A stretch of 64,000 nucleotides of DNA from Spirochaetales bacterium (GTDB taxonomy: Bacteria > Spirochaetota > Spirochaetia > Treponematales > UBA12059). This document shows, piece by piece, positions 1 to 64,000 of the stretch (the first letter of the stretch is position 1; the number at the start of each line of letters is the position of its first letter). Made by a program: the position numbers and the translations under genes. The DNA lies in the NCBI GenBank assembly GCA_016926955.1, contig JAFGNN010000007.1, positions 1 to 64,000 of the forward strand, read 5' to 3'. The notes under the pieces were generated by a model. The model had not been told where the DNA came from, searched no databases, and saw only the letters and a program-made list of their open reading frames with translations.

Positions 1-2
1 GA

Positions 3-29
3 ACCACGGAGGCACGGAGACACGGAGGT
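3..29. repeat. solo arm of the same 8-bp-unit repeat
   Basis: accacggaggcacggagacacggaggt followed by an A/G-rich tract; no opposing arm found in the window. Confidence 0.8.
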
Positions 30-253
30 AAGAGGGAGAAGAAGAAAGAGGGAAGGAGAGAGGGAATAACGAGGAAGAAAGAGAAGGGAGGGGATTTGGG
101 GGGAATCGGGCCGGCCTTTGGCGCTTGCTCGCCGCGCCTGGTTCCGGGGGCCGGCGCGCGACGGCGGCGCCGCGCCCTTCGCGGCGCGGGCGGCGCTGAC
201 GGCGAAAAAACGCGCTGCTTCGTCGATCCCGATCCCGTCTTCGATTCGATCCT

Positions 254-622
254 TTAATCCGTATCCGTATCCGTGAACGGATTAGCACCATCAACATACT
301 GCGGCATTTCGCGCGGATCGCTGTCGAACGAAGCGGTGTGTTCTTTTCGAAGCAACACCCTGTAATCAGAATCATGGAGCGTGATTTGCTTCCTGTTTTC
401 ACTCGCAGAGAAGAAGTAGCTATAGAATAAGGGTTCCAGACCGGACTTGCGGGCATCATCAGCCAGCTCAAGAATAACAAAATCCCTACCGACTACATCG
501 TGATAGCTATTCCCGTTCCTCGGTGACGGCAATTCACGAAGCGATCCGATCATCTGGCCGGAATCCAAAGAACACGACGCCACGAGCGCTACGAACAGCT
601 GCAGGAACAACAACTTTCTCAT
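254..622 (-). CDS. small lipoprotein, unknown function
   Basis: ORF track 254..682; internal start MRKLLFLQLFVALVASC gives a lipobox-like signal peptide. ATG at 622 overlaps the stop of the upstream broken gene (ATGA). Confidence 0.6.
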   Translation of the reverse strand: MRKLLFLQLFVALVASCSLDSGQMIGSLRELPSPRNGNSYHDVVGRDFVILELADDARKSGLEPLFYSYFFSASENRKQITLHDSDYRVLLRKEHTASFDSDPREMPQYVDGANPFTDTDTD

Positions 623-1087
623 AATGTATCGCAAATCGAATGTGAATCGATGGTCCTTCTGTTGCCGCATCCACCTTGACAAAAGTAATAGTATCGGTCG
701 ACATAACAGTAAAAGGTGTCTTTCTTCAACGTGAACGCATTTACTACACTCACCTCATGATGCCCCATGTATTTTCTTTCGGTACAGACATAGGTATGCG
801 GCGGGCAGTCGATGCCAACCGCCTGCCTGCTTCCGCTGTCTTCGTATACTGAAAAGTGAAATTCGTCCTCCCCGATGCCATATAGTAGTCTTTCATGAAA
901 TCTTCAATCAGGGCATAGTCCGGCTGGCCAAATCCGGTTCCACCATCACTGCGCCGCACGGAATAATCGGGTAGGATACGAAAACATGGAACGTTTCCGG
1001 TAGCCTGGATGCGTCAAGCAGCAAATTGCCGCAGGCTGAGAGTAACAACGCGGGCAGACCGATTAACTTCAGTTTCTTCCAGCTCAT
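619..1087 (-). pseudogene. frame-broken lipoprotein gene (three segments in three frames)
   Basis: My translation: MSWKKLKLIGLPALLLSACGN... from 1087, then RILPDYSVRRSDGGTGFGQPDYALIEDFMKDYY in a second frame, then YGIGEDEFHFSVYEDSGSRQAVGIDCPPHTYVC...GGCGNRRTIDSHSICDTL* in a third frame, ending at 619. Confidence 0.5.
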
Positions 1088-1094
1088 ATTTGCA

Positions 1095-1451
1095 TTACCT
1101 CCCTCGCACCAGCCTGGCGGGATTCGAGAAGCGTAGTTCCGCTACCAGAGCGCCGTTGGAATCAAGGAAGCGCCAGACGTCGTCGCCCTTGCCGCCGGCG
1201 GTCCACGAGTGCTCTATACTCGCGACCGCGACACCGAAGCTGCCGTAATACTCCACGACGGCTCCGAGCGGGGCGACATCGCTGAGCTCCGATTCGGGAA
1301 TGGAGCCACCGAGGCCGTCGATGAAGGCTGGCATCCCGTCGGTCCTGGTCACGTCGAAGCGGACCGTCACGGTTTCGGCCGACCGGCCGTCGCAGGCGGC
1401 GAGCAAGGTGGCGGCGCAAACAAGAGCGACCCAAACGCGGCGGTGCTTCAT
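1095..1451 (-). CDS. small lipoprotein
   Basis: MKHRRVWVALVCAATLLAAC lipobox signal; downstream of it lies the broken lipoprotein gene in the same orientation. Confidence 0.65.
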   Translation of the reverse strand: MKHRRVWVALVCAATLLAACDGRSAETVTVRFDVTRTDGMPAFIDGLGGSIPESELSDVAPLGAVVEYYGSFGVAVASIEHSWTAGGKGDDVWRFLDSNGALVAELRFSNPARLVRGR

Positions 1452-1749
1452 TCTTCCCTCCCGGTTCGCGGACTCCGGATCGTCCTTTCCAAGGCACGCG
1501 TACCGTCATCGACGGCTCGACACGATGTCGTTCCTATTTTACTCAATCATAGGCGCTTCGATCCGGCAAGCCCTTACCACGCAAGTCGTTTTGGAGTATG
1601 ATAGACGCGATCGCGGCCGACGCCCGGCATACCGGGACATGGAAATCGAGGGCCGCAGATATCGCCGGTTTCGCCGAAACCGGATCCCGCGCGGCGCGCG
1701 AGGCCCCCGAGAGCGGGCCCGAAGGCGTGCGGCGCCCTACGGACGCACG

Positions 1750-3774
1750 ATGAAATTCAGCGAACTCGAAATGCACCCCGACCTGAGACGGGGAATCGAC
1801 GAGGCCGGCTACATTGACTGCATGCCGGTGCAGGAACAGGTCTACCCCCACGCCTTCGCGGGCGAGGACATCTACGCCCAGTCGCAGACCGGCACGGGCA
1901 AGACCGCCGCCTTCCTCGTATCCATCTTCCAGCGCATGATGACCGAGGACGACTGGCGGCACCGCAAGGCCCTGATCCTGGCGCCCACCCGCGAGCTGGC
2001 CGCCCAGATCGAGGAGGAAGCCGAGAAGCTCGGCAAGTACCTGCCGATCAAGATGGCCAGCTTCTTCGGGGGCGTGAGCTACGGCCCCCAGGTGGACGCG
2101 CTCCGGAACGGCGCGCAGATGCTGGTCGGCACGCCCGGCCGCATCATCGACCTGGTGCAGCAGGGCAAGATGATGCTCGGCGACGTGGGCTTCCTGGTCG
2201 TGGACGAGGCCGACCGCATGTTCGACATGGGCTTCGTGGACGACCTCCGCAAGCTCCTCCGCTACCTGCCCTCGGCCGAGCGCCGCCAGACCTACCTCTT
2301 CTCCGCCACGCTCAACTTCCGCGTCAAGAACCTGGCCTGGGAGTACATGCACGAGCCGAAGGAGATCGTCATCGCCGCCGAGAACGTGACGGTCGACATG
2401 GTGACGCAGGAGCTCTACCACGTGGGCGCCCACGAGAAGATGCGCGTCCTGCTCGGCATCCTCGATCGCGAGAAGCCCAAGAGCGCCCTGATCTTCTGCA
2501 ACCAGAAATTCATGGTCGAGGAAGTCGCGCGGCGCCTGGGCATCAACGGCGTCGAGTGCGAATTCATCATGGGCGACCTGCCCCAGTCGCAGCGGCTCAA
2601 GATCATCGACAACCTCAAGGCGGGCCGGCTCGAGATCCTCGTGGCCACCGACGTGGCGGCGCGCGGCCTCGACGTCGAGGCCCTCGACCTGGTAGTCAAC
2701 TACGACGTGCCGCTCGACGCGGAGAGCTACGTGCACCGCATCGGCCGCACGGCGCGCGCCGGCAAGGCGGGCAAGGCCGTCACCTTGGCCTGCGAGAAAT
2801 TCGTCTACGGCCTGCCGGCGGTGGAAAAGTACATCGAGATGAAGCTGCCGGTGTTCCCCGTCACCGAGGAACTGCTGAAAGATGACAAGAGCGCCGAGCT
2901 CCGCTTCGGCCACTCCCGCGACCGCGGCCGCGAGGCCGGTTCCCGCGACCGGCACCGCACCGCGGGCGAGCGCGGTCCGCGCCGCGAGCACGAGCGCAGC
3001 CGCCCGGGAGCGACGAGGCAGCGCTCCGAGCGCCCCGAGCGCCCCGGCGAAGCGCGGGCGGGCGAGCTCGGACGGGACGAACCCCGCATCCAGGGGGCGC
3101 GCCCCCGCGGGGCGGACGCGCGCGGTCCTCGCGAGGATCGCGGGCAGCGCGAGGATCGCGGCAGGCGTGACGGACGCGGACGCGGCAACGCTCCCGCCGG
3201 CACGCCTCGCGTCGCCTTCGTCGACGCCGCCGGCGACAATCCCTATTCGGTGAGCGCCGACGAGCGCATGAAACGCTACAAGGAAAAATACGCCGGCCCG
3301 GACGCCGAGGCCGGCAAGCAAGGCGCGCCGGGCGCGGAAGGCGGCTCGGGCCGCGGCAAGACGGCGGGCGGCGACCGGAACCGGCGTGGCGGCGAGGGCC
3401 GGCGCGACAGGCGCGGTCCGCGGACCGAAGGCGCGCGCGACGGCAGGGAACGGGAAGACGCGAAGGCTGCCGGCGGCCGCGATGCTCCCCGCGACGGCAC
3501 AAGCCGCCGCGACGGCCGCCCCCAGGGTCAGGGCCGCGGACAGGGACAGGGACAGGGCCGGAACGACGGGCGCGGGACGAGGCAGGACGCGCGTGTCGGC
3601 AGCCCGGAGGGCGCCCAGCGCAAGCGGAACGCCCCCGCCAGGCAGGGCGACTCGAGGAACCAAGCCAGGAAGCCGTCGGCCGCCGCCGCGAAACCGGCCG
3701 CCACGCCGAGAACCGGCCTGGTCGGCAAGCTGCTCGGCGCCCTCGGCCTCGGGAAGAAGAAAGGCCGGGACTAG
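1750..3774 (+). CDS. DEAD-box ATP-dependent RNA helicase with long RG-rich disordered C-terminus
   Basis: Motifs [41 protein letters not shown]. Likely start [12 protein letters not shown] at 1750, not the ORF-track start at 1300. Confidence 0.95.
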
Positions 3775-3815
3775 CCCCTGCGGTTAGCCGCGGGTTCAGG
3801 CCCAATCCACCAAGC

Positions 3816-3854
3816 GCGGGCGCGTTTCCGGTCGAAAACCGGGAGCGCGCCCGC
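3816..3854 (+). terminator. hairpin downstream of the helicase
   Basis: gcgggcgcg...cgcgcccgc inverted repeat with inner pairing ttccggt/aaccggg, followed by a short T-containing tract. Confidence 0.5.
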
Positions 3855-3898
3855 CTTGCTTTTCCGGAAAACGCTATATTTAAAACAAGGAGTCAGCC

Positions 3899-4045
3899 AT
3901 GGAAGGCATCGAACCCGTCGAGAGCGTGCCGCCCGCGCCGCCGCCCCCTCCCCCGGTCCGCGAGGAAGCGCCTCCGCCGCCCCCGCCCGAACAGCCCCCT
4001 CCCCCGCCGCCGGACGCCGGGCTTAAGGTCGACCTGCTGGCGTAA
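3899..4045 (+). CDS. 48-aa proline-rich small protein
   Basis: ATG with upstream caaggag; translation [48 protein letters not shown]. Not in the supplied ORF track. Confidence 0.55.
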
Positions 4046-4154
4046 ATCGCCTTGCGCGTCCCCGCGGAGCTTACTGCTCGCGCGCCCTTGCGATGGCCCG
4101 GACCGCCCGTTACGCTTATCAGGGTATCCAGGCCGTCCGTGCGAGGAGTATCGT

Positions 4155-6161
4155 ATGAAGCTCCGCCTCAACGTGCAGTTCAGGTTGCTCATTCCCATCA
4201 TTGCGCTCCTGGCGCTCACCCTCGCGGTCGTGGCGGTGGTTGCCTACGTCGCGTCCGCGGACGCGATCACCGACATGGCCTACAAGATCTCCAACGGCTA
4301 CGCCGCCGCCGACGCGAACATGCTGGCTGCCTACCTGTCCGTGCCGATGGACACGGCCCGCACAATGGCCTGGAACCTGCTTCAGATCCGCAACAACGGC
4401 GTGCTCGACCGCACCCTCATCGCGGACCTGGTGGCAAATACCCTTTTCAACGCCACCAAGCACGTACCGCTCATTTCCGCCTACACGCTCTGGGAACCGG
4501 GAGCCTTCGGCGACGACGAGGCGGCGGCGGAGGGCTTCCGCCTTTCGAGCGGCGCACTGGCCATCCAGTACTATATGGACAAAGGCGGCGTAGTCTGGTC
4601 GCAGATCGGCGACGGGGAATACGCGACCGATTTCTACGCGATCCCGCGCGCGTCGCTCAGGGAATCCCAGATCTCGCCCTATACCTATTCGTACTCAGGG
4701 AAGGCCGAGGATGAGGTACTCGTGACGAGCTTCACGGTTCCCATCATCGACAACGGAACCTTCCTGGGCATCGCCGGCGTAGACATGAACCTCGAGGACT
4801 TCAAGAAGCGCGTCGAGGAGATCGCGCCCCTGCCCGGGGCCTACGCCGTAATCACCGACAACGACGGCATCCGGATCACCCATCCCAAGGTGGAGAACAT
4901 CGGCAAGCAGGTCGGCGGCGACGTGCCGGAACACAAGGACGCGCTGCTCGCCGCCATCAAGAAAGGCGAGACCTACGACCTGGTGAAGAAGAATCTCGCG
5001 ACGGGGGCGATCTCGCACACGGGGTACGCTCCGATCACCGTGGGCCAGACCGGCACGCCCTGGTCGCTCATCATGAACACGCCGCTCGACATCCTGCTCG
5101 AGCCCGTCGACTACATGCTCATGGTGCTCGTCGTCGCGAGCGGCGTCGGCCTGGTGCTGGCCGCGGTCCTTATCATCTTCGTGGCGCGCGGCGTCTCGGT
5201 GCCCATCCGGCTGGCCACCGAGGGCATAGCCCGCAGCGCCCAGGGCGATTTCCTGCTCGACGGCTACGACCTGGACGCCGCCCTCAAGGCGAGCCGCCGG
5301 ACGGACGAGGTGGGCCGCATGTTCGATTCGATCCTGACCATGCGCGACTCGATCATCGGCATCGTCGGCACCATCCGGGTCGCCGCGAAGCAGGTTTCCT
5401 CCGGCGCCGGGCAGGTGGCGTCCTCGTCCCAGATGATTTCGCAGGGCGCCACGGAGCAGGCCGCGAGCGGCGAGGAAGTCTCGTCCTCGATGGAGCAGAT
5501 GGGCGCGACGGTCAAGCAGACAGCCGACAACGCGCGGACCACGGAAGGCATCTCAAAGAAAGCCGCCGAGGACGCGGCCGCGGGCGGAGACGCCGTCGTC
5601 GAGGCCGTGGCCGCCATGAAGGAGATCGCCTCGCGGGTGTCCATCATCGAAGAGATCGCGCGGCAGACCAACCTGCTTGCGCTCAACGCGGCCATCGAGG
5701 CCGCGCGCGCCGGAGAGGCGGGCAAGGGCTTCGCTGTCGTAGCCAGCGAGGTGCGCAAGCTCGCCGAGCGCAGCCAGAAGGCCGCCCAGGAAATCACGGC
5801 CCTGTCCGGCTCGACCACGGTTACCGCGGAGAACGCGGGCCGCATCATCCAGGGCATAGTCCCCGACATCCGCAAAACCGCGGAACTGGTCGAGGAGATA
5901 TCCGCCTCGACCGGCGAGCAGTCCAACGGCATCGAGCAGGTGAACAAGGCCCTGATGCAGCTGGACCAGGTCATCCAGGGGAACGCCAGCTCGAGCGAGG
6001 AGCTCGCCAGCATGTCGGAGGAGCTCTCCGGCCAGTCGCGCGCCCTGCTCGACGCCATCGCCTTCTTCACGGTGGACGCCGACGACGCGCTGCTCGCCGA
6101 AAGCCGCCGCGACGACGACGACGACGACGAGCCGCAGCTCCTCGAGTCGCCTCGGGACTGA
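4155..6161 (+). CDS. methyl-accepting chemotaxis protein (Cache sensor, HAMP, signalling hairpin)
   Basis: Two TM regions, Cache-like periplasmic domain, and the canonical tip [42 protein letters not shown]. Confidence 0.95.
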
Positions 6162-6188
6162 TCCGCGCCGATTCCGGAAAACGGGAAG

Positions 6189-6213
6189 GCCCGGGCGCGA
6201 GCCCGGGCTTTTT
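6189..6213 (+). terminator. rho-independent terminator
   Basis: gcccgggc-gcga-gcccgggc followed by ttttt. Confidence 0.85.
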
Positions 6214-6279
6214 CATCGTCATCCGGGGATGAGAGGGCCCGGGAGAGAAGGGCCCCCCTTCTCTCCCGGATAGGCTCCT

Positions 6280-8010
6280 TCAGCCCGCCAGCAACCCGTC
6301 CATCTGTATCTCGAATAATTCGCGGTAGTGGCCGTCGCGCTCCATGAGCTCGGCGTGCGAGCCTTCCTCGACGATGCCGTCCTCGGTCAGCACGAGGATG
6401 CGCTCCGCCCGCCTTATGGTGGCCAGGCGGTGCGCGATGACGAAAGTGGTCCGTCCCTGCGAAAGCCGTTCGAGGGAATCGCGGATGGCCGCCTCGCTCG
6501 CGGCGTCGAGCGAGCTCGTGGCCTCGTCGAGTATCAGCACGGGCGGATTGCGGAGGAACATCCGCGCGATGGCGACGCGCTGCTTCTGCCCGCCGGAAAG
6601 CTTGACGCCGCGCTCGCCGATGACGGTGTCGAGGCCCTCGGGAAAGCCTTCCACGAACTCGAGGGCGTTGGCGGCGCGGAGGGCCTCCCGCAGCTCCGCC
6701 TCTGTGGCGTCCAGCTTGCCGTAGAGCACGTTGTCGCGGATGGTGCCGGAGAAGAGGAAGACATCCTGCTGCACGATGCCCACGGCGGCGCGCAAGCTGG
6801 CGAGCGTCGCCTTCCTGATGTCGAGGCCGTCGATGGCGATCGAACCTTCCTCGATCTCGTAGAAGCGCGGGATGAGCGAGCAGAGCGTCGACTTGCCGGC
6901 GCCCGAAGGGCCCACGATGGCGACGGTCTTCCCCGGCTCGACCATGAGGCTGACCCGGTGGAGCACGCGGTCGCGATCGTCGGAATAGCGGAAGCCCACC
7001 TCGCGGAATTCGACTTCGCCCTTCACCGCGCGAAGCTCGACGGCGTCGGGCGCGTCGGCCACGGAGGGCTTGCGGTCCATGATCTCGAGGAAGCGGCGGA
7101 AACCTGCTGCGCCGTCCTGGAACATCTCCACCGAGCGCACGAGGGTCTCGAGCGGGTGGAAGAAGCGGGTGACGAAGAGCGCGAAAGCCGCGAAGCCGCC
7201 GGCGGAGATGTCGCCCTTGATGGCCGCCCAGCCGCCCGCGCCGAGCACGAGCACGAGGCCGAAATTGGAGAGCAATCCGGTGAGCATGTTGAACGAGACG
7301 AACTGCCGCACCGTCGCGAGGCGGGCGTCGCGGAAACGCTCGTTCCCCTCGTCGAAGAGCCCGCGCTCGTAGTCCTCGCGGCCGAAGGCCCGCACCACGC
7401 GCGAGCCGGACACGTTCTCCTCGATGCGCTCGTTGACCGCGGCGATGGTCTCCTTCGACAGCTTGAACACGCGCTTGAAGCCGTGGCGGAAACGCAGCGC
7501 CACCGCGAGCTCGAAGGGGATGACAAGGAGCACGAGGAGGGCGAGCCGCCATTCGATGGTGGCCATGACGGCCACCGTGCCGAGCAGGCGCACCGAGGCG
7601 ACGAGCAGGTCCTCGGGCAGGTGGTGCGAGACCTCGGCGATCTCGAAGAGGTCGGAGACGACCCGGCTCATCACCTGGCCGGTCTTGGTGTCGTCGTAGA
7701 AGCGGGCGTCGAGCCGCTGCAGGTGCGCGAAGATGTCGCGGCGCATGTCGCGCTGGATGTTGACGCCGAGCTTGTGCCCCACGTAGCCCACGATCCATTC
7801 GAGTCCCGCGCGCGCGAGGTAGAGCGCCGCCAGCGCGATCACGAAGACTCCGAGGAGCCGCCAGTTCCCCTCGGGGACTATGGAGTCGATGACCGTGCGG
7901 GTGGCCACGGGGAACGCGAGGTCGATGCCCGCGAGCGCGAGGGCGGCCGCGAGGTCGAGCGCAAAGATGCCTTTGTAGGGGCGGTAATAGGGGATGAAGC
8001 GTCTGAGCAT
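6280..8010 (-). CDS. MsbA-like ABC transporter, fused permease/ATPase
   Basis: TM N-terminus; Walker A GPSGAGKST, signature LSGGQKQR, Walker B VLILDEATSSLD. Confidence 0.93.
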   Translation of the reverse strand: MLRRFIPYYRPYKGIFALDLAAALALAGIDLAFPVATRTVIDSIVPEGNWRLLGVFVIALAALYLARAGLEWIVGYVGHKLGVNIQRDMRRDIFAHLQRLDARFYDDTKTGQVMSRVVSDLFEIAEVSHHLPEDLLVASVRLLGTVAVMATIEWRLALLVLLVIPFELAVALRFRHGFKRVFKLSKETIAAVNERIEENVSGSRVVRAFGREDYERGLFDEGNERFRDARLATVRQFVSFNMLTGLLSNFGLVLVLGAGGWAAIKGDISAGGFAAFALFVTRFFHPLETLVRSVEMFQDGAAGFRRFLEIMDRKPSVADAPDAVELRAVKGEVEFREVGFRYSDDRDRVLHRVSLMVEPGKTVAIVGPSGAGKSTLCSLIPRFYEIEEGSIAIDGLDIRKATLASLRAAVGIVQQDVFLFSGTIRDNVLYGKLDATEAELREALRAANALEFVEGFPEGLDTVIGERGVKLSGGQKQRVAIARMFLRNPPVLILDEATSSLDAASEAAIRDSLERLSQGRTTFVIAHRLATIRRAERILVLTEDGIVEEGSHAELMERDGHYRELFEIQMDGLLAG

Positions 8011-8070
8011 GATGGGCGCATGATAGCACGGAAGGGGGCGTGCCGAGAGGTCCCGCGAGATGTCGCGCGC

Positions 8071-9348
8071 TCAGTTGACGGTGTCCGCCTCGATCCGGTT
8101 CCGGCCCGCGGCCTTGGCGCGGTAGAGCGCGTCGTCGGCGCGACGGACGAGGGAGCGCGAGGAATCGCCCGGCCGCCAAGAGGCCAGGCCCGCGCTCACC
8201 GTGACCGAGAAGGGTTCGCCCTCGCGGCCGATCTTGGTCGACGCGAGCCTCGTCCGGATGCGCTCGGCGACGGCGCGCGAAGCAGCGAGGTCGGCGCCCG
8301 GCAGGATGAAGAGGAATTCCTCGCCGCCCCAGCGGACGGCGACGTCCTCCGCGCGGAGCTCGGCTTGCGAGACGCGGGCCGTCGCGCGGAGGGCGAGGTC
8401 TCCGGCTTCATGGCCGCGCGCATCGTTGACGAGCTTGAAGCGGTCGATGTCGGCCATGAGGACCGAGAAGCCCGCTCCGTCGCGGGCGCCCCGGGCGAGC
8501 TCCGCCTCGAGGCGTTCCAGGCCCGCCCGCCGATTGAAGAGCCCGGTCAGGGAATCGCGCTCGGCCAGCTCGGCGATGCGCGCGAAGGACCAGCGCGCCC
8601 TCAGCAGCAAGGCGCCGAGCGCCACGGCCAGCGTGCTGAAGGTGAAGACGCCAAGCAGGGCGAGCTGCCCCCTCAGGCCGCGGTCGAGCTCCGCACGCTT
8701 CCGCTCCACCTGCGCCGTCACGTCGTCCAGGTAGACGCCCGTGGCCACCACCCAGTCGAAATCGCGGTAGAGGCGGGCGTAGCTCATCTTGAGACCGAGC
8801 TCGTCGACGTCCGGCTTCTTGAACTTGTAGACCTGCAGGAGCTCGCCGTCCCGCTTCATGCCCTCGAGCTCGGTCAGGTAGGGCAGGCGGCCGTCGGCGT
8901 CGCGCGTGGCGGTGGAGAGGAGCGAGCCCTCGGTTTCGGGAAGGTTCGGATGCACGAACCTGCGGGCGTACCCGTCGCCGCCTTCGTAATCGATGATTTC
9001 GTTCACCCAGAAGTAGCCGCCGTGCTCGGTGCGGAGGGTCCGCAGCAAGCCCGCGACCCGGAGCCGGGCGGCGCGGTCGGCCGCGGCCGCGTCTGCCCCC
9101 GCCGCAGCGAGGGCGTTCACCCGCTCGAAGTCGATGATCTGGAAAACCTGATCGACGAGGACGCGGAGCAGGTTCTCCTTCTCGGCCAACAGGTCAGCCT
9201 CGTACGTGGCGAGCGAGGCGTCGGCGTCGTTCCGGAGCCAGGCGGCGTCGAAGGCAAGGAAAACCGCCACCGTCGAGACACCGACGAGGGCGAAGAGGAG
9301 GAACAGGTGGCGTGGTCGCGTGGCTGAGCGGGTATGCATCGGTACCAT
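8071..9348 (-). CDS. membrane diguanylate cyclase with Cache sensor
   Basis: YFWVNEIIDY...WVVATGVYLDD Cache region; GGDEF domain with RWGGEEF and an RxxD (RAED) I-site 5 aa upstream. Confidence 0.9.
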   Translation of the reverse strand: MVPMHTRSATRPRHLFLLFALVGVSTVAVFLAFDAAWLRNDADASLATYEADLLAEKENLLRVLVDQVFQIIDFERVNALAAAGADAAAADRAARLRVAGLLRTLRTEHGGYFWVNEIIDYEGGDGYARRFVHPNLPETEGSLLSTATRDADGRLPYLTELEGMKRDGELLQVYKFKKPDVDELGLKMSYARLYRDFDWVVATGVYLDDVTAQVERKRAELDRGLRGQLALLGVFTFSTLAVALGALLLRARWSFARIAELAERDSLTGLFNRRAGLERLEAELARGARDGAGFSVLMADIDRFKLVNDARGHEAGDLALRATARVSQAELRAEDVAVRWGGEEFLFILPGADLAASRAVAERIRTRLASTKIGREGEPFSVTVSAGLASWRPGDSSRSLVRRADDALYRAKAAGRNRIEADTVN

Positions 9349-9428
9349 CGATTATCGGCGAACGGCGCGTCCGGCGCGAGGGCCCGGACGAGCGGAAAAC
9401 CGGGGGCTCCGCGAACGGCACGACAGGT

Positions 9429-10055
9429 TCAGGACTCCCGATTCCCCAACGCCTTGATGATCCTTTCGCAATCCTCGCGCTTGAGTACGCCCTTGTCGGC
9501 CATGTTCCGGAGGACAACGGCGGTTTCCTCACGCACATCCGCCGCGTCCTTCGAGGCCTTCTTCTGGAAGGAATCGACGAAATCCTTTCCCTTTCGGAGC
9601 AAGTCCTCGAATACTTCCTTGACGTCCTCGATGCGGAAATCGGAGAGCGGGCGGCGATCGCTGAAGTGCGCGTTGAACAGGTGCCCGATGGCGAACGTCG
9701 TGATTCCCGACAAGGCGACCTGGGAAGCGATGCCGAGCAGCGTGCCGATGCCGGGTATGGCCTTGACCGCGCTCGCCCCGGCGCGTCCTATCGCCGTTCC
9801 CAGCGCGCTGCCGAGAATCGCAGATACCACCGACTTTCCGGCCTCCTCGTCGAATGATACCTCGTGCTTGCGCGCCAATTGCCTGAGCATGTCCACCTGA
9901 ATCGCGGAAACAGCGGCGATGTCGAGCAAGGGTACGGGAATCGCGCCGGCCAGCAGGCTGAATCCGACATGGTCGGCGATGATTTTGTCGGTGTCGCGTT
10001 CTCCCTTGATCACCGTGACCTCGACGTCGTCCGCCTTCCTTATCACGTTTTCCAT
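9429..10055 (-). CDS. DUF697-family protein
   Basis: Hydrophobic core DHVGFSLLAGAIPVPLLDIAAVSAIQVDMLRQLA...IPGIGTLLG typical of DUF697; likely start MENVIRKADD. Confidence 0.7.
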   Translation of the reverse strand: MENVIRKADDVEVTVIKGERDTDKIIADHVGFSLLAGAIPVPLLDIAAVSAIQVDMLRQLARKHEVSFDEEAGKSVVSAILGSALGTAIGRAGASAVKAIPGIGTLLGIASQVALSGITTFAIGHLFNAHFSDRRPLSDFRIEDVKEVFEDLLRKGKDFVDSFQKKASKDAADVREETAVVLRNMADKGVLKREDCERIIKALGNRES

Positions 10056-10163
10056 GCATTCCTCATGCCGGTGAATAGAGCTTTGTCCGGACATGGCGAC
10101 AACATTGTACCCCGTCACCGCGTATATCCGCCGCCATTCAGCGCTCGATTGGAACCTGGTTGC

Positions 10164-11179
10164 CTAGAGCGGGAAGAACTCCACCTCGTACGCGAGCGAG
10201 GAGGGCTTTCCCTCTGGGTCGACCAGTCCGGCAATTTCGACGCGCCAGCGAGAACCCGGAAAGTACGCCATGACTCCGTCCGGCCGGAACACCAGGCAGA
10301 ACGGTTGCCCGTAGCCCGTTCTGTCTGTGCTGAAGTGGTATGAAGCACCGCCCGTGCCCGGGAATTTCCAAACCCGACCGTCCCCGATGCTTGTAAGCGC
10401 GACCGATGGATTCGATCGGCGCGCATCGAAAGCACGCGGATCCAATGAAACGCTCCACGCTTGATCCGCACCAAAAAACGAGATCGGAAACATGCCTTCC
10501 GCCGGCCAGGCCACGAACGGAATGAAAACGTCTTTCCTCGTCTGATCGAACGCCTGCAACGTGATGAATGAGGACTCCTCATCACCCGCATACCCGAATG
10601 CGGTGTATCTCATGGCCGGATTCAGGATCCAGCGCCGGTGACCTACCTTGTCGATGTTCGAAGGATCCGAATCATCGAGGAAGCCCAATACGGCTTGCTC
10701 CAGCGAAGTTGTCGCGCCAAACGAGGCATGGATATTGCTGGTACTCGTGGACGCATAACCGATGGCGTAGAAGGCCTTCGGCATGTCGGAAGGCCTCGAC
10801 GGAGTATGGCAGAGGCAACCGATCCGATGCAGCAATACGGCTCCGTGCTGTGCCTGCACCGCGAGCCTCGGATCGATTTCCACGTCCGCCGGCAGTCCCG
10901 CCAACCATCGGGCGAAGTTCAGGACCGCCAGCCCATCTGCTACGTATTCCGGACGCAACCGTCCCGGAGCGTACGGGGGAGAAAGTGAAGGCTTTTCCAG
11001 GAACGGGCTGCCGGCGTAGCGCGGACGTCGGAGCCTCCACTCGTCCCTGATTTCCGTAACCCGGACGGAATCCGGTTCGAAGCTGATCTCGATTCCCGTC
11101 TCCGTTTTCATGATCTTTATTCCGGAGCAGGAGACCATGAACAACGCGATCAAACAGGAAGCGGCACACTTCCAGTGAT
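10164..11179 (-). CDS. CAP/SCP-like domain lipoprotein
   Basis: Lipobox ALFMVSC; LNFARWLAGLP...AQHGAVLL...GHRRWILNPAM, CAP-type motifs. Confidence 0.7.
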
Positions 11180-11268
11180 TCATTCGGGGCGTCAGTCCAA
11201 GCGTCCGCTCCCGTGCTCCATTTTCCCGCATTTCGCTTTACATCCCCTTTAGTGCTGACGCCACCGGT

Positions 11269-12588
11269 TCATCCTCGGTCATACCCCAGCACCTTCGCCA
11301 ATATCGCCGCGTACCCGACCGCCACCGCCAGGTAGGCCGCGAGCGGCAGGGCGAAGCGGCGGATCATGGCGAACAGGCCGGTGCCGAAATGTTCCGCGGT
11401 GACGACCATGCACACGTGGAGGGGGCTCAACATCATGCCGGCCCAGCCGAAGGCGCCGGCAATGACCACGGCGGCCTCGCGGGGGAAGGCCCCGCCCTGA
11501 GGAAAGAGGCCGAGCACGATGGGATACGCGAGCCCGACGTAGCCGAAACCGACGCCGGTCACCAGTCCTGCGACGAGTGGCAGGACCGCGCAGGCGACGA
11601 GCGGATGGATGCCCGCGGCCGCGAGCTCGGCGGCACTGGCCGCGGCGGCGTCGCCCGCTTCGAGCAGAGCGGAAAACACGAGGATACCGGCGATTACGAA
11701 GGCGAGCGAGAGCGTGTGGGGATTGAAGGAACCGGCGAAGGGCTTCCAGCTCTTCGCGCGGGCGCGGAGCACCAAGGCGCCGAGCGCGAGCCCCGAGAAG
11801 ATGGGTACGTAGCGCGAGACCAGGGCCCTGGCCCGCCCCTCCAGTCCGAGCGCGGGCGCGAGCGCGCCGATCGCGAGGGCGAGCGCTACGTAAGCCCCGA
11901 GCACCGCGGCCAGCGGCGCGAATCCCCGCGCTATGACGCGGAGCCGTTGCGCCGCGGGCGGCCGGTTCGCCGCGTTGGGATGCTTCCCGCCCTTCGCGGG
12001 CCTGAGCACGAAGAACCATCCGAGCGCGATGACCGCGGGCAAGGCGTACCAGTTGAGCAGGGCGAGCCGCGCCATGCCGAAGCCCGTCATGCCGGCAGCC
12101 AGGATGAAGGCCGGGTAGAGCGGCCAAAGGAGCTCCAGCCCGTGGCGGAACCAGTAGTTCGCCGTGGAAAGCCCGTCGGCTCCGTAGCGGCGCTCGGGGT
12201 CCAGCGAGTCGACGAGGGGGGCCGAAAGTATAGCGCCGCCGGGCATGGGAAGGGTGCCGATGAATAGAGGCGCGGCGATCATCGCCGCCCGCGGCTCGGG
12301 CGCAAGAGCTGACACGGCCGCCTGGAACTCGGCCAAGGCCCCGCCCTTCTTCATGGCCGCGGAAAATGCCATGATGCACATGACGAGCAGCACGAGGAGC
12401 AGGGTGTCCGGGTCGAAAAGCTCGCCCGCGGCAGCGCCGATCGTTTCCCGGAGGGACAGGCCCCGCAGGAGGGCGAACGCTACGCCGCCCGCCGCCGCGG
12501 CCAGTCCGAGGTGGACCTTGCGCGTCGTGGCGAACACCACCAGGGCGAATACCGCGAGTACGAGGACGATGACGGGCACCTGGGACAC
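11269..12588 (-). CDS. DUF401-family integral membrane permease
   Basis: Polytopic protein; PMPGGAILSAPLVDSL and FGWAGMMLSPLHVCMVVTAEHF motifs. Confidence 0.75.
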   Translation of the reverse strand: MSQVPVIVLVLAVFALVVFATTRKVHLGLAAAAGGVAFALLRGLSLRETIGAAAGELFDPDTLLLVLLVMCIMAFSAAMKKGGALAEFQAAVSALAPEPRAAMIAAPLFIGTLPMPGGAILSAPLVDSLDPERRYGADGLSTANYWFRHGLELLWPLYPAFILAAGMTGFGMARLALLNWYALPAVIALGWFFVLRPAKGGKHPNAANRPPAAQRLRVIARGFAPLAAVLGAYVALALAIGALAPALGLEGRARALVSRYVPIFSGLALGALVLRARAKSWKPFAGSFNPHTLSLAFVIAGILVFSALLEAGDAAAASAAELAAAGIHPLVACAVLPLVAGLVTGVGFGYVGLAYPIVLGLFPQGGAFPREAAVVIAGAFGWAGMMLSPLHVCMVVTAEHFGTGLFAMIRRFALPLAAYLAVAVGYAAILAKVLGYDRG

Positions 12589-12659
12589 GGAAGGCTCCTT
12601 GCGTCGTGGCCGGATCGGGCGACGCTTCCTTCGCGGCGCGCAGCCCGGAGCTCAATGCG

Positions 12660-14123
12660 CTACTCTACCCCGTCGTCGTCCTTCCGTGAAGCGCGCCCTT
12701 CGCGGTTTCGCGTTCCGCGCCGCTCGCCGCGCGCGGCCTCGGCGATGACCTGGAAGCGGGTGAGGAGCAGGGTCAGAGGCTGGTACACGAAGAAGTGGAT
12801 CGCCGGCGGCGAGGCTTCCACCGCCCGCACCTCCCGGAAGCGCCCGATGAACGCGACGAAGACGACGAGGCGGAGGAGCCCGGACAGGGCGAACACGAGC
12901 GCGTAGTTGCCCGGCAGCAGGAAAGGCAGGTCCAGTCTCCCCGCGAGCGCGGCGACGGCCCCGCCCGAGAGCGAACCCGCGAAGGCGGCCAGGTTGTTGA
13001 CGGCGTTCCAGCCGGCCATGCTCGGCGCCACGCGCGAACGGTGCACGCTGTCGAAGATGAAGTTGGTGGTGGCCAGGTTGAAGCCCGCCCACACGAAGCC
13101 CGAGAACACCTGCAGCGCGAGCATGGCCGGCACGGATCCCGCCAGAGCCCAGCCGAAACCCATGATGGGCAAGGCGCCGCCGCACAGGAACAGGATGCGG
13201 TAATTCCCGAAGCGGTCGGTCAAGGGTCCCCAGTAGCTCATCGCGACGAAGGAAAGCACCATCGACGCCATCATCACCGCAGTGTACTCGCCATAGGAAA
13301 GCCCGACAGACTTGAGCAGGTGGACCGACAGCACGGGAGGCAAGAGGTTGACCGCGAAGGTCGTGAGCGCGCCGTAGGCGACAAAGCGCCCGAGCCTATC
13401 CTTCGGCAGCGATCGGAAGAAATCGCCGAGCCCGGTGCGCCCCCGCTCGAGCCCCTCAGGCATGGGCGGCTCGTGCTGGCGCGAGATGGCGTAGACGCCC
13501 GCCAGCCGGAAAAGCGTGGCCAGGGTGAAATACAGGGCGAAGGCCTCGAAGGTAAGCCCCCGCGGCTCCGCCCAGCGGAACCCGAGGCCGGCCGCTCCAA
13601 TCGCCGCGAATTGCGCGAGCCCCGCCACCGCGTTCCGCTTGCCCCAGAAGGCGCCACGCATCGACTCCGGCACCAGGTCGTTCATCCAGGAGAGCCAGCC
13701 CGGACCCGAAAGCGAGGTGGCGAAGAGCCCGGCCGCGTAGCCGATCACGATGACCAGGGGGTCGCCCGTGAGCGCTGCGCCGGCGAGCACCGCGAGCCAG
13801 CTCAAGGCGTGCACCAGCGTGGCGGCCAGTGCCAGCGCCTTGCGGCGCCTGAGCCGCGCGACGAGCCAGGCGCCTGCGAGCTGGGCGGCGGCTACGCCGA
13901 GTTGGCCCATACCGGAGACGAGGCCCGTCTCGACGGTCCCCGCCCCGAAGTGGATGGCGAACGGCAGGATGAAGTACTCGGCCAGGCCGAACATGAGGGC
14001 CCAGAGGCCCGCGTCGACGGTCGAGGCCGCGAGCGAACGGCGGACCTGACGGTCGGGGATGGTGGATAGTAAGGCGCGCACGACGCGAGTATCGCGGGAG
14101 CCCCACCTCGTGGCAATACCCAT
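12660..14123 (-). CDS. MFS transporter
   Basis: About 12 hydrophobic segments with MFS-like architecture (WGPLTDRFGNYRILFLCG). Confidence 0.8.
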   Translation of the reverse strand: MGIATRWGSRDTRVVRALLSTIPDRQVRRSLAASTVDAGLWALMFGLAEYFILPFAIHFGAGTVETGLVSGMGQLGVAAAQLAGAWLVARLRRRKALALAATLVHALSWLAVLAGAALTGDPLVIVIGYAAGLFATSLSGPGWLSWMNDLVPESMRGAFWGKRNAVAGLAQFAAIGAAGLGFRWAEPRGLTFEAFALYFTLATLFRLAGVYAISRQHEPPMPEGLERGRTGLGDFFRSLPKDRLGRFVAYGALTTFAVNLLPPVLSVHLLKSVGLSYGEYTAVMMASMVLSFVAMSYWGPLTDRFGNYRILFLCGGALPIMGFGWALAGSVPAMLALQVFSGFVWAGFNLATTNFIFDSVHRSRVAPSMAGWNAVNNLAAFAGSLSGGAVAALAGRLDLPFLLPGNYALVFALSGLLRLVVFVAFIGRFREVRAVEASPPAIHFFVYQPLTLLLTRFQVIAEAARGERRGTRNREGRASRKDDDGVE

Positions 14124-14125
14124 GC

Positions 14126-15361
14126 AGTGTCACGAAGCTTGGGGAAAACCTCAATCAAGGGCGAAGGCGGGGATTCGGCCAATCCCATCGACCCCTGGCG
14201 TCGGAAACAGCTTGAGCCATGCCTTGAGGCCCGCAACTGAAAGCTCACTCCGGGATAAAAATGCCCTCGCTCGGTAATAGAGCCCGTCAAGCGCGAGGCG
14301 TAGCTCCTTCCGGATGCCGGCCACGTCCGCATGTGTGCGCTGATCGACGCGATGAGCCCGTATTGGGTAGCGCTTGCGGTAGTTGTGGTATCGGGCATAG
14401 CACCAGAATCTCGCCATGCCGTTCGCGGCGCTACGACAATGGCACGCCGTCTCCCGCCGATGCGCTGCTTGATCTTTCCGCAGCTCCCGATCCCAATAGT
14501 TCACGGGGAAAAGCGGATTGCTTCGCGTCCGAGCCGATCGGGAGCTGACGAGTACGCGCTTCACCTGGTCCTTCGCGAGAGATCCAAACGCGTGACGATC
14601 GAACGCGTGCGTGTACTCCTTTTTCAGATCAGTGACGAGCACGAGAGGACGGGTCGGCCCGGGCGGGCGTTCCTTCGCAAGTTGATCAAGTATTTCCGTG
14701 AACGAGCGGGCAAGCGCGTGCGGCTCATAGTTTATCTTGCTTTCCATCGCCTCGCGTCTCCGCTTCTGAACCTCGGTCATCGCCCCCGAGCGCCGGAGGG
14801 TCGCGTGAGTGGCTTCGAGCAGGAAAAGCGAACCGCTGGAGACCGAGAGCGTGATGTTGTTGGGGAAGTACTGTGAACGATCGAGGCTCTGGAATCCGTC
14901 GACTACGACGGGCTCCGCCGGATTCGCAAAGCCGCGGAGCGCGGAATGGACCGCGAGCGCCTGGCGCGAAAGGCGGTCGACCCGGTTCTGCACCGAATTC
15001 GGAGAGAGCAAAAAGTGCCGGCCAAGGGAACGTCCGCTCATGGACGAGGAGAGCAGCAGCTCAAGTTCCCGATAGTCGACGACCTTCTTCGCGTAGTAAT
15101 CGACGCTGAAGGTCTGCGTCGAGAAGCTCCTTCCGCAGGCCTTGCAGCGGAAGCGCGGAACGGAACCGAAAGCGGCGGTTTCGTGATGTCCGTCGCTTTC
15201 GAACCAGTCCGTACGCTCGGGAACGCCATGGTGGACGCACCCTTGCCGCGGACAGAAAGGCGGAACCAAGTCTGATCCCGGCATGGCAAGCAGCTTGTGC
15301 ATGCGAACTCACCGCGCTGAAGTCACATCCTGCTTGTCATTTCCCGAAGCTTCGTAACACT
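14126..15361 (-). mobile_element. IS-like element, 1236 bp, with imperfect 22-bp terminal inverted repeats
   Basis: Left end AGTGTCACGAAGCTTGGGGAAA (14126-14147). Reverse complement of the right end AGTGTTACGAAGCTTCGGGAAA (15340-15361). 20/22 identical. Confidence 0.8.
14151..15302 (-). CDS. IS transposase-like protein, zinc-ribbon N-terminus
   Basis: FCPRQGC...RFRCKACGRSFSTQTFSVDYYAKK zinc ribbon; candidate acidic residues VVVDGF and VTDLKKEY; flanked by TIRs. Confidence 0.75.
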   Translation of the reverse strand: MHKLLAMPGSDLVPPFCPRQGCVHHGVPERTDWFESDGHHETAAFGSVPRFRCKACGRSFSTQTFSVDYYAKKVVDYRELELLLSSSMSGRSLGRHFLLSPNSVQNRVDRLSRQALAVHSALRGFANPAEPVVVDGFQSLDRSQYFPNNITLSVSSGSLFLLEATHATLRRSGAMTEVQKRRREAMESKINYEPHALARSFTEILDQLAKERPPGPTRPLVLVTDLKKEYTHAFDRHAFGSLAKDQVKRVLVSSRSARTRSNPLFPVNYWDRELRKDQAAHRRETACHCRSAANGMARFWCYARYHNYRKRYPIRAHRVDQRTHADVAGIRKELRLALDGLYYRARAFLSRSELSVAGLKAWLKLFPTPGVDGIGRIPAFALD

Positions 15362-15363
15362 TA

Positions 15364-16362
15364 CTACTGCTTGAAGATGTCCTTGAACGCGCCGCCGAGC
15401 TCGCCCGCCGCATGCTCGATGCCCTTCCCCAGGTTCGTGAACAGGCGCGAAAGCGGATCCTCTCCCTCCTCGACGCTGCGCCTGTAGTAGTCGAAACCTT
15501 CCTTCATCTCGGCCGCGGGGTCGTCGGTGCGGTGCTCGCGCTTCAGGTACATTCCGTCGAGGATCGTGGCGTAGAGCCCCGAGGCGGCCCAGGTCTTGAG
15601 CTCCGAGAGGCGCGTGACGGGGTGCGGGTGCGAGAGCCAGAGCTGGTTGAGGATCTTGTGGAAGGTGTCGACCAGGTCCTTGCGGTCCTCGAACTCCCGC
15701 GCCTGCGCGAAGAAGTCGTTCAGGTTGACCTGCGTCAGGTCCTCGCCGCCGGCCATGCGCATCAGCACCCGGTAGCTCGGCTCCTCGACCTGGGTGGCCA
15801 GAAGGGCCGCGCGGTCGGCGGAGAGCTCGCTCTTGCGGTCCCATTCCGACAGCGCGGCGACGATCGGCAGCGCGGCGAGCCGGGCTCCCGGAATCAGCGA
15901 AAGCGACACGTTCGCCAACAGCCAGATGAGGCTCTTGTACATCGCGTGCCCGCTCATCACGTGGGCGAACTCGTGGGCCACCACGACGCGGAGCTCGTCC
16001 TCGTCGAAGCTCCGGAGGATGGAGCTGTTGAGCACGATCCAGGGCTCCTTGACGCCGAAGGTGTTGGCGTTGAAGAAGGGGCTCTGGGTGACGAAGACCG
16101 TCGGCCGGTAGGGCCAGTCGAAGGTCTCCACCAGGTCGTCGATTATCGCGTTGATTTTCGGGTACTGGGTCGGACCGACCTTTACGCTCGAGGCGTACTG
16201 CATCAGCAGCATTCCGCGCTCCGTGGTGATCGACGCGAAGGTCTTCACGAGCTCGTCGAGCCCCTTCACCTGCCGGAGCGTCGACAGCGCGGCCCGGTCA
16301 GCCGGGTGCTCCCAGGAACGCGGATCGATCCCGTACAGCCTCTTCACGCGCTTCATGAGCAT
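15364..16362 (-). CDS. M48-family zinc metallopeptidase
   Basis: VVAHEFAHVMSGH (HExxH) plus ELSADRAALLA; start MLMKRVKRLYGID. Confidence 0.88.
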   Translation of the reverse strand: MLMKRVKRLYGIDPRSWEHPADRAALSTLRQVKGLDELVKTFASITTERGMLLMQYASSVKVGPTQYPKINAIIDDLVETFDWPYRPTVFVTQSPFFNANTFGVKEPWIVLNSSILRSFDEDELRVVVAHEFAHVMSGHAMYKSLIWLLANVSLSLIPGARLAALPIVAALSEWDRKSELSADRAALLATQVEEPSYRVLMRMAGGEDLTQVNLNDFFAQAREFEDRKDLVDTFHKILNQLWLSHPHPVTRLSELKTWAASGLYATILDGMYLKREHRTDDPAAEMKEGFDYYRRSVEEGEDPLSRLFTNLGKGIEHAAGELGGAFKDIFKQ

Positions 16363-16475
16363 GGTCGGTCTCCTCGTCACGGGTTCGGCGACGGCGCGGC
16401 GGGCGGGCCGGGGATGGATGGAGCGCGAGGAAGGAAGGGATTCCCCCTTCCTTCCTCGTACAGGTTCCCCGCCGC

Positions 16476-17321
16476 TTACTTCTCCGTGTCGGTCATGCCC
16501 TTCACGAACTGCTTCTGCATCAGCACCACCACCAGGATCGGCGGGATCATGGCGAGCAGCGTGGTGGCCATGACGATCTCCCACTCGATCTGCACGTCGG
16601 CGCCCGAGAGCATGCGGTTGATGCCGATGAGCAGCGTGTAGTACTTCTGCTTGGTCGTGATGAGCAGGGGCCAGAGGTACTGGTTCCAGCCGTAGATGAA
16701 CTGGATGACGAACATGGCCGCGATGGGCGTGCGCGTCATGGGCACCAGGATTTCCCCGAAGAAGGCCATCGGCCCCGCGCCGTCGATCTGCGAGGCCTCG
16801 GCTATCTCTCGCGGCACCGTCATGAAGAACTGCCGGAACAGGAATACCGCGGTCGCCGACACCACCATGGGCAGGATGAGCCCGAGGTAGCTGTTGGTCA
16901 GACCCAGGTCGGAGACGACCTTGTAGGTGGGCATGATGCGCACCTCCACGGGCAGCATCAGCGTCACGAAGATGGACCAGAAGAAGAAGCTCCGGAAGGG
17001 GAACTTGAAGAAGACGATGGCGTAGGCCGCCAGCAGCGAGATGACGATCTTTCCCACCGCGATGCCGAGCGCCATGATGAACGAGTTCTTCATCATGGTC
17101 AGCGCCGAGGCGCCCAGGTTCTCGGCGCCTTCCCCGAGCGCGCGCGCGTAGTTCTCGAGGAGGTGCGGCCCCGGCGTCACGGGCATGGGCGCGGACAGGA
17201 TCTCCTGGCTCGTGTGCGTCGACGCCACGAACACGAGGTAGATCGGGAAGACGATGATGACGATGGCGAGCGCCAGCCAGAAGTGGGTCATGAAGCGCCT
17301 GAGGCGCGAGTGTTCGGTCAT
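16476..17321 (-). CDS. ugpE: ABC transporter permease, UgpE/MalG type
   Basis: EAA loop EIAEASQIDGAGPMAFFGEILVPMTRTPI; six TM segments; adjacent to the second permease. Confidence 0.8.
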   Translation of the reverse strand: MTEHSRLRRFMTHFWLALAIVIIVFPIYLVFVASTHTSQEILSAPMPVTPGPHLLENYARALGEGAENLGASALTMMKNSFIMALGIAVGKIVISLLAAYAIVFFKFPFRSFFFWSIFVTLMLPVEVRIMPTYKVVSDLGLTNSYLGLILPMVVSATAVFLFRQFFMTVPREIAEASQIDGAGPMAFFGEILVPMTRTPIAAMFVIQFIYGWNQYLWPLLITTKQKYYTLLIGINRMLSGADVQIEWEIVMATTLLAMIPPILVVVLMQKQFVKGMTDTEK

Positions 17322-17330
17322 GGCCCTCTC

Positions 17331-18215
17331 CTAGTAGGTGACTTTCCGCTCGATGAAGCGGAACTGCAGGACCGTGAGGCCTATGACGAGGATCATGAGC
17401 ACCACCGACTGCGCGGCGGAACTGCCGAGCTCGAGGTTCACGACGCCGTCGCGCCAGACCTTGTAGATCAGGATGCTCGTCGCCTTGCCGGGCCCGCCGC
17501 CGGTGACCTGGTGCACGATGGGGAAGGTCTCGAAGAAGCCGTACACGAGGTTCATGACGAGCAGGTAGAAGGTGGTCGGCGAGAGCATGGGGAAGATGAT
17601 GCGCCAGAAGCGCGTGAAGGACCCCGCGCCGTCGATGGCAGCGGCCTCCACCAGGGTGGCCGGCACGCTCTGCAGGCCCGCCAGGAAGAACACGAAGTTG
17701 TAGGCGATCTGCTTCCACGAAGCCGCGACGGTGATCAGCAGGAAGGCGTGCGTCGAGTCGAGCAGGTGGTTCCATTCGAGGCCGAAGGTTTTGTCGAGGA
17801 ACCAGGCGACCACGCCCACGTTCGGGTTGAACATGAAGAGCCACAGCACGCCCGCCACCATGGTGGCCACGGCGTAGGGCCAGGTCAGCATGGTCTTGTA
17901 GAAGCCGGCGCCGCGGATCTTCTTGTTGGCCTGCGCCGCCAGGAAGAGCGCGATGCCCATGGACGAGAGCGCCACCGTCACCGCGAAGGCGGCCGAGACG
18001 CCGAACGAATCCCAGTACTCCGGGTCGCGGAAGAGCTTCAGGTAGTTGTCGAAGCCGACGAAGATGCTGCGCAGGCCGAAGGCGTCCTGCACGAAGAAGG
18101 ACTGCCAGAGCGCCTGCGCCGAGGGCCAGAAAAAGAACACGAGGACGATGGCCATCTGCGGCAGAACCAGCAGGTAGGGCAATCCCTTGGATGAAAACTC
18201 GTACTGCTTGGCCAT
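17331..18215 (-). CDS. ugpA: ABC transporter permease, UgpA/MalF type
   Basis: EAA loop LVEAAAIDGAGSFTRFWRIIFPMLSP; TM profile; start MAKQYEFSSKG. Confidence 0.8.
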   Translation of the reverse strand: MAKQYEFSSKGLPYLLVLPQMAIVLVFFFWPSAQALWQSFFVQDAFGLRSIFVGFDNYLKLFRDPEYWDSFGVSAAFAVTVALSSMGIALFLAAQANKKIRGAGFYKTMLTWPYAVATMVAGVLWLFMFNPNVGVVAWFLDKTFGLEWNHLLDSTHAFLLITVAASWKQIAYNFVFFLAGLQSVPATLVEAAAIDGAGSFTRFWRIIFPMLSPTTFYLLVMNLVYGFFETFPIVHQVTGGGPGKATSILIYKVWRDGVVNLELGSSAAQSVVLMILVIGLTVLQFRFIERKVTY

Positions 18216-18234
18216 GCCCCCTCCCGATGAATCA

Positions 18235-18363
18235 ACCACGGAGGCACGGAGTTCGGGAGACAGGAGGGAGAGAATAAGGGATAGGGCAGCACCAGGCGCT
18301 CCTCGATACCATCCCCGACTCCTTCTCCTCCCTCTTTTCTCCGTGTCTCCGTGCCTCCGTGGT
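18235..18363. repeat. palindromic intergenic repeat built of 8-bp units
   Basis: accacggaggcacggag (18235-18251) and its exact reverse complement ctccgtgcctccgtggt (18347-18363). Confidence 0.9.
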
Positions 18364-18382
18364 CTTCTTGTTCCGATGGTCC

Positions 18383-19708
18383 CTATTTATTGAGCCGTTC
18401 GAAGTCGCGCAACTTGATGTTGCCTTCGGCCACGATCTTGTCGAGGCCGGCCTTGACGTCGATCTTGTCGGCCAGGATGTCCTCCCAGGTCTGGTCCTCG
18501 AGCTCGCGGATCTGCGGCATGTAGCCGAAGCGTATGCCCATGGAATTCGCGGTCGGGGCCTTGTTGAGCAGCTGCTGGATGGCCACTTCGAGGCCCGGGT
18601 TCTCCGTGTAGTAGCCTTCGCCCTTGGTGAGCTCGTACGCCGCGATGGTGATGGGCAGGTAGCCGGTGGTCTTGTGCCAGAAAGCCTGGACCTCGGCGCT
18701 CGAAAGGTAGGTGAAGAACTTGGCGGTAGCCTTGTACTCGGGCTCGGTCTTGCCCTCGAAAACCCAGAGCGAGGCGCCGCCGATGATGGAGTTCTGCGGG
18801 GCGTTCGCGACGTCCGGATAGTAGGGCAGGCGCGCGACGCCGAAGGGGAACTTGCAGTTGGCCTTCATGTTGCCGTAGCCGCCGATCGACTCGAAGTGGA
18901 TGCCGACCACGCCGCCGGTGAAGAGCGGGTTCGCCTTGTTCTCGCGGCCGCCGTACTTGAACACGCCTTCCTTCGAAAGGTCGTACAGGTTGGTCAGGTG
19001 CTTGACCTGCAGGTCGGCGTTGATCTTGAGCTCGGCCTCGAGACCGTCGAAGCCGTTCGACAGGGTGCCGAAGGGCACGTCGTGCCAGGCGGAGAAGTTC
19101 TCGAGCTGGATCCAGGAGATCCAGTTGGTCGTGAACCCGGCCTCGTAGCCGGCAGCCTTGATCTTGCGGGCGGCGTCGAAGAGCTCGGGCCAGGTGGCGG
19201 GCGCCTTCTCCGGGTCGAGCCCGGCCTTGGCGAAGGCCTCCTTGTTGTAGTACATGACCGCGGTCGACGAGTTGAAGGGGATGGAGATCATCTCGCCCTT
19301 CGAGGTCGAGTAGTAGCCGGTGATGGTCGGGATGTACGCCTTCGGGTCGAACTTCTCCTTCATCTCCTTCATGAGCACGTGGACCGGCTTGACCGCGCCC
19401 TTGGCGGCCATCATGGTCGCGGTGCCGACCTCGTAGACCTGGATGATGGCGGGGGCCTGGCCGGCGCGGAACGCGGCGATGCCGGCGTTCATCGTGTCGA
19501 CGTAGGAGCCTTTATAGACGGGCGTCACCGTATAGACGTCCTGGCTGGCGTTGAAGTCGTCGCAGATCTTCTGGACGGCCTCGCCGTTCTTGCCGGTCAT
19601 GGCGTGCCAGAACTCGATGCTGGCGGGCTCCGGCGGCTTCGGGGCGCAGGACATGGCTACCATGGCCAGCGCGACAAGCGCCAAGACCCACGCGTTCCTC
19701 GTTTTCAT
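18383..19708 (-). CDS. ugpB: extracellular solute-binding lipoprotein, UgpB-like
   Basis: MKTRNAWVLALVALAMVAMSC lipobox; IEFWHAMTGKNGEAVQKICDDFNASQ typical of UgpB/MalE-type SBPs; next to GDPD. Confidence 0.8.
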   Translation of the reverse strand: MKTRNAWVLALVALAMVAMSCAPKPPEPASIEFWHAMTGKNGEAVQKICDDFNASQDVYTVTPVYKGSYVDTMNAGIAAFRAGQAPAIIQVYEVGTATMMAAKGAVKPVHVLMKEMKEKFDPKAYIPTITGYYSTSKGEMISIPFNSSTAVMYYNKEAFAKAGLDPEKAPATWPELFDAARKIKAAGYEAGFTTNWISWIQLENFSAWHDVPFGTLSNGFDGLEAELKINADLQVKHLTNLYDLSKEGVFKYGGRENKANPLFTGGVVGIHFESIGGYGNMKANCKFPFGVARLPYYPDVANAPQNSIIGGASLWVFEGKTEPEYKATAKFFTYLSSAEVQAFWHKTTGYLPITIAAYELTKGEGYYTENPGLEVAIQQLLNKAPTANSMGIRFGYMPQIRELEDQTWEDILADKIDVKAGLDKIVAEGNIKLRDFERLNK

Positions 19709-19937
19709 CGTTCGCCTCCTTTTGGCGTGACGCTCGAGCCATCGATGGCACGAGACGGACTTCATCACTGTAGAACGCCTTTGGCAGACGCGCAACGGAA
19801 AGCTGGCTTCACAAGGCGGGAACCGGCCGGGGGAGAAGGAAGGGCACCGCAAACCAGGTCCGGCCCGCGGTGACAGCCAGCTCCGGCGGATCGGCGAAGG
19901 GCCGGGCCTTTCGCCGCCGTGAAGGCGCGAAGCGGCC

Positions 19938-20804
19938 TCACGCCCTTCCTTCCCGCCCCGGACCCCTCCATCCAACCTGATCCACGGCAAACGCGCGGAA
20001 GGCGCGGTCCTGGAAGTCGGTGAAGACCCCCGTGGCGCCCCATTCGGCCATGCGCCCGAGGTCCGCGAGCTCGTTGACGGTCCAGACCATGAGCCCGAAA
20101 CCGGCTTCGCGTACGGCCCGGGCGGCCTCGCGGTCGAGGATGTCGAGTCCGGGGTGGTAGGAGTAGGCGCCGAGCTCCCTGAGCATGCCCACGGGGTCGG
20201 CCGGCGCGACCTTCTCCACCAGAGCCCCGACCGGAACGCCCGGGGCCGCCTTCCTCGAGCGGCGGAGGTAGTCGTGTTTGAAGGAGGAAACGAGGACGCG
20301 CTCCGCCATGCCGGTCTCCCGGACCAGGTCGAGTGTCCGCTCCACGATCCACTCGTCGCAGGTGCGGCCAGTCGCGTCCTTGATCTCCACGTTGACCGAA
20401 GCTCCGCGCCCGCGGGCAAGCTCGAGGCAATCGCGCAGGGTCGGAATCCGCTCGCCCCGGAAGGACGCGAGCGCCGCCTCATCCACCTCGCCGGCGGCGA
20501 TGCGGCCGAAGGGGTCGCGCCCGGCGAACCAGGAACCCGCGTCCAGCTCGCGCAGCTCCGCCAGGCTCCAGTCGTAGACGGCGTAGCTCCCCCGCCCCGG
20601 CACAAGCGAACGGGCGTCGGTGGTGCGGTCGAGCGTGTCGTCGTGGATGACCACGAGCTCGCCGTCGGACGAGGCCGCCACGTCGAGCTCGATCCACGAC
20701 GCGCCCGAGTCGAAGGCGGCCGAGAAGGCGGCCAGGGTGTTTTCGGGCGCTACCGAGCGGAAGCCGCGATGCGCGATGACGAGAGGCGCGGAGCCTGGTT
20801 CCAT
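19938..20804 (-). CDS. ugpQ: glycerophosphodiester phosphodiesterase
   Basis: VIAHRGFRSVAPENTLAAF...ELDVAASSDGELVVIHDDTLDRTTD catalytic motifs; start MEPGSAPLV. Confidence 0.9.
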   Translation of the reverse strand: MEPGSAPLVIAHRGFRSVAPENTLAAFSAAFDSGASWIELDVAASSDGELVVIHDDTLDRTTDARSLVPGRGSYAVYDWSLAELRELDAGSWFAGRDPFGRIAAGEVDEAALASFRGERIPTLRDCLELARGRGASVNVEIKDATGRTCDEWIVERTLDLVRETGMAERVLVSSFKHDYLRRSRKAAPGVPVGALVEKVAPADPVGMLRELGAYSYHPGLDILDREAARAVREAGFGLMVWTVNELADLGRMAEWGATGVFTDFQDRAFRAFAVDQVGWRGPGREGRA

Positions 20805-20980
20805 GCGGGTCCCATCCTTGCCGGCGCGGCTCATTCGGGCCGTTCCGGGCGTCGCGCAGTATAGCATCGTCCGCTTTTTGCGGCGCGTCGTTGCCCCGCG
20901 CGTCGCGCCGCGGTATCGTAGGTGCGTGGCCGCTTCCCCGCGCTCCACGCGAGGCCCGGAACGGCGCAATGGAGGATAGT

Positions 20981-21760
20981 ATGAAAACCCGCAACATCGT
21001 CGCCCTGTCACTCGTCTCGGCCGTCGCCCTTTACGGCATCGGCGCCGCCACGAAGAGCCTGCCCATCCCCGCCCCCTGGCGGAACGCGCCCGTCGTCCGC
21101 ACGGCCGGAACCGAGCTCGCCGCCTCGGGCTCGAGGCTCACGGAGGTCCGCGAAGTCGGCGAGTTCGATGCGGTGGAGATTTCCGGCCCCGTCGAGCTCG
21201 TGCTGATCGAGGGCGATTCCTTCAAGCTGACCGTCACCCACGACGCCGCCCTGCTCCCCGCCTACGAGTCGGAGCTGCACGGGTCCACGCTGCGAATCGG
21301 CCAGGAAAGCCCGGGCCGCTCCTTCGCCGGCGGGACTCCCCGCGTGGAACTCGTCGCTCCGGACCTCGAGCGCCTGACGCTCTCGGGAATGGCCCGCGTC
21401 GACCTCGGACCGCTCGACTGGGACGACTTCAAGCTCGTCTCGTCCGGCACCATTTCCGGCAAGCTGGAGGGCAGCTTCGACGGGCTCGAGCTGGAATTCT
21501 CCGGCGCCGGCAGCATCCTGATGGTCGGCGACGCGCGCGAGCTGTCCATCTCGAGCCCGGGGGCCTCCGGCATCGACGCGGCGGCCTTCGACGCGGAATC
21601 GGCCGAAATCCGCATCGCCGGCGTCGGCACCGTGGACCTCGGCCGCACGGAGACCCTGGACGTATCTTTGAGCGGCCTCGGCTCTCTGACCTACCGCGGC
21701 GATCCCGAACTCACCAGCAGGATATCCGGCCTCGGGCGCGTGGTCAGGAAGGGCGACTAG
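20981..21760 (+). CDS. head-GIN (DUF2807) domain protein
   Basis: EFDAVEISGPVELVLIEGDSFKLTVTHDAALLP followed by a beta-repeat region. Confidence 0.8.
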   Translation: MKTRNIVALSLVSAVALYGIGAATKSLPIPAPWRNAPVVRTAGTELAASGSRLTEVREVGEFDAVEISGPVELVLIEGDSFKLTVTHDAALLPAYESELHGSTLRIGQESPGRSFAGGTPRVELVAPDLERLTLSGMARVDLGPLDWDDFKLVSSGTISGKLEGSFDGLELEFSGAGSILMVGDARELSISSPGASGIDAAAFDAESAEIRIAGVGTVDLGRTETLDVSLSGLGSLTYRGDPELTSRISGLGRVVRKGD

Positions 21761-21829
21761 TCAGGGGATGCGCGAATTGTCCTCGCGCGGGGTGAACATC
21801 GCCCGCCGACGCACTATGTTTAAAGGATC

Positions 21830-22288
21830 ATGACGCGTCCGTGCTTCGCGCTCGCCCTTCTCTGCCTGACCGGCTTGGCGGCGGTCGGCTCATGCGCGCG
21901 CGTCTCGCTCGAGCCCGGCTCCGCCGCCGCGCGGCCGGTCACCTTCCAGATTTCCATGGTGCTGCCCGAAGCGGCATCCGACGGAACGGCAAGCTCAGGC
22001 GGCAACCTGACCGGTATCACATCCTTCACCGACGACTATCAGACCACGACCAACCCTTCGTATAACGCCACCATCTCCCATGCGCTTACCGGCACGGCAA
22101 GCTATCGCTGGTATCTGAACGGCGCGACGTTGACCGACGCGAGTCCCGACGGAACCATTACGGTCGGGGGCGCCGCGAGCGACACGGGCGTCCTCGCCAT
22201 CGGCACCTACCGCCTGTCGGGCGTCGTGACGGACGCCGATGCCGACGCCATCGCCACCGTCGACTGGGTTTTCGAGGTGACGGATTGA
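21830..22288 (+). CDS. lipoprotein, unknown function
   Basis: MTRPCFALALLCLTGLAAVGSC signal; overlaps the next ORF. Confidence 0.65.
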   Translation: MTRPCFALALLCLTGLAAVGSCARVSLEPGSAAARPVTFQISMVLPEAASDGTASSGGNLTGITSFTDDYQTTTNPSYNATISHALTGTASYRWYLNGATLTDASPDGTITVGGAASDTGVLAIGTYRLSGVVTDADADAIATVDWVFEVTD

Positions 22289-24369
22289 CCAGGCTCGGGC
22301 CCGCGAAATCGCGTCTCTTCGCGATCGCGGCCTGCCTGCTGGCCGCGCTGGCTTCCTGCGCCCACCCCTTGCTGGAAAACGCCGGCCCCGCCGCCGCCCC
22401 GACCGCGGAGGACAGCCCGCGCGCGGCGCTCGCCCTGCCCTCGCTCGACGGCATCGCAGCCTTCCGCGTCACCGGATCGGGACCGGACGGGGCGGTCTAC
22501 GGTCCCGAGGCGCTGCCCGGGGTCACGGGCCAGGGCGGCGAGCTCGTCGAGACTGCGGAGCCGCTCGCGCTCGGCGAGTGGACCTTCACGGTGGAGGCGC
22601 TCGACGGGCTCGGCGACGTCGTGAGCAGCACGAGCTTCAGCTACACCGTGGACTGGAACGACGAGCGCGCCGAGCTCGTCCTCGTCGCGCCGGAAAGCGG
22701 CGACGGAAGCATCGTCGTGACGGCCTGGTGGCCGGACGGTGTCGTGCTCGGCCCCGGCGACGGCTACGGAAACCGGATTCCGCCGGTGGTGACGGTGGAG
22801 TACGAAATCGAGGGTACGCCGTTCGGAGCGACCGTATCCGGTCCCGTTTCAGACGGATGGTTCGAGGGAAGCGTCCACGCGCTCGCCCCCGGCCGCTACC
22901 TGGTCCGCGCCCGAGTGCTCGCCAACGGCGAGGCCGTCTGGGGCGCCGCCCTGCCGGCCCTGGTCAGCTCGGGCCTGCAGACCACGGTGAGCTTCCACCC
23001 CGAGGACGGCGAGGTGAACGCGCCGCCCAACGTCTACGCGGCCGCCGCCCCCGGGGAATACCTTCCCTTCGCGACGACGACGCTCGAAGGTACCGATTCC
23101 TGCACCGACGTCTCCTACACCGCGGACGGCTCAGCTCCCGCAATTCCGAGCGCGGCCTACGGCGGGGAGGACGTATCTCTCGGCCCCTGGAACATCCGCA
23201 TCGCCGCCTCGAACGCCTGGGGCGAGCAGGCGGCGGCGTCCGTCAATCCGGACACATACTCGTTTGCGGTGCACGTGGCGACAACGGGCGACGACGGGAA
23301 TGCGGGCACACCCGAGCTACCCTTCCTGAGCCTCCAGCCCGCGATCGATATCGCCTCATCGTTTGCCAATCTGTACCTGTCAGGCGATCGTATGGTCAAG
23401 GTCCGCGTGGCTTCGGGAACCAGCTACACCGATCCTGACGGTCTCACAGTCTCCGGAGCCATACATCTCAGCGGTGGGTGGAGCCCGGGCTTCGTAGCCC
23501 GGACTGGCACGCCGGAGGACACAAAGCTGATCCGTAATCCACCGAACGACCCGATTTTCGAAAGCGTCCTCTCCATTGACCCCACTGTCACCGAACTCGT
23601 ACGCGTCGAGAACTTCACGTTTGCGAACGTAACACCGCCAAACGCTGGAATGACCACGGCCATAAGCGTCGAAGGTTCCGGCCGTTTCGAACTACTCGAC
23701 AGTATCCTTGCGGGCGGTAAAGGCGATGATGCCTCCGTCGGTCTCCGCTCGATCGGAGGTGCCGACCTGGTCCTGCTCCGCAACCGGATTTGGGGGGGCG
23801 AAGGCGCAACGGACGCCCTCGGCGGCACAGTGCGCGGTGTTTTGGTTGACGGCGGCTCGCCGTTGGTCTACCTCTCCTCGAACGCGATCATGGCCCGGAA
23901 ACCCGGTGAAGCGGCAGGGATGGTCGACGCCGTCGGCGTCGAGATCGTCGCGGACGCCGGAGAGACGGTCGCACTTCGCATGTACGGCAACACCGTCGTC
24001 GCCGACGGGGACACTTCGCTGGCGTTGCGGCTGAACGCTGCCGATCTGGATTGGATCCCGCACGTCGTCGTCAACAACGCGCTCGCGGCGCCCGGCGGCG
24101 CCAGCGCTCCCGCCGTCGTCGCGACGAACAACTTCCTCACGACCGACCTCGCCGCGCTCGCCGATGCCCTCGTAGGCAGCCTCGACGGCATCGTCGACTA
24201 CGCGGACTTCGCCGCCATGAACTGGACTCCATCGTCGACCACGGACGGCGACGCGCTCGCGACCGGCGGGTCAGCGGATCCTGACCCGGGCACGAGCGAC
24301 GAGGACCTCGACCTGGCGGGCACGGCGCGCACCGTCCCCTGGTCCATCGGCGCCATGGAGCGGGAGTAG
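22285..24369 (+). CDS. surface lipoprotein with beta-helix-like (DUF1565-like) segment
   Basis: AIAACLLAALASC lipobox; VHVATTGDDGNAGTPELPFLSLQPAIDIAS followed by beta-helix-like repeats. Start codon uncertain (TTG). Confidence 0.65.
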   Translation: MTRLGPAKSRLFAIAACLLAALASCAHPLLENAGPAAAPTAEDSPRAALALPSLDGIAAFRVTGSGPDGAVYGPEALPGVTGQGGELVETAEPLALGEWTFTVEALDGLGDVVSSTSFSYTVDWNDERAELVLVAPESGDGSIVVTAWWPDGVVLGPGDGYGNRIPPVVTVEYEIEGTPFGATVSGPVSDGWFEGSVHALAPGRYLVRARVLANGEAVWGAALPALVSSGLQTTVSFHPEDGEVNAPPNVYAAAAPGEYLPFATTTLEGTDSCTDVSYTADGSAPAIPSAAYGGEDVSLGPWNIRIAASNAWGEQAAASVNPDTYSFAVHVATTGDDGNAGTPELPFLSLQPAIDIASSFANLYLSGDRMVKVRVASGTSYTDPDGLTVSGAIHLSGGWSPGFVARTGTPEDTKLIRNPPNDPIFESVLSIDPTVTELVRVENFTFANVTPPNAGMTTAISVEGSGRFELLDSILAGGKGDDASVGLRSIGGADLVLLRNRIWGGEGATDALGGTVRGVLVDGGSPLVYLSSNAIMARKPGEAAGMVDAVGVEIVADAGETVALRMYGNTVVADGDTSLALRLNAADLDWIPHVVVNNALAAPGGASAPAVVATNNFLTTDLAALADALVGSLDGIVDYADFAAMNWTPSSTTDGDALATGGSADPDPGTSDEDLDLAGTARTVPWSIGAMERE

Positions 24370-24376
24370 CGCGGCC

Positions 24377-25858
24377 TCAGCGCCCGAAGCTCCAGCCGAG
24401 ACGGAGGAAGGGCCTCAAGAAGTCGGCGGGCACGTCGAGGTAGAAGACGTGCTGCCAGGCGCAGCCCGTCTCGACCAGGAAGCGGCCGAGCATGAAGCGC
24501 GTGGAGAGCGAGCCTTGCGCCGCCGGGTCGCCCAGGCTCCACGCGTCGAAATCGCCGATCAGACCTGAGCGCGTCACGTGCGTGGCGAACAGGGCGCCGC
24601 CCCCGCGCAGCGCGACTTCCAGCCAATCCAGAACGCGCCAGGCGGCTCCGAGCTCGAGCGAGGCCGCCAAAGCCAGGGCCTCCGCCGTATCGATGAAGGC
24701 GCCCGTCACGCCCGGCAGGGAGAAAGCTTCCACGCGGAACTCGAGCGAGGCGGCGCGGAGCCAGGCGGGCGCGCGCTCGGTCAGCCGCAGGCCGAGCGCC
24801 AGCTCGGCTCCCGCCCAGCCCGCTTCGTAGGATTCCCCCCAGTCGGCATCGAGCGCGAATGCCGGGCGCCAGCCGGCCGAGGTTTCGAAGCGGAGCGGCA
24901 CGGGTTCCCGGGACCGGCGCTCGGCAGCCCCGCGCCCGCCATCGGCCGGCTCCGCTTCGCTCGCGGCGACGGGCTCGGGGGCGGGCTCGGGCTCGGGCTC
25001 CGGTTCGGGCTCCGATACTGCCTCCAGGTCTGTCCCCGCGGCGAGCTCTGTCCCCATTTCCGGCACGGGCTCGGGCTCGAGGTCTGTCCCTTCCGCGAGT
25101 TCCGTACCCGTTTCCGCCACGGGCTCGGGCTCGAGGTCTGTCCCTTCCGCGAGTTCCGTACCCGTTTCCGCCTCGAGGTCTGTCCCTCCCGCGAGCTCTG
25201 TTCCCGTTTCCGGCCCGGCGGCCGGTTCGGGTCCAGGCGCCGCGACCCGCACCGCGGCGGCCAGCGTGGTGGAATAGCCGCCCGGGTTTTCGAGCACCAG
25301 GTCGTAGTCGCCCTCGGGCAGGCCGCTCAGGTCGAAGCTCGCGGCGAGCCCTGAATCGTCGAGCTCGACGCCCGTCGCCTCGACGCGGACGCCGTCGCCT
25401 TCGAGCCTCGCGACGGTTTCCGGCATGGCCCCGGACACCGCGACCCGGATGACGACCAGGCCGGAACCCGGCCGATCCGCCTCCGGCGCCGGCAGGATGG
25501 ACGCCTCCTCGAGCCGCGCGGTCGCCCGGACCGCGAAGGAGGTCCACTCGCCGACCGCGACGGCCTTGCCGAACACGTTGAGCGCGGACACGCGGATCTC
25601 GTAATCGCCAGGCGGAAGCGGCGCCTCGACCCACGCGTCGGTGGTGGAAGCCGAGAACAGGATTCCCGCCCCTCCCGGGCCGCGAACCTCGACCAGATAG
25701 CTCCGGGCGCCATCAACGCTCGTCCATTCGAGCCGGACCCCGGCGCTTTCCGCGGCGGTTTCTTGGGGGAGCGCGAAAAGCGCGAGCGCCGCGAGGACGG
25801 CGAGCGCGCCCCGCCGCGCGCCGGTGCGGGCCGCGTTCGCCCTAGTCGTCGAGAACAT
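24377..25858 (-). CDS. envelope protein with Fn3-like N-terminus, E/P-rich repeat linker and beta-rich C-terminus
   Basis: Signal peptide; RLEWTSVDGARSYLVEVRG; (E)GTDLEPEPVAETGTELA repeats; beta-rich C-terminus ending LRLGWSFGR. Confidence 0.65.
   Translation of the reverse strand: MFSTTRANAARTGARRGALAVLAALALFALPQETAAESAGVRLEWTSVDGARSYLVEVRGPGGAGILFSASTTDAWVEAPLPPGDYEIRVSALNVFGKAVAVGEWTSFAVRATARLEEASILPAPEADRPGSGLVVIRVAVSGAMPETVARLEGDGVRVEATGVELDDSGLAASFDLSGLPEGDYDLVLENPGGYSTTLAAAVRVAAPGPEPAAGPETGTELAGGTDLEAETGTELAEGTDLEPEPVAETGTELAEGTDLEPEPVPEMGTELAAGTDLEAVSEPEPEPEPEPAPEPVAASEAEPADGGRGAAERRSREPVPLRFETSAGWRPAFALDADWGESYEAGWAGAELALGLRLTERAPAWLRAASLEFRVEAFSLPGVTGAFIDTAEALALAASLELGAAWRVLDWLEVALRGGGALFATHVTRSGLIGDFDAWSLGDPAAQGSLSTRFMLGRFLVETGCAWQHVFYLDVPADFLRPFLRLGWSFGR
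25024..25213 (-). repeat. in-frame tandem repeat, 54-bp unit with a 42-bp variant
   Basis: cgaggtctgtcccttccgcgagttccgtacccgtttccgcc occurs identically at 25078 and 25132; diverged copies flank it. Confidence 0.85.
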
Positions 25859-27971
25859 AGATTTCCTTCGGCCCGACGAGTTCCGGCGCCTTCTCGGGAT
25901 CGTCCGCCACGAGCGTGAAGGTCCATGAGGCGGGCGGCCCCGAACGCTCGCGCACGCCGTCCGCAGCCACGTACGAGGCAGCCACGGAAACGGTGTACCG
26001 ACCCTTGTCGAGGCGCGCCAGATCGAGGAAGGACCAGGCGCTGCCCGAGGTCTCGCGCCGGGCCACGAGCCGGCCCCTCGAGTCCCGCAACTCGAGCTCG
26101 TAACGGTTGGCTCCGGCCACCGCGGTCCACGAGATGTCCAGGGAGCTCGCGCGGCTCAAGTCCGCGACGGCGCCCGGGGCCGGGCGGAGTGGCGCGGGAA
26201 CGGCAAGCGGCTCGCCGCGCGACACGGAGAAGGTGGCGCTCGCGGGCGGCCCGAAGCGCGGGTTCCCCTCTGGATCCCTGCCTTCCGCGACGACGCGCCA
26301 ATGGTATTCGCCGGTTTCGAGCGAGGCGCCGCGGATCTCCAGGCTCGTGCCGCCCGAGGCGCGCTCGAGCGCTCCGCTGCCTCCGTCCGCGCTCCTGACC
26401 GTCACGCGGTACGATACGGCTCCGGCCACCGGGTCCCACGAGAGCGTCAGGGAACGGCTTTCGGGAAGCGGGACCGTTTCGCCGGAGCCCGGCATTCGGG
26501 GAAGCGGGGCGGCCAGGGGCTCGATGACCTCGAAGCGCCTCCGCTCCCCTCCGCCGTCGCTCGCGTCCAATCCCCAGAGGTAGGCCCCCGGCCCCGGCGG
26601 GGTGAAGCGCGCGGAAGCGGCGCCTTCGGCGAATTCCGCGATCGGCGCGCCCGGGTTCTCCGGGGTCCATACGCGCAGGCTCCCGGCCTCGCCGCTTCGC
26701 GCGAGCGTCAGCTCCGTCCCCGTCTCGAACCACGCGCCGTCCGCCGGAGCCAGCAAACGGTTCGGCGAAGCCTCCGTCGCGGCCGCAGCGCCGAGCGGAT
26801 CCGGAACGGGAGGAAGCGCGGCGATGGCCCGGCCGCTGACGGTGAAGGTGCGGGCCTCGCTCCACGCGCCCCCGTCCGCGCCGCCATAGCCGAACACGGC
26901 GCGCACGCGCCAGGCGTGTTCGCCCTCAACCTCGGGGACGAACGAAACGGTCTCGCCCGTCGTCCTGGCCGTTTCCGTGCCCTTTCCCGCCACGCCCGGT
27001 CCTGACAGCTCGAATTCGTAGGCCGCGGCCCCTTCGACCGGCGACCACGAGAGCGTCACCGTCTGGCCCGGATCGAACGAAGCGCCCGGACCCGGCGCGA
27101 AGGCTTCGGGCGCCGCCGATGAAAGGACCGAGAACCGGGAGACCGGGCTCGTCGCGCCGCCGGCGTCCCGGACGCGCCAGTGCCAGGCTCCGAGGCCGGA
27201 CGCGAAGGCCAGGCTCGACGCGTCCGATTCAAGCGCGAGCGCGTCGACGAAGTCCCGCGTACGCGAAAGCTCGACGAGCCAGGGTCCGGCGCCGCCCTCC
27301 CACGCGAGCTCGACGCGGACTACGTCCGGCGCCAAGGGAACCAGCAAAACTGCGCCGTATGCCGGCGACGAGGTTAGGATGCCGTAGGACACGACTCGGG
27401 ATCCGCCCGAGTCCGCGGCGAGCCCCGCTCCTCCGGACAGCACGGTTTCGAGCCCGTCGATCCGCGCCGTAGCGCTCCCCGCGGAAGCCCGCGCCTCGAC
27501 GGAGCCGTCGCCGCCTTCGAGTTCGAGCGCGCCGGAGCCGAGCTCGAGCTCGACTCCGGCGGCCTTCACGCGCAGCGCCGGAGCGTCGGCCGCGACGCCT
27601 TCGCGGCGGGCGGACACATTGCCTCCGACGAATTCCAGATAGGCGCCGGCCGGATCGAATTCGAGCAGGACGAGCGAATTCTCGGCCAGGGCGAGTTCGG
27701 TCCCGTCGTCGAGCAGCACGACGGCTTCCGAACCCGCGTCGGTCCGGATGGCCTCGCCCGCCCGCAGGGGGTCGTTGACGGAAAGCCGCGTCCAGACGGC
27801 GCGGCCGGCGGGTCGGCGCTGCGCAACCCGTTTCTTGAGGACGAGGGTCCCGACGCGCTCGCCCGAACCGGCGATGCCCGCTCCCAGGTCCAGCGCCAGG
27901 CCGACGACGCAGGCGATGAAAAGCGCCGCGCTCGCGAACGCCACCGCCAGGTCCGCCCGCCTCGGCTTCAC
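25842..27971 (-). CDS. FecR-domain protein with Fn3-like repeats
   Basis: RAGEAIRTDAGSEAVVLLDDGTELALAENSLVLLEF FecR signature; repeats VTLSWSPVEGAAAYEFELSG, LTLSWDPVAGAVSYRVTVRS, LDISWTAVAGANRYELELRD. Confidence 0.8.
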   Translation of the reverse strand: MKPRRADLAVAFASAALFIACVVGLALDLGAGIAGSGERVGTLVLKKRVAQRRPAGRAVWTRLSVNDPLRAGEAIRTDAGSEAVVLLDDGTELALAENSLVLLEFDPAGAYLEFVGGNVSARREGVAADAPALRVKAAGVELELGSGALELEGGDGSVEARASAGSATARIDGLETVLSGGAGLAADSGGSRVVSYGILTSSPAYGAVLLVPLAPDVVRVELAWEGGAGPWLVELSRTRDFVDALALESDASSLAFASGLGAWHWRVRDAGGATSPVSRFSVLSSAAPEAFAPGPGASFDPGQTVTLSWSPVEGAAAYEFELSGPGVAGKGTETARTTGETVSFVPEVEGEHAWRVRAVFGYGGADGGAWSEARTFTVSGRAIAALPPVPDPLGAAAATEASPNRLLAPADGAWFETGTELTLARSGEAGSLRVWTPENPGAPIAEFAEGAASARFTPPGPGAYLWGLDASDGGGERRRFEVIEPLAAPLPRMPGSGETVPLPESRSLTLSWDPVAGAVSYRVTVRSADGGSGALERASGGTSLEIRGASLETGEYHWRVVAEGRDPEGNPRFGPPASATFSVSRGEPLAVPAPLRPAPGAVADLSRASSLDISWTAVAGANRYELELRDSRGRLVARRETSGSAWSFLDLARLDKGRYTVSVAASYVAADGVRERSGPPASWTFTLVADDPEKAPELVGPKEIYVLDD

Positions 27972-29998
27972 GGGCGCTCTCCGCCCGGCCCCGCTTCGAG
28001 GATGCGGTATTTCCGTTCGTCTTCAGCGACTGGCGTCCCGACCGGCGCGTCCGAGCCGAGCTGCGCGCGCAAGGCGTCCAGGTCTCGCGGCCGAGCCGGA
28101 TCGTCCTCGCGGCCGAGCAAGGCGTAGACGCGCAGAGCTTCGCTCTTCCCCTTCACTTCCACCGTAGGAAGCTCGCCGAAGGCCCAGCCCTCGCCGAGCT
28201 CGCGGGCGGCGCGCTCGGACAGCAGGATGTCGGTGCCGAAGGGCTTGTTGAGCGCTTCGATACGGGACGCCAGGTTGACCGCGTCGCCGATGACCGTGTA
28301 CTCCATGCGCCGCTCGGAACCGATCTGTCCCGCCAGCACGGGGCCCGCGTTGATGCCGATGCCGATGCGTATGACGGGATCCTCGGGACCTCCGCGGTCC
28401 GCGTTGAACTCCGCGAGCGACGAGCGCATGGCGAGGGCCCCGAGCGCCGCCGCTTCGGTGTCCCGTCCCGTGCCGACCGGCACGCCCCAGATGGCCATGA
28501 TCGCGTCGCCGACGAATTTGTCGACGGTGCCACCCGTCGCTTCGACGCAGGAAACCATGCGCGAAAGGTAGCGGTTCAGGAAGCCGACCACCCGTTCCGG
28601 CTGCATCGTTTCGGAGATGGCGGTGAACGAGCGGATGTCGGAGAACAGCACGGTAGCGACGCGCCGCTCGCCCCCGAGCCTGAGCTCGCCCTTCATGGCC
28701 AGTTCCGCGACGGTCTTGTTGACGAAGCGGCCGAACGCGTCCTTGATCTTCTCACGCTCGGCGAGGCCCCGGCACATTTCGCCGAAGGTTTCGATGAGGG
28801 CGCCAAGCTCGTCTCGCGTGGTGGACTTCGTCGCGAAGGCGAAATCGCCGCCTTCGACCCGCCGCGAGGCTTCCATGAGCACGGCCACCGGTTCCGTGAG
28901 GCTTCGGGAGAAGAACCAGGCGAGCGCGAGGGCGATCGAAAGAACCGCGCCCAGGATCAGGTAGTTGCGCCGCCCGATCGCTTCGACCGCCTCGAAGGCC
29001 AGGCTCGCGGGCGCTTCCGCGACGATGCCGACGCCGGCGAAGGCGGTCCGCGCGAACGCCCCGAGCCGTTCCTCGCCGTCCGCTCCCGGATAGCGCAGCA
29101 GGCCGTTCCCCGCGGGGCTGCCGCGGAGCGCCGTGACGATGGGCAGGGCGGACAGGTCGGACCGCGCCGCGAGCCGCCGGGAGTCGGCGGACAGGATCAG
29201 GACGCCTTCAGCGTTGACGGCCCAGGTCTCCACGATGCCGGGCGCGTCGAACGCGCCGATGAACGGGAGCGCCGAGACCACCGCGACCAGCGGAATTCCG
29301 GCGTCGGAGGACGGAACCGTGATCGATAGCGCGGGCAGGCCCGGCGCGAGCGTCGCGACTCCGACGCCGGGGGCGTTCCCCCTCCCGCTCGCCGCGCGCG
29401 CCGCGGCCTTGACGGACGCTTCCGTGGCCCCGAGCGCGGAAAGCGCCTGACGGTTCGCCAGGGCTTCTCCTCCGGGCCCTTCGACGTAGAGCAGACCGGC
29501 GTTCGCCGCCATGATCCGGGCGGTCGACTCGCCGGTCGGGTCGGCGCCCGCGAGCCTGAGCGCCAGGGCCGCCAGCTCCGCCATGGCGCGAAGCTCCGAT
29601 TCGACCGTTCGCGCCGTCAACTGGGCTATCGCGTGGTTGTTCTCCTCGACACGCGTCGTCGCGTCACGGAGGAAGAAGGTCGAGGCGAGCGCGTTCATGA
29701 CGAGCAGGGCGCTCACGAGCAGGGCGGAGACCATCGCCACGAGCTTGAGCCCGATCGGGAAGCGGACCTTCCTCCGAGCGCCGCCTTCCCGAAGCGCGGC
29801 GCCAAGCGGCGCGCGCGCGCGCGCCGCGTCCGATCCGGGGACGCCGAGCGACGCCGCTCCGCTCCCGGTCGACCGCATCCGCTCGGCCCGTCGGAGCAGA
29901 CCCCCTCCATCGGCCGATCCGGCATCCTTCGCGCCGACGCCCGCCACGCCGTCCATGGCTCCTCGGAGATCGGTCCGGTTCCCGCGCGCCTTCCTCAT
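27968..29998 (-). CDS. class III adenylate cyclase with extracytoplasmic sensor and HAMP
   Basis: VATVLFSDIRSFTAISE, GGTVDKFVGDAIMAIWG, MEYTVIGDAVNLASRIE (K/D adenine-specific pattern). Start MRKARGNRTDLRG. Confidence 0.88.
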   Translation of the reverse strand: MRKARGNRTDLRGAMDGVAGVGAKDAGSADGGGLLRRAERMRSTGSGAASLGVPGSDAARARAPLGAALREGGARRKVRFPIGLKLVAMVSALLVSALLVMNALASTFFLRDATTRVEENNHAIAQLTARTVESELRAMAELAALALRLAGADPTGESTARIMAANAGLLYVEGPGGEALANRQALSALGATEASVKAAARAASGRGNAPGVGVATLAPGLPALSITVPSSDAGIPLVAVVSALPFIGAFDAPGIVETWAVNAEGVLILSADSRRLAARSDLSALPIVTALRGSPAGNGLLRYPGADGEERLGAFARTAFAGVGIVAEAPASLAFEAVEAIGRRNYLILGAVLSIALALAWFFSRSLTEPVAVLMEASRRVEGGDFAFATKSTTRDELGALIETFGEMCRGLAEREKIKDAFGRFVNKTVAELAMKGELRLGGERRVATVLFSDIRSFTAISETMQPERVVGFLNRYLSRMVSCVEATGGTVDKFVGDAIMAIWGVPVGTGRDTEAAALGALAMRSSLAEFNADRGGPEDPVIRIGIGINAGPVLAGQIGSERRMEYTVIGDAVNLASRIEALNKPFGTDILLSERAARELGEGWAFGELPTVEVKGKSEALRVYALLGREDDPARPRDLDALRAQLGSDAPVGTPVAEDERKYRILEAGPGGERP

Positions 29999-30077
29999 CC
30001 CTCGGAGGATACTCCACTCCGGCCCGCTCCGCCAGAACGCCCCGGCCCCGCACGTCGCGGCCGTAGACCGTTCAGGC

Positions 30078-30114
30078 AAAAAAAACGCCCCGCGTCACGT
30101 CTGACGGCGGGGCG
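30078..30114 (-). terminator. rho-independent terminator of HU gene
   Basis: Minus strand: cgccccgccgtca-gacg-tgacgcggggcg followed by tttttttt. Confidence 0.85.
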
Positions 30115-30161
30115 GAGCCGCCCGCGAGTGGGCGGCCTATCGGAGGAAGTCGTGGACGCCC

Positions 30162-30467
30162 TTACTTGGTGCCGAGTATCGCGTCCTTGCACGCCTTCGA
30201 GATGGTCATCTTCACGGTGGTCTTCGCGGCGATCTTGATCTGCTCGCCGGTCTTGGGGTTGCGGCCCATGCGGGCCTTGCGCTTGTTCAGCTTCAGGATG
30301 CCGATTCCGGGCAACGTGAATTTCTTGTTCTTCTTCGCTTCCTTGTATGCGAGCTCCACCACGGATTCGAGGAAGGCGGCGGCATCCTTCTTGGTGACGC
30401 CGTTCTTCTCGGCGAGCCAGGCGATCACTTTTGCCTTGGTCATGGGCTTCGGTTCGGCGGTCGGCAT
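30162..30467 (-). CDS. HU/IHF-family DNA-binding protein
   Basis: FTLPGIGILKLNKRKARMGRNPKTGEQIKIAAKTTVKM; start MPTAEPKPMTKAKV. Confidence 0.92.
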   Translation of the reverse strand: MPTAEPKPMTKAKVIAWLAEKNGVTKKDAAAFLESVVELAYKEAKKNKKFTLPGIGILKLNKRKARMGRNPKTGEQIKIAAKTTVKMTISKACKDAILGTK

Positions 30468-30834
30468 TTTTCCACTCCTGCGTGAAGGGCTTCGGGCGCC
30501 GGGAGACGCCCGGTATCGCGCCAGTATCCACCACTTCACGTCGGCGCGCAAGCGCGGGAAGGGTCGCGCGCCCATCGACCATCGATAAAACCAAGCATAA
30601 ATGCCAGCGCGGCGAGGGGTCTATTCAAACCGTGACGGGCGGGGCCTGACGAGCGGAAACGCACACCATCACGCTCAAGCTCTCGCGTGACGGCGCGTGT
30701 TTCCGCTCATCACCCGCCGTGCTTCCCGGTTCACTTCGGCGCTTGCCGGGCTGGCCCCAGCCACGCCGCCTTCGTGCCGATGGGTGCGCATCGGACGCGG
30801 CGAGGGCGCTTCTCGCGCTCCTTTCGAGGCGGGC

Positions 30835-32493
30835 TCAGCGATATCCGATCCCGATGCCGTCCACCCACAGGGTGCCGGTCTCGTTCAGGAAGACCGCGAA
30901 GTCTATCGATTCGACGAGCCGCGGATCGACCTCGAGCGTTACGGAATCGGCCCGCCGCGCGAAGGATCCCGCGTAGGTCCGGACCGCGAAGCGCCGCGAC
31001 CCGTCCCGGTTCCGGACGATGAACCCGATATAGCTGCCGCCGAACTGTCCGCCTTCCTTCCGTATCTCCTCGGCCTCGACGGACCACGAGGCCTCGAGCC
31101 GACCTTCGCCCGCCGCGACCGGCTTCGTGACGATGACGAACGCGGCGGTATCCGCATCCGCGGCAAGGCGGAGGCGCGGAGTCGCTTCGTTCGTCAGCTC
31201 CGCGAGGCTCGCGCCGCCCCCGGCGGGCACGGTCGCGCCGATGCCGAGCCCGAAGCCCGCGGGCGGCCCGGCCTTTCCCGAATCGGCGGAAAAGTCGGAG
31301 ACGAACGCGGCGACCGGTTCGAGCCCCGCTTCCCGTTCGCGGAAGGCAGCCGCGAGCACGTTCGCCTCCGACGCGAGCGCCTCGACCAGGACCGGCGCGT
31401 AGCTTTCGAAATCCGGATACGCGTCCCGCCGCGCCCGGAAAGCCTCGAGCAGCTCGACGACGCGCCGGATCGGATGGAAGCCATGGTCTTCCTCCCGGAG
31501 CAGCCGCGCCTCCCTCAGCCCGGGACCTCCGAGACCCAGATCCTCCTCCGCCAGGATGCAGGCGGCCCGCAGCACGAGCTCGTTCATGAAGACGGGGACC
31601 TGTCCGTACGCCTGGTCGCGCATGGTTTTCGCGACCGGCTCGAACAGGGCCTGGAGCCGCCGGTCGCCGGAATGCCGTTCGATCGCCGGGTTCACGAAGG
31701 CGTGGCCGAATTCGTGGACCGCCAGCGCAGCCAGGCTCGCGCCGCTCGGGAATTCCGGTCCGTCCGCGCCGAGCCCCGCCCTGATCACCTGGAAGATCTC
31801 CAGCCGCGCCGCATCGCCCGCCCCGAGCGTCCGGGTCGCCGCGTAGCCGCCCGACGGAAACATGGCAGGCGCGAACACGAAACGGTACTCGACCGGCAGG
31901 GCAGGGGCGTAGAAGTCCTCGAGCCACGCCGCGAGGCGCGGCCCTTCGAAACCCGCCGCCGACTCGCCGAGCCATCGCTCGTAGTCGCCGCGATGCCGCT
32001 CCAGGAAGGCGCCGAAATCCGAAGCCCCGTACAGTTCCGAAAGCTCGCGCGCGAAAGCCCCGAGCCGCCCCGGAAAAAGCGCCCGCTTCGCCAGATAGTC
32101 CGACCAGCCCGCCGCCGGGGGCGCGAAGGCGTCGCCGCCCTCGAGCGAGAGCGCGAAGGCGCAGGGCGCGTCATACGTGAAGCCCGTCCGCATGAGGCCC
32201 GCCGAGCGCCGGACGGCCTTCGATGACGAAAAACCGGCCAGATGATCGCGAAGCGCGCGGTAATACGCGTTGCCGCCGTCCGTACCGGGTCCGCGCCCCT
32301 TCCCGACCCAGTCCGTCCAGGCCTGGGCGCCCGCGAGCAGCTCGATCCGCGCGTCAACCTCGAAGCGCATGCCCGGCGCCACCTCGAGGGCGAATTCCGG
32401 CAAGGGCGAACCCGCCCGAGCTTGCGCCGCGCAGGCGGCGAAAATGAACGTCGTCGCGACGCCCGCGACGGAGGTTCGCAATATTCCCATGGC
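30835..32493 (-). CDS. DUF4932-like secreted putative metallopeptidase
   Basis: AVHEFGHAFVNPAIERH zinc motif; N-terminal signal peptide; overall layout resembles DUF4932. Confidence 0.65.
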   Translation of the reverse strand, partial: AMGILRTSVAGVATTFIFAACAAQARAGSPLPEFALEVAPGMRFEVDARIELLAGAQAWTDWVGKGRGPGTDGGNAYYRALRDHLAGFSSSKAVRRSAGLMRTGFTYDAPCAFALSLEGGDAFAPPAAGWSDYLAKRALFPGRLGAFARELSELYGASDFGAFLERHRGDYERWLGESAAGFEGPRLAAWLEDFYAPALPVEYRFVFAPAMFPSGGYAATRTLGAGDAARLEIFQVIRAGLGADGPEFPSGASLAALAVHEFGHAFVNPAIERHSGDRRLQALFEPVAKTMRDQAYGQVPVFMNELVLRAACILAEEDLGLGGPGLREARLLREEDHGFHPIRRVVELLEAFRARRDAYPDFESYAPVLVEALASEANVLAAAFREREAGLEPVAAFVSDFSADSGKAGPPAGFGLGIGATVPAGGGASLAELTNEATPRLRLAADADTAAFVIVTKPVAAGEGRLEASWSVEAEEIRKEGGQFGGSYIGFIVRNRDGSRRFAVRTYAGSFARRADSVTLEVDPRLVESIDFAVFLNETGTLWVDGIGIGYR

Positions 32494-32729
32494 TTTCCGC
32501 ATGGCCCATGCTAGATCGGCCCGGCTTTCCGCCGCAACGAGTAGATCCGGAAAAATGCGCCCCAGAGCGAACGCGAACGGGTGCGTCCGTTCGCCGCCAG
32601 GCCCCGCGCGGGAAAGTCCGCGGCCAGGCCCGGCGCCGTCGTCCGGATTCCTTCACCCGCTCTGGCGGAATCGCTCCCGACCTTCCATACTTCGCCGCGT
32701 GCGCGCCGGAGGGCGCGGGAGGGGGCTGC

Positions 32730-33089
32730 ATGGACAAGGGCAAGGCGGCGGCGGACCGCAAGCTGCTCATCAGGCTCGCGAGCCTGCCGGACATCGACAC
32801 GCTCGACGACGTGGGCGAGTACGGCTATTCGGGCTACGGGCGCTTCGCGGTGCTCGAGGACGGCGGCTTCTGGTTCGGCGAGACGCGCTCGAGCCATCCA
32901 TCCACCACCGACACGGGCTGGTACTGGGCCACCACCAAGTCGGGCGAGCTCCTGGTATCGGCGCGCGGCGCGGTCTCCGACGGCGAGGCGCTCTTCGGCA
33001 AACGCAAGCCCGTGCTGGCCCTGCTCATCGACGAGCTCGTGAAGATGCGCTACATCCGCAAGCCGGCCTCGATCGAGCTCAAGCGCTAA
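32730..33089 (+). CDS. 119-aa protein, unknown function
   Basis: MDKGKAAADRKLLIRLASLPDIDTLDDVGEYGYSGYGRFAVLEDGGFW...; convergent to the downstream operon. Confidence 0.6.
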   Translation: MDKGKAAADRKLLIRLASLPDIDTLDDVGEYGYSGYGRFAVLEDGGFWFGETRSSHPSTTDTGWYWATTKSGELLVSARGAVSDGEALFGKRKPVLALLIDELVKMRYIRKPASIELKR

Positions 33090-33173
33090 TAGGGCTCGAC
33101 GTATCCCGCGCGCGGCCCGGCAAGCGGCGCTGCCGCACGGTTCGGCCCTTCGGTGCCGGCCGCCCGGCGCGGC

Positions 33174-33848
33174 CTAGCCCGTCGTCCCGCCCGCGCTATC
33201 GCCGCGTTTTCCCGGACGGGCGGCGTCGATGTCGGCCTCCAGGTCGAGCGTGGCCTCGAGCGTCTCGAGCTCCGCGCGCAACTCGGCCAGGTTGTCCTCC
33301 TGCAGGCTGTGCAACTGCCTCCGGTGGGCCGCTATGAGGGAGTCGAGCGCCGCTCCGACCCGCGCGCGCGCGTCCTCAACCTGCTCGCGCGAGCCCCCGC
33401 GCGATTCGATCTGCAACGCGAGCCTCGCCGCGCGCGCGGAAGCCTCGCCCTGGGCGGCGACGAAGGCGAAGGCGGCCGCGGCGTCCTTCGGGTCCTCCTC
33501 GACGTCGGCGGCGATGGCCCCGAGCAGGCCCGAGAGCTCGCGCAGCTTCGGCAGCAGCGCGTCGCGCGGCCCCAGGCCCTTCGCGGTGGCCTCCAGCGAG
33601 GAAGCCGCCTCGCGCGCGACGGCCGCGGCCCGCTTCGCCAGGGCCGGATCGACGAACTCGCCGATCGGCGTCGGCTTCCGTTCCCGCGCCATCCCAGAAA
33701 GCAGCGCCCAGAGCGCGGCGTAGCCCGCCACGCCCGCGCCCGCGCTCCACGTCAGGGGTATGCCCAGGACCAGCCAGAACAGGGCGAAGAGGACTCCGGC
33801 ACCACCGGCCGAGGCAAGCGCCCGCATCGATCCGCCTTGTTCTCTCAT
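33174..33848 (-). CDS. XpaC-like membrane/coiled-coil protein
   Basis: N-terminal TM segments followed by a long charged helical region; overlaps the VWA gene stop by 4 bp. Confidence 0.45.
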   Translation of the reverse strand: MREQGGSMRALASAGGAGVLFALFWLVLGIPLTWSAGAGVAGYAALWALLSGMARERKPTPIGEFVDPALAKRAAAVAREAASSLEATAKGLGPRDALLPKLRELSGLLGAIAADVEEDPKDAAAAFAFVAAQGEASARAARLALQIESRGGSREQVEDARARVGAALDSLIAAHRRQLHSLQEDNLAELRAELETLEATLDLEADIDAARPGKRGDSAGGTTG

Positions 33849-34726
33849 GGCCGCGCCTCCCCGGCAGCCTCGAGCCGCGTCGCGTCGGCCTCGAGCAGGT
33901 TCGAAAGCGCCCGCGCCAGCTCCTCCTGGTCCGCGGCGCCCAGGACGCGCGCGCCGTAGGACTCGAGCGGCTCGAAGCGTCCCGCGTCGATGTCGAAGCC
34001 GATGAAACTGACCAGGGTCGAACTGGTGAACACCGGGTTATCCTCAGTCGAAGCGCTCGACCGGTTCGCGCGCACGGCCTCCAGCACGTCGGCCGGGTCG
34101 GCGCCGCGCGCGTTCTCGCCGTCGGTCACCACGATCAGCGAGCGGAGGATCAGACCCGAGAGGGCGAGGCGCTCGACGCCGGCCTCGATGGCCGAGCCGA
34201 TGGCCGTGGAGCCCTCCGGCATGAAGGATCTCGGATCCTCCACGATGACCCTGAGCCGCGCGAGTCCTTCCGCGTCGAGCGCGACGAGCGGCAGGAGCTC
34301 GCGGACCTCCGACGAGAAGGCGAGCACGCCCGCCTTCACGACCTGGCCCTCCGGCGCCTCGGCCGCGATGCGTTCGAGGGTGTCGGCAACCTGCGAAAAC
34401 GCCATCGAAGCCTGTACGTACTTGGCCCGACCGCCGGCCGCGGGCGCGGCGGCCATGGAGCCCGACACGTCCACCGCCACCACCACCGCTATCCCCAGGT
34501 CGTCGCGGGCGGCGAGCGCCGGGTTGAAATCCTCGCCGAAGCGGAGGACATAGCCGTCCTGCGCCGCGGCGGGGCTTTGCTCCGACCCGCCGGCCGCCTG
34601 GACGGCGACGGCGGAGCGCTCCCTCTCGGCGCAGCGCGCTATCGAGCTGCCCGCGACCACGACCAGGACGATCGCGATGATGGCGCTCCTGGGAGTATTG
34701 AAGAGCGGTCCCTTGCGCTTGTCCAT
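33845..34726 (-). CDS. VWA-domain membrane-anchored protein
   Basis: Intact MIDAS: VVVAVDVSGSMA, GSTAIGSAI, VVTDGEN; N-terminal TM anchor. Confidence 0.88.
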   Translation of the reverse strand: MDKRKGPLFNTPRSAIIAIVLVVVAGSSIARCAERERSAVAVQAAGGSEQSPAAAQDGYVLRFGEDFNPALAARDDLGIAVVVAVDVSGSMAAAPAAGGRAKYVQASMAFSQVADTLERIAAEAPEGQVVKAGVLAFSSEVRELLPLVALDAEGLARLRVIVEDPRSFMPEGSTAIGSAIEAGVERLALSGLILRSLIVVTDGENARGADPADVLEAVRANRSSASTEDNPVFTSSTLVSFIGFDIDAGRFEPLESYGARVLGAADQEELARALSNLLEADATRLEAAGEARP

Positions 34727-34739
34727 CGCCGGCGGCCGC

Positions 34740-36425
34740 TTACTCGAAGCTGATGAAGCGGACCTCGACGCGGCGGTTGGCCGCGTGGTCCACGGGATCG
34801 ACCGGCGAGTCCCAGCCGCGCCCCTCGGTGACGACGCGCTCGGGGTCGACGCCGAAGCGCTCGACGAGCAGGGTCTTCACGAACTCCGCGCGCCGCTTGG
34901 AAATCAGCTTGGCCTGGGCGCTCGCCTCGACGAAGGCCGTCGCGCCCTGCGATCGGAATTCCTCCATCTTGCTCGTGTCCAGGTGCCCGATCAGCTTCAG
35001 GACCGTGGTGCCGAGGAACTCGGTCTGCTCCGCCACTCGCGCCAGGAGTCGCATGTTCTCCCGGATTTCCGCGGTATCCGAATCCGGGTCGAACTTGAGT
35101 TGCTGCGCCTCGAAGAAAAGGCGCACGTCGTTGGCCAGCACGGTCCGCTGGTTCTCCAGGTCGTTGATGTCGAGGGCCGCGTCGCGGTTGAAGCTGTCCT
35201 GGATGGTGTTGGCCTGCGCGTCGAAGCGGCCCGACTTGGCCGCGGCATCGATGCCCGTCCGCGCGATGGCGCGGTCCGCCTCGTAGCTCGCGTCGCCCGG
35301 AAGGGCGCCGAGCAGCTTGTAGTATTCCTGCGCAAGGTAGAAGAGCTTGTGCGCGCCGATCGGGTTCTCCGGGTCGAAGAACATGCGCGACTCGGGGAAG
35401 GTGGCCAGGTGCACCTCGTCGAGCATGCCCTTCGCCTCCGACACGCCGCCGGGCAGCTTGTAGAATTCCGCCATGGCCCGGTACGCGGGCGCCGGATCCT
35501 TGGCCAGCAGGTCCACGCCCTCGAAGATGCCGGCCACGAGGCCCGCCACCAGCTCCGGCTTCTCGCGCGCGAAGTCGTTGCGCGCCACGAACACGTCGGC
35601 GATCAGCTGGTTGGCGTCCTTCGAGGTGATGAGCAGGCGCGTACCCTTCACGAAGCCCTCGCTGCCCTCGTCCACCGCGTCGGTCAGGAAGGGCGTCCAG
35701 GTCACCCAGGCCGCGATGCCCGGATTGTCGCGGAAGGTCTCCAGGGCCTCGGGACCGTCGTCGACATGTACCACCTTGACCGAGCGCGGGTCGATGCCGA
35801 GCTGGGCGATGTACCAGAGCAGGAAGAAGGAGTAGGGAGCCGGCGAGCTCGTCAGGATGGTCTTGCCCTCGAGGTCGCGTCCCTGCTTCACGAAGTCGCG
35901 CACCAAAATGCCGTCGCCGCCGACCGACCAGTCGAAGAGGCCGATGGCCTGGGGCACCACGCGCTTGTCCGCCTTGAGCGCGTCGTAGAGCAGGGGCAGC
36001 CCGTCCATGCCGGACCAGATGACCGGCCAGCGTCCGGCGGCGAAGCCGTCGAGCTGGGCCTGCGCGCTCTCCTCCGGCACCAGCTCCACGGCGAAGCGGT
36101 GCGAGCGGTAGAACGCGGAATCGCGATTCGGCTTCGAGCCGCCGTTCGCGGCGAAGAGGGCCGCGTAACCGCCCCAGGTGTCCAGCGGTATGCGGAGGAG
36201 GGGGACGGGACCGTCGCCCAGGTCGACGCTCGAGAGGCTGTAGCCGCCGATGCCCGCGATGCGGAGCGGCTCGATGCTCGCCGCGGGCAGCCTGTCGGTG
36301 CCGGGCACCGCCGCCGTCGCGCCGGGGGTGGCCAGGGCGCCCTGCGGCGTCAGGAAGCGCCAGGCAAGGGCGGCGCCGACGATGACGAGCAGCACCACGA
36401 GTCCGATCCAGAACGATTTCTTCAT
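34740..36425 (-). CDS. periplasmic substrate-binding domain fused to C-terminal OmpA-like domain
   Basis: SBP-like DLEGKTILTSSPAPYSFFLLWYIAQLGIDPRSVKVVHV; C-terminal SKRRAEFVKTLLVERFGVDPERVVTEGRGW...ANRRVEVRF. Start MKKSFWIGLVVLL. Confidence 0.85.
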   Translation of the reverse strand: MKKSFWIGLVVLLVIVGAALAWRFLTPQGALATPGATAAVPGTDRLPAASIEPLRIAGIGGYSLSSVDLGDGPVPLLRIPLDTWGGYAALFAANGGSKPNRDSAFYRSHRFAVELVPEESAQAQLDGFAAGRWPVIWSGMDGLPLLYDALKADKRVVPQAIGLFDWSVGGDGILVRDFVKQGRDLEGKTILTSSPAPYSFFLLWYIAQLGIDPRSVKVVHVDDGPEALETFRDNPGIAAWVTWTPFLTDAVDEGSEGFVKGTRLLITSKDANQLIADVFVARNDFAREKPELVAGLVAGIFEGVDLLAKDPAPAYRAMAEFYKLPGGVSEAKGMLDEVHLATFPESRMFFDPENPIGAHKLFYLAQEYYKLLGALPGDASYEADRAIARTGIDAAAKSGRFDAQANTIQDSFNRDAALDINDLENQRTVLANDVRLFFEAQQLKFDPDSDTAEIRENMRLLARVAEQTEFLGTTVLKLIGHLDTSKMEEFRSQGATAFVEASAQAKLISKRRAEFVKTLLVERFGVDPERVVTEGRGWDSPVDPVDHAANRRVEVRFISFE

Positions 36426-36539
36426 CAGAGCCTCCGTCGACCGATCATGTCCGCGTCCGCGGCCGGGTGTCAATGCGCGGCTTTACCGCGCGGCGCCTTC
36501 CGCCCGCGGGCCGCACTTTGCCCGCGCCGCGCGGCGCCT

Positions 36540-37772
36540 TCAACCCAGCGCCAGCCGCATCTCGTTGGTGCGCGAGAAGCCGAGCTCCTCGTAGATCGGG
36601 CGGCCGGCCTCGCTCGCGTGGAGCGAGACGGCGCCGAAGCCTTGCTCCCGGCACCACGCGACCATGACGCGCATGAGCGCGTGCGCGAAGCCCCGCGCCC
36701 GCCACTCGGGCGCGACATACACGTTGACTATCCAGGCCCGGCGGAGCGCCGGGTCGGTCGGCGTCGGCTGGAAGGGCGCAACGATGACGCCTCCCCCCGC
36801 CACGACCTCGCCGCCCGCCTCCGCGAGCCAGGCGCGGTACGAGCCGTCCTTAAGGCCCCTCGCTATCTCCCGCTCCGCCGCGACGCGCATGCGCTCCACA
36901 TCCTCCAAGTCCTTCGAGCCCATGTCGACGAACATGGCGGCCCTCTGCCGCGCGATGAGCTCCGCGTCCGCGACCAGCGCCTCGCGGATCAGGGCGCCGT
37001 CCGGAAGCGGCGCCGCCATGTCCGCGCCGACGACGCCGTCCGCGGCGATGCGGAACGTCATGCCCTCGCGAGCGAACTCGACGCGCCCTCTACGCGCTTC
37101 CATCGGACCCGAAAGATGCGTGCCGAGCAGGCGGGTTCCCGCCGGAACGAGTTCGTCGAGCCGTTCCTCGAGATCCTCCGCGCCCATGTGCACAGAGCGG
37201 TCGCCGCCCGTGCCGTTCAGGTCGCAAACCGCGAGCCGGGCCCCGAGAGAGAGGTAAGCGCCCACCCGTTCGTCCCAGCGCGTGTCCGGCAGGTACTGGA
37301 ACAGGAGCCCGCCGCGCTCGCGCAAGCCCAGCCCGAGGGTCGGCAGCTCGTGGAACATCGGATAGCACTCGGCCTCGTAGGGACCGAACGAGAAGCCGGT
37401 TCCGGGCGCCGCCTCGACGGACTCGCACTCGTCGCGTATCCACGCCACGTAGGGATGCCCCGGCCGGATCGCCAGCGCCGCCAGCTCGAGTATCCGCTCG
37501 CGAGTCGCCCGCGCCGCCACGATCCGCGGCCCCTTCCCGCCCCCGCGCTCCTTCCACGCGTTGAAAAGCAGGAAGGGCGCGCCGAACACGTGGTCGCCGT
37601 GCGCGTGCGAAATGAAGAGCTCCTCGATCGCCCCCGCCCTCGCCCCAGCCGCCCCAAGCGAGGCGACTATGTCCGGCGGCGTCTCGACGAGCAGCCGCCC
37701 GTCCACAAGGAACGCGTTGCCCCGCAGCCCCGAGTTGAGGAAACCGCCCGTCCCGAGCACCCGCACCCGCAT
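36540..37772 (-). CDS. MBL-fold hydrolase fused to GNAT acetyltransferase
   Basis: SHAHGDH in the N-terminal half; NVYVAPEWRARGFAHALMRVMVAWCREQGFGAVSLHASEAGRPIYEELGF in the C-terminal half; start MRVRVLGTGG. Confidence 0.85.
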   Translation of the reverse strand: MRVRVLGTGGFLNSGLRGNAFLVDGRLLVETPPDIVASLGAAGARAGAIEELFISHAHGDHVFGAPFLLFNAWKERGGGKGPRIVAARATRERILELAALAIRPGHPYVAWIRDECESVEAAPGTGFSFGPYEAECYPMFHELPTLGLGLRERGGLLFQYLPDTRWDERVGAYLSLGARLAVCDLNGTGGDRSVHMGAEDLEERLDELVPAGTRLLGTHLSGPMEARRGRVEFAREGMTFRIAADGVVGADMAAPLPDGALIREALVADAELIARQRAAMFVDMGSKDLEDVERMRVAAEREIARGLKDGSYRAWLAEAGGEVVAGGGVIVAPFQPTPTDPALRRAWIVNVYVAPEWRARGFAHALMRVMVAWCREQGFGAVSLHASEAGRPIYEELGFSRTNEMRLALG

Positions 37773-37969
37773 GCCGCACCTCCCCCGATTCCCTTTCCGG
37801 AAAGCGTAGCCCCGCGCGGCGGACGCGGGCAAGGTTTTTCGCGCGACGGATTTTTTTACGCGACCGCGAGGCTTCGCCCTTCGCTACGGAAGTCCCGGCG
37901 GGGCGCCGCCGGATGAGAGCCCGCCCCGGCCAGGGTTAGGCCGGGGAAGTCTTCAGATCGCGGGGATTT

Positions 37970-38842
37970 TCAGAACAGGAGCGAGCCCCTGTCGTCCCAC
38001 TTCGTGTAGAGCCGGCAGTCGGGGCGGAGTATCAGGTAGCGGAGCGCAGGGGCCTCGTCGGCCGTGGCCATGCAGTCGTCGTCGATCACGGTCGAGATGC
38101 CGTCCACGGAATAGCGCACCGGCCCGTAGGGCAGGCGCTCGAGGGCGCGGCCCTCGCCTTTGACGTACGCGGCCAGCGCGGGCCAGAAGGCCGGGTCGAC
38201 GGAATGCTCGCGCACCCAGGTTTCCTGGGCCCCGTCCCCCGGGCCGCCGTAAAGCCTGCGGAAGGTCAGCTGCTCGGCGCCGAGCTCACGCGCGCGCGCG
38301 AAGGCCTTTTCCGCGTCATCGGGTCCGTACGCGTCCGTCATGTTCAGGGAAAGCCGCAGGTTGAACCCGCGCGCCTTCACGGCGGCGCAGAGTTCCGCGA
38401 TCCGGATCCTGAAGCGCTCCGGAGCGCCGTTGTACTCGGCGTTCACGCCGTCGTCGAAAATCGAGGAGAGCGAGAGCGCGACCGTGCTGACGCCGAGTTC
38501 CGCGCGGAGGAACTCGAGCGTCGCGCCGTCGAGACCCGCCCCGCTCGTCTGCAGCTCCATCCAGCGGAAGGGCTTGGCCAGCGCCGCGTTCCATTCCGCG
38601 AAGCGAGCGAGAAAGCGCCGGTTGAGCGCGGGCTCGCCTTCGCCGGTCAATATCAGGTTGTTGCAGCCGTTGTCGCGCGCGAAGGCCATGCGCGCGAGGT
38701 AGTCGCGCTCGCGCAAGCGGACGTCCGCGTCGGCGCGCTCGACAAGATTCGGGTACGGATCGTCGCGCATGCGCGACACGCAGAACTTGCAGGCGTTCGG
38801 GCAACCGCCCGGCACCACGATCGAGAGACTCTGGATTTCCAT
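37970..38842 (-). CDS. radical SAM protein
   Basis: VPGGCPNACKFCVSRMRDD (CxxxCxxC), NLILTGEGEPALN; start MEIQSLSIVV. Confidence 0.88.
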   Translation of the reverse strand: MEIQSLSIVVPGGCPNACKFCVSRMRDDPYPNLVERADADVRLRERDYLARMAFARDNGCNNLILTGEGEPALNRRFLARFAEWNAALAKPFRWMELQTSGAGLDGATLEFLRAELGVSTVALSLSSIFDDGVNAEYNGAPERFRIRIAELCAAVKARGFNLRLSLNMTDAYGPDDAEKAFARARELGAEQLTFRRLYGGPGDGAQETWVREHSVDPAFWPALAAYVKGEGRALERLPYGPVRYSVDGISTVIDDDCMATADEAPALRYLILRPDCRLYTKWDDRGSLLF

Positions 38843-39003
38843 GGCTTCGTGGTAATCCGGAAAGCCGGGGCGACGCAAGGACGCGCAGCCCCGGGCCGGA
38901 ACCGCGGCGACCGGCTCGTCTCCCGCGTCGACAGGCGCGTGCCGGCCTTGGGTATGTTTTTCCGAACACCCGTCGCGGAATGGAAACCCGGAGTCGCCGT
39001 CCT

Positions 39004-40500
39004 TCAGAACTCCACGCGCTCGAGGAAGCGCGGGTCGCGCCGCGCCCCCGCCGCGCGTTCGAAGGCATGGCCGAGCCGCAGGAGCGCCGGCTCCGCCCAG
39101 GCGGTCCCGATGAACGAGAGTCCCGTCGGCAAGCCCGTGATGAAACCCGCGGGTACCGTCAAGTGCGGGTAGCCCGCCACAGCGGGCAGGCTGGTCGAAT
39201 CGACGCCCCATTCGATGGCGTCGCCGTTCACCAGGTCGATCGGCCACGCGGGTCCGCCCGAGGGCACGACGAGGGCGTCGAGCCCGTAACGACGCAGGGT
39301 CCCGTCGATCGCGCGGCGCGCCATGCGCCGGTTCGCGTCGCGGGCTTTCCGGCAGCTTTTCTGCCCCGCCGCCGCCTTTTCCAGCGCGGCGATCAAATGC
39401 TCCTGCCCGAAATGGACGAGCGTCCGGTCGGCGTGGGCTTCGTTGAAGCGGACCAGCTCCTCCATGGACTTCACGGGAACATCAGCCCCCCGCGTCGCGA
39501 GGTACGCGTCGAGGTCAGCCTTGAATTCACCGTGCAGGACCTCGAGCTCGTATTCGCCGAGCCTCGGTGTTTTCGGAAGCTCGACCGGATCGACGAGGAG
39601 CGCGCCGAGTTTTCTCAGGGTTTCGAGGCTCCTTTCGAACACCGCGAGGATCTTGGGATTCTTTCCGGCCAGGCTCCGGGCCACGCCGAGGCGCGAGCCG
39701 CCGAGCTCGCCGGAGCCGAGGAAACGCGTGTAATCGAGTCGTTCGCGAGCGCCGGCCGCGCGCATCTCCGCGTCCTCCGGGTCGTAGCCTGTCATGGCAC
39801 CGAGCAGGATAGCGAGATCTTCCACGCTCCGGGCCATCGGGCCCGCCGTGTCCTGGCTGTGGGCTATGGGAATTATCCCCGTGCGGCTGATCAGGCCGAG
39901 CGTTGGCTTGAGCCCTGCGACGCCGCAGGTCTGCGCGGGGCAGATGATGGAGCCGTCGGTTTCCGTACCGACCGCCGCCGCGCAGAAACCGGCCGCGACC
40001 GCCGCGGCCGATCCGGAGGAAGAGCCGCAGGCCGAGCGGTCCAGGGCGTGCGGATTGCGGGTCAACCCGCCCCGGCTCGACCAGCCGCTTGTCGAGCGCT
40101 CGCCCCGGAAATTGGCCCATTCGCTCAGGTTGGTCTTTCCGAGGATGAGCGCGCCGGCTTCCCTCAGGCGCGAGACGAGGAATGCGTCGCGGGGCGCGGT
40201 CGAACCCTCGAGGGCAATCGAACCCGCGCTGGTGGCCATGCGGTCGCCCGTATCGATATTGTCCTTGAGGAGGACTGGCACGCCATGCAAGGGCCCGCGC
40301 GACTTTCCCGCCGCGAGCTCCCGGTCGAGGGCGTCGGCAATTTCCATCGCGTCGGGGTTGAGCTCGATTACTGAATTCACGCGCGGCCCGTTCCGGTCCA
40401 GGCGCTCGATCCGACCGATATACGCTTCCGCCGCCTTCCTGACGCCCGTCCCGCCTCCGGCTATCTCCCGGGCCAGTTCCGCGATGCTCCCGAATTCCAT
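39004..40500 (-). CDS. amidase-signature enzyme (GatA-like amidase)
   Basis: GVPVLLKDNIDTGD, DRSACGSSSGSAAAVAAGFCAAAVGTETDGSIICPA catalytic Ser-cisSer-Lys signature. Confidence 0.92.
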   Translation of the reverse strand: MEFGSIAELAREIAGGGTGVRKAAEAYIGRIERLDRNGPRVNSVIELNPDAMEIADALDRELAAGKSRGPLHGVPVLLKDNIDTGDRMATSAGSIALEGSTAPRDAFLVSRLREAGALILGKTNLSEWANFRGERSTSGWSSRGGLTRNPHALDRSACGSSSGSAAAVAAGFCAAAVGTETDGSIICPAQTCGVAGLKPTLGLISRTGIIPIAHSQDTAGPMARSVEDLAILLGAMTGYDPEDAEMRAAGARERLDYTRFLGSGELGGSRLGVARSLAGKNPKILAVFERSLETLRKLGALLVDPVELPKTPRLGEYELEVLHGEFKADLDAYLATRGADVPVKSMEELVRFNEAHADRTLVHFGQEHLIAALEKAAAGQKSCRKARDANRRMARRAIDGTLRRYGLDALVVPSGGPAWPIDLVNGDAIEWGVDSTSLPAVAGYPHLTVPAGFITGLPTGLSFIGTAWAEPALLRLGHAFERAAGARRDPRFLERVEF

Positions 40501-40736
40501 AGAAGACGCTCCTTCCAAGCGGGCGTTCCCGGCATCAGGAAATCGCCATCGTGCGCGCGCTCGGGAATTCCCCAGAAATAACCCGCTCCGCAAAACGCGG
40601 GAATTCCCCGGCGTTTTCCGGATTTCGACGAATGATATTACCGAATCCGGATAATTCGTTTGAAAAAAGAAAAAAATACCTGTAAAAAAAACGCTACAAG
40701 GTTAAAATAAACGCATCCGTTTCAAAGGAGACATTC

Positions 40737-41015
40737 ATGCCCAAGGTCGCGAATCCGATTCTGAAAATCCAGAAGGCGGTCGAGGCGCTCAAGGCGAAGA
40801 ACGCCAAGCTGAACTCTGACATCGCCGTCATCGAGAAAATGCTGGTTGAGGCCGCCAAGGCTCCCGCGCCCGCCGCGGTCAAGGCCGTCGTCAAGAAGGC
40901 CGCCGGCGCGAAAAAGCCGGCCGCAAAATCGGCCGCTCCGAAAGCCGCCGCCCCGAAGCCCGCCGCCGGCGACGTCGTCCCGAAGCGCCGCGGTCGCCCG
41001 CCGAAGGCGAAGTAA
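40737..41015 (+). CDS. histone-H1-like K/A/P-rich DNA-binding protein with AT-hook
   Basis: AAAVKAVVKKAAGAKKPAAKSAAPKAAAPKPAAGDVVPKRRGRPPKAK; RBS aaaggag. Confidence 0.75.
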   Translation: MPKVANPILKIQKAVEALKAKNAKLNSDIAVIEKMLVEAAKAPAPAAVKAVVKKAAGAKKPAAKSAAPKAAAPKPAAGDVVPKRRGRPPKAK

Positions 41016-41039
41016 GCCGGATTTTCCGGTGAACCGGAA

Positions 41040-41073
41040 CCGTCCGTGACGCAGGTCGCGGGCGGTTTTTTTT
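41040..41073 (+). terminator. rho-independent terminator
   Basis: ccgtccgtgac-gcag-gtcgcgggcgg followed by tttttttt. Confidence 0.88.
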
Positions 41074-41309
41074 ATACCGCTTCAGCGAGCGGACAATTTC
41101 ATGCGCCGCGTCCATCCAGCGGCCCCCCGCGGGCAAGGCCGCGCGTATTCCTTCGGATGCACGATGAAGACACGGAGGAAGCCGATGGCCGAGCCGTTCC
41201 GCAAGCTGAACCTGAAAGCCCGCGCCCGGATGCTCGTGGTCGTCGCGCCTGAAAGGACGCGGCGAGTCCGCCTGACCCTGCGCGTCCGCCGGCAGCCCCA
41301 CGAAGGCCC

Positions 41310-43247
41310 TCAGCGGCCGAGCGCGCTTGTCTCCTCGCGGGGATCGGCCGCGGCGATGAAACCGCCCGAGCCATCGCTCATGATGGCGCCCACCGCGCCG
41401 TAATCCTTGTGCCAGTCCGGATCCCCGACGGTCTCGTAGCCCAGGGCGCGCAAGCCCGCGGCCGCGGCCGCGTGCAGGCTCGATTCGAGCCTGAGCCGCG
41501 CCGGATACGACTCGTGCGGCGCGAACGAGGACGGCGCCGACACCGAATAAAAGCGCGGCGCGGCGATGGCCTCGTCCAGGTCCATGCCGAAGACGATGAC
41601 GTTGAGCAGCACCTGCGCGAGCGCCTGCGCCTGCATGTCGCCGCCCGGCGTCGAAAGTCCCATGAAGAATTCCCCGTTCCGCGTGAGGATCAGCGCGTGC
41701 GGCGTCACGCGCGGCCGCTTGCCCGGCTCGAGCGCGCCGACGTGCTCCGGATCGAGGCGGAATTGCGTCATGCGGTTGCCGAGGTTGAGTCCCGTGCCCG
41801 GCACCATCGGCGTCTGCGGAAAATCGGAGGGCGTCATCACCACCAGGTTCCCCGCGCGGTCGAGCACCGCGAGCTGGCTTGTGTCCTGGCCGACGGAGAA
41901 ATCCGAGCGCGAGACGAGCGCGGTCGCGAAACGGGAGAGCGCATCCGCGCGTGATCGTTCCGCGACCGCGGCACCTTTTCCCCCGTGCTTTTCCCGAGCG
42001 CGATTCGAAGGCGAACCCGCGTCGCCCGGCTCCGGCAACTCGGGGAAAGCGCGCGGCGTCATGGCCTCGCGACGCCCGGCAGCGTAGTCATCGGAAAGCA
42101 GGATCTCGAGGGGCACGTCGACGAAGGCCAGGTCGCCGATGTACGCGTCGCGGTCGGCCATGGCGAGCTCGATGGCTTGCGTGACGACGTGGATGTATTC
42201 CGGCGTGTTGTGCCCGAGGGCCGCCAGGTCGATGCCCTCGAGCGTCCGGAGGATGAGCGATTCCATGACGCCCTGCGACCAGGCGCCGTTGGCGTGCAGT
42301 TCGAAGCCGTTCCACTCGGCGCGCACCGGATTCTCCCAGCCGCCCCGATAGGCGGCCAGGTCTTCGCGCGTGATGAAGCCGCCCTTTTTTTCATGCAAGG
42401 CGACGATGGCTTCGGCGATCGGTCCTTCGTAGAAATAAGCGCGTACGGCCGCGAGCGCTTCCTCCCGCGCTGCGCCGGAATCGAGGGCGGCGCGCTCCGC
42501 GGCGGCGAGCGCTTCGAGCGTGTCCGCAAGGTCGGGGAAGACCATGCGCTCGTTCGGATGTACCGGCCGCCACCATTCGCCCCGGATGAAAACCTCGGCG
42601 TTGTAGGGCATGAGGACCGAGAAGCCGACGCGTTCGACGAGCGAGAAGTCCAGGTTCTCGACCATGGCCCGATGCGCGGGAAAGCCTTCGCGCGCCAGCC
42701 TGATGGCCGGCGCGGCGAGCTCGCCGAAGTTCATGGTGCCGTGTTTCGAAAGGAGGGCGACGATGACGTCCGGCGAGGCGGGGACGAGCTGGGCGCGTAT
42801 GTCCAATTCCGGCACCGTCTCGAAACCGGCCTTCCGGAACGCGTCGATGGTGGCCGCGCGAGGCGCGACGCCCGCGCCGATGTAGGACTCGGCCGTGCCC
42901 GTCGCGGCATCGAAGTACATGAGGGGCGCGATGCCGGGGAAGGAGGCGGCCTCGCCGTGCGTCACGTTGAGCGCGAGCAGGGTCGCGACGGCTGCGTCTG
43001 CCGCGTTGCCGCCGGCCTCGAGAATACGGTACCCGGCCTCCGCGGCCCAGGGCGTCCCGGCGACCACCGCGAATTCGCTGCCGCGGATTCCCGCCTTCGC
43101 CGTGCCCGCGCTGCCCTCGTATTCCATCGGGTCGCGCGGCCCCTTCGGCAGGAAGGCGTACGCGAGGGCGGCCAGCGCTGCGGCGGCAACGATGCCTCTT
43201 CCTGCGAACTTGAGGATGCCGATGAGACGACGGACGGGCAAAGCCAT
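41310..43247 (-). CDS. gamma-glutamyltransferase family protein
   Basis: EAGGNAADAAVATLLALNVTHGEAASFPGI; nucleophile region VGQDTSQLAVLDRAGNLV; GDMQAQALAQVLLNVIVFGMDLDEAIAAPRF. Confidence 0.9.
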   Translation of the reverse strand: MALPVRRLIGILKFAGRGIVAAAALAALAYAFLPKGPRDPMEYEGSAGTAKAGIRGSEFAVVAGTPWAAEAGYRILEAGGNAADAAVATLLALNVTHGEAASFPGIAPLMYFDAATGTAESYIGAGVAPRAATIDAFRKAGFETVPELDIRAQLVPASPDVIVALLSKHGTMNFGELAAPAIRLAREGFPAHRAMVENLDFSLVERVGFSVLMPYNAEVFIRGEWWRPVHPNERMVFPDLADTLEALAAAERAALDSGAAREEALAAVRAYFYEGPIAEAIVALHEKKGGFITREDLAAYRGGWENPVRAEWNGFELHANGAWSQGVMESLILRTLEGIDLAALGHNTPEYIHVVTQAIELAMADRDAYIGDLAFVDVPLEILLSDDYAAGRREAMTPRAFPELPEPGDAGSPSNRAREKHGGKGAAVAERSRADALSRFATALVSRSDFSVGQDTSQLAVLDRAGNLVVMTPSDFPQTPMVPGTGLNLGNRMTQFRLDPEHVGALEPGKRPRVTPHALILTRNGEFFMGLSTPGGDMQAQALAQVLLNVIVFGMDLDEAIAAPRFYSVSAPSSFAPHESYPARLRLESSLHAAAAAGLRALGYETVGDPDWHKDYGAVGAIMSDGSGGFIAAADPREETSALGR

Positions 43248-43394
43248 GCAGGAGCCTCCAGGAGGCGCCATCTTCGCGGATCGGCGGCGGGCTGTAAAGG
43301 CTCGCGGAAGCGGCTTCGAGGCCTTGCCTTCCGGGCGCCGCGCCTCGGGATGCCGCTCCCCCGCCCGCGCGGCGTCCGGTTCACAAGCCGCCCG

Positions 43395-44093
43395 TCAGTA
43401 GTAGTACGTCATGTAATTGACCTCTATGACCTCGATATTGAGCGGAGGCATTGTCTCGGGCATGCGCCGGACGAGCCTTATCGGAGTTCCGTCGCGCTCG
43501 AGATAGCGGCCGTCCAGCTCGGCCCGGGCCGCCTCGAAGCCGTCGATCACCGTTACGCTCGTTCCCGTTTTCCCGAAGCGGTAGACAAAGTCGCCCAGGT
43601 AGATGAAACGGTCATCGTCCTGGTAATCGATCTTCCACGGACTGTCCAGGTAGGCATACATCGTGTAGTCGCCGCCGTGGATCTTGAGCGGAATCTCGAT
43701 GGTGCCCCAATAGAAGGAAGACCGCGGGATTTCAGCCACGAAGAGCTCGCCCCAGGTTCCGTCGAAGTAGCGAGCGCAGTCCTCGAAGGTTCGGATGCGC
43801 TCGACCGGCTTATCCGACAGGTAACAGTTGAAAACACGCCGGTAGAGGTGCTCTGCCGCGATCAGCCTCTTGAATTCCTGCACGGGTTCCGGTTCGAGCA
43901 CGATGCGGCCCGCGATCAGGATCTTGTCCTCGGCGAGCGTGGAACCGGGATCGGGAGCGTTCGAGTGCTTGAGCAGCGGTAAAAGCGCGCAAGAGCCGAG
44001 CGACGAGACGAGCAGCGCCAGCGACGCGAAGCCGGCCAACGGTTTCCAATTTCGGGATATAAGTTCTCCTTTTATTACAAACGTTTCGGGCAT
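43395..44093 (-). CDS. hypothetical lipoprotein
   Basis: LVSSLGSC lipobox-like; no family recognised. Confidence 0.55.
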   Translation of the reverse strand: MPETFVIKGELISRNWKPLAGFASLALLVSSLGSCALLPLLKHSNAPDPGSTLAEDKILIAGRIVLEPEPVQEFKRLIAAEHLYRRVFNCYLSDKPVERIRTFEDCARYFDGTWGELFVAEIPRSSFYWGTIEIPLKIHGGDYTMYAYLDSPWKIDYQDDDRFIYLGDFVYRFGKTGTSVTVIDGFEAARAELDGRYLERDGTPIRLVRRMPETMPPLNIEVIEVNYMTYYY

Positions 44094-44241
44094 GCGGGGA
44101 TAGATCTCCCCGCCCCGGGGATGCCAGAGCGCCGGTTCACCGTCAACTTCGCGCCGCTCGGACGCAGCCGCGAAACACCCATGCGAAGACCGGCCCCGAG
44201 CCCGCTTGAGCCGGCTCTTGACCGATTTATGGGCATTTGCT

Positions 44242-44263
44242 AATATAGATTATCCTCTATATT
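44242..44263. promoter_or_regulatory. 8-bp inverted repeat upstream of FAD oxidoreductase, candidate operator
   Basis: AATATAGA-ttatcc-TCTATATT perfect inverted repeat in an AT-rich patch. Confidence 0.5.
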
Positions 44264-44365
44264 GGAGATGCTGGACATGTCCGCGCGTCGGAAGCAGCAA
44301 CGACAGACGCGCGACGGGCCGCACTCCCGCGGGTGCCCCGCCCCCGTCCCCCAGGAGCCCAGAGC

Positions 44366-45733
44366 ATGAAGACCTACGAAGCGCTCGTCATCGGCGGCGG
44401 CCCGGCCGCCATCAGCCTCGTCAAGACGATAGGGCCGAAGCTGCGGACCGCCGTGATCCGCCCCGAGGACCATTCCCTGATCTACTGCGCCATGCCCTAC
44501 GCGATCGAAGAAAAAGTGCCCATGGCCAAGACCTTCAAACGCGACGAGCTGGTCACCGACACGGGGGCCGAGCTCATCCGCGACACGGTGAGCTCCGTCG
44601 ACTTCGACGCCAGGACCGTCGCCACCGCCTCGGGCGCCGTCTACGGCTGGGAGCGCCTCGTCATCGCGACGGGCGCCCGCCCCCTCCTGCCGCCCCTGCC
44701 CGGCGTCGAGCTCCCGGGGGTCTTCACCTTCAAGACCGAGGACGACATGAAGGCCATCGCCGCCGCGATCGACGCGGGGGCGACCAGGGCCGTAGTCGTC
44801 GGCGCCGGCGCCATCGGCATCGAACTGGCCCAGGCTTTCGTCGAGCGCGGGCTCGAGACCCACGTGGTCGAGTTCGCGCCGTCGATCCTGCCCAACCTGG
44901 TCGACGCCGACATGGTCGAGGAAGCGCTCGCGGACCTGGCGCGGATGGGCGCCCGCATGCACCTGGATCACGGCGTATCCGCCCTGCGCGAACACGGTCG
45001 GGTCGAGGAGGTGGCGCTGAGCAAGGGCGAGCCGATCCGCTTCCTCGACGACGAGGAAGCCGAATCGGGAGAGTCCGATGCCGCGCCCCGCGGCATCGTC
45101 GTCTTCGCCGTCGGCACGCGCGCCGAGACCGCGCTCTTCGCCGGCGGACCGCTCGAGCTCGGCCCCCAGGGCATCGTGGTCAACGGCCGCATGGAAACCA
45201 ACATTCCCGGCGTGTACGCGGTCGGCGATTGCGTGCAGTTCGCGAGCGCCATCACCGGCGAGCTCGCGCCCGGCAAGCTCGCTACCAACGCCGTCCCCAT
45301 GGGCAAGCTGCTCGGCGCAGCGCTGCTCGGCTCGAAGGTCGAGTACCGCGGCTTCTACAACGGCGCCGCCACCAAGGTCGGCCCCTGGTTCGTCGGCGGT
45401 GTCGGCCTGACCGAAGCCCAGGCCCGCAAGCGCCACGAGATCATGGTCGGCGAAGCCTCGCTCACCACGACCTTCCCCATCATGCCGGAGTCGAAACCCG
45501 CCCGGCTCAAGCTGGTGGCCGACCGCGCCACGGGCAAGCTCCTCGGCGCCCAGATCGTCTCGGGCGCTCCGGTGACCGACAAGGTCGACCAGCTGACCAT
45601 GGCGATACAGTACGGCATCCCGGTCGCCGAGCTCGAGTACTTCAGCTACTCGTCGCAGCCCTACCAGTCCTACTATCCCGCCGACAACCTGATCGTGCAC
45701 GCGGTCCGCGCGATGGCGCCCCGCCCGGCGTAA
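44366..45733 (+). CDS. FAD/NAD(P)-dependent disulfide oxidoreductase, CoA-disulfide reductase/NADH oxidase-like
   Basis: VIGGGPAAISL, LIYCAMPYAIE, VVVGAGAIGIELAQAF, GVYAVGDCVQ. Confidence 0.85.
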   Translation: MKTYEALVIGGGPAAISLVKTIGPKLRTAVIRPEDHSLIYCAMPYAIEEKVPMAKTFKRDELVTDTGAELIRDTVSSVDFDARTVATASGAVYGWERLVIATGARPLLPPLPGVELPGVFTFKTEDDMKAIAAAIDAGATRAVVVGAGAIGIELAQAFVERGLETHVVEFAPSILPNLVDADMVEEALADLARMGARMHLDHGVSALREHGRVEEVALSKGEPIRFLDDEEAESGESDAAPRGIVVFAVGTRAETALFAGGPLELGPQGIVVNGRMETNIPGVYAVGDCVQFASAITGELAPGKLATNAVPMGKLLGAALLGSKVEYRGFYNGAATKVGPWFVGGVGLTEAQARKRHEIMVGEASLTTTFPIMPESKPARLKLVADRATGKLLGAQIVSGAPVTDKVDQLTMAIQYGIPVAELEYFSYSSQPYQSYYPADNLIVHAVRAMAPRPA

Positions 45734-45780
45734 GGCCGCGCCGCCTCTCGGGAGCGGGACCCGACACCCCAAAAAAAGCG

Positions 45781-46046
45781 AAACCCCGCTCTGTCGAGCG
45801 GGGTTTTCCTTTCTGCTGCCCAGAGGGGGACTTGCCCTTCGGCCGCGCGCTTCCTGCGCGCGACCTCCGGGCCGCCTCGCTCGCTTGACCTCGCATCCTG
45901 CGAGGTCACCGGCATGTCGCGCTGCGAGTCTCGCGCGCCCTGCCGGCGCGAGCTCGGTTCAAGTCCCCCTCTGGGCCTATCGCAAAAAAGGAAAACCCCG
46001 CTCTGTCGAGCGGGGTTTTCCTTTCTGCTGCCCAGAGGGGGACTTG
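45781..46046. repeat. 54-bp direct repeat pair plus inverted copy of the tRNA-Leu 3' end enclosing structured DNA
   Basis: Direct copies 45781-45834 and 45993-46046; inverted arms 45818-45834 and 45960-45976. Confidence 0.9.
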
Positions 46047-46112
46047 AACCCCCATGCCGGTTAAGGCACTAGAACCTGAATCTAGCGTGTCTGCCAATTT
46101 CACCATCTGGGC
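46029..46112 (-). tRNA. tRNA-Leu (CAG anticodon)
   Basis: Minus strand GCCCAGATGGTGAAATTGGCAGACACGCTAGATTCAGGTTCTAGTGCC...GGGGGTTCAAGTCCCCCTCTGGGCA; acceptor GCCCAGA/TCTGGGC; long variable arm; CCA not encoded. Confidence 0.95.
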
Positions 46113-46260
46113 GAGGCGACGATTTATATAGCCTGAAGGGACGGAGCGAGTCAAGGCGCCCCCGAAGCCCGACGGAACCGGCGCTTCACGCGACGCGGCC
46201 ATTGAGGACGGGCCGAAGCTTTCCGATGTAGGATGGAGCATCTGCACGACGGAGTACCGC

Positions 46261-48465
46261 ATGAGCGCCCCTGCCGCTTCCCCTGTCCCCAAGCGACCCG
46301 AGATTCGCTTCGCGCTGGCCGTGGGCCTGTTTTCAGCCCTCGTCGCGGGCGCGGCGCTCCTCTCCGGAGCGCTCGCCTCATGCCAGGCTGCTTCGGCGCA
46401 AGCACGGCCGGCAGGACCCGGATCGGCTCCGGCCCCGATCCGCGAACGGCCCTACTACCCGCTGTTCGCCGGCTACGAAAAGGGGCTCTACCGTCTCGAC
46501 GCCGACGGCGCCGAGACTCCGCTTTGGATTGAAGGCGAGGTTCGGAAGATAATTCCTATGGGAAGTGGCGCCTGGCTGCTCACCGCGAAGGGGCCCGTGC
46601 TGACGCCGGATTTCACCACCTTCGAGCTTCGCGCCGCGGGTCTCCCGGCCAAGGTCATCAAGGAATGGGACGGCACCTCGAAGGTCCTGCTCCGCGAGCC
46701 GGCCGATCTCAAGGACCTGGAACTCGACCCTTCGAATCCGGAGCGCCTGGTCACCTGCACCAAGGACGAACTCTGGCTCTCGCCGGACGCCGGCCGATCC
46801 TGGAACCGCATCCAGAGTCCCTCGACGACAAGCGGCCTCAAGGCCGTGGCGCTGGTTCCCGGACCTGTTCCGACGGTCTACGCCTCGCACGCCATCGAAG
46901 GCCTCTTCGTCCTCGAACTGCTCGAGGACGGCAGGATTCCCCCGAAGCCCGCCTGGAAAAAGGCGCGCGGCGAATTCGCGCTCGCTCCGGGCACCGGGAA
47001 CCATGACGAAATTTCGGACATCGCGGTCCGGATGACGGAAGCCGGTCCGGAGGTCTGGGCGTCCAACAGCTTCCTGCCGAATCTCTACCGTCTCGATCCG
47101 GCCACGGGCACGTTCGCCCTCGCCCGCTCGGACGACCGCGACTTCGCCGAGTTCGACTCCCTGTGGCCGGGCCCTGACGGACTGCGCTACCTGACACGCG
47201 GCCAGGCGCTCCGCTGGAATCCGCGCTCCGGACTCGACGAGGCGGAACCGCTCCTCCAATCCGCCCTGCGGGACGCCGCCCGCGAACGTCTCGGCGCCCT
47301 CGACTGCGTCCTCGCCCGCGGCCCCGACGGCGAGCCCGTCGCGTTCTCGGAGCTCTGGCTGCTCGCGGGCCGGCCCCTGAGCGCCTTCCGCGAGGCCGCC
47401 GACGCGCGGCACGGCCTCTATTTGCGCACGGGCTACGTCGCCAAGGCTTCGGACCGCGAACGCATCTACGGTTTCATGGAAGCGCGCGGCCTCGACTCGC
47501 TCGTCATCGACCTCAAGGACGACGAGGGAAAGCTTCGCTTCAGGCCACGCGATCCGAAAGTCGCGGCCCGCGCCAGGGTTTCCGCGCCGATCGACGTCGA
47601 GGCGATCACGGCGGAAACGCGCGCGCGCGGCATCTGGCTGGTTGCCCGCATCGTGGTCTTCAAGGACAAGGCCCTCCACGAAGCCTCGGGCGGCGCGCTC
47701 GCGGTCTGGGACGCGAAGGCGGGCGCGCCCTGGCGCGGCTACGAGCTCGTCCCTGGCGCCGACGGGGCCCCCGCTACCCGGAAATACTACGGCGAGCACT
47801 GGGTGGATCCCTACTCGGAGCTGGTCTGGGAATACAACGTGGGCATAGCCAACGAGCTGATCGACCTCGGTTTCGACGAGGTGCAGTTCGACTACATCCG
47901 CTTCCCCACCGATGGCGCCAACCTGGGGGACGCCGCCTACCGTTTCCGCGATCCGGGCATGGACCGCGACAGCGCCATCGCGAGCTTCCTTCGCTACTCG
48001 CGCGAGTACGTGCACGGCCCCGTCTCCATCGACATCTACGGCGCCAACGGCTGGTACCGCTCCGGCGCGCGCACTGGCCAGGACCTTGAGCTCCTGGCCC
48101 GGTACGTCGACGTCGTGTGCCCCATGTACTATCCCTCGCACTTCGCGCAGGACTTCCTGGCTTCGGGAAACGCCGAACTCCGTCCCTGGCGCATCTATTA
48201 CCTTGGCACGCTCAGGGCCAGGGCCATTGCCCGGGATCGCGTCGTCATCAGGCCCTACGCCCAGTCGTTCTTCCTGGACGTGAGCTATGACCGCGAATGG
48301 TACGGCAAGCGATACGTGGAGCTGGAGACTCTCGGAGTGCGCGACGGGGCGAACGCGGGGCTGACCTACTGGAACAACGTGGCCCGCTACGACGAGGTTC
48401 CCGACCTTCTGCTCGGCGCGGACCGTCGCTTGGCCCTCGAGGGTCCCGGCGACGAGCTCGATTGA
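46261..48465 (+). CDS. DUF4015-like putative glycoside hydrolase with N-terminal sensor-like region
   Basis: SLVIDLKDDEGKLRF...WLVARIVVFKD...HWVDPYSELVWEYNVGIANELIDLGFDEVQFDYIRFPTDG...VVCPMYYPSHF. Confidence 0.85.
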   Translation: MSAPAASPVPKRPEIRFALAVGLFSALVAGAALLSGALASCQAASAQARPAGPGSAPAPIRERPYYPLFAGYEKGLYRLDADGAETPLWIEGEVRKIIPMGSGAWLLTAKGPVLTPDFTTFELRAAGLPAKVIKEWDGTSKVLLREPADLKDLELDPSNPERLVTCTKDELWLSPDAGRSWNRIQSPSTTSGLKAVALVPGPVPTVYASHAIEGLFVLELLEDGRIPPKPAWKKARGEFALAPGTGNHDEISDIAVRMTEAGPEVWASNSFLPNLYRLDPATGTFALARSDDRDFAEFDSLWPGPDGLRYLTRGQALRWNPRSGLDEAEPLLQSALRDAARERLGALDCVLARGPDGEPVAFSELWLLAGRPLSAFREAADARHGLYLRTGYVAKASDRERIYGFMEARGLDSLVIDLKDDEGKLRFRPRDPKVAARARVSAPIDVEAITAETRARGIWLVARIVVFKDKALHEASGGALAVWDAKAGAPWRGYELVPGADGAPATRKYYGEHWVDPYSELVWEYNVGIANELIDLGFDEVQFDYIRFPTDGANLGDAAYRFRDPGMDRDSAIASFLRYSREYVHGPVSIDIYGANGWYRSGARTGQDLELLARYVDVVCPMYYPSHFAQDFLASGNAELRPWRIYYLGTLRARAIARDRVVIRPYAQSFFLDVSYDREWYGKRYVELETLGVRDGANAGLTYWNNVARYDEVPDLLLGADRRLALEGPGDELD

Positions 48466-48662
48466 AGGATCGAAGGCACGGGAACTCCTGATCCGGACGA
48501 CACGGCGATTTTTCCTTCGCCCCCTTGAACTGGTCGCCGTGTCGGACCTATGCTCGCCGCATCACGATCAAGGCAAGGAGGCCCGTATGCGAAAGCTGGA
48601 CGGCGCCCCGATCCATGATCAGCGGGCGTCCGCCCCGTAGCGGCGCACCGTTCTATATAAAA

Positions 48663-48705
48663 GAAGCTGTCCGAAAAGTCCGCGAGGACTTCTTCGGGCA
48701 GCTTC
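48663..48705 (-). terminator. hairpin terminator 3' of the LUD gene
   Basis: gaagctgtccgaaaagtcc/ggacttcttcgggcagcttc stem; minus-strand flank ttttatata. Confidence 0.65.
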
Positions 48706-48740
48706 GTTATTTTCGGGACCGCGACCGGCTTCCGGGTCTT

Positions 48741-49391
48741 TCAATACCCGAGGCGCGCCCCGACGATGACGACGGTGAAGTCCGACAGGCTCGGCTTTCG
48801 GCGCAGGACTTGGTAAACACGACAGATGCGCGTGGCGCCTTCGCAGTCCTCGCAGAGCCCCGTCTTGACGCAGGGATTGGTCTTGTCGAGGCGCTTGTTG
48901 TTCATCGGGGCGGCATGGCTCTCGATGCGGGCCATGGCCTCGTCGAGGTCGCGGACGATCTTGTTGACGCCGACCACCACCACGGTCTTCGCCGGCCCGA
49001 AGCTGAGGGCGGCCACCCTGTTGCCGTTGCCGTCCACGTTGACGATGTCCCCTTCCAGCGTGAGGGCGTTCGACCCCGAGACGAAAACGTCGCAGGTAAG
49101 CTGCCGGCGCAAGATGGCCAGCTTCTCGTCGGGGGACAGACCTTGCGCGTTGTGGTCGAGGATCTCGGCGCCGAGCGCCTTCGCTTTCTCCTGGATGCCG
49201 AGGGCCTTGACCGTCATGGAGCCGCCGAAACCGACGGTCTTGCCCTTGCCGATGAAGGCCATGACCGTGTCGATCGCCTCGTCGGGCGTCGCGGCGAAGA
49301 TGGCTTCGAAACCGTTCTTCTTGAGTGCCTTGACGGCGGCCTCGCCAAGGGTGGCGTCGTGCCAGGCGTCGACCGCGGGAGTCGGGTTCAT
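48741..49391 (-). CDS. LUD-domain (LutC/YkgG-like) protein
   Basis: TVGFGGSMTVKALGI, VSGSNALTLEGDIVNVDGNGNRVAALSFGPAKTVVVVGVNKI. Confidence 0.85.
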   Translation of the reverse strand: MNPTPAVDAWHDATLGEAAVKALKKNGFEAIFAATPDEAIDTVMAFIGKGKTVGFGGSMTVKALGIQEKAKALGAEILDHNAQGLSPDEKLAILRRQLTCDVFVSGSNALTLEGDIVNVDGNGNRVAALSFGPAKTVVVVGVNKIVRDLDEAMARIESHAAPMNNKRLDKTNPCVKTGLCEDCEGATRICRVYQVLRRKPSLSDFTVVIVGARLGY

Positions 49392-49506
49392 GGGGGCCTC
49401 CGGGCAGGGTGGATTGACGGCCCGCCCGCAGGAGGCCGGGCCGCCGATTCACGATAACGCCGGAGATCGGCGCTGTAAAGCAGGACTGAGCTTCGCGGAA
49501 AGGCCG

Positions 49507-51069
49507 TCAGTCCTTCGAACGGGCGTAGAGCCTCGTCATGCGCGCGAGCCTTTCGGCGAGCCCGGCGTCGAGGGCGCCTGGCTCGAGGCGCCAGGACCAG
49601 TTGCCGCCGAGCGTGCTCGGGACGTTCATGCGGGCTTCCGAGCCGAGGCCCAGCAGGTCCTGGGCGGGAATGACGGCAAGGTCCGCGACGCTCTTCAAGG
49701 CCTCGCGCACGAGGCCGTCGACGATTTCGCCCGAGCCCGCCGAGGACGGCAGGCCGAGGTACTCGGCCATGAAGGCTCGTTCTTCGGCGCCGGCCTTGTC
49801 GAGCCAGCCGCGGGTGGTGTCGTTGTCGTGGGTGCCCGTATAGACCACGCATTCGCGCGGGTAATTGTGCGGCAGGAACGCGTTTCGCGGATCGAGCCCC
49901 TTGCCGCCTTCCTTGAAATCGAAGGCGAACTGGAGGATCTTCATGCCAGGCAGCTTGAAGCGGTCGCGCAAGTCGCGCACTTCCTCGGTGATCAGGCCGA
50001 GGTCCTCGGCTATGACGGGAATGTCCTCTCCGAATTCGGCGCGGATGGCCTTGAACAGCTCGTGGCCGGGCGCCTTGCGCCATTCGCCCTTGCGCGCGGT
50101 CTTCTCGCCCGCGGGCACGGCCCAAAAAGCTTCGAAACCACGGAAGTGGTCGATGCGAACCACGTCGTAGAGCCGGAGGGCGGCGCGGATGCGGTCGATC
50201 CACCAACGGAAGCCCGTGGCCGCGTGCGCCGTCCAGTCGTAAAGCGGATTGCCCCAAAGCTGGCCGTCGGCGGAAAAGTAGTCGGGCGGGACGCCGGCGA
50301 CGTCGACCGGGCTCCCGTCGTCATTGAGGAGGAAAAGCCCCCGGTTGGCCCAGACGTCCACCGAGTCGGCTGCGACGAAGATCGGGATGTCGCCGACTAT
50401 CCTCACACCTTTCTCCCTGGCCCTGGCGCGCAGCGCGTCCCATTGGGCGAAGAAGAAGAACTGGAGGATCTCGACGCGCCGGATGGCGTCGCCATGCGAT
50501 TGCCGCCAGGCATCGAGGGCGGCCTTGTCGCCGAGGGCCAGGTCCTTCGGCCACCAATTGCTCCACATGTCTCCGAAACGCCCCGCGGCCATGGATTTGG
50601 CGTCATACTCGCGCTTGATGGACATGAAGAGGGCGTAGTCGGGCAACCATGAGGCATTGTCCGCCACGAATTCGTCGAAGGCGGATCGGCGGGCTTTCGA
50701 AGCGCCGGCGGCGAAGGCCTCCGCGGCTTTGTCGAGAATGGCGGCCTTGCGGGGTATCAGATCCCCGTAGGCTACCTTCTCGCGGGGCAGGCGACCGAGC
50801 GGCGCGAGATCGCCTTTTGCTAGAAGCCCCTCGTCGACCAGGGGATCGAGCGCGATGAGCTGCTCGTTGCCGGCATGGGTCGAGAAACTCGCGTAGGGCG
50901 AGTCGCCGTAGCCCGTCGGACCGAGGGGCAGGACCTGCCAGACACCCTGCCCCGCGTCCGCGAGCCAGTCGACGAAACGGTATGCTTCGTCGCCCAGTTC
51001 GCCGATGCCGTACTTCCCGGGAAGCGAGGAGGGATGGAGTAGGACGCCTGCGGTTCGTTCGCTGCGCAT
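49507..51069 (-). CDS. malQ: 4-alpha-glucanotransferase
   Basis: GVLLHPSSLPGKYGIGELGDEAYRFVDWLADAGQGVWQVLPLGPTGYGDSPYASFS; VRIDHFRGFEAFW; VIAEDLG. Confidence 0.95.
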   Translation of the reverse strand: MRSERTAGVLLHPSSLPGKYGIGELGDEAYRFVDWLADAGQGVWQVLPLGPTGYGDSPYASFSTHAGNEQLIALDPLVDEGLLAKGDLAPLGRLPREKVAYGDLIPRKAAILDKAAEAFAAGASKARRSAFDEFVADNASWLPDYALFMSIKREYDAKSMAAGRFGDMWSNWWPKDLALGDKAALDAWRQSHGDAIRRVEILQFFFFAQWDALRARAREKGVRIVGDIPIFVAADSVDVWANRGLFLLNDDGSPVDVAGVPPDYFSADGQLWGNPLYDWTAHAATGFRWWIDRIRAALRLYDVVRIDHFRGFEAFWAVPAGEKTARKGEWRKAPGHELFKAIRAEFGEDIPVIAEDLGLITEEVRDLRDRFKLPGMKILQFAFDFKEGGKGLDPRNAFLPHNYPRECVVYTGTHDNDTTRGWLDKAGAEERAFMAEYLGLPSSAGSGEIVDGLVREALKSVADLAVIPAQDLLGLGSEARMNVPSTLGGNWSWRLEPGALDAGLAERLARMTRLYARSKD

Positions 51070-51122
51070 CGGGGGCTCCTTGCGGCGAGGGTCGGATGCG
51101 GGAGTGGGAACACCCTCATCTT

Positions 51123-51151
51123 GGTATAAAACCGGTTTAGTATAATGTCAA
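51123..51151 (-). promoter_or_regulatory. candidate sigma70-type promoter for malQ with palindrome in spacer
   Basis: Minus strand TTGACA-N17-TATACC; perfect palindrome AAACCGGTTT at 51129-51138. Confidence 0.55.
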
Positions 51152-51204
51152 CAGGGTTCCCTCACGAGGATATGGCAGAACGGCCCCGGATGTCAGAGTT
51201 TCTT

Positions 51205-51233
51205 TTGACCTGCGGGCCATGCGGTGATAACAT
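51205..51233 (+). promoter_or_regulatory. candidate sigma70-type promoter for 5'-nucleotidase gene
   Basis: TTGACC-N17-TAACAT upstream of RBS aaggagg and ATG 51274. Confidence 0.5.
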
Positions 51234-51273
51234 TATGCTCCCGATAGATCGTCATACGTTTCAAGGAGGTTCC

Positions 51274-52761
51274 ATGAAAAAGTACGTCGCCGTAATGGCC
51301 GCCGTCCTCGCCATCCTGGCCATCGGCTGCGCCAGCTCCGGCCCCGCCGCCAAGGCTCTCGCCGCCGACACCGCCATCACCATCGTCCACACCAACGACA
51401 TGCACGGCCGCGGCCTCGAGACCGCTTCCGAGGTCGGCTACCCGAAGATCGCCGGTTACGTCGAAGCGCTCAAGGCCGAAGGCAAGAACGTCCTCGTCCT
51501 CGACGCGGGCGACACCATCCACGGTCTGCCCTGGGTCAACCTCGAGCGCGGCACCCCGGTCGTCAAGCTCATGAACGCCGTGGGCTACGACGCCATGGTT
51601 CCCGGCAACCACGACTTCAACTATGGCCAGGAGCGCCTGGTCGAGCTGTCCAAGGAAGCCGAGTTCCCGGTCCTCGCCGCCAACATCTACAAGGACGGCG
51701 AGCGGGTCTTCCAGCCCTACGTCATCAAGGAAGTCGGCGGCGTCCGCGTCGCCATCGTCGGCGTCTCGACCCAGGAGACCCTCTACAAGTCCGACCCCAC
51801 CGGCCTCAAGGGCCTGGTGTTCGAGCACCCGGTCGGCGAGCTCGCCCGCCTCGTCCGGACCGAACTGGCCGGCATGTACGACGTGCTCGTCGTCCTCTCG
51901 CACATCGGCCTCGACGGCTCCAGCGACCCGGTCAGCTCCGACCTGCTCCTCTCCGTCCCCGAGATCGACCTGGTCATCGACGGCCACAGCCACACCAGCC
52001 TCGAATCGGCCCGCAAGACCGAGCCGCGCATCGTCTCCACCGGCGCCAACGGCGTCGGTTTCGGCGTGGTCGAGCTGACCATCGGCAAGGACCGCAAGGT
52101 CGCCGCCATGAGCGCCAAGACCATGACCGTGAAGTCCGAGCCGGCCCTCGTCAGCTCCGCAGCCGTCAAGGCCATGACCGACGAGATCCAGAAGGCCCAG
52201 GCCCCGCTTTTCGCCGAGGTCATCGGCAAGTCCGCCGTCCTGCTCGAAGGCACCCGCGACATCGTGCGCCGCTCCGAGACCAACCTCGGCCGCCTGATCG
52301 CCTTCGGCATGAAGGACGCCGCCGGCTCCGACATCGCCATGATGAACGGCGGCGGCATCCGCGTCTCGATCCCCGCCGGCGACATCACCAAGGGGATCAT
52401 GTACACCGTGCTGCCCTTCGGCAACTACGTCTGGTCCACCACGCTCAAGGGCTCCGAGCTCGACGCCATCATCGAGCACGGCGTGGGCAAGCTCCCCGAC
52501 GCCGACGGCCGCTACCCGCACTTCGCGGGCCTCACCTTCACCCTCGACGCGACCAAGCCCGCCGGCGAGCGCGTGTCGAACATCCGGGTAAACGGCGTCG
52601 CGGTCGACCCGGCCAAGACCTACAGCTTCGCCACCCTGAACTTCCTCTTCGCGGGCGGAGACGGCTACACCATGCTGACCGGCCGCAGCTACAAGGAGTT
52701 CATCATGGACGCCGACGCGTTCATCAAGAGGCTCCAGAAGATCGGCACGGTCGTCGACTGA
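51274..52761 (+). CDS. 5'-nucleotidase/UshA-like metallophosphoesterase lipoprotein
   Basis: Lipobox AILAIGC; TIVHTNDMHGR, VLDAGDTIHG, PGNHDFNYG; C-terminal NGGGIRVSIPAGDI. Confidence 0.93.
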   Translation: MKKYVAVMAAVLAILAIGCASSGPAAKALAADTAITIVHTNDMHGRGLETASEVGYPKIAGYVEALKAEGKNVLVLDAGDTIHGLPWVNLERGTPVVKLMNAVGYDAMVPGNHDFNYGQERLVELSKEAEFPVLAANIYKDGERVFQPYVIKEVGGVRVAIVGVSTQETLYKSDPTGLKGLVFEHPVGELARLVRTELAGMYDVLVVLSHIGLDGSSDPVSSDLLLSVPEIDLVIDGHSHTSLESARKTEPRIVSTGANGVGFGVVELTIGKDRKVAAMSAKTMTVKSEPALVSSAAVKAMTDEIQKAQAPLFAEVIGKSAVLLEGTRDIVRRSETNLGRLIAFGMKDAAGSDIAMMNGGGIRVSIPAGDITKGIMYTVLPFGNYVWSTTLKGSELDAIIEHGVGKLPDADGRYPHFAGLTFTLDATKPAGERVSNIRVNGVAVDPAKTYSFATLNFLFAGGDGYTMLTGRSYKEFIMDADAFIKRLQKIGTVVD

Positions 52762-52807
52762 CCGTACCGAACGCGCCCGGCTTCGGGCGCGCTCGATCCT
52801 TTCGAAA

Positions 52808-52837
52808 GGCCGCCCTTCGGGGCGGTCTTTCTTTTAT
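52808..52837 (+). terminator. rho-independent terminator
   Basis: ggccgcc-cttcgg-ggcggtc followed by tttctttta. Confidence 0.75.
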
Positions 52838-52907
52838 TCCCGGAGCTTTCCCACGGCCGCCTCGAATCGATATATTGGACACCAATCCTGCTTCGGAGGA
52901 GCGTACC

Positions 52908-53843
52908 GTGCTCAAAGTGGAACAGGTCGTGAAGACCTACGAGACGGTGCGGGCGGTGGACGGGCTGTCGTTCGAGGCGCGTCCCGGCGAGATTTTCGGG
53001 CTCATCGGGCCCAACGGCGCCGGAAAGTCGACCACCATCCGCATGATCATGAACATCATCGCCCCGGACTCCGGGTCGATACGGTTCGACGGCAAGCGCC
53101 TGTCGGAGTCCGACAAGTCCCGCATCGGCTACTTGCCGGAAGAGCGGGGGCTCTACAAGAAGTCCAGGGTCGGGGAATCGCTCGAATACCTGGCTGCCCT
53201 GAAGGGCATGAGGCTTCCGGACGCCCGCGCCTCGATCGGCGCATGGCTCGAGCGCTTCGGCATCGCCGACTGGCGCGATCGCAAGGTGTCCGAGCTTTCC
53301 AAGGGCATGGGCCAGAAAGTGCAGTTCATCGGTTCAGTGGCGCACAAGCCTTCGATCGTCCTCTTCGACGAGCCCTTCTCGGGCCTCGACCCGCTTGCCC
53401 AGGACGAGCTCCTCTCGGCCATGGTGGAGCTGAAGAAGGACGGCGTCACCGTCCTCTTCTCGACCCACGTCATGGACCATGCCGAGAAGATCTGCGAACG
53501 AATACTGCTCGTTAATAAGGGGCGCGAGGTGCTTTACGGGCCGCTGGCCGAGGTCAAGGAGCGGCACGGCCGGAACGCGGTGCAGCTGGAGTTCGACGGC
53601 GACGCGACCTTCGTCAAGGACCTGCCTTTCGTCGAGACTGTCGTCGCGTATCCGCGCTGGATCGAGGTCGAGCTGAAGGAAGGCTCCGAACCGGACCAGC
53701 TTTTCCGCGCCGTCGCGGGCAGGCTCCGCGTGCGCCGCTTCGAGGCGGTAGCTCCCTCGCTCCACAAGATCTTCGTCCGCCTGGTCGGACGGAGCCCCGA
53801 TGAAACGAACGGCGCGGGCGCCGGGGAGGCCCTCCGTGCGTAA
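52908..53843 (+). CDS. ABC transporter ATP-binding protein, NatA-like
   Basis: GPNGAGKST, LSKGMGQKVQF, VLFDEPFSGLDPL; RBS ggagga and GTG start at 52908. Confidence 0.9.
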   Translation: MLKVEQVVKTYETVRAVDGLSFEARPGEIFGLIGPNGAGKSTTIRMIMNIIAPDSGSIRFDGKRLSESDKSRIGYLPEERGLYKKSRVGESLEYLAALKGMRLPDARASIGAWLERFGIADWRDRKVSELSKGMGQKVQFIGSVAHKPSIVLFDEPFSGLDPLAQDELLSAMVELKKDGVTVLFSTHVMDHAEKICERILLVNKGREVLYGPLAEVKERHGRNAVQLEFDGDATFVKDLPFVETVVAYPRWIEVELKEGSEPDQLFRAVAGRLRVRRFEAVAPSLHKIFVRLVGRSPDETNGAGAGEALRA

Positions 53844-55071
53844 GCTGGCGCTGATCGTCCGTCACGAGTTCCGCATGGCGGCCGCCAACAAGGCCTTCGT
53901 CATCCTCACCATACTCGGCCCCTTCCTTATCCTCGCGGTCACCGTGCTCCCGACCTTCGTGGCCAACAATCCGGCGGCCATGTCCGGCGGCCGCCCCGTG
54001 GCCGTCTCGAGCGCCGTGCCCGGCGCCGCCGAAGCCCTCGCCGCGGCTTACGGAGGCATGGGCGTCGAGGTCAGCGTCACGGACGACCCGCAGGCGGCCA
54101 AGGCGGCGGTCCTGGACGGTTCGGCCGCGGGCTATGTCGTCGTGGAAGCCGGCTGGCCCGATTCGGGGCGAGCCCTGTTCTACTCGAAGACCGGCGTCGA
54201 CGCGACCATGTACGCCTCGACACAGGCCGTCCTCGCCGCCTTCGCCCGCGAGCTCAGGATAGGGGCCTCCGGAATCGATCCGGAGCTTGTTCGCGGCATA
54301 CTCGCCGACGCACCCTTCGAGGTGCTCAAGATCGGTCCCGAGGGAAGCGAGGAGTCCAAGACCCAGGACGACTTCATGGAAGCGCTGTTCGTCTCCCTGA
54401 GCTTCGTCATGGTCCTCTACATGACCGTCCTGCTCTACGGCCAGATGATCGGCGCCTCTGTCGTGCGCGAAAAAACCTCCAAGACGGTCGAGGTGATGCT
54501 CTCGAGCGTCACGAGCCGCGAGCTCATGTTCGGCAAGATACTCGGGCTCGGCCTGGCCGGGTTGCTGCAGTACGGCGTATGGATCTCCGTGGCCCTCGCG
54601 CTGGTCAAGCTGGCGGGGCCGGCGTTCGACCTCGCGGTGCCCGCCTCGATCAGCCCCGAAAACCTCGGGTGGCTGCTCGCGTTCTTCCTGCTGGCGTTCT
54701 TCCTCTATTCGTCGGCCTACGCCGCGCTCGGCGCCGCGAGCGAGGATGAGCACCACCTCGGGCAGCTTGCCTGGCCCTTGCTCCTGTTCCTGATCGTGCC
54801 GCTCGTCATGGTTTCCTCGTTCATCATGTCGCCGGATTCCGGGCTCTCGACCGCTCTGTCGATCTTCCCCATGACCGCACCGCTGGTGATGCTGATCCGC
54901 GTCCTGGTATCGGATCCGCCAGCCTGGCAACTCGCCGCTTCGATCAGCCTGCTCCTCGCGAGCGTCGCCGGCATGGCTTTGCTGGCCTCGAAGATCTTCC
55001 GTACCGGGATCCTGATGACCGGGAAGCGCGCGAAGCTCGGCGAGATCGTGCGCTGGGCGGCGGTGAAGTAA
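53836..55071 (+). CDS. ABC-2 type permease, NatB-like
   Basis: VVREKTSKTVEVMLSSVTSRELMFGKILGLGLAGLLQYGVW; overlaps the ATPase gene by 8 bp. Confidence 0.88.
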   Translation: MRKLALIVRHEFRMAAANKAFVILTILGPFLILAVTVLPTFVANNPAAMSGGRPVAVSSAVPGAAEALAAAYGGMGVEVSVTDDPQAAKAAVLDGSAAGYVVVEAGWPDSGRALFYSKTGVDATMYASTQAVLAAFARELRIGASGIDPELVRGILADAPFEVLKIGPEGSEESKTQDDFMEALFVSLSFVMVLYMTVLLYGQMIGASVVREKTSKTVEVMLSSVTSRELMFGKILGLGLAGLLQYGVWISVALALVKLAGPAFDLAVPASISPENLGWLLAFFLLAFFLYSSAYAALGAASEDEHHLGQLAWPLLLFLIVPLVMVSSFIMSPDSGLSTALSIFPMTAPLVMLIRVLVSDPPAWQLAASISLLLASVAGMALLASKIFRTGILMTGKRAKLGEIVRWAAVK

Positions 55072-55132
55072 GAGCCGCGCGGCCGGGACCGGATCCCGGC
55101 CGCCTTTCCCTCCGTGCCGTCGCCTGAGGCTC

Positions 55133-57478
55133 TCAGGCGACGGGCGATCCTTCCGAAGCGGCCTCGGCTGCCCGGAGCCTGACCGTGAACACGGTCCTGC
55201 CCGGACGCGATTCGAAAGCGATGGCCCCGCCCGCGCTTTCCACGAAGCGCTTGCAGACGTCCAGCCCGAGCCCGGTGCCTTCGCCGTCGCGCTTGGTCGT
55301 GAAGAAGGGTTCGAAAACCTTCCCCTGGATATCCGGGGGAATGCCGGGGCCGTCGTCGCCGACCGAGACTTCGACCCAGTCGCCTACGCGGCGCGTGGCG
55401 AAGGATATCTTGCCCTGATTGCCGATGGCGTGGATCGCGTTGTTGATCAGGTTGACCCAGACCTGGTCGAGCCGGTCCTTCGAGCCGGAGACGTAATCGC
55501 GGCACGACCAGTCCTTCTCGAAGCGCACCGTCCGCTTGGTCGAGCCGTAGTAGAGCACGAGCAGGTTCTCGATCGAGGCGACCACGTCCACCGGCACCGA
55601 TTCCGCGGGAGATGTGCGGGAATAGGACTGGATGGCCGCGACGACCCGTGAAGCCTTGTGCGCGGCTTCCGAAACGATCCGCGTCGACCGCACCAGCGCC
55701 GCGACTTCGGCCATCGGCCCCAGGAGCTTGGCCAGGGCCGGGTTCGAGGCGAGGACGGAAGCGAAACTTCGCGCGTCGGCCGGATCGAAGAGCTCCGAAA
55801 GCTCGCGGGACAGCTGCCTCGGCTTTTCGACCCCGGCTTCCGCGAGCGTCGCCTCGATGCCGGACAGCTCCTCGCGCGAAGTGGACGCGTCCAGGTTCAT
55901 GGCGCGGCCGACCGACCGTTCGAGCATCAGGTCGACCACCCCGCCGCAATCGGCTCCGCAGGTTTCGTCGGCGCGGGAGAGTTCCCGGATCGACGCCATT
56001 ATCCGCCCGGGGGTGCCGCTGACCGCCGAAATGATGGCCCCGAGAGGGGTGTTCAGCTCGTGGGCGATGCTGGCGCCGAGCCGCCCCATGAGGGCGTGCT
56101 TCTCGGCGACCGCGAGCGATTCCCGCGCCTGCGTCAGCTCCGCCAGCGCGCCTTCGAGCTCGGCGGTGCGCCCCTTCACCTTGAGTTCGAGATTGGCCGC
56201 CAGGTCGGCGAGCCGAGCCTCGATCTGCTTGTAGTGCGTTATGTCGCGGATCGACTCTATCGCGCCGATGATGCGGCCTTCGGCGTCCCGGAAGGGCTTC
56301 GCGATGCCCCACAGATGGTAGCCGCTTCCGGACCGCATGAAGGCGTTATAGTTTTCCGCCACCAGGGCGTCGCCCCTCCGTTCGAGGAAGTCGTACCGCG
56401 ACTCGACCGTCGGGTCCGGCCTGAGCGCCAGGTCGATGAGGAGCGGACGACGCTCGCCGAAGAACGGCAGGGAGTATTCGTAATCTCCCTTGCCGATTGC
56501 GTCAGCCGACGACAGGCCGGAAAGCTCGGCTATGGCACGGTTCCAGGCGATGATGCGCCCTTCTATGTCTATGGCGAAGGTGGGATCCGGCAGGAAGTCG
56601 AGAATGTCCGCGAGCTGTCGTTTGGAGGCCTCGAGCGCCTTCTCCACCTGCCGTCGCTCCTCGAGCTCGCGGTCGGCTCTCGCGCGAGCCACCGCCACCT
56701 TCCTGGCGTCGGCGGCGAAGGTAGCGAGCACCGCCATGCTCGAAAGGACGGCGAACGACGCGCCTCCGAGCGCCACCCGCGAAACCTGGAGATCGCTGAA
56801 GGGGTCGAGGAAACCTCTCATGAGGTTCTTCGAGAACGATTGGACGCTCGAAAAAATGAACACCAGGATCGCCGCCAGATGGAGCCAGTCGTCCCGGCGC
56901 CACGCGCGCGCCAGGGCTATCCTGATCATGATGAAGAGCGCGACCGCGGAAGCGGGCGACGCGGCGAAGTTGATCGCGGAGAGCAAGGGACCCCGCGTGC
57001 CGCGGGCTGCCCAGGTGGCGCCGGGATGCGCGTCGACGGAGGGGGCGCTCTGGGAGATGAGCAGGGAGGGCGCGGCGAGGGTGGCCGCGCAGACGACAAG
57101 GGCGAAGATCGCTCCCAGGATCGCGAGAATCCGGAGGCGCCGATCGACGCCCGCGCCCAGCCGGCCTTCGGCCACGGCGCGCGCGTACGCGAAGAACGCC
57201 GGCACGAACCATGCCCCGCTGGCTACCTGCGCGGCGTGGAGCAAGCGCCCGGTTCGGACGCCGCCTTCGATCATGCCGGATGCGATCACCGCCAACTCGA
57301 GCCCTACGAAGGCGGTGGCAGCCAGATTTACGCGGAGCGAGGCGCGGAACGAAGCCAGGGGATGCTCGCGCAGGGCCACGAGCATGAGCGCCGAACAGAG
57401 GACGACGGCCCCGAGCCCCAGGCTGGGAACGGAAAGTTCGATGAATCGTACGAATGCGCTCGCGGCCACGGTCGGCAT
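55133..57478 (-). CDS. membrane sensor histidine kinase with PAS domain
   Basis: Seven-TM-like N-terminus; PAS LPDPTFAIDIEGRIIAWNRA; H-box SIAHELNTPLGAI; N-box NLINNAIHAIG; G-box GEGTGLGLDV. Confidence 0.9.
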   Translation of the reverse strand: MPTVAASAFVRFIELSVPSLGLGAVVLCSALMLVALREHPLASFRASLRVNLAATAFVGLELAVIASGMIEGGVRTGRLLHAAQVASGAWFVPAFFAYARAVAEGRLGAGVDRRLRILAILGAIFALVVCAATLAAPSLLISQSAPSVDAHPGATWAARGTRGPLLSAINFAASPASAVALFIMIRIALARAWRRDDWLHLAAILVFIFSSVQSFSKNLMRGFLDPFSDLQVSRVALGGASFAVLSSMAVLATFAADARKVAVARARADRELEERRQVEKALEASKRQLADILDFLPDPTFAIDIEGRIIAWNRAIAELSGLSSADAIGKGDYEYSLPFFGERRPLLIDLALRPDPTVESRYDFLERRGDALVAENYNAFMRSGSGYHLWGIAKPFRDAEGRIIGAIESIRDITHYKQIEARLADLAANLELKVKGRTAELEGALAELTQARESLAVAEKHALMGRLGASIAHELNTPLGAIISAVSGTPGRIMASIRELSRADETCGADCGGVVDLMLERSVGRAMNLDASTSREELSGIEATLAEAGVEKPRQLSRELSELFDPADARSFASVLASNPALAKLLGPMAEVAALVRSTRIVSEAAHKASRVVAAIQSYSRTSPAESVPVDVVASIENLLVLYYGSTKRTVRFEKDWSCRDYVSGSKDRLDQVWVNLINNAIHAIGNQGKISFATRRVGDWVEVSVGDDGPGIPPDIQGKVFEPFFTTKRDGEGTGLGLDVCKRFVESAGGAIAFESRPGRTVFTVRLRAAEAASEGSPVA

Positions 57479-57527
57479 CGGGCAAGTCTAAGCCCGGAAA
57501 GCAAGGCGGACAAGGACCTCCCGCGAT

Positions 57528-58505
57528 TCAGGGACCGCCGGCCGCCTCGACCCGGTTCCGCCCCCGCTCCTTGGCGCGCGCGAGGGCCGCGTCGGCGGCG
57601 AAGCACAGGACTTCGGCGGTCCGCGCGTCGTCGGGCAGGCTGGAGACCCCGATCGAGCCGGTCAAGCGCAGCCGCACTGGCGCGGCGTTCCGGCCGGTCC
57701 TGAACTCGAGCCAGAGCCCCTCGATCACGGCTCGGGCGCGCTCCGCCACCGCGAGGGCCTCGGACTTTGCGGCGCCGCGCAGCAACAACGCGAACTCATC
57801 GCCGGAAAGGTGGGCCGCCACGTCGTTCTCGCGGACCAGCGATTGCAGGGCCGCGCCCACCGATGCGATCGCGGCGTCGCCGGCGGCGAGGCCCCAGGCG
57901 GCGTTCACCTCGCGGAAGCGATCGATGTCGAGCATGAGGAGTGAGCAGGGCGCGGCCCTGCGGACCGCCTCGTCCAGGTTCTCGTCGAGATAGCGACGGT
58001 TGAAAAGCCCGCTGGCCTCGTCGACGATGGTGCGGCGTCGCGCGGATTCGCCCCACTTCACCAGGTCCGAGAGGATGCCGGTAGCCTCGGCGAGCCGGGT
58101 CCGCATGACCTCGCGCATCGAGGAGAGCAGCTTTGCCCCGATGACCGGATGGTCCCAGACAAGGCGGTAGAAGTCTATCCCCTCAAGCACGAGCAGCTCT
58201 GAATCGGCGCGCGCGTAGCAGGTCGCCGAACGCGGCAAGCCTTCGACGATAGCCATCTCTCCGAAAAAGCGGCCGGGCCCGAATTCGTAGGTGTCGACCT
58301 CGACCCCGTCGGCCTGCGGCGCCCGCATGCCGATCAGGCCCGAACGGACGATGTAGAACTCCGTACCCGTGTCGCCCATGCTGAAAACGAGCGCGCCCTT
58401 CCCCACTCGGCGTTCGCCGAGGAACGCCGAAAGCGCCTCGAGCTCCAGCCGGCTCATGGCGGCGAAGGAGCCCGTCTCCCCGAGGAAATCGGCGACGGGG
58501 TTCAT
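57528..58505 (-). CDS. cNMP-binding domain plus GGDEF (SGDEF) domain
   Basis: cNMP fold GPGRFFGEMAIVEGLPRSATCYA; HLSGDEFALL with upstream RxxD (REND). Confidence 0.85.
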   Translation of the reverse strand: MNPVADFLGETGSFAAMSRLELEALSAFLGERRVGKGALVFSMGDTGTEFYIVRSGLIGMRAPQADGVEVDTYEFGPGRFFGEMAIVEGLPRSATCYARADSELLVLEGIDFYRLVWDHPVIGAKLLSSMREVMRTRLAEATGILSDLVKWGESARRRTIVDEASGLFNRRYLDENLDEAVRRAAPCSLLMLDIDRFREVNAAWGLAAGDAAIASVGAALQSLVRENDVAAHLSGDEFALLLRGAAKSEALAVAERARAVIEGLWLEFRTGRNAAPVRLRLTGSIGVSSLPDDARTAEVLCFAADAALARAKERGRNRVEAAGGP

Positions 58506-59503
58506 CCGGCTACCTTCGCGGAAGGCCGGACCCTATAGACGCGGCCGCCGCCATCCTGCCAGGCCTTGAGCAGGACCTCGCGCGCGCGGTCGAGCAGGCG
58601 ACGCGGCTCGCTCCCGTCGTCGGGCCAGATCGCGATGGCGAAACACGCGGTCAAGGGAAAGGGACGGCCGTCGTTCACGTCGGAAAGGTCGACTGCGTGA
58701 AGTTCCGCGGCGACGGCGCGGGCGAGCGATATGGCGCGCTCCGCGTCGAGCCCGGGCACGAGGATGGCGGTCTCGTTGGAACGGATTCGGAGAGCCTCCC
58801 CGCCAGGATGCCTCCGCGCCACCTGGAGGAGCCGCGCGGCTATGCGCGACATCGCCACGTCGCCCGCCGCGTGCCCGCGGGCGTCCACCAGTTCCTTGAA
58901 GCGTTCGGGCTTGAGCAGGACGAAGGCGGCGCTGCCCGACAGCGAGGGCGCGAACTCCTCGTCGAACCAGGACCGGTTGCGGAGCCCGGTCGCCGCGTCC
59001 ACGTGGATGCGCCGCCTGAGCTCCCGCACCCAGGGCGAGTTCTCGGCGATCAGCGCCCGGGCGGTCCGGATGCGCCCGGCCACCATGGCCAGCGACCTGA
59101 GCAGGATGCGCGCGGTGGTATCGGGTTTCTCGAGCGACATGGTGTCGAGGGTGACGCCGCCGACCGGGAAGCCCAGGAGCGAAGTCCCGCCGACGGCTGC
59201 CGCCCGCGCGTCGCGACGCGTCCCCGCCGCGAAATCGAAATCGCCCACCACCTCGTCAGGCCCGAAACGGGCCAGTTCGAACTCGGCGCCGTCCAGGAGG
59301 CGCGAGACGCGCACCTCTCCGGAACGGACCATGAAGAACCGGTTCGCCTCGTCGCCCTCGGCGAAGAGCAATTCGCCGTCCGCGACGTCGAGGCGCTCCG
59401 TGCGCGACGCGATGTAGGCGAGGTCGTCGTCGAGCAGGGCGGCGAACAACTCGGCCTGCCTGAGCAATCTGAACGTTTCGGCGTTTCCGGGGTTCGTCGG
59501 CAT
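58502..59503 (-). CDS. cNMP-binding domain plus degenerate GGDEF-like domain
   Basis: FFMVRSGEVRVSRLLDGAEFELARFGPDEVVGDFDFAAGTRRDARAAA; DAATGLRNRSWFDEEF...IRSNETAILVPG. GGDEF replaced, no RxxD. Confidence 0.8.
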   Translation of the reverse strand: MPTNPGNAETFRLLRQAELFAALLDDDLAYIASRTERLDVADGELLFAEGDEANRFFMVRSGEVRVSRLLDGAEFELARFGPDEVVGDFDFAAGTRRDARAAAVGGTSLLGFPVGGVTLDTMSLEKPDTTARILLRSLAMVAGRIRTARALIAENSPWVRELRRRIHVDAATGLRNRSWFDEEFAPSLSGSAAFVLLKPERFKELVDARGHAAGDVAMSRIAARLLQVARRHPGGEALRIRSNETAILVPGLDAERAISLARAVAAELHAVDLSDVNDGRPFPLTACFAIAIWPDDGSEPRRLLDRAREVLLKAWQDGGGRVYRVRPSAKVAG

Positions 59504-59570
59504 GGTTTCGCGCGCCAGTATAGGACCGCCCCTCCGCCCCGGTCAAGGATGAGCGTCCGGAACGAAAGCA

Positions 59571-59787
59571 ACCACGGAGGCACGGAGACAGGAGGGGGGA
59601 AACGGAAGATGGAACCAGGACGAAATAATGGATGTCCAATCTTTCGCTCGTTCTCGTTCTTCTCCCTCTTCCCAGCGTCGCTTCGCGCCGCTTTCGTGGC
59701 GGAATTGATTATGATGCGCGCTCCTCGCGCGCTGCCTCATCCCGATCTCCGTGTCTCCGTGTCTCCGTGTCTCCGTGTCTCCGTGGT
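59571..59787. repeat. palindromic intergenic repeat built of 8-bp units (second full copy)
   Basis: accacggaggcacggag (59571-59587) opposed by ctccgtgt x4 + ctccgtggt (59747-59787). Confidence 0.85.
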
Positions 59788-59799
59788 TTCTTGGTGAAA

Positions 59800-62076
59800 T
59801 CAGCCTCCCAGCCTGGCGGAGAGCCAGAGGTTGAGCATGCGGAGGGCGCGGTCGGCGGTGCGGAAGGTCGGCACGCCGCGCTTGCCGAGTTCGTCGGCCA
59901 GCGGGTCATAGAGGCTGCCCGAGTCGACGACGGCGATCCACGGTTTGTCCGTCTCCGCCATGATCCTGCCGTAACGGCCGGCCACCGAGTCCTCCCGCGT
60001 CACGTCCTCGGCGTGCCCCTCTCCGGCCGCCAGCGTGTTCATGGCGCCGGTCAGCGGCACGATGCCCGCGAGGGCGCAGTCCACGTTCGGGTCGTCGAGG
60101 ATGGCGCGGAAGGTGTCGTCATAGGCGGCGTCCGGCGCCATGGGCGTCAGGTCGACCGGATTGTGCACGTCGACGATCTCGCTGATGCGCGAGTCGGCGA
60201 ACACCTTCCCGAGGCGCGGCGCGGTGGCGGGGCTGAACGGGGCGAGCTCGAGCGCGCCGAGATTGTCCGCGAAGGCGACGCACTCGAAGCCCGCGTTCGA
60301 CAGGGCTCCGAGCCTGCGGCCCGTCGCCTTCTTGCCGCGGAGCAGCGCGAAGGTGCTGAGCGCGTCGTCGAAGTCGTCGAGGGTCTCAACCACCACCGCG
60401 CCGGCCTGGGCCATGAGCGCGCGCGTCACGGGCCAGTCGCCCGCGATGCTGGCGGTGTGCGAGGCAGAGGCCGCGGCGCCTGCCGCCGTGCGTCCCGCGC
60501 GGTAGAAAATGACGGAGCGGCCCGAGTCGACGATGCGCTTCACGGCGCGCAGGGTCTTTTCGCCGTCGAGCGGCTTGAAACCCTCGACGTACACGGCGAA
60601 TATCTGGAGCTCGCGGTCCTCGGCGAGGCGCTCGAGGTAGTCGCCGACAGTCAGGTCCATCTGGTTGCCGCAGGTGATGATGTATTTCGGATTCACCAGC
60701 GGGTGTTTCGAGACGCGGCAGATGGCGAAGGCGCCCGACTGCGAGATGACCGCGATCGGCGCGACCTCGCCCTTGGGCATGGGCAGCTTGTGCTCGGGGA
60801 TGAAGAGCGTATTGTAGCGGCCGGGCACCGAACGGATGCCGAGGCAGTTGCCGCCGTTAAGCAGCGGTCCGCCGCCGGCCGCGCGGGCCTTGGTGAGCGC
60901 CGCCTTCATGCGCGCCACGATGGCCTCGGTGCCCTGTTTCTCCTCGAGGCCGCCCGGGATGACGATGACGCTCTCGGCCTTGTCGCCCTCCGCGAGCTCC
61001 GCGATGGTGCCGGCCGCCTGCGCCGCGGGTATGACCAGCACGAAGAGGTCGACCTTCTCCGGCAGCGAAGCCACGTCGGCCACGCAGCGGCAGCCGTCGA
61101 GCTCGTCGAGGCCGGGCTTGACCACGTAGAGCCGCTTCCGGTCGAAACCGTTCTCGATGAGGTTGCGCAGAATGATCCGGCCGTTGTTCATGCCCTTCTC
61201 GGACACGCCGATGACGGCCGCGCTCCGCGGCTCGAGGATGCGGTCGATCTTGCCGAGGGGACGGGCGGCCTGCGCCGCGTTGACGATACGGTCCCCGACA
61301 CGCGCGAGCTCGCCGCCCTCGAGGCGGCCGATCTTCACCAGGGCATCGAGCGCGACGAGGCGACCTTCACCCGTTTCGTCCTTCGCGACCGCGAAGGGGT
61401 TCACCTCGAACTCGAGGATGCCGAGCGCGGGGAAAAGGGCCGATGCCTCGACGAACGCGGCGGCCACGTCGACGAGCCTCTTCTCGTCGAGCGCGGCCCT
61501 GGTTCCGCGGAGCCCTCCGCAGAGCAGCGTGCGCACCGCGTTGTCACGGAGCCCGCGCTCCACATCGGCGCGCCCCGCGACGGCGGGACTCCAGAACGCG
61601 TTGGCCGCTCCCGGCTTGAAGACCGTCGCCAGGAACTCGGTGTAGACGCCGCCGGGCCCGAAGCTCACCACGGGGCCGAAATCGGGGGCGAAGCGGTAGC
61701 CGACGATGATCTCGTGGCCAAGCCGGGGCTCGAAGGGCACGAACTCGTTGATCGTGTAGCCCTCGACCTTCTGCCCGGCGAACTTCGCCTCCATGCCGCG
61801 GACCGCGTCGGCGATGGCGGCGCTTTCGTTCGCCACGATGGCCACGCCGCCGACCTCGGTCTTGTGGAGGATCTCCGGGCTGATGACCTTGACCACCGCG
61901 CGCGGCCCCGGAAGGAGGGGCTTCTTCGCAGCCTCCGCCGAGTCCCTGACGAAGTGGCGGCGCGCCGTCGGCACGCCCATGGCCTCGAGGATGGCGAGGC
62001 CCTCGAGCTCGGTCAGCGCGTCGCGGCCCTCGGCGAGGGCGGCGTCCACGATCTTACGGATTCGCGCGGCGTCCAT
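59800..62076 (-). CDS. ADP-forming acyl-CoA synthetase, ATP-grasp (beta) first then CoA-binding (alpha)
   Basis: Beta: VVKVISPEILHKTEVGGV, EFEVNPFAV. Alpha: RSAAVIGVSEKGMNN, SQSGAFAI, ASHTASIAGDWPV (catalytic His). Confidence 0.88.
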   Translation of the reverse strand: MDAARIRKIVDAALAEGRDALTELEGLAILEAMGVPTARRHFVRDSAEAAKKPLLPGPRAVVKVISPEILHKTEVGGVAIVANESAAIADAVRGMEAKFAGQKVEGYTINEFVPFEPRLGHEIIVGYRFAPDFGPVVSFGPGGVYTEFLATVFKPGAANAFWSPAVAGRADVERGLRDNAVRTLLCGGLRGTRAALDEKRLVDVAAAFVEASALFPALGILEFEVNPFAVAKDETGEGRLVALDALVKIGRLEGGELARVGDRIVNAAQAARPLGKIDRILEPRSAAVIGVSEKGMNNGRIILRNLIENGFDRKRLYVVKPGLDELDGCRCVADVASLPEKVDLFVLVIPAAQAAGTIAELAEGDKAESVIVIPGGLEEKQGTEAIVARMKAALTKARAAGGGPLLNGGNCLGIRSVPGRYNTLFIPEHKLPMPKGEVAPIAVISQSGAFAICRVSKHPLVNPKYIITCGNQMDLTVGDYLERLAEDRELQIFAVYVEGFKPLDGEKTLRAVKRIVDSGRSVIFYRAGRTAAGAAASASHTASIAGDWPVTRALMAQAGAVVVETLDDFDDALSTFALLRGKKATGRRLGALSNAGFECVAFADNLGALELAPFSPATAPRLGKVFADSRISEIVDVHNPVDLTPMAPDAAYDDTFRAILDDPNVDCALAGIVPLTGAMNTLAAGEGHAEDVTREDSVAGRYGRIMAETDKPWIAVVDSGSLYDPLADELGKRGVPTFRTADRALRMLNLWLSARLGG

Positions 62077-62626
62077 GCTCGAAGGCCCTCAGGTTTGCTT
62101 CCACGACAGCGTCGCCCTTCCGGGCGAAGAGTTCCTTGATGGCCGCCTCGAGGGCGGAGGCCTCGAGCGGCAGATGCTTCGCCGCGGCCCCCACGAGCGC
62201 CACGTTGGCGGCGCGCGCGTTGCCGGCTTCCTTCGCGAGCGCGTCGGCGTCCACGAGCGCGGCGCCCGGAATCTTCCGGAGCTCCGCGACGACGGCGTCG
62301 GGATCGGGGTAGTTCGCCATGTTCTTGAGCGGCGCCGTGGCGGTGACGATAGCCCCGCCCTTCCGGAGCCAGGGCACGTAGCGCAGGGCCTCGAGCGGCT
62401 CGAAGGCGAGGATCAGGTCGGCGCTGGCGCGCGGGATGATGGGGCTGGCGACTTCCTTGTCCGACATGCGCAGGTGCGCGAGCACCTCGCCGCCGCGTTG
62501 GCTCATCCCGTGCACCTCCGACTGCTTGACGTCGAGGCCCGCGGCCATGGCGGCGCGCGCGATCACGACGGACACCGAGATGCCGCCCTGCCCGCCCACG
62601 CCGCAGAGGACGATGTCGTACTTCAT
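62054..62626 (-). CDS. iorB: indolepyruvate ferredoxin oxidoreductase beta subunit
   Basis: MKYDIVLCGVGGQGGISVSVVIARAAMAAGLDVKQSEVHGMSQRGGEVLAHLR. Confidence 0.9.
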   Translation of the reverse strand: MKYDIVLCGVGGQGGISVSVVIARAAMAAGLDVKQSEVHGMSQRGGEVLAHLRMSDKEVASPIIPRASADLILAFEPLEALRYVPWLRKGGAIVTATAPLKNMANYPDPDAVVAELRKIPGAALVDADALAKEAGNARAANVALVGAAAKHLPLEASALEAAIKELFARKGDAVVEANLRAFEHGRRANP

Positions 62627-64000
62627 TTCGCGCGCTCCTTCTTGTAGGCCTCGATGCAGACGCGCACGCCGATGATCACCGAGGGGCCCGCGTAGGCGAG
62701 CTCTTCCTTGATGGCCTGGACGCTCGCCTCGTGCGAGCGCTTGTGCGCGTCGAGCACGCGGACGTGCGCGCTTTCGACGCCGAGCCCGATGACCAGGTTC
62801 TTGAGCCGGCTGGACGGCGCGATGGTCGGCTGGGCGCCCGTCATGCCCGTGGTCTGGTTGTCGAGGATGTAGACGGTCGTGTTCGTGGCGTGCGAGACGG
62901 CATCGACCAGGTTGGTCATGCCGGAATGGTAGAAGGTCGAGTCGCCGATGATGGCCACCGTCGGCCGGAGGCCCGCCTCGGCGGCGCCGCGCGCCATGCC
63001 GATGCTGGCGCCCATGTCGACGCAGCTTTCGATGGCGTTGTACGGCGCGAGCGCGCCGAGCGTGTAGCAGCCGATGTCGCTGTTGACCGCGTGCGTCGGG
63101 TACTCGAGCAGGGCTTCCTTGAGGGCCGCGAAGCTGTCCGCGTGCGGACAGCCGACGCAAAGCTGCGGCGGCCGGCCCGGGGGCGGCAGGCTCGGAGCGG
63201 GGACGCCCTCGCGCTCCGGCAGTCCGAGCGCGGCGCGCACGAGATCGGGATTGAGCTCGCCGTCGAGGGGCAGCTCGCCCGTCATCTTGCCGAGCACGGG
63301 GATGGGCGTCGGAAGGACGCCGCGCAGGGCTTCCTCGACCACAGGGTAGCCGTCCTCGATCACCAGCACCTTCTCCACCTTCGCGCAGAGCTCGCGGAGC
63401 TTCGCCGCGGGAATCGGGTAATGCCCGATATGGAGGTGCGAGGGCGCCTCGCCGTTCGCGGCGACGTAGTCCTCGAGGTTCTCGCGGTAGTACTGGAGCG
63501 CGAGGCCCGTGGTGACCACGCCGAGCTTCTTCGACGCGGGCGCGAGCGGCGAGCGCTCCTCGGCATAGTCGCGGAACTCCGCCTGCTTGCCGAGCAGGAT
63601 CTTCCAGCGCTTGCGGGCGACGGCCGGCATGAGGATCCACGACATGTCCTGCGGGGCCTTGTCGACGGGGTTCTGCGCCCTTCCCTTCGCGGCCGTCTTG
63701 ACGATGGCCCGGCTGTGCGCCAGGCGCGTCGTGATGCGGATCAGCACGGGAACCTCGTGCCTCTCGGAGAACTCGAAAGCCTCGAGCGTCATGTCGTAGG
63801 CTTCCTGCTGGTCCGCGGGCTCGAAGCAGGGCATGCGCGCGAAAGCCGCGAGCGCGCGGCTGTCCTGCTCGTCCTGGCTCGAGTGCATGCCCGGGTCGTC
63901 CGCCACCACCACGACGAGGCCGCCGTGGATGCGGATGAGGGCGGAGTTGACGAAGGGGTCGGCGGCCACGTTGAGGCCGACGTGCTTCATCGACACCAGG
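62623..64000 (-). CDS. iorA: indolepyruvate ferredoxin oxidoreductase alpha subunit, 5' end outside the window
   Basis: VVVVADDPGMHSSQDEQDSR, PQLCVGCPHADSFAALK, SDIGCYTLGALAPYNAIESCVDMGASIGMARG, IGDSTFYHSGMTNL. Confidence 0.9.
   Translation of the reverse strand, partial: LVSMKHVGLNVAADPFVNSALIRIHGGLVVVVADDPGMHSSQDEQDSRALAAFARMPCFEPADQQEAYDMTLEAFEFSERHEVPVLIRITTRLAHSRAIVKTAAKGRAQNPVDKAPQDMSWILMPAVARKRWKILLGKQAEFRDYAEERSPLAPASKKLGVVTTGLALQYYRENLEDYVAANGEAPSHLHIGHYPIPAAKLRELCAKVEKVLVIEDGYPVVEEALRGVLPTPIPVLGKMTGELPLDGELNPDLVRAALGLPEREGVPAPSLPPPGRPPQLCVGCPHADSFAALKEALLEYPTHAVNSDIGCYTLGALAPYNAIESCVDMGASIGMARGAAEAGLRPTVAIIGDSTFYHSGMTNLVDAVSHATNTTVYILDNQTTGMTGAQPTIAPSSRLKNLVIGLGVESAHVRVLDAHKRSHEASVQAIKEELAYAGPSVIIGVRVCIEAYKKERAK

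Follow-up and report, generated by a model that had tools for sequence, protein, structure and literature searches.

A tRNA-linked family of TLR-type structured RNAs in spirochaetes with candidate CsrA-binding loops

Downstream of a tRNA-Leu gene of a Spirochaetales bacterium, the tRNA 3' end recurs in inverted and in direct copy around a highly structured core. What is this element, and what could it do? The window that we analysed is a stretch of 64,000 nucleotides (GenBank assembly GCA_016926955.1, contig JAFGNN010000007.1, positions 1 to 64,000). A sequence-only reading of the locus had proposed a multibranched RNA or a mobile palindrome bounded by tRNA-derived ends, and had named an att-like scar, a tRNA-derived MITE, and a structured noncoding RNA as candidates.

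ARAGORN places tRNA-Leu(CAG) at 46029-46112 on the minus strand (Rfam tRNA, 53.7 bits), in accordance with the proposal that the second copy of a repeated block is the real tRNA-Leu end. This block, 54 identical nucleotides in two copies 212 bp apart, is present and proves to be part of a longer direct repeat of 63 nt at 97% (45772-45834 and 45984-46046). The 21-nt inverted copy of the tRNA 3' end (45956-45976) and the perfect 17-bp arms (45818-45834 and 45960-45976) are also as described. Downstream of the tRNA, toward lower coordinates, the order is T1, a', core, a, and T2. The features are as follows.

46029-46112, minus strand: tRNA-Leu(CAG) gene, source of both arms (ARAGORN; Rfam tRNA 53.7 bits).
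45987-46024, minus strand: T1, terminator-like hairpin between the tRNA and the unit, with 17-bp perfect arms and a T-run (inverted repeat; putative function).
45956-45976, minus strand: arm a', 21-nt reverse complement of the tRNA-Leu 3' end, the outer 16 nt of which form P1 with arm a (inverted repeats; MFE fold pairing).
45832-45962, minus strand: core and inner arm ends (match to covariance model R1, 79.9 bits, E 1.4e-11 in the genome).
45875-45957, minus strand: P2, CC-GA...GA-GG helix enclosing P3 and P4, pairing 45956-45957 with 45875-45876 and 45948-45953 with 45879-45884 (MFE fold; covarying helix).
45908-45947, minus strand: P3, variable hairpin, extended in the window copy (MFE fold).
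45887-45907, minus strand: P4 hairpin, apex CAGGATG at 45894-45900, a CsrA-type GGA loop (sequence, MFE fold, loop statistics).
45834-45872, minus strand: P5 hairpin, apex CAGGAAG at 45850-45856, a CsrA-type GGA loop (sequence, MFE fold, loop statistics).
45818-45834, minus strand: arm a, 17-nt direct copy of the tRNA-Leu 3' end (repeat search, sequence comparison).
45775-45812, minus strand: T2, second copy of the terminator-like hairpin (inverted and direct repeats).

The minus (tRNA-sense) strand folds as RNA at -121.5 kcal/mol, with z = -11.3 versus shuffles; for the plus strand, z = -8.6. The three stems noticed earlier within the core all exist, but their loops TTCCT and TCC belong to the antisense strand, and the tRNA strand reads AGGAA and GGA. 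Elsewhere in the window, an ARAGORN call of tRNA-Val(GAC) at 24016-24106 is a probable false positive, with the T-loop consensus absent and a coding-like context.

The segment is not unique, and related units occur throughout its own genome and its relatives. In each unit, an inverted copy of the tRNA 3' end (a') comes first, then a four-helix core of about 108 nt, and last a direct copy (a). When the window's genome and 40 relatives are searched at the DNA level, tRNA-Leu(CAG, TAA, GAG, and CAA) and tRNA-Ala(CGC) turn out to be followed by similar sequence; at these loci the core is common and the arms match the neighbouring tRNA. The covariance model R1, built from 12 cores with most of the arms left out, gives 11 matches at E < 0.02 in the own genome. 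It matches 22 of the 23 genomes of the window's family, at about 6-17 copies each, and 179 of the 296 genomes of the order; a few further matches fall in other families and classes of Spirochaetota. Scanning GTDB genomes for the Leu-type 3' junction yields ten MAGs with spirochaete labels (Spirochaetes, Spirochaetota, Spirochaetales, or Spirochaetaceae); the sole non-spirochaete pattern match, in an Oscillibacter MAG (L170), is without an R1 match and is attributed to chance. In an Rfam 15 search, nothing apart from tRNA reaches the gathering score in the units, and matches to rnk, RsmY, and CsrB lie below the cut-offs, on terminators or GGA-rich stretches. An assembly artefact, raised by the sequence-only reading, is ruled out by related units, some in tandem, in the single-contig genomes G035 and G474. 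Judged by sequence and predicted fold, the units are a large family of structured RNAs of the TLR type, real and widespread. In addition, we observe a second, shorter core family, GTTTTGTAAGGAAATTGATTGTATG-hairpin-GTAAAT, at tRNA-Cys (L181 and L203) and tRNA-Pro GGG (L183 and L213) of G000/G001. It likewise has inverted and direct tRNA arms, and it is tandem at tRNA-Pro.

The conserved structure is closed by P1, the tRNA-derived helix, which has 16-17 bp in the window. P2 encloses the variable P3 and P4, and is followed by P5 with its GGA/GGA and GA/GA internal loops. When the copies are aligned by sequence without reference to the fold, 22 of the 30 pairs change on both sides, a number reached by none of 500 shuffles, and shifting the partner by one to three columns abolishes the covariation signal. 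With 131 copies in an alignment fitted to the model, 28 of the 30 pairs change on both sides and 88.8% of the cells are paired. Mismatches are strand-biased (G.U 76 versus A.C 27; G.A 350 versus C.T 17), indicating that folding takes place on the tRNA strand, either as RNA or as single-stranded DNA. The conserved core, the strong covariation, and the tRNA-sense bias support the proposed multibranched noncoding RNA with tRNA-derived ends.

To describe the linkage to tRNA genes, we use 125 copies taken from the best model and DNA matches, a non-random sample. By definition, a TLR immediately follows a tRNA or rRNA gene, and 119 of the 125 copies lie behind a same-strand tRNA (16 isotypes; median distance from tRNA end to core, 61 nt). 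Five of the other six follow a tmRNA 3' end (L148), a tRNA 3' fragment (L064, L127, and L152), or another unit near a contig edge (L101); L133 has no recognisable partner. In 61% of copies, arm a and its own tRNA agree at 13 or more of 16 positions; for tRNAs of other isotypes, the figure is 0.4%. The corresponding values for arm a' are 37% and 0.1%. In Treponema-type genomes, a' spans the T-loop and T-stem portion only. The absence of the acceptor part from these copies weakens the idea of a tRNA mimic excised by RNase P. The idea that the tRNA end was copied by snap-back from the terminator hairpin fails as a full account, because the short a' arms begin on the core side, not the terminator side.

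Units are also found between tRNA genes (Ser-unit-Ser-unit and Arg-unit-unit-Lys), upstream of secE-like and L25-like reading frames (read by eye), and, in G032, in both 16S-tRNA-Ala-unit-23S spacers seen (rRNA ends checked in L138). By their position, at least these units in operons and 16S-23S spacers would have to be co-transcribed with stable RNA. The window unit would lie inside the tRNA transcript through T1 read-through only, and expression in the window's family depends on read-through because T1 precedes the unit. Neither the att-like scar nor the tRNA-derived MITE finds support: conserved RNA structures recur by most tRNA isotypes, in operons and in rRNA spacers, with arms tracking each tRNA, and no transposase or recombinase was noticed in connection with them. 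We regard the assignment of the units to the TLR-type structured RNAs as very probable.

Several single loci depart from the usual arrangement. In L148 (G011:C41:39700-41200), the unit follows an apparent tmRNA 3' end (GGACGCGGGTTCGACTCCCGCCACCTCCA) and has tmRNA-derived arms. In L064 (G000:C11:31307), a tRNA-Val 3' fragment precedes the unit, and the intact tRNA-Val(TAC) (G000:C11:46667-46740) is about 15 kb away, as if a genomic island, on entering the tRNA-Val gene, had displaced the unit to the far end of the island. In L029 (G006:C126), the unit is inverted relative to its own tRNA-Leu, with both arms intact. REP-like hairpins with ACGACAATCCATTCC-type sequence lie in or beside arrays (L050, L091, L193, L209, and other array ends).

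Both conserved loops, P4 and P5, read CA(N)GGANG. P4 loops are mostly CAGGATG, CATGGATG, or CAGGGATG. P5 loops are mostly CAGGA(A/T/C)G, and about a fifth read CACGAN, without GGA. CAGGA is 26 sd above dinucleotide shuffles, and GGA is unpaired in 401 of 604 cases on the sense strand versus 1 of 67 on the antisense strand. GGA in hairpin loops is a mark of CsrA-sequestering RNAs: CsrB repeats read CAGGA(U/A/C)G, and RsmE binds with high affinity to an ANGGAN hexaloop (PMC7652899).

With exceptions, the distribution of csrA points in the same direction. We find csrA in 169 of the 179 unit-bearing genomes, the other ten being mostly incomplete assemblies. Units are present in 169 of 260 genomes with csrA, leaving 91 without a unit, versus 10 of 36 genomes lacking csrA (Fisher p = 3.6e-5; the correlation is phylogenetically clustered). 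In family f4, by hand count from lists, units occur in 11 of 11 listed genomes with csrA and in 0 of 14 listed genomes without it; the losses of csrA and units are clustered on the tree and so may represent few events. In G093, which is 99% complete, units are present, csrA is not found, and both P4 loops have lost GGA. From these loops and this distribution we predict that the units bind CsrA, with the odds tilting slightly in favour. CsrA titration is the best-supported candidate function suggested by the sequences.

Our preferred explanation, to which we assign a probability of about 60%, is that the units are small RNAs of the TLR type that are released from tRNA precursors and titrate CsrA. 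It builds on the anatomy, the conserved structure, its strand, the tRNA linkage, the exact gain and loss described below, and the loop motif, all read from the DNA itself. In the window, transcripts reading through T1 behind tRNA-Leu would carry the unit and stop at T2. Processing of the tRNA precursor would release a five-helix RNA closed by the tRNA-derived P1, and P4 and P5 would display the CA(N)GGANG loops for CsrA to bind. With about ten copies per genome, some in tandem, CsrA would be soaked up in proportion to tRNA and rRNA transcription, i.e. to growth rate. Exchange between the repeated tRNA 3' ends would let units come and go whole and leave the tRNA intact.

The strongest competitor keeps the TLR-type structured RNA and gives it a role other than CsrA binding, as an anti-Shine-Dalgarno ribosome decoy, a base-pairing sponge like 3'ETS-leuZ, or an element of tRNA processing. 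GGA is also Shine-Dalgarno-like, and the CACGAN loops retain A, G, and A rather than GGA; however, two separate hairpins fit the CsrA consensus, in hexaloop and pentaloop forms, and units are absent from csrA-less clades. Precedents for other roles exist, as tRNA trailers can serve as sponges (PMC6191717) and most E. coli TLRs, known since 1978, have no known function (PMC8144298). We consider a role unrelated to CsrA unlikely, at perhaps less than half the weight of CsrA titration.

Gain and loss of units can be followed by comparing the tRNA loci of G000 with those of its congener G001, where empty and filled orthologous sites are found. At Leu(GAG), the site is empty in G001, where the tRNA is flanked by the sequence that in G000 follows the second arm. 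Therefore, the segment T-a'-core-a has been inserted or removed exactly, with the tRNA intact. At Gly(TCC), G000 is empty; G001 is filled and has a duplicated terminator. At Ser(GCT), only fused arms are left in G000, the core having been lost between AACCGA repeats. Arrays differ in what they share: near-identical cores in G474 (L132 and L134), and identical spacers with different cores in L036. Closely similar cores (88% at different tRNAs within one genome, 90% between families) are seen as well. Whole-unit gain and loss therefore occurs as judged from these comparisons, and a mobile aspect is real.

Could the units then be selfish cassettes at tRNA 3' ends, moved by a trans-acting recombinase or copying enzyme, with the structure kept for mobility? 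Recombination between the arms can also give the exact gain and loss that such a cassette would explain. Near-identical cores at different tRNAs of one genome and across families, tandem arrays with differing cores, the one inverted unit (L029), and decayed and scar copies would all fit. Against this, no helper gene was noticed, the arms need rebuilding at each tRNA, and the CsrA-type loops and the csrA correlation are left unexplained, which makes a selfish cassette improbable. Integron attC sites, REP/REPIN elements, retrons, and bridge RNAs were considered on their general features and set aside, with no matching ends or helper gene noticed.

The stems of orthologous units differ wholesale between G000 and G001 yet pair, and some are now perfect palindromes; template switching at hairpins has therefore probably contributed to the paired changes. 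That the units are merely functionless quasi-palindromes, grown and 'corrected' by template switching at tRNA terminator hairpins, is highly improbable even with a P5 stem turned perfect palindrome at Pro and Met (G000 versus G001), because loop sequences, internal loops (GA/GA and GGA/GGA), and junctions are kept across families and the strand bias of the mismatches is unexpected from repair alone. A wider version of CsrA titration is speculative and, to our minds, doubtful: a genome-wide set of interchangeable tRNA-3'-end cassettes with at least two core families, the second at tRNA-Cys and tRNA-Pro, would spread between tRNA genes, have both arms rebuilt at each new tRNA, and form a distributed CsrA sponge, coupling CsrA activity to stable-RNA transcription across Spirochaetia.

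Among known systems, the TLRs of E. coli K-12 are the closest. There are 22, each ending in 18-19 bp identical to the 3' end of the tRNA or rRNA before it (PMC8144298); in the window, 17 nt are identical and continue into the 63 nt at 97%. E. coli TLRs, including RtT (RF00391, behind tyrT and tyrV), resemble the units in lying in the 3' flank of tRNA or rRNA genes, in repeating the upstream 3' end, and in having one to several copies in tandem, some of them lying between tRNA genes. RtT shares, in addition, a P1-like pairing of GGGGAAGGAT with the repeat. The spirochaete units differ in phylum, in a core that is distinct by covariance model, in the extended inverted arm, in GGA loops in two hairpins of most copies, and in their 16 isotypes. 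The Rfam model of RtT is unmatched in the window and seven loci at E <= 1, and R1 against RtT scores at noise level. On these sequence comparisons, the spirochaete units qualify as TLRs by definition and are set apart from RtT by sequence model.

The E. coli TLRs RrA, RrB, and RrF sit within a pair of terminators, arise by read-through transcription, and are bound by CsrA in vitro; their effects are only modest, and 19 of the 22 E. coli TLRs are predicted non-binders of CsrA (PMC8144298). In the rrn operons of Enterobacteriales, they share with the units the dual terminators, the upstream 3'-end repeat, a CAGGACG-loop hairpin preceded by GGCCCGGAGG, and, as predicted for the window, T1 read-through. 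Unlike the units, they lie behind 5S rRNA and have no clear long inverted arm. The window layout is that of RrB with a tRNA in place of 5S. In E. coli L224:592-712 (rrn T1-T2 spacer, RrB type), the hairpin GGCCCGGAGG...GGGCAGGACGCCC closely resembles P5 of the units, a likeness that may reflect distant homology or convergence. R1 aligns to the RrB-type stretch locally at P5 only, at 14.5 bits, which is not above chance matches there.

3'ETS-leuZ is likewise a functional RNA from the 3' trailer of a tRNA precursor, as proposed for the units, but it base-pairs with sRNAs and has no tRNA-end repeat (PMC6191717). CsrB, CsrC, and RsmZ carry repeated CA(N)GGANG hairpin loops as the units do, whereas the units have two conserved loops each, tRNA linkage, and a complex conserved core; the CsrB model gives noise-level matches only on the unit loci. 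We know of no CsrB-type RNA in spirochaetes, and of no precedent for such units in a phylum other than Proteobacteria, at most isotypes and mostly with CsrA-type loops. If the CsrA reading is true, spirochaetes gain a candidate RNA antagonist of CsrA that is linked to growth rate. Compared with the E. coli TLRs, the units, most of which keep CsrA-type loops, make up a far larger set that belongs to another phylum and rearranges quickly, and their filled and empty sites make the origin and function of TLRs testable by comparison.
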